Source of the DNA: a candidate division WOR-3 bacterium
GTDB lineage: Bacteria; Hydrothermota; Tepidihabitantia; Tepidihabitantales; Tepidihabitantaceae
DNA length: 34,527 nt
Direction of reading: 5' to 3'
Assembly: GCA_039801245.1 (NCBI GenBank)
Contig: JBDRUF010000015.1
Coordinates: forward strand, 1 to 34,527
Below are positions 1-34,527 of the stretch, piece by piece. The stretch's first letter is position 1; each line of letters begins with the position of its first letter. Under the pieces are notes generated by a model. That model worked only from the letters and a program-made list of their open reading frames with translations. It searched no databases and had not been told where the DNA came from. A program made the position numbers and the translations under genes.

Positions 1-410
1 GTGAGCAACTGAAGATTGCCAGCGGTGAAAGGCTTGAGGTCAAGGAAAGCCCGGACTGGCCAATCGGGCACGCTATTGAATGCCGGATTTATGCTGAGGA
101 CCCGGACAATGACTTTCAGCCATCACCGGGATTGATTGCCGACCTTTTTCTGCCCAATGGTCCGGGAATCAGGGTTGACGGTTATGTCTATCACGGTTAT
201 AAGGTGCCGCCATTTTATGACCCATTGATTGCCAAAATCATCTCCTGGGGTAGAGATCGGGATGAGGCGATAAGAAGGATGGAAAGGGCGCTCTATGAGA
301 CAACAATCCAGGGTATTTCAACAACGGTTGAGTTTCACCGCCGACTTCTTTCCAGCCCGAGGTTTCGCAAAGCCAACCTTACAACAACCCTTCTTGATGA
401 TGTCTGGTAG
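1..410 (+). CDS. accC: Acetyl-CoA carboxylase biotin carboxylase subunit (C-terminal part)
   Basis: The reading frame is open from base 3 to the TAG at 408-410, giving about 135 residues of the C-terminus; the start lies left of the window. The visible part carries the biotin carboxylase C-terminal domain pattern: GHAIECRIYAEDP, then PSPG, GPGIRVDGYVY, VPPFYDPLIAKII and a final MERALYETTIQGISTT stretch. In the family this subunit carboxylates biotin on the carrier protein using ATP and bicarbonate, the first step of malonyl-CoA synthesis. A pyruvate or propionyl-CoA carboxylase subunit of the same fold cannot be excluded from the C-terminus alone. It ends shortly after this domain with no fused biotinyl domain, which fits a separate AccC. 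It is followed by a 237-bp gap before valS. Confidence 0.9.
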   Translation, partial: EQLKIASGERLEVKESPDWPIGHAIECRIYAEDPDNDFQPSPGLIADLFLPNGPGIRVDGYVYHGYKVPPFYDPLIAKIISWGRDRDEAIRRMERALYETTIQGISTTVEFHRRLLSSPRFRKANLTTTLLDDVW

Positions 411-612
411 CGGCCGAGGGTGAATGGAAATTCCTTAACCTCAACCTGATTATAACCGGGGTGGTGGGGAGGACCTGCCATCCTTTTCTTGGTAAAATTT
501 GCCAAGGCATTGGAAGATAAAATTTTAACTAAATCAGACAAAGATTGGGTGTTAATTTTTTGAAAAATCGGGCTCTAAATAAGGGGGAGCGTTCGTAAAA
601 ATCCTCTTATCC
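411..612. other. Non-coding gap between accC and the valS promoter
   Basis: No convincing gene is present. An imperfect hairpin lies at 488-506 (CTTGGTAA paired with TTTGCCAAG through one G-T pair, 3-base loop). It has no following T-run, so it is only a weak candidate end signal for accC. The remainder is AT-rich and without recognised structure. Confidence 0.4.
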
Positions 613-640
613 TTGACCACGCCTGCACCTTCCTTATAAT
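613..640 (+). promoter_or_regulatory. Sigma-70-like promoter of the valS operon
   Basis: TTGACC (613-618), a 16-bp spacer and a perfect TATAAT (635-640) are visible. The -10 box ends 7 bp before the ATG at 648, so transcription would begin at or next to the start codon. No Shine-Dalgarno sequence is present between them. Confidence 0.65.
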
Positions 641-647
641 ACCAATA

Positions 648-3278
648 ATGTGTGAGAATAAATTGAACGATTTTCCTTCAAGATACGACCCAAAGCCGGT
701 AGAGGAGAAATGGTATCGGTTCTGGGAGGAGAATGGCTATTGCACCGCCAAGCCCGATTCACCAAAGCCAAAGTTTTCCATTGTGATTCCGCCACCCAAT
801 GTTACCGGTTCCCTGCATATGGGTCATGCTCTTGACAACACCCTGCCCGATATTCTCATCCGCAGGAAGAAGATGCAGGGTTATGAGACGCTCTGGCTGC
901 CGGGAACCGACCATGCCGGGATCGGTACGCAGGTGAAGGTTGAGCAGATGCTGGCAAAGGAGGGCAAGACCAGATTTGACCTTGGCAGGGAGGAGTTTCT
1001 CAAGCGCGCCTGGGAGTGGAAGGAGAAGTACGGTAATGAGATTGTCAAGCAGTTGCGCCGGCTGGGCTGCCTCTTGGACTGGACCCGGTTTCGGTTTACC
1101 CTTGATGAGGTGTGTGCGCGGGCGGTGCGTGAGGCTTTTGTCCGCTATTATGAGAAGGGGCTGATTTACCGCGGGTTGCGGATTGTCAACTGGTGCCCGC
1201 GCTGCCTGACCGCACTCTCAGATCTGGAGGTGAAGGACAAGGAGGAAAGGTCCTATCTCTGGTATATCCGTTATCCGCTAATGGATGATGAGGGGAAGTT
1301 TGTGGTGGTGGCAACGACAAGACCGGAGACGATGTTGGGCGATACCGCGGTTGCGGTCAATCCCAATGATGAGCGTTATCAGCACCTTGTGGGCAAGATG
1401 CTCTCTCTGCCCTTAACCGAGAGGAAGATTCCGGTGATTGCCGATGAGGCGGTGGAGATGGGCTTTGGCACCGGCGCGGTGAAGGTGACGCCGGCACACG
1501 ACCCGGTGGACTTTGAGATTGGTGAGCGGCACAAACTTGAGCGGGTCAAGGTGATTGGTGATGATGGCAGAATGACCAACCTGGTGCCAAGGAGATATCA
1601 GGGGATGACAAGGGAGGAGTGCCGGCAGGCGGTGATTGAGGATTTAAGGGCGCAGGGGCGCTTGGAGAAGATTGAGGATTACATCCATGCGGTTGGGACC
1701 TGCGACCGGTGCGGCACGGTGATTGAACCTCTGGCAAGCGAGCAGTGGTTTGTGCGGATGAAGCCATTGGCAGAGCCGGCAATTAGGGTGGTTGAGCAGG
1801 GCAAGGTGAGGTTTTATCCGGAGCGCTGGAAAAAGGTTTATTTAGACTGGATGGGTCAGGTGAGGGACTGGTGCATTTCCCGCCAGTTGTGGTGGGGGCA
1901 CCGGATTCCGGTCTGGTACTGCCCGTGCGGGGAGCGGATAGTTGCGCGGGAGGAGCCGCAGCGATGCCCGCGCTGCGGTGGGGAAAAACTCCGCCAGGAT
2001 GAGGATGTCCTTGACACCTGGTTTTCATCAGCGCTCTGGCCGTTTGCGACGATGGGCTGGCCCGAGGAAACAGTTGACTACCGGACATTTTTCCCGACCG
2101 ATTTCCTTACCACCGACCCGGACATCATCTTCCGCTGGGAGGCAAGGATGATATTCTCAAGTATATTTTTTACCGGCAGGATTCCATTTGTTGATGTCTA
2201 TATCCATTCAACTGTCCTTGACCGCCATGGCGCGCGGATGAGCCGTTCAAAAGGGGTCGGGGTTGACCCTTTGGAGATAATTGAAAAATACGGGACCGAT
2301 GCCTGCCGGTTCACGATTGCCTATCTTGAGAGCCAGTCCCAGAGTTACCGGCTCTGGGATGAGCGGTTTGAACTGGGCAGGAACTTTGCCAACAAGGTCT
2401 GGAACGCCTGCCGGCTGGTGGCGCCGTTTGTCACTAATGAGCGCTCGGAATTTCCGCAAGCCGAGAGCTTGAACCCGATTGACAACTGGATTGTCGGCTG
2501 TTTCAATCAGACACTCGAGAGGGTGAATAAAGGGTTTGACAATTATAACTTTTCCTCGGCGGCACAGGCGCTATATGAGTTTTTCTGGCACGACCTTTGT
2601 GACTGGTATCTGGAGTTTGCCAAGCCCAGGATGAAAGCAAAAGACCCAACAGCAATTGCAGTTTTAACCGCATTGATGAAGGGCAGTTTGCAACTCTTGC
2701 ACCCGATAATGCCTTTCATTACCGAGGAGCTCTGGCACCGTTTAAGATTTGGTGAGGGTTCAATCCTTGATTCTTGCTGGCCGGTTGCCTTTCCCCACAC
2801 TGAAGCCGGGGTGAAGGATGTGGAGCGGATGCGGGATTTAATCATTGGCATCAGGCAGGTGCGGGCAGAGATGAGGGTGCCGGCAAAGAGCGCGATTGAG
2901 TGCGTGGTGAACACCAGTGATGAAAAATTTATTCGTTTTTTAAAGGAGGAGGAGGGGCTGATTAAAGAACTGGCAAAGGTGTCAAGGCTCAGGTTTGAAT
3001 CAGTACGCCCACGGGCATCATCAGCAATCGTCTTTCCTGACTGGGAGGCTTATATTCCGCTTGCGGGGATTGTGGATGTGAAAAGGGAGCTGGAGCGCGT
3101 AAGGAGGGAGATGGAGGAGTTGAAGGGTTTGGTAAGGGAGATTGACCAGCGGCTTGCCAATCCGGATTTCTTAGCGCGGGCAAAGGCAGAGGTGGTTGAA
3201 AGGGAAGAGAGACGGAGAGAGGAGTTTGCCAGCCGGCTCGAGCGTTTGAGCCGGCAACTGGAGGCCTATCAAGAGTGA
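648..3278 (+). CDS. valS: Valyl-tRNA synthetase
   Basis: Class I aminoacyl-tRNA synthetase that charges tRNA-Val in the cytoplasm. At 876 residues it has normal family length. PPPNVTGSLHMGH with the HIGH-type signature HMGH is at residues 57-60, the KMSKS-type loop reads RMSRS near 530-534, and the CP1 editing region lies between them with ATTRPETMLGDTAV. Cysteine pairs (WCPRC, CDRC, CPC, CPRC) suggest bound zinc. The C-terminus (about 810-876) is a charged coiled coil typical of ValRS. The ATG sits 7 bp after a TATAAT box and lacks a Shine-Dalgarno site. It is the first gene of a four-gene operon; its TGA overlaps the GTG of the next gene by 4 bases. Confidence 0.97.
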   Translation: MCENKLNDFPSRYDPKPVEEKWYRFWEENGYCTAKPDSPKPKFSIVIPPPNVTGSLHMGHALDNTLPDILIRRKKMQGYETLWLPGTDHAGIGTQVKVEQMLAKEGKTRFDLGREEFLKRAWEWKEKYGNEIVKQLRRLGCLLDWTRFRFTLDEVCARAVREAFVRYYEKGLIYRGLRIVNWCPRCLTALSDLEVKDKEERSYLWYIRYPLMDDEGKFVVVATTRPETMLGDTAVAVNPNDERYQHLVGKMLSLPLTERKIPVIADEAVEMGFGTGAVKVTPAHDPVDFEIGERHKLERVKVIGDDGRMTNLVPRRYQGMTREECRQAVIEDLRAQGRLEKIEDYIHAVGTCDRCGTVIEPLASEQWFVRMKPLAEPAIRVVEQGKVRFYPERWKKVYLDWMGQVRDWCISRQLWWGHRIPVWYCPCGERIVAREEPQRCPRCGGEKLRQDEDVLDTWFSSALWPFATMGWPEETVDYRTFFPTDFLTTDPDIIFRWEARMIFSSIFFTGRIPFVDVYIHSTVLDRHGARMSRSKGVGVDPLEIIEKYGTDACRFTIAYLESQSQSYRLWDERFELGRNFANKVWNACRLVAPFVTNERSEFPQAESLNPIDNWIVGCFNQTLERVNKGFDNYNFSSAAQALYEFFWHDLCDWYLEFAKPRMKAKDPTAIAVLTALMKGSLQLLHPIMPFITEELWHRLRFGEGSILDSCWPVAFPHTEAGVKDVERMRDLIIGIRQVRAEMRVPAKSAIECVVNTSDEKFIRFLKEEEGLIKELAKVSRLRFESVRPRASSAIVFPDWEAYIPLAGIVDVKRELERVRREMEELKGLVREIDQRLANPDFLARAKAEVVEREERRREEFASRLERLSRQLEAYQE

Positions 3279-3820
3279 AAGGGTTTTTGAACAGTCTGGG
3301 CTGGATACTTTTTCTGGCACTGGCAGCGCTCAGTTTAATTTTCTATAACCTTAGTTATCTGCCCATCCAGGCAAAGGTGGTGCGGTTGGAGCAGGAGATT
3401 AAGATGTGGACCCAAAGGGTTGAGGAGCTAACCGACAGCCTGAAGATGGTAACATCTGGGGAGGATACCATTTTTTGCACCAGTTACCGGTTTGATGAGT
3501 TGTTTACCAGTCCTGCGGAGCTAAGGCTTTCCTCTCAGGGTGAGACGGTTTTGAGGGGAATTGGTGCCCAGTTGCGGGGTGGCAGGGTTGAGGTGATTGG
3601 TCATACCGATAGCAAGGTTCCGCCCGCACCCTGGCGGTCAAACTGGGATTATTCGGCAGCGGCAGCAGCAGTGGTTGCCAGGCGTCTGGTTTCTTTAGGC
3701 GTTCCCGCGGAAAGGGTGGTGGTGATGGGTGCAGGGGATACAAGACCGCTGATTCCACGAGGGGGTGCTGATGCCCAGTTTCTTAACCGCCGGGTGGAAA
3801 TTGTCGCACTTGTTCGGTAA
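3275..3820 (+). CDS. OmpA/MotB-type peptidoglycan-binding protein, membrane anchored
   Basis: A 181-residue protein starting at a GTG that overlaps the valS stop. Residues 7-27 form one hydrophobic segment, likely an uncleaved anchor or signal. Residues about 31-60 are heptad-like and probably coiled coil. The C-terminal half (about 68-181) is an OmpA-like domain: GHTD at 109-112, a later SAAAAAVVARRL helix, and the closing NRRVEI motif that in this family contacts diaminopimelate-type peptidoglycan. The protein probably tethers the envelope to the cell wall. There is no beta-barrel, so it is not a full OmpA porin. It is translationally coupled to valS and followed without a gap by the DUF5683-like gene. 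Confidence 0.8.
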   Translation: MKGFLNSLGWILFLALAALSLIFYNLSYLPIQAKVVRLEQEIKMWTQRVEELTDSLKMVTSGEDTIFCTSYRFDELFTSPAELRLSSQGETVLRGIGAQLRGGRVEVIGHTDSKVPPAPWRSNWDYSAAAAAVVARRLVSLGVPAERVVVMGAGDTRPLIPRGGADAQFLNRRVEIVALVR

Positions 3821-4240
3821 ATGGGCACCCTAATTTTTGCCCTTTTTCTAATGACGCAACTGCAGAGCGATACATTGTTAAAAACTGAGGTAAGGAAATC
3901 ACCGGGCAGGGCGGTGTTACTATCCCTTCTCATACCTGGTGGTGGGCAGGTTTATACCCGGAATTACTGGAAGGCGGCAATTATCGCGCCAGCGGAAATG
4001 GGATTGGGTTATTTTGCCTACAAGGAGCATATCAAAATGAAACAGGCGCTTGCGGTTCAGGATAGTAGTGGTTATTATCAGCACCGGGAGCGAAGAAATA
4101 CATTGCTCTGGTGGACGGCGGCACTGGTGGTTTTTTCAATGGCAGACGCCTATGTTTCTGCTCAGATGTTTGGGTTTGACCAGGAGATGAGGCTTGATTT
4201 GGCGCCCAATCGTTTGGGGATTCAACTATCTTTGAGGTAA
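3821..4240 (+). CDS. DUF5683-like membrane protein
   Basis: A 139-residue protein whose ATG directly follows the TAA of the OmpA-domain gene. The stretch SLLIPGGGQVYTRNYWKA resembles the signature of DUF5683/P-loop-free small membrane proteins of FCB bacteria, which often have a glycine-proline turn followed by Q-x-Y. Hydrophobic segments lie near residues 2-13, 30-42, 48-62 and 92-110. The function of the family is not established; location in the envelope is inferred from hydrophobicity and from the OmpA-domain neighbour. Its TAA overlaps the next ATG (TAATG), so it is cotranscribed and probably coupled. Confidence 0.6.
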   Translation: MGTLIFALFLMTQLQSDTLLKTEVRKSPGRAVLLSLLIPGGGQVYTRNYWKAAIIAPAEMGLGYFAYKEHIKMKQALAVQDSSGYYQHRERRNTLLWWTAALVVFSMADAYVSAQMFGFDQEMRLDLAPNRLGIQLSLR

Positions 4241-4929
4241 TGCCGAAATTTTTTGCTGCCGCAGGCAGATTTACGATGGAGTGGTTTCTGTCTGCAGGGC
4301 TTTTGCCTGGGATAAAATTAAACGAGGGTGGGGAACCGGCAGGTGGTTGGGGGGTGGTTTACTGTTATGGCAACCGCCTTGAGGCGGTAAGGTCACCCCG
4401 GTCAAGGAGCGATAACGCGGTTTTTGGACAACTTGTTGAGGTCAGGACTGATATGGCGTTGCTCTATCTGCATAATCAAAATCAGATTTTGTCCCCCCGT
4501 TTGGTCCAGCCCTTTTTTAGGTGGGGGTCGGGAGGTGCTTGGGCATTTTGTCATATCGGTCAGATACCCCATCCCGAGAGGTTAATCTCCGAATCGCGGT
4601 GCCCTGATGGTCCTGACCCTGGGGAGATTTTATTTATGCATATATTGGAGCGGTTTAACCCAGATAAGCCTGCTGAGTCGTTATCGGCAATTTTCCCTGA
4701 ATCCGAGGAGTGGGAGATTTCGCTATGTTTGATCTCGGCAGACACGATGGTAACATTCTGCCGGTTTGGGGATAATAGGCAGAGTGAAACAAGGCTCTGG
4801 CTCGGTAAGGGCGAACTTCTTCGGGTTGTTTCTTCACCGCCAATAGTTGACCTTCCCGGTATCAACTGGGAATCTTTACCTAACAATCAGGTGATAGTAA
4901 TAACTCGGGAGCGGCGGGCGGTAATTTAG
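4240..4929 (+). CDS. Degenerate class II glutamine amidotransferase-like protein
   Basis: A 229-residue protein whose layout follows YafJ-type class II (Ntn) glutamine amidotransferases: GWGVVY at 36-41 corresponds to the usual DGWGIAYY, LHNQN at 77-81 to the strand with the substrate arginine, QPFF at 90-93 to the HPF motif, and WAFCHIGQI at 101-109 to W-x-F-x-HNGQ-L. The catalytic cysteine expected at position 2 is proline, and the oxyanion asparagine of HNG is isoleucine, so glutaminase activity is unlikely. No upstream start in frame would restore an N-terminal cysteine. It is the last gene of the valS operon. Assignment is by motif layout only and is moderate; a binding or structural role is inferred. 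Confidence 0.5.
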   Translation: MPKFFAAAGRFTMEWFLSAGLLPGIKLNEGGEPAGGWGVVYCYGNRLEAVRSPRSRSDNAVFGQLVEVRTDMALLYLHNQNQILSPRLVQPFFRWGSGGAWAFCHIGQIPHPERLISESRCPDGPDPGEILFMHILERFNPDKPAESLSAIFPESEEWEISLCLISADTMVTFCRFGDNRQSETRLWLGKGELLRVVSSPPIVDLPGINWESLPNNQVIVITRERRAVI

Positions 4930-4953
4930 TAATAAAAACAGGTTAAGAATAAA

Positions 4954-4988
4954 GGGTTATCTGGGCATTGAGCCCTGACCCGTAACCC
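4954..4988. terminator. Possible bidirectional hairpin between convergent genes
   Basis: GGGTTA (4954-4959) pairs with TAACCC (4983-4988), and an inner GGGC (4963-4966) pairs with GCCC (4972-4975) across internal loops. It lies between the convergent ends of the valS operon and pilT. No strong T-run follows on either side, so the call is tentative. Confidence 0.35.
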
Positions 4989-5010
4989 AAAACCGTGGGT
5001 GAAGCGTTTT

Positions 5011-6117
5011 TCAGTGCCGCCGGGCTTTGGCGCCGAATTCAACCAGTTCTCTAAACCCTTTCGGGTCAAAGGCTGAAGCAATGGCGGTTTCGTAAGTTAC
5101 TTTGCCAGCGCGATACAGTTCGGCAAGATAGGCATCGTAGGATATGCTACCTTCAGCGCTCCCGGTCTGAATCGCCGAGTTCAGGTGTTCAATCTTACGC
5201 TCGCGGATAAGGTTACGAACCGCCGGTGTTGCCATCATTATTTCAAAGCAGCCGATTCTGCCCTTGCCCTCTGCCCTTAAGAGGAGCCGCTGGGAGAACA
5301 CCGCCAGCAAGGATATGGAAAACTGGATTCTTATCTGGTCGCGGATTTCTGGTGGGAAGATGTCGATGAAGCGGGTGACCGTTTCCGGCGCGTTGGTGGT
5401 GTGCAAGGTGCCAATGACAAGGTGTCCGGACTCGGCTGCCCAAATAGTTGCTTCGGCAGTTGCCAAATCACGGATTTCGGCAACGAGAATCACATTGGGG
5501 TTGGAGCGCAACCCCTTCATAATCGCTTCACGGAAACTGGAGACATCAACACCAACCTCGCGCTGGGTAACCAAACCTTTCTTGTGGTCGTGAACGAACT
5601 CAATCGGGTCTTCAATGGTCAGAACATGGCGCGGGCTTTCAAGAATGTAGTCAACAAATGTCGCTTGGGTGGTGGTTTTTCCCATACCAGTTGGTCCGGT
5701 GACGAGGATTAAGCCGTGAGGTCGGTCAAGCAGGGCCTTGATGCGGGGGATGAGATAGGTAGGCACAAAAAGTTCTTCAAATGAGAGGATGCGTCGTGGA
5801 ATCAACCGCAAAGCCAGCCCAAAATAGCCTTTCTGTTTATACACCGCCACCCGGAAGCGAGCCATATTTTTGAAGTTGAGCGCAAAGTCGCCTCCACCAC
5901 CATTGTCAATCTGGGCACGGAGATGGCGCAGGTCCTTCGTGGCGATATTCTTGAAGCTTTCGGTTTTGTCGGGGGTGAGCACCGGGCATTTTTCAATCGG
6001 ATGGAGAAGTCCGTCGATACGCAAGGTTGGCGGACGACCAACGGTTAAATGAAGGTCAGAGGCGTTCCGCCTAATGCACTCTGCGAGAAGCGAATCGAAA
6101 TACTCTTCGTCCGACAT
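5011..6117 (-). CDS. pilT: Type IV pilus retraction ATPase (PilT family)
   Basis: A 368-residue secretion ATPase with the PilT domain order. The N-terminal domain has ASDLHLTVGRPPTLRIDG, the Walker A site is GPTGMGKTTT near residue 140, the Asp box follows as TIEDPIEFVH, Walker B reads VILVAEIRD, and the His box is GTLHTTNAPETVTRFID. The C-terminal AVRNLIRE corresponds to the AIRNLIRE motif that is specific to PilT-type retraction motors. The enzyme powers pilus depolymerisation at the inner membrane base. No other pilus genes are in the window, so its partners are encoded elsewhere. It is transcribed alone from a consensus promoter just upstream. PilU or another paralogue is possible. Confidence 0.9.
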   Translation of the reverse strand: MSDEEYFDSLLAECIRRNASDLHLTVGRPPTLRIDGLLHPIEKCPVLTPDKTESFKNIATKDLRHLRAQIDNGGGGDFALNFKNMARFRVAVYKQKGYFGLALRLIPRRILSFEELFVPTYLIPRIKALLDRPHGLILVTGPTGMGKTTTQATFVDYILESPRHVLTIEDPIEFVHDHKKGLVTQREVGVDVSSFREAIMKGLRSNPNVILVAEIRDLATAEATIWAAESGHLVIGTLHTTNAPETVTRFIDIFPPEIRDQIRIQFSISLLAVFSQRLLLRAEGKGRIGCFEIMMATPAVRNLIRERKIEHLNSAIQTGSAEGSISYDAYLAELYRAGKVTYETAIASAFDPKGFRELVEFGAKARRH

Positions 6118-6126
6118 TACTTAATT

Positions 6127-6154
6127 ATTATACCCCCCCAGAGGCTCATGTCAA
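6127..6154 (-). promoter_or_regulatory. Consensus promoter of pilT
   Basis: On the minus strand TTGACA (6154-6149), a 16-bp spacer and TATAAT (6132-6127) match the sigma-70 consensus at all 12 positions. The -10 box ends 9 bp before the pilT ATG (6117). There is no Shine-Dalgarno site, which implies a very short or absent leader. Confidence 0.7.
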
Positions 6155-6206
6155 GCAGTTTTATAAATGGATGGCCAGCGCCTTCCCGTTATTGGCGTCC
6201 CTTTTC

Positions 6207-7445
6207 CTATTCATACCGCAAAGCGGTTATGGGGTTGAGTCTTGCCGCCCGAGATGCTGGATAAATCCCAAAGAAAATGCCAACAGTAGCAGAAAATCCA
6301 AAGCCAAGGATAATAGTCCAGAGCGGTGCCGCTGCTCTGAGATGAGCCGTAATTTCAACAACCTTGGCAATGCCCAGACCAAGTGCGATTCCAATTGCAC
6401 CGCCGGCAAGGGCAAGTAACACTGACTCCAAAAGGAATTGATAAAGAATGTCACGGGTGGTAGCACCCAGCGCCTTTCTCAAGCCAATCTCGCGGGTCCT
6501 TTCTGCTACCGCAACGAGCATAATGTTCATAATCCCGATCCCGCCGACAAGTAGGGAGATGGCGGCAACCGCAATCATCACGATGAAGGCGACCCGGGTG
6601 ATGTTACGGTATATTTCCCTGAGCGTTTCTTGGGTATTGATGCCAAAGTCGTCAGGCTTGTCATAGCCCAGACCGTGGCGCCGGCGCATAAGTTCCCGAA
6701 CCTGGTCAATAACCTTCTCCAGCGCGACCCCCTTTTTTGGTGCTATCATAATGCTCATACTGTGGGCAAGTTCGCCATACCCCTTCTGGGGCGCAAAACC
6801 CTTTTCAAATGCTGAGAGCGGGATAATAATGATATTGTCCATTGTCTGACCCAAAAAACTGCCTTTTCGTTGCAGGGTGCCGATGATGGTAAAGCTTTTG
6901 CCTTCGATGATGAGTTTCTTGCCCAGCGGGTCCTCGTCAGGAAAGAGGTTGTCCACAACATAGCCACCAATCACACATACCTGCCTTTTGCGCAGACTGT
7001 CATCGGAGTTAATGAATCTGCCAGTCTCAATCCTGTAATTGGCAATTGCTGCATAGGACGGGGTAACACCCCCAATCTCAATCCCTGTTACCTTTCGGCC
7101 GCGATAGTTGAGCCGGCTAATCTGCCTTCCGCGAAACGGCGCCACATTTTCCACTAATGGCAGACGGGCGATTGCCAAGGCGTCTCCAATAGTTAGGTCG
7201 GGTCTTTTTGATATCTCCTCCCAGTCAATTCGTCCCATACCCCAAGACACCTTCTGAAGGATGATTGAATTGGAACCAAGGGAGGCGATCTGGCGCTCAA
7301 CCTCATAGTTCATTCCCTGAATTAAAGAGATGATGGCGATAACGGTCATTACACCGATGATGATACCAAGAACGGTCAGAAAGGAGCGCAGACGGTTGGT
7401 GTGAAATGTGCCTAAGGCAAGTTTGAAAAGCTCGTAAAAGGGCAT
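6207..7445 (-). CDS. ABC transporter permease, MacB/FtsX type
   Basis: A 412-residue permease with the MacB arrangement. One transmembrane helix lies near residues 20-44 (LTVLGIIIGVMTVIAIISL), followed by a large periplasmic MacB_PCD-type domain. A C-terminal FtsX domain has three helices around 280-305, 335-360 and 380-402, including the conserved GGIGIMNIMLVAVAERTREIGLRKA. Proteins of this type act as mechanotransmission units that push substrates through a TolC-like duct without carrying them across the inner membrane. It is the last gene of the export cluster, 2 bp after the ATPase gene, and is preceded by adaptor and outer-membrane genes. The substrate is unknown. Confidence 0.9.
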   Translation of the reverse strand: MPFYELFKLALGTFHTNRLRSFLTVLGIIIGVMTVIAIISLIQGMNYEVERQIASLGSNSIILQKVSWGMGRIDWEEISKRPDLTIGDALAIARLPLVENVAPFRGRQISRLNYRGRKVTGIEIGGVTPSYAAIANYRIETGRFINSDDSLRKRQVCVIGGYVVDNLFPDEDPLGKKLIIEGKSFTIIGTLQRKGSFLGQTMDNIIIIPLSAFEKGFAPQKGYGELAHSMSIMIAPKKGVALEKVIDQVRELMRRRHGLGYDKPDDFGINTQETLREIYRNITRVAFIVMIAVAAISLLVGGIGIMNIMLVAVAERTREIGLRKALGATTRDILYQFLLESVLLALAGGAIGIALGLGIAKVVEITAHLRAAAPLWTIILGFGFSATVGIFFGIYPASRAARLNPITALRYE

Positions 7446-7447
7446 TT

Positions 7448-8116
7448 TTACTCCGGAACTACCCTGCCATCCCTGAGTCTGACAATTCGGCGGGCGTGTT
7501 GGGCAACCGTCTGGTCGTGGGTAACAATAACAATAGTGTTGCCTTCAGCCGCCAGCCGGTCAAAGAGACGCATTATCTCTGCCCCGGTTTTGGAGTCAAG
7601 GTTACCGGTAGGTTCGTCAGCAAGAATTACGGTGGGATGATTGGCAAGGGCACGGGCGATTGCCACCCTTTGCATCTCACCACCAGAAAGTTCATTGGGA
7701 CGGTGATGAAGCCGCTCAGCGAGCCCGACCATCTCTAAAAGTTCTTGGGCGCGCCTAATCCGTTCCTTGCGGCTAACGCCGGCATAAATTAAAGGGAGGG
7801 AGACATTGGCAAGCGCGCTCAGCCGAGGGAGCAGGCTGTAGTTCTGGAAAACAAATCCGAACGCCTTGTTGCGCAGCCGGGCAAGTTCGCGGTCACCTTT
7901 CCCCCGGGTGTCCTCGCCGTTAAAGAGATACCGACCTGAATCCGGGGTATCAAGACAGCCAAGGATGTGCATCAAGGTGGATTTGCCCGAGCCGGATGGA
8001 CCCATCAGGGCAACATACTCACCCTTTTCAATTTCCAGGTCAACCCCATCAAGGGCGCGGACAACGGTTTTGCCCAGAGAGTATGTCTTGACAATTTGTT
8101 CAGTTTTAATCAGCAA
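7448..8116 (-). CDS. ABC transporter ATP-binding protein, MacB/LolD type
   Basis: A 222-residue ATPase of the LolD/MacB/FtsE class. Walker A GPSGSGKST is at residues 39-47, the Q-loop is VFQNYSLLPRLSALANV, the signature is LSGGEMQRVAIARAL, Walker B with the glutamate is VILADEPTGNLDS, and the H-loop is IVIVTHD. It would energise the adjacent permease on the cytoplasmic side. It lies 3 bp after the adaptor gene and 2 bp before the permease, so the three are clearly cotranscribed. ATPase and permease are separate chains here, unlike fused E. coli MacB. Confidence 0.92.
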   Translation of the reverse strand: MLIKTEQIVKTYSLGKTVVRALDGVDLEIEKGEYVALMGPSGSGKSTLMHILGCLDTPDSGRYLFNGEDTRGKGDRELARLRNKAFGFVFQNYSLLPRLSALANVSLPLIYAGVSRKERIRRAQELLEMVGLAERLHHRPNELSGGEMQRVAIARALANHPTVILADEPTGNLDSKTGAEIMRLFDRLAAEGNTIVIVTHDQTVAQHARRIVRLRDGRVVPE

Positions 8117-8119
8117 GGC

Positions 8120-9220
8120 TCAATCGCCCTTTACCTCTTTGGGATTAACCTGGGTGCCATCGGTTAAACGGGAAAGGAGTTTGTAGGGTCCGATGATGAC
8201 CTCATCGCCCGGGCCAAGACCCTCAAGGATTTCAATCTCGGTGTCTGATGACTTGCCGGTGCGAATTGGTGTTAAGACCGCCCTGCCCTTTTTCACCACA
8301 AATACCGTCTCGGTCTCCTTTCCTTTAAAAACCCTTCTTCCCACCGCCTGAATCGGCACCACCAAAACTGAGTCCAAGCGGGCGGTGACGATTTCGGCAT
8401 GAACCGTCATCCCCGGACGGAGGGAAGCGTTGGTGCCTTCTATCGCTATTTCCACCTCAAAGTTGGTGGCGGTCTGTTCAGTGGTGAGCGTCTTCTGCAC
8501 CGGCATATAGCCAACCCTAATCACCTCACCGGTGAAGGTGGTGTCTGGGAGGGCGTCAACGGTTATCGTTGCCCTTTGCTTGGGCTCAAGCGCAACCACA
8601 TCGGTTTCATCAACCTCAACCAGCGCCTCCATCTCGGAAAGGTCGGCAATGACCAAAAGTACCGTCCCGGAATAGTTCATCGTGCCGATGATGGCGGTCT
8701 CACCCTCTTTGATGTTCACCTTGGTCACCACACCGGCGATGGGCGCACAGATGACAGTTTTCTCATACTGGTCTTGTGCCTGGAGAAATTGGGCTTCAGC
8801 CACCTCATAAGCGGTTTTCGAAGCCTCAAACTGCTCTGGTGGGATAAGACCCCGGGCATAAAGGCTTTCCACCCTGGCATGCTTGAGCCGGGTCTGATTG
8901 AACTGGGCACGGGCAAGCACCAGTTGCGCCTCGTAACCCTGACGGTCCATCTCCAAGAGCGTATCACCCCGCCGGACCCAATCCCCTTCCTTTACCCGCA
9001 CCCTTTTGACCACACCCATTACCTGGGCCTGCAGATTGACTTGGGCACGGGCACGCAAGGTGCCGGTGGCGCTTACCTTTGAAAGTATTGAGCCATACCC
9101 CACCACCTTTGTCTCACACTGAACCCCAGCCTCTCTCCGGGAGCGGTTAAGGATAATAAAGACAAAAAGTAATACGAGGATGCCGATGATTATCAGGGTT
9201 AGTTTTAAGGGTCTGTTCAA
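8120..9220 (-). CDS. Periplasmic adaptor (membrane fusion) subunit, MacA/HlyD type
   Basis: A 366-residue protein with an N-terminal membrane segment at about residues 7-25. It then follows the adaptor order: a lipoyl half-motif (LQAQVMGVVKRVRVKEGDWVRRGDTLLEM), an alpha-helical hairpin (about 95-160), the second lipoyl half (APIAGVVTKVNIKEGETAI), and beta-barrel and membrane-proximal domains (ATITVDALPDTTFTGEVIRVG, LRPGMTV). It would bridge the inner-membrane ABC pair to the TolC-like duct encoded immediately upstream. Gaps are 13 bp on one side and 3 bp on the other. Confidence 0.9.
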   Translation of the reverse strand: MNRPLKLTLIIIGILVLLFVFIILNRSRREAGVQCETKVVGYGSILSKVSATGTLRARAQVNLQAQVMGVVKRVRVKEGDWVRRGDTLLEMDRQGYEAQLVLARAQFNQTRLKHARVESLYARGLIPPEQFEASKTAYEVAEAQFLQAQDQYEKTVICAPIAGVVTKVNIKEGETAIIGTMNYSGTVLLVIADLSEMEALVEVDETDVVALEPKQRATITVDALPDTTFTGEVIRVGYMPVQKTLTTEQTATNFEVEIAIEGTNASLRPGMTVHAEIVTARLDSVLVVPIQAVGRRVFKGKETETVFVVKKGRAVLTPIRTGKSSDTEIEILEGLGPGDEVIIGPYKLLSRLTDGTQVNPKEVKGD

Positions 9221-9233
9221 TTTCCCTCCTTTT

Positions 9234-10496
9234 TTATTTCCATGCGGTTTTGCCTAAAAGATAGGCAATCTCCGCGGACTGGATATAGGTGTCGCAAAGG
9301 GCAGAAAGATACGTTGCCTCAGCCTGGGTTAAACCGATTTCAGCCTCTAACAGTTCTGATAAAGAAAGTGCTCCCAGGCGGTACTGGGTGGCGGCAAGTT
9401 CATATAACTCCCGGTTGAGTTCAAGGTTCAGTTCTGCCTGCTCGTAACGCCTCCGTGCCTCTTCATAGCCAAGGATCGCCCCTTGCGCAGCCGCGCGTAA
9501 CTGCAGCCGGGCACGGGCAAGTGCAGCACGGGCACGACGGGAGCCGGCAAGGGCGTCGCCGATGTTCAAAATAAAGGTTTTGATGTCAGCAATGGGGAAT
9601 GTTAAACTGATACCGTCAACGCGAGTGGATTTCTCCTGCCAGTGCTGATAGCTGCGGGGAAAGGTGGTGTCGCTATATTGATAGGAGCGATAGAGATTGA
9701 ACCCGGGCAGAATCCGAGCAAAGGAGGCAAGAAGGTTGATGGCGGCAACCATTTTCAAATCCTTCAGCATCCTGACCCCGGGGTTAAATTTTTCCATCAT
9801 TAAAAGGAGGCTATCAGGGTCGTGAACTGAGAGCTCTGCCGGTTGCCCCAGTTCCTGTTTTGCCCTGAGGGGTCTTCTGGAACTGATGCCAAGACGGGCG
9901 CAGAGGTTTGACTGGGCAAGGGTAAGCGCCTTTTCCGCACTTAACAGGTTCAGTTGTGCCTGGGAGTAAAAAGCCTGACTGCGGAGGAGGTCAATTTTTG
10001 CCGCCTGACCAAGGCGAAACCTTTCGGCTGTTAATCTTTGGCTTTCCTCTGCCTGAGCGAGCGCCTTTTGGGCACCCGCAAACAAAAGTTGGCTTTTCAG
10101 CAACTGGAAGTAGTCTGTGGTAACATCATAAACCAGCCTTGAGATTTTTTCCCGCGCATCAAGGGAGTGGTAACAGAAGTTAATAATGCCATTAATTAGA
10201 CCGGCATAAACCAAAGGGTCAAAAACAACCTGAGTGATGGTGATATCACCTTTCCAGGCTGTTGCCAGTTCGTTTTTTGCACCGGTTAGAGTGGCGGAAG
10301 GTGTTGGTAATAGATTACTTATACCCCTCCCCAGGCTTACAGCGGCATCCACCCTGGAGGCGGTCCCCTCCACCACCCCCGGGCTTCCTTTGAGCGCCAG
10401 TTGTAATGCCTCATCAAGGCTGAGATAAAGGGTATCAGTAGAGGTGGTGGATATTAAGAGAAAGGAGAGCGCAATGGCAAATTGAATTACCGGCAT
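9234..10496 (-). CDS. TolC-family outer membrane efflux protein
   Basis: A 420-residue protein with a signal-peptide-like N-terminus (about 1-20) and two OEP repeats rich in alanine, leucine and glutamine. It starts with TLYLSLDEALQLALKGSP, typical of the first TolC helix, and the second repeat contains ARLQLRAAAQGAILGYEEA and LAATQYRLGALSLSELLEAE. It should form the trimeric outer-membrane and periplasmic duct for the downstream MacAB-like transporter. Its ATG shares one base with the stop of the YIP1 gene. The length is short-to-normal for bacterial OEP proteins. Confidence 0.88.
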   Translation of the reverse strand: MPVIQFAIALSFLLISTTSTDTLYLSLDEALQLALKGSPGVVEGTASRVDAAVSLGRGISNLLPTPSATLTGAKNELATAWKGDITITQVVFDPLVYAGLINGIINFCYHSLDAREKISRLVYDVTTDYFQLLKSQLLFAGAQKALAQAEESQRLTAERFRLGQAAKIDLLRSQAFYSQAQLNLLSAEKALTLAQSNLCARLGISSRRPLRAKQELGQPAELSVHDPDSLLLMMEKFNPGVRMLKDLKMVAAINLLASFARILPGFNLYRSYQYSDTTFPRSYQHWQEKSTRVDGISLTFPIADIKTFILNIGDALAGSRRARAALARARLQLRAAAQGAILGYEEARRRYEQAELNLELNRELYELAATQYRLGALSLSELLEAEIGLTQAEATYLSALCDTYIQSAEIAYLLGKTAWK

Positions 10497-11254
10497 CAGT
10501 CCGGAAAGGCAAGTCCGCCGGAAAGGGTGCTAAGTCCTGCAAGAATAAGGACATAAATAAACCAGAGACCGAAAACAAGGGCTGAGGTGCGCTTTAAATC
10601 AAGGTTAAAGATTACCTTCAGCCCGAGGCTGGTAAGCCCCAACTCCCAGAGGGTAAAGATATCTATGCAGGCAAGAACCCCTTTTAGGTAAAGTGGTGCG
10701 GAGGGTGCAAGCAATAGGAGGCTGGTAGTGGCGGTAATTTTGTTAGTGCTTAATATCAACAGGACCCGGAAAACCGCTGCCGGAATGCGGACCAGGGCGC
10801 TGTTGGTGGTGATTGCCCAGAGCCTGCCAAAACTTGAACCCGCGCCCAAAAGCGGTAAAAGGAGGTTGAGGACTGTTGTCCAGATGAGGAGCTGCAATGC
10901 GGACCAGATGGTGGCGGGCAGGCTGCGGACAAGGAAGCGGAAAAAGAGGTTTATCTTTGATGCCCGCTCATATAAATCCAATTCCACCTGCGCGGTCTTT
11001 TCAATCCGCTCAATGGCGGCATCACGCTGGTCAGAAGGCATCTTGCCCGTTTCCACCTGCTTTTCAATGAACCCCTTTACCCGGTTGATACGGTTTTCAG
11101 TGGCATTGATAAGTGTCTGCCTGGGTAAAATGATAACACTCAGGGTGCCAATAAAAAGGGGCAAAATAAGGGCAAGTATAAAAGGAGCCAGCCAATCCGG
11201 CTTTTCCTTTAGCTGGGCAAAGCGGTGGGTTGGCGAAAAAATTATGTGAAACAC
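10496..11254 (-). CDS. YIP1-family multi-pass membrane protein
   Basis: A 252-residue protein with a short N-terminal amphipathic part (FSPTHRFAQLKEKPDW) followed by about five or six hydrophobic segments (about 22-44, 105-135, 145-165, 168-185, 190-210, 226-248) and a charged loop at about 50-95. The N-terminus (F-x-P-x-x-x-F-x-x-L-x-x-x-P-x-W) and the helix layout match bacterial YIP1 domain proteins, whose role is poorly known. It lies between the propeller gene (3-bp gap) and the TolC gene (1-base overlap), so it may assist the export system. That link is an inference from position. Confidence 0.7.
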   Translation of the reverse strand: MFHIIFSPTHRFAQLKEKPDWLAPFILALILPLFIGTLSVIILPRQTLINATENRINRVKGFIEKQVETGKMPSDQRDAAIERIEKTAQVELDLYERASKINLFFRFLVRSLPATIWSALQLLIWTTVLNLLLPLLGAGSSFGRLWAITTNSALVRIPAAVFRVLLILSTNKITATTSLLLLAPSAPLYLKGVLACIDIFTLWELGLTSLGLKVIFNLDLKRTSALVFGLWFIYVLILAGLSTLSGGLAFPD

Positions 11255-11257
11255 CGA

Positions 11258-12634
11258 TTAGCGCCCCTTTGGGATTGTCAGCCTGCCGGTGTGCTGGACA
11301 TTTGAGCGAAACTGCGGCCAGGTGGTTTTTGCCGGTGGGGCATCACCAAAAAGGGCATAGACACCGCCATCCCAAGAGCCCACATATACCGTCCCGTCCG
11401 AAGCAATTGCTGGTGAGGATGCGTAATAGATATCCTTCTCACCAGTAGCAATCTCCTGGGTGAGAACAATCTGACCAGCGGGATTTAGCGCATAAAGGAT
11501 GCCATCGTCAGCGAGGAAATAAATCGTTCCATCTTGGGTTATTGCGGGTGTGGCGCAGATGGCATCCTGGGCTTCATAGATGTTTTTGAATGTGCCCGCT
11601 TGGGGCTTGGCGCAGAGATAGTAGCCATCGGTTCCGCAATATAGGGTTCCATCAGGACCAAATATGACCTCGGTGCGAATCTCATCCTGGTCTGGGACCG
11701 GTGTCCGCCAGCGCAACCTGCCATCTTTTGTAATGCAGTAGACAAAGCCGTCAAAATTACCAGCATAAATCTGCCCCTGGGCATCAATCACCGGTGCGGC
11801 AAAGAAGTAGGAGCCGTCCGGTGTTCCAAAAGCCCAGATTTTTTTGCCCTTGGAATTGAAGGAGTAAATAGAGTCGGCAGCCACATAGATTAAGCCGTTG
11901 GGTCCGATTGTTGGCGACGATGAACCTTCATCACCAAGTTGAATGGTAAAGCGGACTTTGCCTTTTGGTGTGAGGCTGATGAGTTTTCCCCTCCCGGTTA
12001 AAAGATAGATATTTTTGTCAAGGGCGACTGCGGGTGAGGTCCATAGTTCGTCACCGAGGTTGACCGACCACTTGAGATTGCCCAAGGTATCAAGGCAGTA
12101 AAGGTGCGAGTCCAAGGAGGGTAGATAGATAAGTCCGTTAACAACAGCACAGGCACCATAAATTGGTCCGCGGGCAGAAAATGTCCAGCGAAGGGCACCG
12201 GCAGGGGAAAGGGAGTAAAAGGTGCCACTTTCATCCCCGATGTAGATGTTGCCGTTGTAATCGAGCGTAGGTGAGGCGACGACCGGTTCGAGGGTAGGGA
12301 AGAACCATTTGACCAAGGAGGGAACAACCTGGACTGAACAGGGTTTGGACCAAAAGGATGTATTGCCTGATCCGTCCTTTGCCATTACCCTGATGGCAAA
12401 TTTGCCCAGGGCATGGTAACGGTGGTAACGGTAGATTTCGTTGTTGGTGTAGAAAGGCTCGGTCCAGTTCAGGGTTTCACCATCACCCCAGTCAATCATG
12501 TAGGAAAATGGGGGCTGGGCATCTTTCGGTGGGAAGATGGCGAGTTCCAGTTCGGCAACGGTATCAATTTTAAGCGGATGGATAAGTGAGTCCGGGGGGG
12601 AAATCGCAAACAAAATAAAGAGGAGATGAATCAT
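11258..12634 (-). CDS. Exported PKD-domain and PQQ-like beta-propeller protein
   Basis: A 458-residue protein with a hydrophobic N-terminal signal (about 1-12), a short PKD-like domain (about 25-105, containing DWGDGE), and then seven or so repeats of about 40 residues. These repeats have the PQQ/BamB-like pattern IYIGDESGTFYSLSPAGALRW, with AxDxxG-IYxG-x-DG-x-xYAL motifs continuing to the end. Nothing indicates a bound quinone cofactor; such propellers are usually structural or binding modules in the envelope. The gene starts 31 bp after ribF and has its own candidate promoter. It is closely linked to the YIP1 and efflux genes downstream. Confidence 0.8.
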   Translation of the reverse strand: MIHLLFILFAISPPDSLIHPLKIDTVAELELAIFPPKDAQPPFSYMIDWGDGETLNWTEPFYTNNEIYRYHRYHALGKFAIRVMAKDGSGNTSFWSKPCSVQVVPSLVKWFFPTLEPVVASPTLDYNGNIYIGDESGTFYSLSPAGALRWTFSARGPIYGACAVVNGLIYLPSLDSHLYCLDTLGNLKWSVNLGDELWTSPAVALDKNIYLLTGRGKLISLTPKGKVRFTIQLGDEGSSSPTIGPNGLIYVAADSIYSFNSKGKKIWAFGTPDGSYFFAAPVIDAQGQIYAGNFDGFVYCITKDGRLRWRTPVPDQDEIRTEVIFGPDGTLYCGTDGYYLCAKPQAGTFKNIYEAQDAICATPAITQDGTIYFLADDGILYALNPAGQIVLTQEIATGEKDIYYASSPAIASDGTVYVGSWDGGVYALFGDAPPAKTTWPQFRSNVQHTGRLTIPKGR

Positions 12635-12639
12635 AAAGA

Positions 12640-12674
12640 AAATGGTAAACGAGAAAGGGCAAATGTCAAATAAT
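12640..12674. repeat. Heptad array of AAANNNN units at the ribF/propeller boundary
   Basis: Five adjacent 7-bp units each begin with AAA: AAATGGT, AAACGAG, AAAGGGC, AAATGTC and AAATAAT. The array covers the ribF stop codon and the -35 box of the next promoter. The unit AAAGGGC recurs in the array upstream of hslU (24544-24550). Confidence 0.5.
12642..12669 (-). promoter_or_regulatory. Candidate promoter of the PQQ-propeller/export genes
   Basis: On the minus strand TTGACA (12669-12664), a 16-bp spacer and TACCAT (12647-12642, 4 of 6 matches) are visible. The -10 box ends 7 bp before the ATG at 12634, and no Shine-Dalgarno site is present. The TGA stop codon of ribF is inside the -35 hexamer. 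Confidence 0.5.
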
Positions 12675-13550
12675 ATTCAGTATTTTTTTGGCGGCGGCGA
12701 TGTCCTTACGGATCTCTTCAGCAAGCGCCAGAGGATTGGGGAAACGCTGTTCTGGTCGGATGCGTTCAATCAGGCGGATCGTGATCTTTTCACCCAAATC
12801 TACCTGGGATGGGAAATTGAGGAGGTGAATCTCTACGGTCTTCTGTTCGCCAGCAAATGTGGGGCGGAAACCGATGTTGACAACCCCGGGAAACTGTTGG
12901 GATTTAATTTCCGCGGTTCCAGCGTACACCCCCTCAAGAGGCAAAAGTTTTTCCTTTGGCGGCTGGATGTTGATTGTGGGAAATCCGATGCGCCTGCCGG
13001 TCCCAGTTCCTGGAACCACTATCCCCGTAAGGGAATAAGGTCGACCTAACAGTTCAGCCGCAAGCCGGATATGACCTAAGATCAGGTGTTCGCGAATTCT
13101 CGTGCTTTTCACCGGTGCGCCCAGATGGATAACCTCAGGCACAATCTCCACCTTTATTCCTTTAGGTTCAAGGATTCGCTTAAGAAGATTGACATCGCCT
13201 TTCGCCCCTTTGCCGAACCGGTGGTCAGCCCCCACAACAATCGCGGCAGGGTTAAGTTTAAGGAGATGGGTTTCAATAAACTCCTCTGGCTCAGTAGCAA
13301 GTAACTTCTGGTCAACACTGATGATATAGACCTGCTCGATGCCCAGTTCGGTTAGTAAGAGAAGTTTCTCTTCAAGCGGGGTCAGAAGATAAGGGAAGTC
13401 GGGATAAAGGAGCTGGGCTGGATGGGGATGAAAGGTGATAAGCCCGGGTGTGCCGCGATTATCACGGCAGATTTCCTGAACCCGCCTGATGATCTCCTGG
13501 TGTCCGAGATGGATGCCGTCAAAGCCACCGATTGTTAGATTAATCGGCAT
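12666..13550 (-). CDS. ribF: Bifunctional riboflavin kinase / FAD synthetase
   Basis: A 294-residue enzyme converting riboflavin to FMN and then FAD in the cytoplasm. The N-terminal nucleotidyltransferase domain has GGFDGIHLGHQ near residues 8-18 and later VVGADHRFGKGAKGD and the TRIREHL helix. The C-terminal kinase domain starts at about residue 185 with GRPYSLTGIVVPGTGTGRRIGFPTINI, where PT(I)N is the ATP/Mg motif. Length is normal. Its ATG overlaps the end of truB by 11 bases. The order rbfA-truB-ribF is common in bacteria and supports all three calls. Confidence 0.96.
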   Translation of the reverse strand: MPINLTIGGFDGIHLGHQEIIRRVQEICRDNRGTPGLITFHPHPAQLLYPDFPYLLTPLEEKLLLLTELGIEQVYIISVDQKLLATEPEEFIETHLLKLNPAAIVVGADHRFGKGAKGDVNLLKRILEPKGIKVEIVPEVIHLGAPVKSTRIREHLILGHIRLAAELLGRPYSLTGIVVPGTGTGRRIGFPTINIQPPKEKLLPLEGVYAGTAEIKSQQFPGVVNIGFRPTFAGEQKTVEIHLLNFPSQVDLGEKITIRLIERIRPEQRFPNPLALAEEIRKDIAAAKKILNII

Positions 13551-14424
13551 AGATGATGCGTTCCGGAAAAAGGGCGCCGTTTTTTATTCTGACGAGGGCA
13601 AGGAAACGGTTGTCTTCGGTCTGGGCAAGAACCAACCCTTCATGGGGGAGCAAGTTCCCAATGCCAATTTTGCCTTGAAAGAGCGCCTGCGCCTGGTCTT
13701 TTGAGACAAAAACCTTGGGTAGATGCCCAAGCGCCCTCTCAATTGGCACAAGGTATTCAGCGAGTTTGGTTTTAGACTCCTGTAATTGGCGGAGGGTATA
13801 TGCCTGCGAGATTTTGAAGTTGCCGATACTTTTTCTAATCAAACTGCTAAGGGTGGCGGATGATGAGAGGGCAAGACCGATATCACGGCACAGGGCGCGG
13901 ATATAGGTGCCTCCTGAAACCCGGGCATAAATCCGGGCAATGGGCGGATGCCATTCCAAGAGCCTGATTTCATACACATTGACAGTCCGAGGCTTTGGGT
14001 TAACATCGGCTCCTTTTCGGGCAAGTTTATAAAGTGGTTCACCTGCAGACTTCAGAGCGGAAAATCGGGGTGGGATTTGCTCAATTTCTCCCGCAAACTT
14101 TTGGTAAAGGAAATGGGCTAGTTCCTCAAGGGTGAGGGTGGGAACAGGTGTGGTGTTGATCACCCTGCCCGTAATGTCGTCGGTATCGGTCTGGATGCCG
14201 AACCTTATTTCCGCCTCATACTCCTTGGGCAGGTCCATTAGGAGCCGGCTGATTTTCGTTGCCTCGTTGACAAGTATCAAAAGAACGCCGCTCGCAAGTG
14301 GGTCAAGGGTACCGGCATGACCAATCTTTTTGGGCTTAAGGAGCGGTTTCAGTTGGCGGATGCAATCGTAGGAGGAGATACCAGCCGGCTTATTGATGTT
14401 GAGAATGCCGCGCATCAGACCCAT
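13540..14424 (-). CDS. truB: tRNA pseudouridine-55 synthase
   Basis: Modifies U55 in the T-loop of tRNAs. Starting at the ATG at 14424 the product is 294 residues. The open frame extends to 14505, but the extra N-terminus lies inside rbfA and does not look like TruB, whose start is close to RGILNINKPAGISSYD. An ATG three codons later (14415) is equally plausible. The catalytic loop reads HAGTLDPLASG (Asp at about residue 41 from this start). KKY-type substrate motifs and a C-terminal PUA-like domain (QALFQGKIGIGNLL) follow. It overlaps rbfA at its start and ribF at its end, which indicates tight translational coupling. Confidence 0.95.
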   Translation of the reverse strand: MGLMRGILNINKPAGISSYDCIRQLKPLLKPKKIGHAGTLDPLASGVLLILVNEATKISRLLMDLPKEYEAEIRFGIQTDTDDITGRVINTTPVPTLTLEELAHFLYQKFAGEIEQIPPRFSALKSAGEPLYKLARKGADVNPKPRTVNVYEIRLLEWHPPIARIYARVSGGTYIRALCRDIGLALSSSATLSSLIRKSIGNFKISQAYTLRQLQESKTKLAEYLVPIERALGHLPKVFVSKDQAQALFQGKIGIGNLLPHEGLVLAQTEDNRFLALVRIKNGALFPERIIYAD

Positions 14425-14782
14425 CTGCTTTTTCTTCGGAATTTTCGGGGTTGAGTTCGTCAAGTATTCTGCCAATGCGGTCTTCCTGCATAAGGAGTTC
14501 GTCAACCTTGAAGTGGATTTCAGGAAGGAACTTCAGTTTCAGGCGCCTGCCCAGGAGGTGACGGATAAATCCCCGGGCGTGCTCAAGACGGGCAAGGGTG
14601 AGATTGCGTTGCTGGTTGTCACCCATCACCGTGAAAAAGACCGTGGCGTTGCGCAAATCACGGGAAAGTGAGCAGCGGGTGATAGTGACAAAGCCGATTT
14701 TCGGGTCAGATATTTTCGTCAAGACGATTTCGGCAACGATGTCGCGAATTGCATCTGCCACCCGTAGGTCCCGATGGTGCAT
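14390..14782 (-). CDS. rbfA: Ribosome-binding factor A
   Basis: A 130-residue protein of the RbfA KH-like fold, acting in maturation of the 30S subunit and the 5' end of 16S rRNA. Visible family features are the N-terminal RVADAIRDIVAEIV helix, KISDPKIGFVTITRCSLSRDLRNATVFFTV, and RGFIRHLLGRRLKLKFLPEIHFKVD. The C-terminus is a polar tail that overlaps truB. It opens the rbfA-truB-ribF run, and the ATG lies 6 bp after a -10 box without a Shine-Dalgarno site. Confidence 0.95.
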   Translation of the reverse strand: MHHRDLRVADAIRDIVAEIVLTKISDPKIGFVTITRCSLSRDLRNATVFFTVMGDNQQRNLTLARLEHARGFIRHLLGRRLKLKFLPEIHFKVDELLMQEDRIGRILDELNPENSEEKADGSDARHSQHQ

Positions 14783-14788
14783 AGGTTA

Positions 14789-14816
14789 ATATTACAATTT
14801 TTTTGCCAAGTGTCCA
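14789..14816 (-). promoter_or_regulatory. Candidate promoter of rbfA-truB-ribF
   Basis: On the minus strand TGGACA (14816-14811), a 16-bp spacer and TAATAT (14794-14789) are visible. The -10 box ends 6 bp before the rbfA ATG (14782), so a leaderless mRNA is expected. Confidence 0.5.
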
Positions 14817-14956
14817 TTTATTCTTAAGGTTGTTTTTCAGGAAGGCGTCAGGCTGGTTTTCATCCCATTTTTAAAACTGGGGTAGAGGGACCATAATTTT
14901 AGTTAAAATCGATTTATTAAGTATCGTAATTTCATAATAATAGAGGATATTCAGGA

Positions 14957-14971
14957 TGACCCCGGGGGTCA
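14957..14971. promoter_or_regulatory. Perfect inverted repeat upstream of purD, operator-like
   Basis: TGACCCC-G-GGGGTCA is a perfect 7+7 palindrome around one base, in the divergent rbfA/purD spacer and 30 bp upstream of the purD -35 box. The single-base centre makes an RNA hairpin unlikely, so a dimeric repressor or activator site is the better reading. The cognate regulator is unknown. Confidence 0.4.
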
Positions 14972-15000
14972 CTCCCCCTGTGGATTTCCTTAGGACTATT

Positions 15001-15028
15001 TTGACTTTTAAAGATTTAAAGGTAAATT
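15001..15028 (+). promoter_or_regulatory. Candidate promoter of the purD operon
   Basis: TTGACT (15001-15006), a 16-bp spacer and TAAATT (15023-15028) are visible. The -10 box ends 10 bp before the purD ATG, with no Shine-Dalgarno sequence between them. Confidence 0.5.
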
Positions 15029-15038
15029 CAATGACAAT

Positions 15039-16319
15039 ATGAAGGTTTTGTGTATCGGTAGTGGTGGCAGAGAGCATGCCCTTGTTTACAGTTTTGCCCG
15101 TAAGGGGCATCAGGTTTTCTGCGCGCCCGGGAATCCTGGGATTGCCAGGCTGGCTGAATGCGTTGAGATTGACCCAGCCGATTTTGCCGGTCTTATCGCC
15201 TTTGCCCGGAGACACAGCGTTGATTTGACCGTTGTCGGTCCAGAGGCGCCTTTGGTTGCGGGAATTGCCGATGAGTTTGAGAAAAAGGGGCTGGTTCTTT
15301 TCGGACCGAATGCCCAGGCTGCTCTGTTGGAGGGTGATAAGGGTTTTGCCAAAAACCTTTTGAAAAAATATGGGATCCCCACCGCGAGGTTTGAGGTGTT
15401 TGACGATTTTGAAAAGGCGGTTGATTATGTAAAGAGAGGCGGCTTTCCGGTTGTCGTCAAGGCGTGTGGTCTGGCATTAGGCAAAGGGGTGAAGGTTTGC
15501 GAAAATGAGGAGGAGGCGATAGGATTTCTCACCATTTTGATGAGGGAGGGCAGGTTGGGTGAGGCGGGTTCGCGGGTGGTGATTGAGGAGTTTCTTAGCG
15601 GTGAGGAGGCTTCAATCATTGCGCTCTGTGATGGCGAGCGGTTGCGGTTTCTGGCTCCTTCCCAGGACCATAAAAGGCTTTTGGACAATGATGAGGGTCC
15701 AAATACCGGTGGGATGGGTGCTTATGCGCCCGTGCCCGCGGTGACACCTCTTGTTTTTGACCAGATTGTGAGGCTGATATTTGTGCCCCTTTTGGATGCT
15801 TTGAAAAAGGAGGGGATTGTTTATCGGGGTGCGATTTATGCCGGTCTGATGCTTACCGCTGATGGTCCTAAGGTTTTGGAGTTTAACTGCCGTTTTGGTG
15901 ACCCAGAGGCGCAGGTGATTCTGCCCATCTTTGATGATGACCTTGCCGAGTTGTGCCTTGCCTGTGCGCACGGAAGGTTGGGTGAGGATGGGGAAAGGAT
16001 GCCTAAGCCCCAAAAATGGGCTTTGTGCGTTGTCGCGGCAGCAAAGGGGTACCCGGGCACATATGAAAAGGGGTTGCCCATTTCCGGTGAAGTTGAGGGC
16101 GGGGAGAGCACAATTGTTTTTCATGCCGGGACGAAGATGGTTGAGGGTAAATTTTTTACCAGTGGTGGCAGGGTTTTAGGGGTAACCGGGATCGGAAAAA
16201 CCCTTTTTGAGGCAAGGGAGCGTGCCTATTATGGCATCGGGCTCATCCATTTCCCCGGTATGCATTACCGCCGCGACATCGGTGCAAAGGGGCTAAGGTA
16301 TCTCCAAGAGGAGCGGTGA
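15039..16319 (+). CDS. purD: Phosphoribosylamine-glycine ligase (GAR synthetase)
   Basis: A 426-residue ATP-grasp enzyme for the second step of de novo purine synthesis. It begins MKVLCIGSGGREHAL, the standard PurD N-terminus, and continues with FCAPGNPGIA, VVGPEAPLVAGIAD, the ATP-grasp core (GIPTARFEVF, VVKACGLALGKGV, VVIEEFLSGEEASIIALCDG), the PSQDHKRLLDNDEGPNTGGMGAYAPVP signature, and FNCRFGDPEAQVILP. Length and domain order are typical. It leads a run with the phosphatase fusion, acyl-CoA dehydrogenase, lpdA and perhaps lipB. No other purine gene is nearby. Confidence 0.97.
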   Translation: MKVLCIGSGGREHALVYSFARKGHQVFCAPGNPGIARLAECVEIDPADFAGLIAFARRHSVDLTVVGPEAPLVAGIADEFEKKGLVLFGPNAQAALLEGDKGFAKNLLKKYGIPTARFEVFDDFEKAVDYVKRGGFPVVVKACGLALGKGVKVCENEEEAIGFLTILMREGRLGEAGSRVVIEEFLSGEEASIIALCDGERLRFLAPSQDHKRLLDNDEGPNTGGMGAYAPVPAVTPLVFDQIVRLIFVPLLDALKKEGIVYRGAIYAGLMLTADGPKVLEFNCRFGDPEAQVILPIFDDDLAELCLACAHGRLGEDGERMPKPQKWALCVVAAAKGYPGTYEKGLPISGEVEGGESTIVFHAGTKMVEGKFFTSGGRVLGVTGIGKTLFEARERAYYGIGLIHFPGMHYRRDIGAKGLRYLQEER

Positions 16320-17288
16320 GTGGCAAAGGTAGTAAAGAGGTCACGGGTTAAGCCGCAGGCGGTTGTGAAGGCGCTTGAGAGCGGGGCGGTGATGATGCCC
16401 CTTTTTGGTGGGTGTGCGGTTTTGGGATTAAACCCTAAGGAGATTAGAGAGAGGCTGGGTGGGGCTTACCGGTTGGTGCCGCCTGATGCTCTCGGGTTGA
16501 GTGGGGAGATCAGGCAGGTGTTACAGAAGGAGGCGGTGGCGGTTTTAAAGGATGGAGAGGGGCTTGCCTTGGGATGGGAGCCTTTTACCGAGGCGATGCT
16601 AAAGAAAGTGGGCGCAGATTTATGGTTTGGTCTGCCTGGGGCGGGAGAAGAGCCTGAGGAGCTGATGAACGATTTTGGCGACTGGCTGAAACTGGTGGTT
16701 ATTGATAAAGAGTGGGGATTGGGACCAACGGTAATTGACTTTTCCGGCGAAACACCAACCGTTTTGCGTAAGGGGAGATTGGGAATTTTGGGGCTTGAAG
16801 CCATCTTGAGGAAAAGGGTTCGTCTTGGACCCGGGTTGTATTTTTCGGTTCTGGTTGTCTGCACCGGTAACTCCTGTCGGAGTCCAATTGCGGCCGGGCT
16901 TTTGGTCCAAGAACTGAAGGGGCTGCCGGTAGTAATAACATCGGCAGGGGTTGCCGCACCGGTTGGGAGACAGGCAACCGGCAATGCGATTAATGTTGCA
17001 ATGGAGATGGATATTGACATCTCCGGACATCGGGCAAGACAGTTAAATAAGGAGATGATTGATACCGCGGATTTGATTCTGGTGATGGAGCCGGGACAAA
17101 GGTCCTGGATAGTTAATCTATTGCCAGAGGCGGATGTTAAGGTGAGGCTTTTGGGTGGTTATCCAGAAAAGGAGGTTGAGATTCCTGACCCGATAGGGAG
17201 GTCAGTTGAGTTTTACCGCCAGACCGCTCTTTTAATCAAAGCCGGGGTTTTAAAGGTGACAGCGGAGTTAAGGGAGCGGTTTAAATAA
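16320..17288 (+). CDS. Fusion of a degenerate YrdC/TsaC-like domain with a low-molecular-weight protein phosphatase
   Basis: A 322-residue protein with a GTG start directly after the purD TGA and a GAGG ribosome site. The C-terminal part (about 175-322) is a low-molecular-weight phosphatase: the C-x5-R loop CTGNSCR is at residues 181-187, and the general acid is Asp290 in DPIG. The serine at 185 stands where YwlE-type arginine phosphatases have threonine and classical tyrosine phosphatases usually have isoleucine. The N-terminal part (about 1-174) resembles YrdC/Sua5: GAVMMP, LGL and the late GPTVIDFSGETPTVLRKGRLGI match the family's PSTVVDFS-x-ILRKG region, but the KxR and other nucleotide residues are not seen. 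In Bacillus separate sua5- and ywlE-type genes are neighbours, which supports the reading. Confidence 0.75.
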   Translation: MAKVVKRSRVKPQAVVKALESGAVMMPLFGGCAVLGLNPKEIRERLGGAYRLVPPDALGLSGEIRQVLQKEAVAVLKDGEGLALGWEPFTEAMLKKVGADLWFGLPGAGEEPEELMNDFGDWLKLVVIDKEWGLGPTVIDFSGETPTVLRKGRLGILGLEAILRKRVRLGPGLYFSVLVVCTGNSCRSPIAAGLLVQELKGLPVVITSAGVAAPVGRQATGNAINVAMEMDIDISGHRARQLNKEMIDTADLILVMEPGQRSWIVNLLPEADVKVRLLGGYPEKEVEIPDPIGRSVEFYRQTALLIKAGVLKVTAELRERFK

Positions 17289-17298
17289 AAGGAGGTGT

Positions 17299-18450
17299 AT
17301 GGAATACTTTTTTACCGATACCCAGAAGGAAATCAGGGACCTGGCAAGAAGGTTTGCGGTTGAAAAAATAAAGCCGGTGCGTCAGGAACTTGACCGGACC
17401 GGTGAGTTTCCCTTTGCCTTGATGAAGGAGATGGCAGAACTGGGACTGATGGGAATCTACATACCGGAGGAGTATGGTGGTTTTGGTGGCGGCATCCTGG
17501 AGATGTGTCTTGTGGTTGAGGAGCTTTCCCGGGTTGATGGTGCGGTAGCACTGGGCTATGCGGCGTGCGGGTTGGGCACATTCCCCATCATCCTTGCCGG
17601 CACCGAGGAGCAGAAAAGGAGGTTTCTGCCGAGGCTGGCGCAAGGGGAACTGGCGGCATTTGCCATCACCGAGGCGCAGGCTGGTTCCGATGCCGGTAAT
17701 GTCAAGACAAGGGCAAGGCGTGAGGGCGATTACTATGTGCTTAACGGCACCAAGCAGTTCATCACCAATGGCAGCGTGGCAAAGATTTATACTGTTATCG
17801 CCTCCACCGACCCGGAGCGAGGTGCGCGTGGTCTTTCCGCATTTATCATTGAGGATGGCACGCCCGGTTTCACCTATGGCAAGATTGAGGACAAGATGGG
17901 GATTCGCTGCTCCAAGACCGCGGAACTGGTCTTTCAGGACTGCCGGGTGCCAAAGGAAAATCTGTTGGGGGGGGAAGAGGGGCTGGGATTTATCCAGACG
18001 ATGAGGACATTTGACCGAACAAGACCGGGTGTGGGCGCGCAGGCGGTTGGCATCGCTCAAGGTGCGCTTGATGAGGCGCTGGAATATGCCAAGACCAGGG
18101 TTCAGTTTGGACAGCCGATTGCCAGTTTCCAGGCGATTCAGCTGATGCTGGCGGATATGGCAATTCAGATTGAGGCGTCAAGGGCGCTGGTCTATGAGGC
18201 GGCGCGGGCAGCAGATGCCGGGGTAAAAAACATCTCGGGTCTTGCCGCGATGGCAAAGGTGATGGCCTCTGATACGGCGATGCGGGTGACCACCGATGCG
18301 GTGCAAATCTTAGGTGGTTATGGTTATATGAAGGATTATCCGGTGGAGAAGATGATGCGTGATGCCAAGATTACCCAGATTTATGAGGGCACAAACCAGA
18401 TTCAGAGGCTAATCATCGCTTCGGAATTGATTAAGGGGACACTTTGGTAA
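17299..18450 (+). CDS. Acyl-CoA dehydrogenase (short-chain type)
   Basis: A 383-residue FAD enzyme that makes the 2,3-trans double bond of acyl-CoA. It shows the standard three-part fold: the helical N-terminus (TDTQKEIRDLARRFAVEKI), the ACD signatures FAITEAQAGSDAGNVKT and QFITNG in the middle, and the C-terminal helices with QFGQPIASFQAIQ and QILGGYGYMKDYPVEKMMRDAKITQIYEGTNQIQR split across two motifs. The catalytic base is Glu363 in YEGTNQIQR, placed as in butyryl/short-chain enzymes. A strong Shine-Dalgarno (GGAGGTG, 17291-17297) precedes the ATG. No etfAB or thiolase genes are in the window; the electron acceptor is therefore unknown. Confidence 0.93.
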   Translation: MEYFFTDTQKEIRDLARRFAVEKIKPVRQELDRTGEFPFALMKEMAELGLMGIYIPEEYGGFGGGILEMCLVVEELSRVDGAVALGYAACGLGTFPIILAGTEEQKRRFLPRLAQGELAAFAITEAQAGSDAGNVKTRARREGDYYVLNGTKQFITNGSVAKIYTVIASTDPERGARGLSAFIIEDGTPGFTYGKIEDKMGIRCSKTAELVFQDCRVPKENLLGGEEGLGFIQTMRTFDRTRPGVGAQAVGIAQGALDEALEYAKTRVQFGQPIASFQAIQLMLADMAIQIEASRALVYEAARAADAGVKNISGLAAMAKVMASDTAMRVTTDAVQILGGYGYMKDYPVEKMMRDAKITQIYEGTNQIQRLIIASELIKGTLW

Positions 18451-19847
18451 AAATGAAGAAGATTGCGGATGTGGCTGTAATTGGTGCTGGACCTGCCGGT
18501 TATGTGGCGGCAATCAGGCTCGCGCAATTGGGTAAGAAGGTGGTGGTGATTGAAGAGGCAAAGGTGGGCGGGGTTTGTCTTAACTGGGGCTGTATCCCGG
18601 TGAAGGCGCTCCTTCATTCTGCCAGTATTATCCGCAACGCCCTTGAGGCAAGGTTAATGGGCATCGGGTTTAATCCCCCAACCATTGACTTTGTCAGTCT
18701 CGGTTCGTGGAAGGGACGGATTGTTGAAAGGCTGGGAAGGGGGATTGAGTTTCTCTTCAAGAACAACGGGGTGGAACTCATTCGCGGCCGGGCAAAGGTT
18801 CTAAGTCCGGGAAAGGTATTAGTGATGACTCCCGAGGAAGTTGAGATTCAAGCCAAAAACATCATTGTTGCCACTGGTTCTGAACCCTTGCCTTTGCCAG
18901 GGTATGAGTTTGACCACCAGCGGATAATTGATTCCAGCGATGCCCTCAATCTGGTTGAGTTGCCCAAAAGTATCGTGATTGTGGGTGCGGGTGCGGTTGG
19001 TCTGGAGTTTGCCACAATTTTTCAGCGTCTGGGTGTAAAGGTGACGGTTCTTGAGGTGTGTGACCAGATTTTACCTGGAATCGACAGGGAGATTGCAGTT
19101 TTACTTCAGCGCGAACTGGAACGGGAAGGGGTCGAGTTCAGGCTAAATGCGAAAGGGGTCAGGTGTCAGAAGGAAAACGGCGGCGTTGATGTCTTGTGGG
19201 ATGTTAATGAAGAAGAGAATAAACAGCACGCAGATAAGGTTTTGATAGCGGTGGGAAGAAAGCCAAGGAGCACAGGTCTTGGGCTTGAAGAGGCTGGGGT
19301 CAAGATGGATGAGCGGGGGTTCATAATCACTCACGACAATTTTGAGACTGACGCAGAAGGGGTTTTCGCGATTGGTGATGTTCGGGGTGGTCCTCTCCTC
19401 GCCCACAAGGCGATGTATGAGGGTCTCTGCCTCGCAGAAGGCATCGGTCAAGGAGTCTTTTCTTCATCCACAACCTGTCCAAATGTTATTTACACCGACC
19501 CTGAATGTGCGAGTGTTGGACTCACCGCGACTGAGGCGGAGAAGCAAAGACTCAAGGTGAAGGTCGTTAAGGTCCCGGCAAACGCCATCGGCAGGTCATT
19601 GACCTTAGGTAAGCCCTCAGGTCTATGCAAGGTTGTTGCTGAAGAAAGGTCCGGACGGATCTTAGGGGTTCACATCCTTGCACCTCAGGCTGATGTCCTG
19701 ATTGCCGAGGGGACGCTTGCGGTAGAACTCGGGCTCACCGCGGCAGATATGGGCAGGGTCATTCATCCCCATCCGACAATGAGCGAGCTGTTATTTGAGG
19801 CGGCTCACCTCCTCTTAGGGAGTGCAATCCACATCCTTAACAGATAG
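18444..19847 (+). CDS. lpdA: Dihydrolipoyl dehydrogenase (E3)
   Basis: A flavoprotein of 467 residues from the TTG at 18444, or 464 from the ATG at 18453. The TTG is preferred slightly because AAGGGG (18433-18438) is at correct spacing to it. FAD binding is GAGPAG at residues 14-19, the redox disulfide is Cys45 and Cys50 in GGVCLNWGCIPVK, the NAD site is IVGAGAVGLEF, a second FAD motif is FAIGDVRGG, and His443-Glu448 (HPHPTMSE) is the catalytic dyad. It reoxidises lipoamide of 2-oxoacid dehydrogenase or glycine cleavage complexes. It overlaps the acyl-CoA dehydrogenase stop by 7 bases and is followed by lipB, a functional link through lipoate. Confidence 0.95.
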   Translation: MVKMKKIADVAVIGAGPAGYVAAIRLAQLGKKVVVIEEAKVGGVCLNWGCIPVKALLHSASIIRNALEARLMGIGFNPPTIDFVSLGSWKGRIVERLGRGIEFLFKNNGVELIRGRAKVLSPGKVLVMTPEEVEIQAKNIIVATGSEPLPLPGYEFDHQRIIDSSDALNLVELPKSIVIVGAGAVGLEFATIFQRLGVKVTVLEVCDQILPGIDREIAVLLQRELEREGVEFRLNAKGVRCQKENGGVDVLWDVNEEENKQHADKVLIAVGRKPRSTGLGLEEAGVKMDERGFIITHDNFETDAEGVFAIGDVRGGPLLAHKAMYEGLCLAEGIGQGVFSSSTTCPNVIYTDPECASVGLTATEAEKQRLKVKVVKVPANAIGRSLTLGKPSGLCKVVAEERSGRILGVHILAPQADVLIAEGTLAVELGLTAADMGRVIHPHPTMSELLFEAAHLLLGSAIHILNR

Positions 19848-19850
19848 TCC

Positions 19851-19908
19851 ATGGTTCTTAGATTTAGTTTTTGGTTATTAGAACTATAAATTTCAAACTA
19901 TAAACATT
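19851..19908. repeat. Inverted heptad array upstream of lipB (array A)
   Basis: The left half consists of GTT-type 7-bp units (ATGGTTC, TTAGATT, TAGTTTT, TGGTTAT) and the right half of AAC-type units (GAACTAT, AAATTTC, AAACTAT, AAACATT). The two halves thus face each other. TATAAA at 19899-19904 ends 7 bp before the lipB GTG and may serve as its -10 box. Confidence 0.5.
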
Positions 19909-19911
19909 ACC

Positions 19912-20574
19912 GTGGCGGTTCTGATTGAACTGGGCAGGGTTGATTATCTTGAGGCGCTGAAGATACAACGGGAAATCCACGAGCGACGTGTTGCCGATGA
20001 GATTGATGATACGCTGATCCTCCTTGAGCATTTTCCCGTCATCACCATTGGCAGGGGTGCTGATAAGAGAAATCTTCTCGTTTCCGAAGATGAACTTGCC
20101 CGGCGCGGGATTAAGATTTATCAGGTTGAACGGGGCGGTGACATCACCTATCATGGACCAGGACAACTTGTTGGTTATCCTGTTTTTCGTCTCCGTGAGG
20201 GGTTGGTTGGTGTGCGTAGGTTCGTGGAGAAAATTGAAGAGGTGCTGATTCAGGCGTTAGGAGAGTTCGGAATCGAGGCAGGAGCAAAGGAGAGAATGGT
20301 GGGTGTCTGGGTAGGGGAGAAAAAGATTGCCTCAATTGGAATCGCGGTTAAAAACAGGGTGACAATGCACGGATTCGCCCTGAATGTCGGGTCGGATTTA
20401 AATGGATTTCAATTGATTAATCCCTGTGGTCTTTCATCACAGGAGATGACCGCAATGCAATTGGTATTAAAAGATGGAGGCGAGGTTCAGATGAAGGAGG
20501 TGCGCGGGGCGGTGAGGAGGGGTTTTGAAAAGGTGTTTGGAATAGTTTTTAATAGAATTTCCCGCGCAGTTTAA
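19912..20574 (+). CDS. lipB: Lipoyl (octanoyl) transferase
   Basis: A 220-residue enzyme that moves octanoyl groups from acyl-carrier protein to lipoyl domains. Family motifs are RGGDITYHGPGQLVGYP (74-90), KIASIG with the catalytic lysine at about 138, TMHGFALNV, and NPCGLSS with the catalytic cysteine at 172. The GTG start is chosen because no earlier start exists downstream of lpdA; no Shine-Dalgarno is visible and the upstream gap is filled by a heptad array. It converges with, and overlaps by 26 bases, the radical SAM gene on the other strand. Its job matches the upstream lpdA, which uses lipoyl domains. Confidence 0.94.
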   Translation: MAVLIELGRVDYLEALKIQREIHERRVADEIDDTLILLEHFPVITIGRGADKRNLLVSEDELARRGIKIYQVERGGDITYHGPGQLVGYPVFRLREGLVGVRRFVEKIEEVLIQALGEFGIEAGAKERMVGVWVGEKKIASIGIAVKNRVTMHGFALNVGSDLNGFQLINPCGLSSQEMTAMQLVLKDGGEVQMKEVRGAVRRGFEKVFGIVFNRISRAV

Positions 20575-21256
20575 CCTTGTCCACAAACTTGGCAATTTCG
20601 GCGCGCATCCTTTCCACATCCTGAAGGGTGTAAGGCTTTTTTTGCCTAAAGGCTGGTGCGCGGGCATTTTCTGGCACAAACTGCTGAAAAACAACCATTT
20701 TTGCCCCTTGGATGGCTTTCCCGATTTCAGGGATGTCTTCGGGATTAATCAGACCGGGTACAATTGTTGCACGAAACTCATACTCTATCCCTGACTCCAA
20801 AAGTAGTCGGATTGACCGCCTGAGAGGTGCTAAACTCGGTAGGTGCCGGCCAACCGCGCTGGAGTAACGGCTGTTTAATGGTGCCTTGATGTCCATTGCT
20901 ACGGCGTCAATCAGTTTAAGCGCTATCGCCCTTTTCAAGGGATAGGGAAAAGAGCCGTTGGTGTCCATTTTCACCTTCAGTCCCAATTCTTTGATCCGGG
21001 CGCAGAGCTCAAAGATTTCTGGATGCATCATCGGTTCACCGCCGGAAATGACTACACCATCAAGCCAGCCCAATTTGCGTTCGAGAAGGGATTTGATTTC
21101 CTCCCAGGTTATTGTCGGCAAAGAGGGGTCATCATCAGCCACCTGCGCGTTCTGGCAGAATGGGCAGCGGAAATTGCAGCCCCCTATAAAGATAACCGAG
21201 GTGATTTTACCGTCCCAGTCAACGAGCGATGTAGGGATAAAGCCGACGATGCGCAT
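20549..21256 (-). CDS. Radical SAM protein, anaerobic ribonucleotide reductase activase type (NrdG2-like)
   Basis: From the ATG at 21256 the product is 235 residues; an upstream ATG at 21295 would add 13 residues encoded entirely by the heptad array and is rejected. The radical SAM cluster motif is C-x3-C-x2-C at 27, 31 and 34 in GCNFRCPFCQN, followed by VVISGGEPMMHPEI, DTNGSFP and AMDIKAPL. The MRIVGFIPTSLVDWDGK N-terminus is typical of proteins labelled anaerobic ribonucleoside-triphosphate reductase activating protein (TIGR02495 type). No nrdD is adjacent, so the target glycyl-radical enzyme is inferred. Its end overlaps lipB by 26 bases. Confidence 0.88.
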   Translation of the reverse strand: MRIVGFIPTSLVDWDGKITSVIFIGGCNFRCPFCQNAQVADDDPSLPTITWEEIKSLLERKLGWLDGVVISGGEPMMHPEIFELCARIKELGLKVKMDTNGSFPYPLKRAIALKLIDAVAMDIKAPLNSRYSSAVGRHLPSLAPLRRSIRLLLESGIEYEFRATIVPGLINPEDIPEIGKAIQGAKMVVFQQFVPENARAPAFRQKKPYTLQDVERMRAEIAKFVDKVKLRGKFY

Positions 21257-21343
21257 AGATTGTTTGAAGTTTATAGTTTTTAGTTTGTAGTGCAAGAACT
21301 GAAAAATTAAGAACCAAGAACTAAGAACTATGAACCAAGAACT
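21257..21343. repeat. Inverted heptad array between the radical SAM gene and trxB (array B)
   Basis: From 21261 five GTT-type units run TGTTTGA, AGTTTAT, AGTTTTT, AGTTTGT, AGTGCAA. After a slip, five clean AAC-type units follow at 21309-21343: AAGAACC, AAGAACT, AAGAACT, ATGAACC, AAGAACT. The right end encodes the last residues (FLVHSS) and the stop of trxB on the minus strand. On the minus strand the left half holds AACTATAAAC, also found in array A. A weak TTGCAC-16-TAAACT promoter-like pair ends 11 bp before the 21256 ATG. Confidence 0.6.
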
Positions 21344-22241
21344 CGTGCGCGGTCATTGCGGCAAGCGCACCGTCGCCAACCGCAGTGGCAATCTGCCGCA
21401 CACTTTTTTTTCTCACATCACCTGCAGCAAATATGCCAGGAAGACTGGTCTGGAGTTTTTCGTCGGTGATGACGAAACCTTGTTCATCAAGAGCAATAAC
21501 ACCCTGGCACCAGCCGGTATTGGGCACAAGACCGATATAAACAAAAAGCCCAGAGACCGGTAAGATGGTACTATTCCCTGTTTTTAAGTCTCTCAGTTCC
21601 AGGCTTTCGAGGTTCTGTTTGCCAATGATTTTGGCGATGACCTGCGAGAGGTGGAGGGTGATTTTCGGGTTAGCCCGGACTCGTTCCTGAACAACCCTTG
21701 CCGCCCGGAACTCCTCCCGGCGGTGAATCAGGTGAACCCGGGCGCAAAAACGTGTCAAAAACTCCGCCTCCTCAAGTGCCGAGTCACCACCACCAACAAC
21801 CGCCACCTCCTTGTCCTTAAACAATGGTCCGTCGCAAATAGCGCAGTAGGAGATACCTTTGCCAATAAATTGAGTCTCGTTTTCCAAGCCGAGGGAGCGG
21901 GGTTGGGTGCCGGTTGCGATTATCACCGCCTTGGGATTGTAGGTTCGATTTGTTGTCTGCACTTCGATTTTCTTGGATGCGTCTTTTAGCCCAGTTGCCT
22001 CATCCTGTTCAATTATGGCACCAAAGCGTCGCGCCTGGGTCTCCATCTCCTGGATAAGGTCAAAGCCTTTGACCGGCTGAGAAAAACCAGGGTAGTTTTC
22101 AATAAACGCGGTCTTAGCCATCTGTCCGCCGGGAACTTCTTTCTCGAGAATCAGGGTGGGATGTCCGTTGCGGCTGGAATAGATGGCTGCGGTTAGCCCT
22201 GCGGGTCCCGCACCAATGATAAGGATTTCCGGCTCAAACAT
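21321..22241 (-). CDS. trxB: Thioredoxin reductase
   Basis: A 306-residue flavoprotein. The FAD motif GAGPAG lies at residues 10-15, the redox-active pair Cys133-Cys136 is in YCAICDG (commonly CATCDG), the NADPH site is VVGGGDSALEEA at about 148-159, and the closing FAD motif is GIFAAGDVRKKSVRQIATAVGDGA. It reduces thioredoxin with NADPH in the cytoplasm. Its start overlaps the end of argF by 8 bases, making it the third gene of hslU-argF-trxB. The last residues and stop codon are made of heptad-repeat DNA, so the C-terminus may have been rewritten by repeat insertion. Confidence 0.95.
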   Translation of the reverse strand: MFEPEILIIGAGPAGLTAAIYSSRNGHPTLILEKEVPGGQMAKTAFIENYPGFSQPVKGFDLIQEMETQARRFGAIIEQDEATGLKDASKKIEVQTTNRTYNPKAVIIATGTQPRSLGLENETQFIGKGISYCAICDGPLFKDKEVAVVGGGDSALEEAEFLTRFCARVHLIHRREEFRAARVVQERVRANPKITLHLSQVIAKIIGKQNLESLELRDLKTGNSTILPVSGLFVYIGLVPNTGWCQGVIALDEQGFVITDEKLQTSLPGIFAAGDVRKKSVRQIATAVGDGALAAMTAHEFLVHSS

Positions 22242-23160
22242 TACTTAACAGCCGGGCAAGAATGGCACGCTGGATATGGAGCCGGTTTTCTGCTTGGTCA
22301 AGGACAATTGATTGGGGACCATCAAGGACATCATCGGTGATTTCCTCACCCCGATGTGCGGGCAAACAGTGAAGGACCTTGACACTGGCTTTTGCCTTAG
22401 CCAGAAGAGCCATATTGACCTGATAAGGTCGGAAAATCTCCCTTCGCTGTTCCGCCTCATTCTCCTGCCCCATAGATGCCCAAACATCGGTGTAAATAAA
22501 ATCGGCATCCTTTACCGCCTCGCAAGGGTCGTAGGTCAGTTTTATTCGGGCGCCGCTCTTTTTAGCAAACTCTTGGCTTTTTTCGATTATCTCCTTTGAT
22601 GGTTCAAAACCCTTGGGGGTGGCAACATTGAGATTGAAGCCGACAATTCCACTCGCAAGCAAGAGTGAGTGGCAGACATTATTACCGTCACCGCTCCAAG
22701 CGACGGTCACACCAACAAGTGAGTGATGATGGTCAAGAATTGTCAGAAGGTCGGCAAGTATCTGGCAGGGGTGCTCAAGGTCGGATAAGGCGTTGATAAC
22801 CGGGACACTGGCATACTCCGCCAGCTGGGTTATCTTTTCGTGCTCGAACACCCGGGCGATGATTAGGTCAATCCAGCGGGAAAGGTTGCGGGCAACATCA
22901 GGTACGCTTTCCCGTCTTCCCAGTCCGATGTCCTGCGGGCTTAAATAGGTGCTGCTCGCACCCAACTGTTGCAAAGCCCGCTCAAATGTCACCCGTGTGC
23001 GCAGGCTGGGCTTTTCAAAGATCAGCACGCCCATCTTGCCCCGGGCAATGTTTAAAACCCCTTCTTTCTTCACCCGTTCTTTGAGTTCACCCGCCTCTTT
23101 CAAGAGGTCAAGGATTTCCTGTTTATTAAGGTCGGCAATTGATGTCAGGTCCTTTTTCAT
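22234..23160 (-). CDS. argF: Ornithine carbamoyltransferase
   Basis: A 308-residue enzyme of the arginine pathway, forming citrulline from ornithine and carbamoyl phosphate. The carbamoyl-phosphate site reads SLRTR at 52-56 (the common STRTR variant with leucine) with HPCQ at 129-132. The ornithine side has DVWASMGQE near 225-232 and HCLPAHRG at 263-270. These features separate it from aspartate carbamoyltransferase. The ATG is 2 bp beyond the hslU stop, so it is cotranscribed with hslU. No other arginine genes are in view. Confidence 0.95.
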   Translation of the reverse strand: MKKDLTSIADLNKQEILDLLKEAGELKERVKKEGVLNIARGKMGVLIFEKPSLRTRVTFERALQQLGASSTYLSPQDIGLGRRESVPDVARNLSRWIDLIIARVFEHEKITQLAEYASVPVINALSDLEHPCQILADLLTILDHHHSLVGVTVAWSGDGNNVCHSLLLASGIVGFNLNVATPKGFEPSKEIIEKSQEFAKKSGARIKLTYDPCEAVKDADFIYTDVWASMGQENEAEQRREIFRPYQVNMALLAKAKASVKVLHCLPAHRGEEITDDVLDGPQSIVLDQAENRLHIQRAILARLLSNV

Positions 23161-23162
23161 AA

Positions 23163-24506
23163 TTATAAAATATAGCGGCTTAAATCCTTGCTGGCAACTA
23201 TGTCCTTCAGCTTTCTTTCCACATCAATGGCTCTGATGCGCACCGATTTGGTTTTGGGGTTGGGCAGATCAAACAGAATATCCTCAAGGAGGGTGGTCAT
23301 CACCGTGTGCAGCCTTCTGGCACCGATGTTTTCGGTTTCGCTGTTGACCTGAAAGGAGATCTCGGCAATCCTGGCAATCGCATCCTGGGTAAAGGTCAGT
23401 TTCACACCCTCACTGGCAAGGAGTGCGGTATACTGCTTGATCAGGGCGTTTTCCGGTTCGGTCAAAATCCGCACAAAGTCCTTAGCGGTCAAAGGGTTAA
23501 GTTCCACCCGAATGGGAAACCTGCCCTGGAGTTCAGGAATCATATCTGAAGGCTTGACCTTGTGAAATGCGCCGGCGGCGATGAACAGGATATGGTCGGT
23601 GCGCACCATCCCGTATTTGGTCAGAACACTTGAACCCTCAACCACCGGCAAGAGGTCGCGCTGCACACCCTCGCGCGAGACATCGGGTCCGGATGTTGAT
23701 GGTGTGGTACTGACAATCTTGTCAATTTCATCAATGAACACGATGCCGCTCTGTTCAACCCGGCGCTTTGCCTCGGCAATAACCTCATCCATATCAATCA
23801 GCTTCTGCGCCTCCTCCTGTGTTAAAACCCGCCTTGCCTCGGCAACGGTCAGTTTTCTCCTTCTGGTCTGCTTGGGCAATGTCGGTGCGAGCATATCCTG
23901 CAACTGAATCATTATCTCCTCACCGCCAAACTGAGCAAGGACATCAGGGAATAGGGGCATTGCGGAGGTGGCTTTGATTTCCACCATCTCCTGGTCAAGC
24001 TCCCCCTTGCGCAGTTGCTCCCGCAGCCTTTCCCGCACGCCCGGGTTTCTGGAGGTATCTTCAGGCAAGAGGAGTTTCAGAAGTTTCTCCTCGGCAAGCG
24101 CCTCTGCCTTTTCCTGCACCTCTTTGGTCTTTTCCGCCTTGACCATATTCACCCCAATCTCCATCAGGTCACGAATCATTGAGTCAACATCCCTGCCGAC
24201 ATAGCCAACCTCGGTGAACTTGGATGCCTCAACCTTCACAAATGGTGCCTGAACCAGCCGGGCGAGCCGGCGGGCAATCTCGGTCTTGCCCACACCGGTT
24301 GGTCCAATCAAAATGATGTTATTGGGCAGAATCTCCTCGCGCAATCGGTCAGGGATCTGGCTCCGGCGCCAGCGGTTGCGCAGGGCGATTGCCACCGCCT
24401 TCTTCGCCTTTTCCTGACCGATGATATAGCGGTCAAGTTCGGCAACAATCTCACGCGGGGTCAATGCCCGCCCCAATTCCGAATTGCCAACTGGATTGCT
24501 GTTCAT
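23163..24506 (-). CDS. hslU: ATP-dependent protease ATPase subunit HslU
   Basis: A 447-residue AAA+ unfoldase of the HslUV protease. It begins [34 protein letters not shown], the standard HslU start; Walker A is GPTGVGKT at 68-75, the pore loop is the [14 protein letters not shown] region, the I-domain lies at about 115-235, Walker B is FIDEIDK, and arginine-finger and sensor-2 regions follow. The C-terminal SRYIL resembles the tail that docks into HslV. No hslV gene flanks it: argF follows directly and a divergent transporter lies upstream. A candidate promoter with a very short leader precedes it. Confidence 0.96.
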
Positions 24507-24517
24507 CGGGTGTTAAA

Positions 24518-24545
24518 AGGATAATAAACGCGATTCAAAAGTCAA
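24518..24545 (-). promoter_or_regulatory. Candidate promoter of hslU-argF-trxB
   Basis: On the minus strand TTGACT (24545-24540), a 16-bp spacer and TATCCT (24523-24518, 4 of 6 matches) are visible. The -10 box ends 11 bp before the hslU ATG, and no Shine-Dalgarno site is seen. The -35 box lies in AAA-type heptads. Confidence 0.4.
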
Positions 24546-24557
24546 AGGGCAAAACTG
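24537..24557. repeat. Short heptad array of AAANNNN units upstream of hslU
   Basis: Three adjacent units AAAAGTC, AAAGGGC and AAAACTG share spacing and one exact unit with the array at 12640-12674. On the minus strand the first unit supplies the TTGAC of the hslU -35 box. Confidence 0.35.
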
Positions 24558-24596
24558 GCAATAGGAATTTTTCCGATGTCTATTGGAGGTTAGTAG

Positions 24597-24645
24597 TTGA
24601 ACTCTGAACCAAGAACCATAAACTAAGGACTATCAACTATGAGCC
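24597..24645. repeat. Heptad array forming the 5' end of the VUT transporter gene (array C)
   Basis: Seven consecutive AAC-type units run TTGAACT, CTGAACC, AAGAACC, ATAAACT, AAGGACT, ATCAACT, ATGAGCC. The last unit contains the ATG start codon at 24639. The AAGGA of the fifth unit sits 8-9 bp before the ATG and can act as a Shine-Dalgarno site. TTGAAC-16-TAAACT within the array resembles a weak promoter. Confidence 0.6.
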
Positions 24646-25265
24646 AAAAAGGTGAAGAGGCGCTTTCCGGTGTGGCGCTGGTAACTGCGGCGTATATTGG
24701 TGCCCAGATTCTTTCCGACATCGCCAGCCTGCGCATTGTTCGGTTCGTGGGTTTCAGTATGGATGCGGGCACCTTAATCTATCCCTTCACCTTTACCATC
24801 AGGGATTTGGTGCACAAGACCGCCGGGATAAAGGTGGCGCGGAGGGTGATTGTCGCTGCCGGTATAATCAACCTTTTTATGGCAGGGCTTTTCTGGCTGG
24901 TTGCCCGGCTGCCGCCAGATGTTCAGGTTGGACCGCAACTGGAGTTCGGGATGGTGCTTTCTCCGGTCTGGCGGATTGTCATCGCCTCAATCATTGCCGA
25001 GGTGGCATCAGAACTGGTTGATGGTGAAATCTATCAGTTGTGGGTGAATCGGATGGGTTTGCGCCGGCAGTGGCTAAGGGTCTTGGTATCCAATGGGGTG
25101 AGTGTGCCTTTGGACTCTGCCCTTTTCTGCTCCCTTGCCTTTATCGGCAGGATGCCATTTTTGGTGGTGGTGAGCATCTTCTGGGCAAATGTGATTCTCA
25201 AGGGCGTAACCACCTTTATCTCCCTGCCGATGATTTACCTTGTGCGCGAGCGGCGGACTGCTTGA
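24639..25265 (+). CDS. Queuosine precursor transporter family protein (VUT/YhhQ type)
   Basis: A 208-residue inner-membrane protein with about six hydrophobic segments. It carries family-like stretches GAQILSDIASLRIV, MDAGTLIYPFTFTIRDLVHK and SIIAEVASELVDGEIYQLW, and ends LKGVTTFISLPMIYLV. The D-x-G-x-L-x-Y-P-x-T-F-x-x-x-D and E-x-x-D-x-x-I-Y motifs are those of the VUT (DUF165) family, whose E. coli member YhhQ imports 7-cyano-7-deazaguanine-type queuosine precursors. Substrate here is inferred. The first codons are repeat-derived. It is followed 30 bp later by aspS, whose -35 box overlaps this gene's TGA. Confidence 0.85.
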   Translation: MSQKGEEALSGVALVTAAYIGAQILSDIASLRIVRFVGFSMDAGTLIYPFTFTIRDLVHKTAGIKVARRVIVAAGIINLFMAGLFWLVARLPPDVQVGPQLEFGMVLSPVWRIVIASIIAEVASELVDGEIYQLWVNRMGLRRQWLRVLVSNGVSVPLDSALFCSLAFIGRMPFLVVVSIFWANVILKGVTTFISLPMIYLVRERRTA

Positions 25266-25289
25266 CAATAGGTTAAAGTCGGGTAAATT
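25262..25289 (+). promoter_or_regulatory. Candidate promoter of aspS
   Basis: TTGACA (25262-25267), a 16-bp spacer and TAAATT (25284-25289) are visible. The -10 box ends 6 bp before the aspS ATG. The stop codon TGA of the upstream transporter gene lies within the -35 hexamer. GAGGG at 25290-25294 is too close to the ATG to be a normal Shine-Dalgarno site. Confidence 0.55.
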
Positions 25290-25295
25290 GAGGGT

Positions 25296-26600
25296 ATGGA
25301 AAGAACACTGGCGCGGGATTTGCCCCAGCATATCGGCGAGCGGGTCCGGCTCTTGGGCTGGGTCCACCACATCCGCAAACTGGGCAAGATTTGTTTTGTG
25401 CTTTTGCGTGACCGCAGCGGAATAACCCAGGCGGTAACAGGTGAGCCGGAGAGGTTCAATCTTGACCAGGTTCAGCGGGAGTCAATCGTTGAGGTCATCG
25501 GGAGGGTCAAGCCCGAGCCCCAGGCGCGGCAGGGGTGCGAACTGGAACTGGAACAAATCAAGGTTCTGATTGCACCGGTGGCACCTTTGCCCTTTGAGGT
25601 GAACCGCTCCAAGAGGAAGTTGAATCTGAAACTGGATATGATTTTGGACCACCGGGCTTTCAGTCTGCGCAATCCGGAACTGGGTGCGGTGTTTCGGGTG
25701 CAGGCGGAGATTGTCCGCTCCTTTCGGGATTTTTTGCGCAGGGAGGGTTTTCTGGAGGTGCACACATCCAAGATTGTTGCCGCGGGTACCGAGGGTGGGA
25801 CCGCGCTTTTTCCGATTCAGTATTTTGAACAGAAGGCATATCTGGCGCAGAGCCCGCAGTTTTACAAGCAGATGCTTGTCGGTGCTGGTTATGAGCGGGT
25901 TTTTGAGGTTGGTTTTGTCTATCGGGCAGAGGACCATGCCACATCAAGGCACATCAATGAGTACCTTTCCCTTGACTATGAGATGGGTTTCATTGAATCC
26001 TTTGAGGATGTGACCAGGCTTGAGGAGCAGATGCTGAAGGAGATGGTTGAAAACCTTAAGAAAAATTGTGCGGATGAGTTGCAACTGTTACAGGCGCGCT
26101 TGCCCGAGATTGACAGAATCCCCTATATCAAATTCAAGGATGCGCTGGAGGTGTTAAAAAGGGATTTTGGCAGGGATGTGAAGGATATGCTGGATCTGGA
26201 CCCGGAGGCGGAGCGGCAGTTGTGCGCGTACGCCGAGAGGGTTTATAATAGCGAGTTCATCTTTGTCACCCATTACCCGCGCAAGACCAGACCCTTTTAT
26301 ACAATGTGGGACAGGGATGAGCCGGAATACACCTTTGGTTTTGACCTTCTCTTTCGCGGGCTGGAGGTGACAACCGGTTCCCAGCGCATCCATGACTACA
26401 ATATGCTTCTGGAGAATATCCGCTATTTCGGGCTGAACCCGGAAAGTTTTGAGTTCTATCTGGAGATATTCAAGTATGCGGTGCCACCGCACGGTGGTCT
26501 GGCGATTGGTGCAGAAAGGCTGACACAGCAGTTTTTAGGGCTTACCAATGTCAGGGAGGCAAGTTTTTTCCCGCGCGACCGCTTCCGGCTCACACCCTGA
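25296..26600 (+). CDS. aspS: Aspartyl-tRNA synthetase, archaeal type (probably non-discriminating)
   Basis: A 434-residue class II synthetase. Residues 1-100 are the OB-fold anticodon-binding domain (GWVHHIRKLGKICFVLLRDRSG); the catalytic core has TSKIVAAGTEGGTALF, motif 2 as VYRAEDHATSRHINEYLSLDYEMGF split over two strands, the FVTHYP-RPFYTM region, and motif 3 GLAIGAERL. The length and the absence of the bacterial GAD insertion mark the archaeal/eukaryotic branch. His24 stands where discriminating archaeal enzymes have tryptophan, a feature of enzymes that also charge tRNA-Asn; that reading is from recalled alignments and is tentative. Such an enzyme would need GatCAB, which is not in the window. 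Confidence 0.9.
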   Translation: MERTLARDLPQHIGERVRLLGWVHHIRKLGKICFVLLRDRSGITQAVTGEPERFNLDQVQRESIVEVIGRVKPEPQARQGCELELEQIKVLIAPVAPLPFEVNRSKRKLNLKLDMILDHRAFSLRNPELGAVFRVQAEIVRSFRDFLRREGFLEVHTSKIVAAGTEGGTALFPIQYFEQKAYLAQSPQFYKQMLVGAGYERVFEVGFVYRAEDHATSRHINEYLSLDYEMGFIESFEDVTRLEEQMLKEMVENLKKNCADELQLLQARLPEIDRIPYIKFKDALEVLKRDFGRDVKDMLDLDPEAERQLCAYAERVYNSEFIFVTHYPRKTRPFYTMWDRDEPEYTFGFDLLFRGLEVTTGSQRIHDYNMLLENIRYFGLNPESFEFYLEIFKYAVPPHGGLAIGAERLTQQFLGLTNVREASFFPRDRFRLTP

Positions 26601-26777
26601 AAAAGCCCATAATCATTAAGAGCCACAAAAGGGTTATTTGTTAACGACGAGATCTGCCCCCGATTTTTAAGTAACTGTTTAACAATGCCTTAATTAATCC
26701 CACCTTTTGAGAGGGTAGGTCCTCTCCACCCTTTCCCTTGCTCTTACCATTTTGGGATGGGGTTGGTTTTGTCATTT
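26601..26777. other. Non-coding spacer after aspS
   Basis: No gene is seen. GAGAGG (26709-26714) and CCTCTC (26721-26726) form a 6-bp hairpin with a 6-base loop, without a following T-run. TTGTTAA (26638-26644) and TTAACAA (26679-26685) are inverted 34 bp apart. Neither is a confident terminator or operator. Confidence 0.3.
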
Positions 26778-26805
26778 TTGACAGTGCTGATTTTGATTAT
26801 AGAAT
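26778..26805 (+). promoter_or_regulatory. Promoter of the secreted peptidase gene
   Basis: TTGACA (26778-26783), a 16-bp spacer and TAGAAT (26800-26805, 5 of 6) are visible. Unlike the other promoters here it lies 34 bp before the start codon, leaving room for a leader with a clear Shine-Dalgarno AAGGAG (26829-26834). Confidence 0.6.
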
Positions 26806-26839
26806 ATTCTGTTAGGGATTTAACAAAAAAGGAGAAAGA

Positions 26840-28981
26840 ATGAGAATGTTTTTTGTCCTGTTCTGCAGTTTGGGCGCCTTATTGGCGATGAATCTGCCCG
26901 AATCGGGTTTGACACCACCGAATGCGGTTGACTTTCAGACGATAAAGAGCCTGGCGCTGAGAAAGGCGGCCGCGGAATGGCCGGGATGCCGGTTGGGAAC
27001 GGTTGTGCCGGTAGTTGATGAACAGGGTCAGACCGCAGGATACATCTTCCACTTCCGCACCGATGGCAAGCCCTTTCCCGATTATGAACAGGTTGTCAGA
27101 GACATTTTTGAGGAAAGGGAGGGGTTGACCGTAAATACCGATTTGACCAGATGGCGCTCAAAATATGCCCATATTTTAATCTCGGCACGCTCTGACAGGA
27201 CACCGATTGTCTGTTATGGTTATGGCACAAGCGAGTTTTATGCGGTGGCGCCTGAGGGGTTAAGAAGGGCAAGGGAGGTCTTGGGTCCTGATGCCTATCT
27301 TGAGAGGATTTACTTTATTTTGCCCGCGACATTCCTTGAGTTCGAGAACACCGAGGGGCAGAGGATAATATACTCTACCCATTTTGAACAGAACTGGGGT
27401 TCAAGGGAGGATTTTGTCCGTTATGTTAATACCCAGAAAATTGCGACCGGAACCCTTGATTTTGATGAGAGGGCAATTGCCCATTATCAAAAGGAGTGGG
27501 AACAGGCGCTGAAAAGGGATTTTTCACACTGGAACGAGGTTTATGTGCCGGATGCGGACAAGGCGCCCTTTTATGACTGGAGTTATGGCTGCACACCAAC
27601 AGCCGCGGCAATGGTGATGGGCTATATTGACAGAACCCAGGACTATGGCAGGCTGGTTGACTGGTATTGGCAGCGCTGGGATATGGTGGAGGGCGAATGG
27701 GACAAGCAGGTTCCCAATGTTCAGCGCGAGTGTGCCCTTTATATGTTTACGGACACGACCAGGGGGGCAACGATAATCAACGCAATTGGGCAGGGTCTAT
27801 ACCTTGTTGCCTATGAAAATGGCTATTCATTTGACATTGTTGAGGATTTGGGCACAAGTGGCAATGACTGGGCATGGTCAACGATTGTCCAGGAGATTGA
27901 TGCCGGCTATGCGCTGGTCTGGTCAGCCTTGTGGCAGATTCACTCCCTTGCCGCCTATGGCTACCGGACACCGGAAAAGGACATCTATGTCCATAACACC
28001 TGGTGGAAGCCGGCAGAGTGGTGGCATTATTCCGGTCCTGACCGCTCCCATGTGGCATCGCCCCATCCTGGAGGTGGTGATGAGCACAAACTGGAGGTGC
28101 GCTATCCTTTAGGAGATACATTCTACAACTCCATTGGCAGGGGTGAGATTCTGCAGATTGGTGATACGGTTGAAGTGCGCTGGGACAACTTTGGCACACC
28201 CGGGGACTGGGTTGCAATTGACATCTCCTTCAATGCCGGGGTGGACTGGAGTCTCTTGGACAGTGTGCCTGATACCGGGACCTACAACTGGTTTATTGAC
28301 CCGACACTTTCCTCCTGCGATTCGGTGCGGCTGAGGTTCCGACAGTATCGCAATGGCATTCTTGTATCTGCTGATGGCACTTTTGGCTGCTTTCGGCTCT
28401 TGCGCGGACCTTTGCCGCCGAGCCCGCTTGCGCCCCCTAACGGTCACCAGATTTTCTCGCCGCCGATAGTCCTTTTGGTTGATACCACCAGAACCGATAT
28501 TGACAGTTTTTGTTTCCGGGTGATTTCCGGTGGGAGCGATACCATCTGGTCCTGCGTTGGGGTTTCTCCCCGTTGCTCGTTGCCCGATACCATCTTCACC
28601 TATGGCAGGTCTTACAAATGGGTTTGCAAAGGGCGGAACCGGCTTGACTGGGGCGATTTCTCCACACCCTGGTCATTCTGGGTGAGGTTCAGACCTGGTA
28701 TTGAGGAGAAAAACAGCCCCGCCCCGGCTCCTGGGGTGAAGATTCAGGGTGCAAATGTGCGACTCTTAAGTCAGGGCGGGGTTGAGTTTCAGGGGGGAAA
28801 GGGGCTAAAGGTTTATAACGCCACTGGCGAACTTGTGCGCACGCTCAAGCCTCTTGATGGTAATCGGCTCATCTGGGACCTGAAGGGTGAGGATGGCAGG
28901 CCTGTGCCTGCGGGGATGTATTTTGTCCGCTCCTTTGATGAAAAGGTTGGCGGTGTGCAGAAACTGGTAATTTTGAACTGA
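26840..28981 (+). CDS. Secreted C39-like cysteine peptidase with C-terminal FlgD-Ig/type IX-like sorting tail
   Basis: A 713-residue exported protein. Residues 1-16 are a signal peptide (MRMFFVLFCSLGALLA). Residues about 30-200 look like a pro-region. The peptidase domain follows with Cys251 in YGCTPTAAAMVMGYID, His368 in QIHSLAAYGY and Asn386 in YVHNTWW, the order expected for papain-like C39 peptidases. Next come an Ig-like domain (about 430-515, ending in LRFRQY), another beta domain (about 530-615), and a final domain of about 55 residues, with VYNATGELVRTL and AGMYFVRS near its end, typical of sorting tails cut at the outer membrane. It has its own promoter and leader. Substrate and secretion route are inferred. 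Confidence 0.8.
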   Translation: MRMFFVLFCSLGALLAMNLPESGLTPPNAVDFQTIKSLALRKAAAEWPGCRLGTVVPVVDEQGQTAGYIFHFRTDGKPFPDYEQVVRDIFEEREGLTVNTDLTRWRSKYAHILISARSDRTPIVCYGYGTSEFYAVAPEGLRRAREVLGPDAYLERIYFILPATFLEFENTEGQRIIYSTHFEQNWGSREDFVRYVNTQKIATGTLDFDERAIAHYQKEWEQALKRDFSHWNEVYVPDADKAPFYDWSYGCTPTAAAMVMGYIDRTQDYGRLVDWYWQRWDMVEGEWDKQVPNVQRECALYMFTDTTRGATIINAIGQGLYLVAYENGYSFDIVEDLGTSGNDWAWSTIVQEIDAGYALVWSALWQIHSLAAYGYRTPEKDIYVHNTWWKPAEWWHYSGPDRSHVASPHPGGGDEHKLEVRYPLGDTFYNSIGRGEILQIGDTVEVRWDNFGTPGDWVAIDISFNAGVDWSLLDSVPDTGTYNWFIDPTLSSCDSVRLRFRQYRNGILVSADGTFGCFRLLRGPLPPSPLAPPNGHQIFSPPIVLLVDTTRTDIDSFCFRVISGGSDTIWSCVGVSPRCSLPDTIFTYGRSYKWVCKGRNRLDWGDFSTPWSFWVRFRPGIEEKNSPAPAPGVKIQGANVRLLSQGGVEFQGGKGLKVYNATGELVRTLKPLDGNRLIWDLKGEDGRPVPAGMYFVRSFDEKVGGVQKLVILN

Positions 28982-28990
28982 AAATAAGGG

Positions 28991-30205
28991 GTGCAGGAGC
29001 AAAAAGTCCTTCTTAACTGCGCTCAGATTCTCACGATGGCGGATGAGGGTCTGGGAATAATTGCAGGCGGGGCTTTGCGGATTAAAGGGGAGCGGGTTGT
29101 TGAGATTGGCAGGGGTTTGCAGCCCGAGCCCGGTGAGGAGAGAATTGACTGTCAAAATTCGGTGGTTATGCCCGGTTTTGTTGACCCTCATACCCATCTG
29201 GTTTTTGCCTCCTGGCGCGCGGATGAGTTTGAGATGCGGCTTTTGGGGAAAAGTTATAAGGAGATTCTTGAGGCGGGTGGCGGGATTCTTGCCACGGTGA
29301 AAATGACAAGGGAGGCGAGTGAGGATGAACTTTTCCAGACCGCACTGGGGCGGTTGAAGGAGATGGTCTCCTGGGGAACAACAACAGTGGAGGTAAAGTC
29401 GGGTTATGGTCTTGATAAGGAGAATGAACTGAAGTTGTTGCGGGTAGTTAAGCGGCTGAATGAGGCAGGTCTGATTGAGGTAATTCCGACATTTATGGGT
29501 GCCCATGCGGTGCCGAAGGGGATGGAAAAGAAGGAGTATATCAGGCTGGTAATTGAGGAGATGCTGCCCGAGGTTGCCCAAAAGAAACTGGCAAGGTTCT
29601 GTGATGTCTTCTGTGAAAACTTTGTGTTTAATTCCGAGGAGAGCAAGATGATTCTTGAGGCGGGAAAGGGGTTCGGTCTTTTGCCTTTGATCCATGCCGA
29701 TGAGGTTGAGAGTTCAGGTGGGGCTGAGGTTGCTGGTGAGGTTGGCGCGATTGCTGCCAGTCATCTGCTGCAGCCGTCAGACACAGGTCTAAAGATGATG
29801 GCGGAAAAGGGGGTAATTGCTACTCTTCTGCCCGCAACCGCCCTTTTTTTGCAGGAGCGACATAAACCGCCGGTGAAGAAAATGCGCGAATTGGGGATTC
29901 AGATGGCTTTGGGAACAGACTTTAACCCGGGCTCATCAACCCTGCTTGCCCAGGTTCTGACAGTGCAGTTTGCCTGCCTGTATTACGGGCTGACCATTGT
30001 TGAGGCTTTGCGCGGGGTAACAATCAATGCGGCAAGGGCGCTGAAGATGGAAAGGGAGATTGGTAGCATTGAGCCGGGGAAAAGGGCAGATATTGTGATT
30101 ACCGATGTGCCTGATTACCGGCATCTGGCATATCGGCTTGGACACAATCCGGTAAGGATGGTGTTGAGCCGGGGCAAGATAGTGTATCATAGAGAAGGGG
30201 GTTAG
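28991..30205 (+). CDS. hutI: Imidazolonepropionase
   Basis: A 404-residue amidohydrolase of histidine degradation, hydrolysing imidazolone-propionate to formiminoglutamate. The metal site starts with VDPHTH at 64-69, followed by the HutI-specific SYKEILEAGGGILATVKMTR region, TTTVEVKSGYGLD, GAHAVP, IHADE (third metal ligand), and GTDFNPGSS for the catalytic aspartate. Start is GTG at 28991, 9 bp after the peptidase gene; the AAGGG before it is unusually close. hutH, hutU and hutG/F are not in the window, so the pathway genes are scattered or incomplete. It is probably cotranscribed with the next gene, 1 bp away. Confidence 0.95.
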   Translation: MQEQKVLLNCAQILTMADEGLGIIAGGALRIKGERVVEIGRGLQPEPGEERIDCQNSVVMPGFVDPHTHLVFASWRADEFEMRLLGKSYKEILEAGGGILATVKMTREASEDELFQTALGRLKEMVSWGTTTVEVKSGYGLDKENELKLLRVVKRLNEAGLIEVIPTFMGAHAVPKGMEKKEYIRLVIEEMLPEVAQKKLARFCDVFCENFVFNSEESKMILEAGKGFGLLPLIHADEVESSGGAEVAGEVGAIAASHLLQPSDTGLKMMAEKGVIATLLPATALFLQERHKPPVKKMRELGIQMALGTDFNPGSSTLLAQVLTVQFACLYYGLTIVEALRGVTINAARALKMEREIGSIEPGKRADIVITDVPDYRHLAYRLGHNPVRMVLSRGKIVYHREGG

Positions 30206-30206
30206 G

Positions 30207-30551
30207 ATGAACAGCCTCTGCCACTGGGAGATTCCGGCAACCGATTTGAAAAGGTCAAAAGATTTTTACGCCCGTCTTTTCGGCTGGAGGATGACCGATT
30301 TTTCTGAAGAGTACATTATGTTTGCTGTTGAGGAAGGACCGGGCGGTGGCATCTTCAAGGTTGAGAAGATGCCCGAACCCGGCATCGATGTGTATATCAA
30401 GGTGAAAGACATTCCCGCAACACTGAAAAGGGTTGAGGAGCTTGGCGGCAGGATAGAAAAGCCTAAGACCGAAATCGGGGGCGGGTTCGGCTATTACGCC
30501 TTTTTCCGTGACCCGTGCGGGTGCAGGATTGGCATCTGGGCAAAGGATTAG
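30207..30551 (+). CDS. VOC (glyoxalase/bleomycin-resistance fold) family protein
   Basis: A 114-residue single-domain protein with a paired beta-alpha-beta-beta-beta layout. LCHWEIPATDLKRSKDFYARLFGWRM at the start carries a potential metal His4-type position and the FY-x-x-LFGW motif; the C-terminal half has VYIKVKDIPATLKRVEELGGRIEKPKTEI and FRDPCGCRIGIW. This is the CFP/VOC pattern often found in small lyases or binding proteins of unknown substrate. The ATG is 1 bp after hutI, with a GGGGG-rich ribosome site. It ends 6 bp before the convergent small membrane gene. A specific reaction cannot be assigned. Confidence 0.8.
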   Translation: MNSLCHWEIPATDLKRSKDFYARLFGWRMTDFSEEYIMFAVEEGPGGGIFKVEKMPEPGIDVYIKVKDIPATLKRVEELGGRIEKPKTEIGGGFGYYAFFRDPCGCRIGIWAKD

Positions 30552-30557
30552 CCGGGG

Positions 30558-30824
30558 TTATTCGCCTTCCTCGGGTTTTGGCTGATAGTCAACCCCTGGA
30601 ATCCAGATGTTTTGGCTTGCAGGCGTTTGGGGGACAATTGGTTCTGGACGCCCACGGTTGCGCAGATACAGATAACCCAAGATGAGGATTCCGGCAAGGA
30701 TAGCCACAATAATCAAAAGGTCGTAAAGGCTGCGCCAGCCGCTGCGGATGCGTTCCACCTCGTCAAAATCAACCCGGCTGATTTTCTCCTCAGTTGCCTT
30801 TGGCTTTTTCTCCTCAGCGCGCAT
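30558..30824 (-). CDS. Small single-pass membrane protein of unknown function
   Basis: An 88-residue protein not recognised as a known family. Residues 1-32 are charged (rich in K, E and R), residues about 33-52 form one hydrophobic helix (LYDLLIIVAILAGILILGYL), and the remaining C-terminus is proline-rich and polar. Inside-positive residues on both sides make topology unclear. It is convergent to the hutI/VOC genes. A good promoter ends 6 bp before its ATG and there is no Shine-Dalgarno, which supports a real leaderless gene. Confidence 0.55.
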   Translation of the reverse strand: MRAEEKKPKATEEKISRVDFDEVERIRSGWRSLYDLLIIVAILAGILILGYLYLRNRGRPEPIVPQTPASQNIWIPGVDYQPKPEEGE

Positions 30825-30830
30825 CGGTTA

Positions 30831-30859
30831 ATAATAACAAGGAAAGAGCTCTCTGTCAA
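30831..30859 (-). promoter_or_regulatory. Promoter of the small membrane protein gene
   Basis: On the minus strand TTGACA (30859-30854), a 17-bp spacer and TATTAT (30836-30831, 5 of 6) are visible. The -10 box ends 6 bp before the ATG at 30824, which would give a leaderless transcript. Confidence 0.55.
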
Positions 30860-31161
30860 GAGGAAGCGCAGGTCCAATACCATTGGAAATCGGGTTATAA
30901 TTGTCCGTTTGATTTCACCAGCCAGCAGGACCTTACCCTTTGGGTTTGGGGAGGTGATGATGGCAACAGGTGATTTGGTTGGGGTTGGAGGGTTATAGGG
31001 AAGGTTCGGGAGTTTTTGACTGATAGGATAAAAAATCAAAAGCCAAACCACATAAACAACCCATAGGGGGATGGTAGAGGGGGTGGGGTGTAAATTTGGT
31101 TATTTTATTGCTAACATATTGAAATTCAATGTCATATATCAATTTTCCCCATTTGCCTTTT

Positions 31162-31182
31162 GTATACTTATAGGTATACTTA
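31162..31182. repeat. Direct repeat GTATACTTA x2, operator-like
   Basis: GTATACTTA occurs at 31162-31170 and 31174-31182, a 12-bp period, and the core GTATAC is itself palindromic. The repeats overlap the -10 box of the promoter-like sequence at 31167-31194 on the minus strand, so a repressor site is possible. Confidence 0.4.
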
Positions 31183-31194
31183 ACCGGATGTCAA
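31167..31194 (-). promoter_or_regulatory. Orphan promoter-like sequence
   Basis: On the minus strand TTGACA (31194-31189), a 16-bp spacer and TATAAG (31172-31167, 5 of 6) are visible. It points into the non-coding region, with the small membrane gene 340 bp downstream. No clear open frame begins just after it. Confidence 0.4.
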
Positions 31195-31222
31195 AAACAG
31201 CCAAATTTGCGGGTAGGATTTT

Positions 31223-32062
31223 TTAGTATTCTGGGGGCAGGTTGAGGAGCTGGGAATAGGAGAAGACCGGTCCGTCCTTGCAGACATATTTCGGACCGAT
31301 GTTGCAGTGACCGCATTTGCCAATCCCGCACTTCATCCGGTTTTCAAGGGAGAGGAATATCTGGTCTGGCTTGAACCCCAAATCCTTTAAGACCGGATGG
31401 GTGTACTTAATCATTATCGGCGGACCGCACACCAGGGCAATCGCATTAGCCGCTGGCGGTGCCACCTCCTTTAAGACATTGGGCACAAGACCCTCCCTTT
31501 TTGGCCAGTCAGCGCCATTGAGCCGGTCAACGCAGAGGACCAGTTGCAAATCAGGGCTTTTTTCCCATTGACGGATTTCATCCTTGTACAACAGTTCGCC
31601 AGGGGAGCGGGCGCCATAGATTGCGGTGATTTTGCCGAAGTTCTGCCGGTTTTCCGGCAAGAGGAGATGGGCGATGGTGGCGCGCAGGGTGGTAAAGGAA
31701 AATCCGCCCGAGACAATCACCACATCCCTGCCCGTCATCAGTTCCAATGGATAAAAGTTGCCCCAGGGTCCGCGCATGCCAATGATTGCGCCCGGTTCCA
31801 GTTCGTGCAAGGCGGTGGTGAAGACGCCAACCCTTTTGACCGTGAATTTGATTAAGGGCTCGTGCGGTGCTGAGGCGATGCCAAATGGTGCCTCACCAAC
31901 ACCGGCAATCGAGAGAAATGCGAACTGACCGGGAAGGAACTGAAAGCCTTTACGGTCAGAGTCGTTAACAAAGGCGAGGTCAAAGGTCTTCAGGTCACGG
32001 GCATCATTCTCAATCACCACCCTCTCAATGCGCATCGGCAAAGGCAGATAGGGGTTGTTCAT
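31223..32062 (-). CDS. flxA: FAD/NAD(P)H-binding oxidoreductase subunit, FlxA-like
   Basis: From the ATG at 32062, preceded by a strong GGAGGAG site, the product is 279 residues; a longer frame to 32155 overlaps flxB and is rejected. It follows the ferredoxin-NADP reductase order: a flavin domain (QFLPGQFAFLSI, FGIASAP), a nucleotide domain (VVIVSGGFSFTTLR, YGARSPGELLYKDE, LVCGPPIMIKY), then a C-terminal 2Fe-2S site with cysteines 245, 250, 253 and 261. Similar subunits serve sulfhydrogenase gamma and FlxA of the NADH:heterodisulfide (Flx-Hdr) complex. With flxD in the operon, FlxA is the better reading. It would take electrons from NAD(P)H. Confidence 0.8.
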   Translation of the reverse strand: MNNPYLPLPMRIERVVIENDARDLKTFDLAFVNDSDRKGFQFLPGQFAFLSIAGVGEAPFGIASAPHEPLIKFTVKRVGVFTTALHELEPGAIIGMRGPWGNFYPLELMTGRDVVIVSGGFSFTTLRATIAHLLLPENRQNFGKITAIYGARSPGELLYKDEIRQWEKSPDLQLVLCVDRLNGADWPKREGLVPNVLKEVAPPAANAIALVCGPPIMIKYTHPVLKDLGFKPDQIFLSLENRMKCGIGKCGHCNIGPKYVCKDGPVFSYSQLLNLPPEY

Positions 32063-32063
32063 T

Positions 32064-33077
32064 TTACTCCTCCGGAAATTCCTTGAGCAGTCTTTCCACT
32101 GTCGTGCGAATGTCAATATTTGCGGGGCAGGCAATGATACACCTGCCGCAACCAACGCAGGAGATTACGCCCGCCTGTTCAACCGTGTAGTAGAACTTGT
32201 CCATCACCCGGTTGCGATACCTTGCTCTTGGGTCAAGGCGCGGGTTATGACCAGAGGCATGCCGGGAGTAAAGGGTAAACTGGCAGGAGTCCCAGACCCG
32301 GCAGCGAACCGTGCTGCCACGAACTGTCTCATCGGTGACATCAAAGCAGTGGCAGGTCGGGCAGAGAAATGTGCAGGCGCCGCAGTTGACGCAGTTAAGG
32401 GCAAGGGTCTCCCAGATTTTGCTCGCAAACGCCTTTGGCAGGACCTCTTGCAGTTTTGCCGTGTCAATGCGCAAAGGGATTTCCGCCTCTGCCTTCTTCC
32501 TCAGTTTTGCCCCTGCGGTCAGGTGTTCATTCTTTGCCTCAGGATAACCGGCAATCAGTTTCTCCCCTTTTGCGGTTAGCGGCTCGGCGAGGAAAAGATC
32601 ACCCAAATCGGTCAAAAGCAAATCCATACCGGTTGCGTCGTGCGGGCTACCACCGAGGGCAAGACAGAAGCAGGTGGGCGCGGTGCGGTTGCAGGCAAGC
32701 CCGATAAAGGTTGTCTTTTCCCGTCTTGCCTTGACATAAGGGTCGGTCTTGCCTTCAATGGTATAGAACTTCTCAAGAAATGCGATTGCCCGGGCATCGC
32801 AGGGTCGGATGCCAAAGACAATTTGCTCCTCGGGAGGCTCGGGTTCAAGCGCATTGCCCTTCTGGTCAAACCTTAAGAGGACCTCGCAGCGCGGGAAGAT
32901 AAACCCCTTTGCCGGTTCCCGGGTGTTTACCTCTTCAAGATGGACTTCCGCCGTATTTTTGACTTTCCCCCAGGTGGCACCGGTCTTGTCCTTTACCGGT
33001 GCATACAAATTGGTTTCCTTTGCCAGGCGGTCAAGGAGCTGACTGAGTTCCTGCCGCGTGAGGAGGTACTTCTTCAT
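32064..33077 (-). CDS. flxB: 4Fe-4S dicluster protein, FlxB / hydrogenase beta-like
   Basis: A 337-residue iron-sulfur protein. Two ferredoxin-type clusters are visible: cysteines 229, 232, 235 and 239 (CVNCGACTFLC, then CPTCHC) and cysteines 307, 310, 313 and 317 (CVGCGRCIIAC). The N-terminal half contains the IVFGIRPCDARAIAFLE region typical of AsrA/HydB-like subunits of sulfite reductase and sulfhydrogenase. In this operon it likely relays electrons from FlxA. Its ATG overlaps the flxC stop (ATGA) and is preceded by a GGAG site; the flxA start follows 1 bp after its stop. Confidence 0.75.
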   Translation of the reverse strand: MKKYLLTRQELSQLLDRLAKETNLYAPVKDKTGATWGKVKNTAEVHLEEVNTREPAKGFIFPRCEVLLRFDQKGNALEPEPPEEQIVFGIRPCDARAIAFLEKFYTIEGKTDPYVKARREKTTFIGLACNRTAPTCFCLALGGSPHDATGMDLLLTDLGDLFLAEPLTAKGEKLIAGYPEAKNEHLTAGAKLRKKAEAEIPLRIDTAKLQEVLPKAFASKIWETLALNCVNCGACTFLCPTCHCFDVTDETVRGSTVRCRVWDSCQFTLYSRHASGHNPRLDPRARYRNRVMDKFYYTVEQAGVISCVGCGRCIIACPANIDIRTTVERLLKEFPEE

Positions 33078-33922
33078 TTGATAAACTCCTGCGGGTCAGC
33101 GGGGTTGAACTGTGTCAAGGCGGGCGGCTTGTTGATGTCAACACCGGCAACTGAATCAAACCGCTCCCTGACGATTCTTGCCACCCGGCGGTTGAGCCGC
33201 ATCAGGTCAATTCCCATCGGACAGGCACGATGGCAGGCACCGCACTCCACGCACCTGCCCGCCATATGCAAGGCGCGGATGATGTGAAACGCCATATTGT
33301 CAGAAAGGTTGTGGGTCCTGCCCACCAGTTGCGGCATTGAGGCGTCAACAAAACACACCGGGCAATAGCAGTTCGGGCAGACCTGACGGCAGGCATAGCA
33401 GCGGATGCAGCGGCTGATGTCCTCGCTTAAAACCTGCCAGCGCTCAGCTGAAGAAAGTTGCTCAAACTCTTTGTCATTCTTGGCAACTATCGGGTCAGGC
33501 GCAGGCTTTTCCACCTCATCGCCAATCATCTCATCGTAGATAACCGGGTTGGGATACTGGCAGGCAAGGCAGGATACCGATTTGGCGCCGTTTTGAACCA
33601 CCCCATCGCACCCAACACCAAGGATATATAGGTTTTCCCGTTGAATCTGGTTCTCCTGCAAAAGCACCACAATTGAGCGGGAGTCGCAGCCCTTGGCAAC
33701 AACAGCGACCTTGCCTGAATTCTTGACCTTCAATAGGTAGTTGGCAAGGTTTTGGGAGCAGGTGGAGTCAAAGATGAGTCGTTGTGCTTCTTCTGGTCTC
33801 GTGATGAATGCCGGCTGGCTCAATCCCGGCTTGGAACCGGCGCAGTAGCCGATAACCATTGCCACCTCTTTACTCGCGAGCAGCTCCTTTGCCCTTTGGC
33901 GCAGTTTTTCGCTTCGGCTCAT
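33074..33922 (-). CDS. flxC: FlxC-like 4Fe-4S protein (FrhB/HdrC-like)
   Basis: A 282-residue protein. The N-terminal 150 residues have a non-ferredoxin fold pattern with VVAKGCDSRSIVVLLQE and SVSCLACQYPNP, similar to FrhB/formate-dehydrogenase beta-type subunits, and may bind flavin or another cluster. The C-terminal part has two 4Fe-4S motifs: cysteines 172, 175, 178 and 182 (CIRCYACRQVC) and cysteines 224, 227, 230 and 234 (CVECGACHRAC). It lies between flxD and flxB, overlapping flxD by one base (TAATG). Electron relay is inferred from cluster content and operon position. Confidence 0.7.
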   Translation of the reverse strand: MSRSEKLRQRAKELLASKEVAMVIGYCAGSKPGLSQPAFITRPEEAQRLIFDSTCSQNLANYLLKVKNSGKVAVVAKGCDSRSIVVLLQENQIQRENLYILGVGCDGVVQNGAKSVSCLACQYPNPVIYDEMIGDEVEKPAPDPIVAKNDKEFEQLSSAERWQVLSEDISRCIRCYACRQVCPNCYCPVCFVDASMPQLVGRTHNLSDNMAFHIIRALHMAGRCVECGACHRACPMGIDLMRLNRRVARIVRERFDSVAGVDINKPPALTQFNPADPQEFIK

Positions 33923-34353
33923 TAAGGCAGTTCCTTTTTCAGTTTTTGGTTTGGTCCAAGCCCCTTCACCTTTTCGGTTACCTCCTTCACCAGCTGGGCA
34001 AACCGCTCGCCTTCAGATGCAGAAACCCAGGCAAATGTCACCCTGCCCGGCTCGATCCCGCAGAACTCAAGCAGGTCGTTTAAGACCGCAAACCTTCTGC
34101 GGGCAACATAGTTACCGGTGAGATAATGGCAGTCACCAGGATGGCAGCCCGAGACCAGAACACCATCAGCACCCTGTTGCAGCGCCTGCAAGATAAAAAA
34201 AGGGTCAACCCTGCCAGAACAGGGAACCCGGATTACCCTGATTGAAGGTGGGTAGTGCATCCTGGAGATGCCGGCAAGGTCGGCACCGGCATAAGAGCAC
34301 CAGTTGCACAGAAAGGCAACTATCTTCGGTTCAAATTCATTTCCTTCGGGCAT
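33922..34353 (-). CDS. flxD: FlxD / MvhD-like 2Fe-2S electron-transfer subunit
   Basis: A 143-residue protein of the MvhD family. It shows the five diagnostic cysteines: 16 and 19 in CNWCSYAGADLAG, 45 in VPCSGRVDP, and 70 and 75 in SGCHPGDC. This pattern is specific to the subunit that hands electrons from a donor (hydrogenase Mvh or FlxABC) to HdrA, where flavin-based bifurcation occurs. It leads the operon flxD-flxC-flxB-flxA, starting 11 bp after a TATAAT box. No hdrA, hdrB or hdrC gene lies in the window; the upstream neighbour is an unrelated secreted protein ended by a terminator. Confidence 0.9.
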   Translation of the reverse strand: MPEGNEFEPKIVAFLCNWCSYAGADLAGISRMHYPPSIRVIRVPCSGRVDPFFILQALQQGADGVLVSGCHPGDCHYLTGNYVARRRFAVLNDLLEFCGIEPGRVTFAWVSASEGERFAQLVKEVTEKVKGLGPNQKLKKELP

Positions 34354-34364
34354 CTTGAAACAAG

Positions 34365-34392
34365 ATTATAACTGCGTGAGATTGTCTGTCCA
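34365..34392 (-). promoter_or_regulatory. Promoter of the flx operon
   Basis: On the minus strand TGGACA (34392-34387, 5 of 6), a 16-bp spacer and TATAAT (34370-34365) are visible. The -10 box ends 11 bp before the flxD ATG, and no Shine-Dalgarno site is present. Confidence 0.6.
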
Positions 34393-34400
34393 GTTTGACA

Positions 34401-34429
34401 AAAGGGGGCAGGAAATCCTGCCCCCCTTT
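34401..34429 (-). terminator. Strong rho-independent-type terminator
   Basis: GGGGGCAGG (34404-34412) pairs with CCTGCCCCC (34417-34425), 9 bp around a 4-base loop, flanked by A-runs and T-runs. On the minus strand it is followed by TTTTG and lies 17 bp after the stop of the partial secreted-protein gene, so it ends that gene. It separates it from the flx operon. Confidence 0.75.
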
Positions 34430-34445
34430 AAAAACAGTAGGTATT

Positions 34446-34527
34446 TCAGCGCTGGAGGATGAGTTTGATGTTGCGCTGGTAGTCACCAGCAAGGAAGCGG
34501 CAGATGTAAACACCACTGGCAACAGTT
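34446..34527 (-). CDS. Secreted protein, C-terminal sorting tail only (partial)
   Basis: The minus strand is open from the window edge to the TGA at 34448-34446, giving 26 residues: SGVYICRFLAGDYQRNIKLIL in part, ending LQR. The pattern (S/A)GVY-x-x-R-(L/F)-x(4-6)-x-K-(L/M)-(V/I)-x-x-x is the end of FlgD-Ig/type IX-like C-terminal sorting domains, and the 26860-28981 protein ends similarly (AGMYFVRS...KLVILN). The rest of the gene lies outside the window. It is followed by a strong terminator. Confidence 0.7.
   Translation of the reverse strand, partial: TVASGVYICRFLAGDYQRNIKLILQR

Follow-up and report, generated by a model that had tools for sequence, protein, structure and literature searches.

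An open reading frame of a candidate division WOR-3 bacterium, with a GTG start and a product of 322 amino acids (positions 16320..17288, + strand), encodes a degenerate YrdC/Sua5 domain followed by a low-molecular-weight phosphatase. Positions are those of the window, i.e. the whole stretch of DNA analysed (34,527 nucleotides; contig JBDRUF010000015.1 of assembly GCA_039801245.1). The protein is probably an arginine phosphatase with a dead YrdC module, derived from a bifunctional Sua5-phosphatase ancestor of which the fused YrdC was replaced by a separate Sua5.

The fusion gene and its locus

The GTG start codon comes immediately after the stop codon of purD (15039..16319, +; TIGR00877, 509 bits), and AGGAG, a likely ribosome-binding site, is placed 6 nt before the GTG, within the end of purD (16309..16313, +). 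The next gene downstream (17299..18450, +) was assigned by family match to the acyl-CoA dehydrogenases; such a gene is directly 3' of the fusion in the window's own family (f1) and in the families f3 and f5. In the synteny comparison, every class member inspected had purD at most three genes before the fusion: immediately before it in f1, f3, f5, and f9, and separated from it by purE in f6, f8, and f10 (with one further gene in f6). This common purD locus supports the orthology of the intact and degenerate fusions described below. An assembly or frameshift artefact was ruled out, as the fused frame is present in independent genomes (11 others of the family). No match was obtained with PADLOC on the window. 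Elsewhere in the window (6207-11254, -), genes for a MacB-like permease, a small protein, an MFP adaptor, a TolC-like protein, and a YknW-like membrane protein stand in a row, which looks like a tripartite efflux operon.

The YrdC-like half

Residues 1-174 (16320..16841, +) were matched by no YrdC model of Pfam or NCBIfam, with scores under the cut-offs of PF01300 and TIGR00057. The profile made from 13 family members matched a PDB structure of E. coli YciO (E=9e-5), and hhalign comparison of the family N half with the N halves of the intact WOR-3 fusions gave E=3.4e-10 over 177 columns (controls: best of 40 column shuffles, E=0.08; reversed profile, E=0.61). The sequence signal is concentrated in the last ~60 columns; the front alone gave E=0.036, so its assignment to YrdC depends on the predicted structure. 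The AlphaFold2 model of residues 1-175, for which the input alignment consisted of degenerate family members only and held no intact YrdC sequence, had a pLDDT of 91.4. When this model was searched against the PDB with Foldseek, ranks 1-26 were all YciO, Sua5/TsaC2, YrdC, or HypF; the best match was YciO (1k7j, E=2.3e-7), and the highest TM score was that of Pyrococcus abyssi Sua5 (0.69). The model of the whole fusion (pLDDT 90.5, pTM 0.85) was of high confidence in both domains. Judged from the models and the profile comparison, the N half is predicted to be a genuine YrdC-fold domain, and a chance resemblance was rejected on the basis of the shuffle and reversal controls together with the Foldseek result. 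The preliminary description had noted the resemblance of these residues to YrdC/Sua5 and had proposed comparison of a predicted structure with TsaC, an outcome unlike YrdC being evidence against it; the fold obtained was that of YrdC.

In Sua5, the KxR and SxN residues serve for ATP and T33/S181/R195 for threonine (P. abyssi numbering; PMC10321239). At the KxR/SxN positions, the residues aligned in the window protein are A, R, L, and G, so that the ATP tetrad is not preserved; the Arg falls at R58, where the alignment is poor. From the threonine set, T33 and S181 are gone, and R195 alone is kept, as Arg150 (16767..16769, +), which is invariant in the alignment and is the clearly retained catalytic-set residue of this half. 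The pattern is the same in all 13 members of f1, where T33, K56, S143, and N145 are gone, S181 is changed to Pro, and R195 is kept; an Arg is aligned at R58 in 11 of them, again in the poorly aligned stretch. The claim of the preliminary description that the KxR and nucleotide-binding residues are missing accordingly stood for T33, K56, S143, N145, and S181 but not for R195, and the poorly aligned Arg at R58 should be kept in mind. The alignment did not reveal intact catalytic residues, which would have spoken against degeneration, most of the set being absent; an unusually divergent yet catalytically intact YrdC was ruled out by the same residue comparison.

The N half shares with Sua5/TsaC (TIGR00057, PF01300) the predicted YrdC fold and the C-terminal motif PTVIDF...LRKG, and it is orthologous by position to the intact fused Sua5 domains of WOR-3; it differs in that the equivalents of the KxR lysine, SxN, T33, and S181 are gone and in that no YrdC family model scored. 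The closest solved structure by both profile and fold, E. coli YciO (1k7j), is likewise a paralogue of YrdC that does not act as TsaC in vivo. However, YciO is free-standing and largely retains the TsaC active-site residues (PMC12506659), which the N half of the window protein does not in the residue alignment. Across 13 genomes, 11 positions of the N half are invariant, the Arg195 equivalent among them, and the motifs GPGPT...RKG and WFGVP are conserved specifically in the family. Residues 156-174 (16785..16841, +), which form the last YrdC helix and the junction to the phosphatase according to the alignments and DSSP, are among the best-conserved stretches of this half.

Pairs with usable synonymous distances gave dN/dS values of 0.20-0.35 (f1) and 0.15-0.25 (f3) for the degenerate N half and of 0.13-0.27 (f1) and 0.05-0.10 (f3) for the phosphatase half. 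The N half is under purifying selection, although in most pairs the phosphatase half is the more strongly constrained of the two; folding constraint alone could be the source of the signal in the N half.

Intact fusions, decayed fusions, and a separate Sua5

The named relatives all belong to candidate division WOR-3, now phylum Caldifarciminota. The distribution of the fusion was surveyed within WOR-3 (147 phylum genomes searched), for which most of the genomes are fragmented metagenome assemblies. Among the 18 genomes of f1, 12 have the full fusion, and in a 13th (G001) it is split over two contigs. In three others (G003, G004, and G005; L152, L150, and L151), the phosphatase stands without the N half at the corresponding locus downstream of purD; these three group with the window protein and its nearest fused relatives in the phosphatase tree (98/91), a position beside the fused genes which suggests that the N half was lost. 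Full-length Sua5/YrdC-phosphatase fusions were found in many further families, and the version in the other families of the class is ~360 aa long. The YrdC half is intact in 31 class fusions: all of them have T33, K56, S143, N145, S181, and R195, and 29 also have R58; a representative is over the TIGR00057 cut-off (141 bits vs 123). An intact fusion such as L148:4840-5910 has the same domain order, short junction, and purD locus as that of the window, whereas its YrdC half keeps the catalytic set, passes TIGR00057, and is ~35 aa longer.

The fused YrdC is degenerate in 19 class members, comprising the window's order and a further two genomes. Outside f1, these are G064 (f5), G060-G062 (f3), and, partly degenerate, G029 and G031 of the distant family f9. 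The three f3 genomes were called degenerate by position and architecture only: at the same purD locus, an N half of ~160 aa stands before the phosphatase (L138:11214-12128, L139:10272-11192, and L140:8793-9713), for which no convincing profile match to the intact or the degenerate set was obtained (best E=0.0014). In f9, outside the window's order, SxN, Ser181, and the Arg of KxR are lost in G029 (L143:3951-5027) and G031 (L141:4154-5206), and the sister genome G030 is intact; the PF01300 scores are 73, 66, and 132 bits, respectively. The fused YrdC of G029 and G031 is a natural intermediate stage of decay.

A separate Sua5 was found in the genome of the window (G000:C24:17104-17631; PF01300, 173.7 bits; TIGR00057, 191.8 bits with a cut-off of 123.2). 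Its catalytic set is complete, and HypF is additionally present in the genome. The second intact tsaC for which the preliminary description had proposed a search is therefore present. Such a separate Sua5 occurs in 16 of the 19 class genomes with a degenerate fusion; in the remaining three (G009, G061, and G029), all of which are fragmented, a second Sua5 was not found. In the 31 genomes with an intact fusion, no further full-length YrdC was found apart from frames of HypF size, and the additional matches in G027, G036, and G037 were partial. Because related genomes are not independent, the joint occurrence of decay and a second Sua5 counts for no fewer than two distinct instances, one in the window's order and one in G031. 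The separate proteins are of ~215 aa (f1, f5, and most of f2) or ~330 aa (f3, G031, and G058), and form a clade of their own apart from all fused copies (99/98; the distant rows have long branches). An origin of the second Sua5 as a recent duplicate of the fused YrdC is unsupported, as the separate copies group apart from the fused ones.

The preliminary description had placed the fusion first and the degeneration of YrdC later. This order is supported by the intact fusions across the phylum, the decayed ones in the window's order, and the three phosphatase-only members. The sua5-ywlE neighbourhood of Bacillus, from which the fusion had been explained, is not needed as its source, given the age of the fusion within WOR-3. 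The ancestor would have been a bifunctional protein, old in WOR-3, that combined a YwlE-like phosphatase with a working Sua5/TsaC, the enzyme with which tRNA t6A synthesis begins. TC-AMP synthesis would, in the window's lineage, have passed to the separate, catalytically complete Sua5/TsaC, and afterwards the fused YrdC half would have lost its ATP- and threonine-binding residues while the fold, the Arg195 equivalent, and the junction to the phosphatase were kept.

The phosphatase half and the role of the fused domain

Residues 175-322 (16842..17285, +) form the low-molecular-weight phosphatase domain, with YwlE as the best Foldseek matches (4etn and 4pic). Pfam LMWPc (PF01451) matched residues 177-308 (E=1.9e-26; 93.4 bits, cut-off 23.2), where the C-x5-R-S P-loop and the D-P general acid are present. 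The P-loop CTGNSCR (residues 181-187; 16860..16880, +) contains, by homologue alignment, the nucleophile Cys181, the phosphate-binding Arg187, and Ser185 at X5, and Asp290 (17187..17189, +) is the general acid of the DP motif. The preliminary description had proposed a complete active site of Cys181, Arg187, and Asp290 in this half; the LMWPc match and the invariance of the three residues in 12 homologues bear this out. By the mechanism of this phosphatase class, Cys181 would attack the phosphate, Arg187 would hold it, and Asp290 would protonate the leaving group.

Residue X5, which separates arginine phosphatases (Thr) from tyrosine phosphatases (Ile) (PMC8001253), bears on the substrate. Ser185 had been assigned to this position beforehand, correctly so given the P-loop CTGNSCRSP, and the Thr of the YwlE type is not there; the known arginine-phosphatase signature is therefore lacking, which is a point against the reading as an arginine phosphatase. 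Across the fusions, X5 is mostly Thr or Ser, in a few Cys or Met, and never Ile; it is Ser, Cys, or Met in the window's family, and Thr in most fusions of f10, f6, and f3 and in f5 and f7. In comparison with the arginine phosphatase YwlE/PtpB of B. subtilis, G. stearothermophilus, and S. aureus, the window protein has in common the LMW-PTP fold, the CTGNxCRSP loop, the DP general acid, and the presence of the kinase McsB in the genome, and differs by Ser for Thr at X5 and by the fused YrdC-fold domain; its arginine-phosphatase activity is putative.

McsB was found in 61 of the 65 class genomes, among them all 42 with at least 90% completeness and at most 5% contamination. That of the window's genome is full-length (E=1.7e-87 to Protein-arginine kinase; equivalog cut-off passed), and the genome also encodes a ClpC-like ATPase (817 aa, two Clp_N). 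Bacillus subtilis possesses McsB and ClpC, and as a control it gave no match in the PF00217 and PF02861 searches, for which absences are weak evidence. At the mcsB locus (L155:6294-7827 in G000:C14), a short gene with zinc-ribbon-like and UVR motifs, resembling mcsA, precedes mcsB; the pair stands after other genes, by eye a lysyl-tRNA-synthetase-like and a membrane-permease-like frame, rather than with clpC. As McsB is present in all high-quality class genomes and the fusion is the sole LMWPc protein of the window's genome, the favoured reading is an arginine phosphatase that carries YrdC as a pseudoenzyme module, and phospho-arginine put on by McsB is most likely the substrate, as far as can be read from the sequences.

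A phospho-tyrosine substrate is also possible, because the window's genome (G000:C41) encodes a tyrosine-kinase-like protein (TIGR01007, 168 bits, over the cut-off). The phosphatase half would then be a tyrosine phosphatase resetting a tyrosine-kinase exopolysaccharide system of the Wzc/Wzb type, with the YrdC half dead. That X5 is Ser, not Thr, suits this alternative, as do the best curated NCBIfam matches, Wzb and Etp at 85 bits, though these are far under the cut-offs (243 and 247). However, TIGR01007 is over the cut-off in only 40 of the 65 class genomes, fewer than have McsB; for example, G016, G064, and f6 hold the fusion, nearly all with McsB, and lack the tyrosine-kinase family. The best structural match of the whole-fusion model is YwlE, and the occurrence of Thr at X5 in other families, with Ile in none, also argues against it. 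On balance, we regard the tyrosine phosphatase as unlikely.

For the N half, the role as a regulatory or binding module that the preliminary description had suggested is possible on the present sequence data. Within the reading as an arginine phosphatase, the dead YrdC half would most likely be a non-catalytic stabiliser or targeting module, for instance toward proteins of the t6A pathway or other McsB-tagged proteins. It may instead be a functionless remnant, slowly decaying and tolerated since the phosphatase onto which it folds is useful, with no part in regulation or binding. The complete absence of the N half in G003, G004, and G005, where the phosphatase without it indicates that the module is dispensable, is consistent with a remnant, as are the generally weaker selection (for the pair G007/G008, dN/dS of 0.27 in the N half vs 0.14 in the phosphatase half) and the strong divergence of the front, which in f3 has gone past profile recognition. 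Against these stand the dN/dS of 0.15-0.35 with a frame open across the whole family, which folding constraint could match, the invariant positions that include the Arg195 equivalent, and the high model confidence in both domains; a mere remnant is possible, if somewhat doubtful. The conserved GPGPT...RKG and WFGVP and the invariant Arg195 equivalent could also be taken to mean that the domain, as a divergent YrdC like YciO or that of HypF, is active or binds a ligand by an altered chemistry, via Arg150 and the GPGPT and W-x-G-x-P motifs. Since the KxR lysine, both SxN residues, T33, and S181 are absent, and YciO by contrast has kept most of its active site, we consider this very improbable.

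The t6A enzyme TsaD of B. subtilis, the stability of which depends on ClpCP, is under the control of McsB/YwlE (PMC7546277). This control makes a fusion of TC-AMP synthase and phosphatase functionally sensible, with TsaD as the suggested partner. More specifically, the degenerate YrdC might be a pseudoenzyme adaptor by which the t6A pathway gates or steers the arginine phosphatase (by docking to TsaD or one of its partners, or by sensing of a small ligand), inherited from a phylum-wide enzyme that joined t6A synthesis to the reversal of McsB tags; we put this forward as a long shot.

We found no description of the Sua5-phosphatase fusion architecture in our literature search. The fusion is apparently the usual source of TC-AMP synthase across this candidate phylum. 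It attaches a predicted eraser of protein phosphate to the enzyme that starts a universal tRNA modification and is a physical counterpart to the genetic link between McsB/YwlE and TsaD via ClpCP in B. subtilis. The clade also displays the birth of a pseudoenzyme, from intact domains through partly decayed ones (G029 and G031) and fully decayed but folded ones to the phosphatase alone; most decayed fusions occur together with a second Sua5, so what becomes of a fused domain once it is redundant can be traced and tested here.
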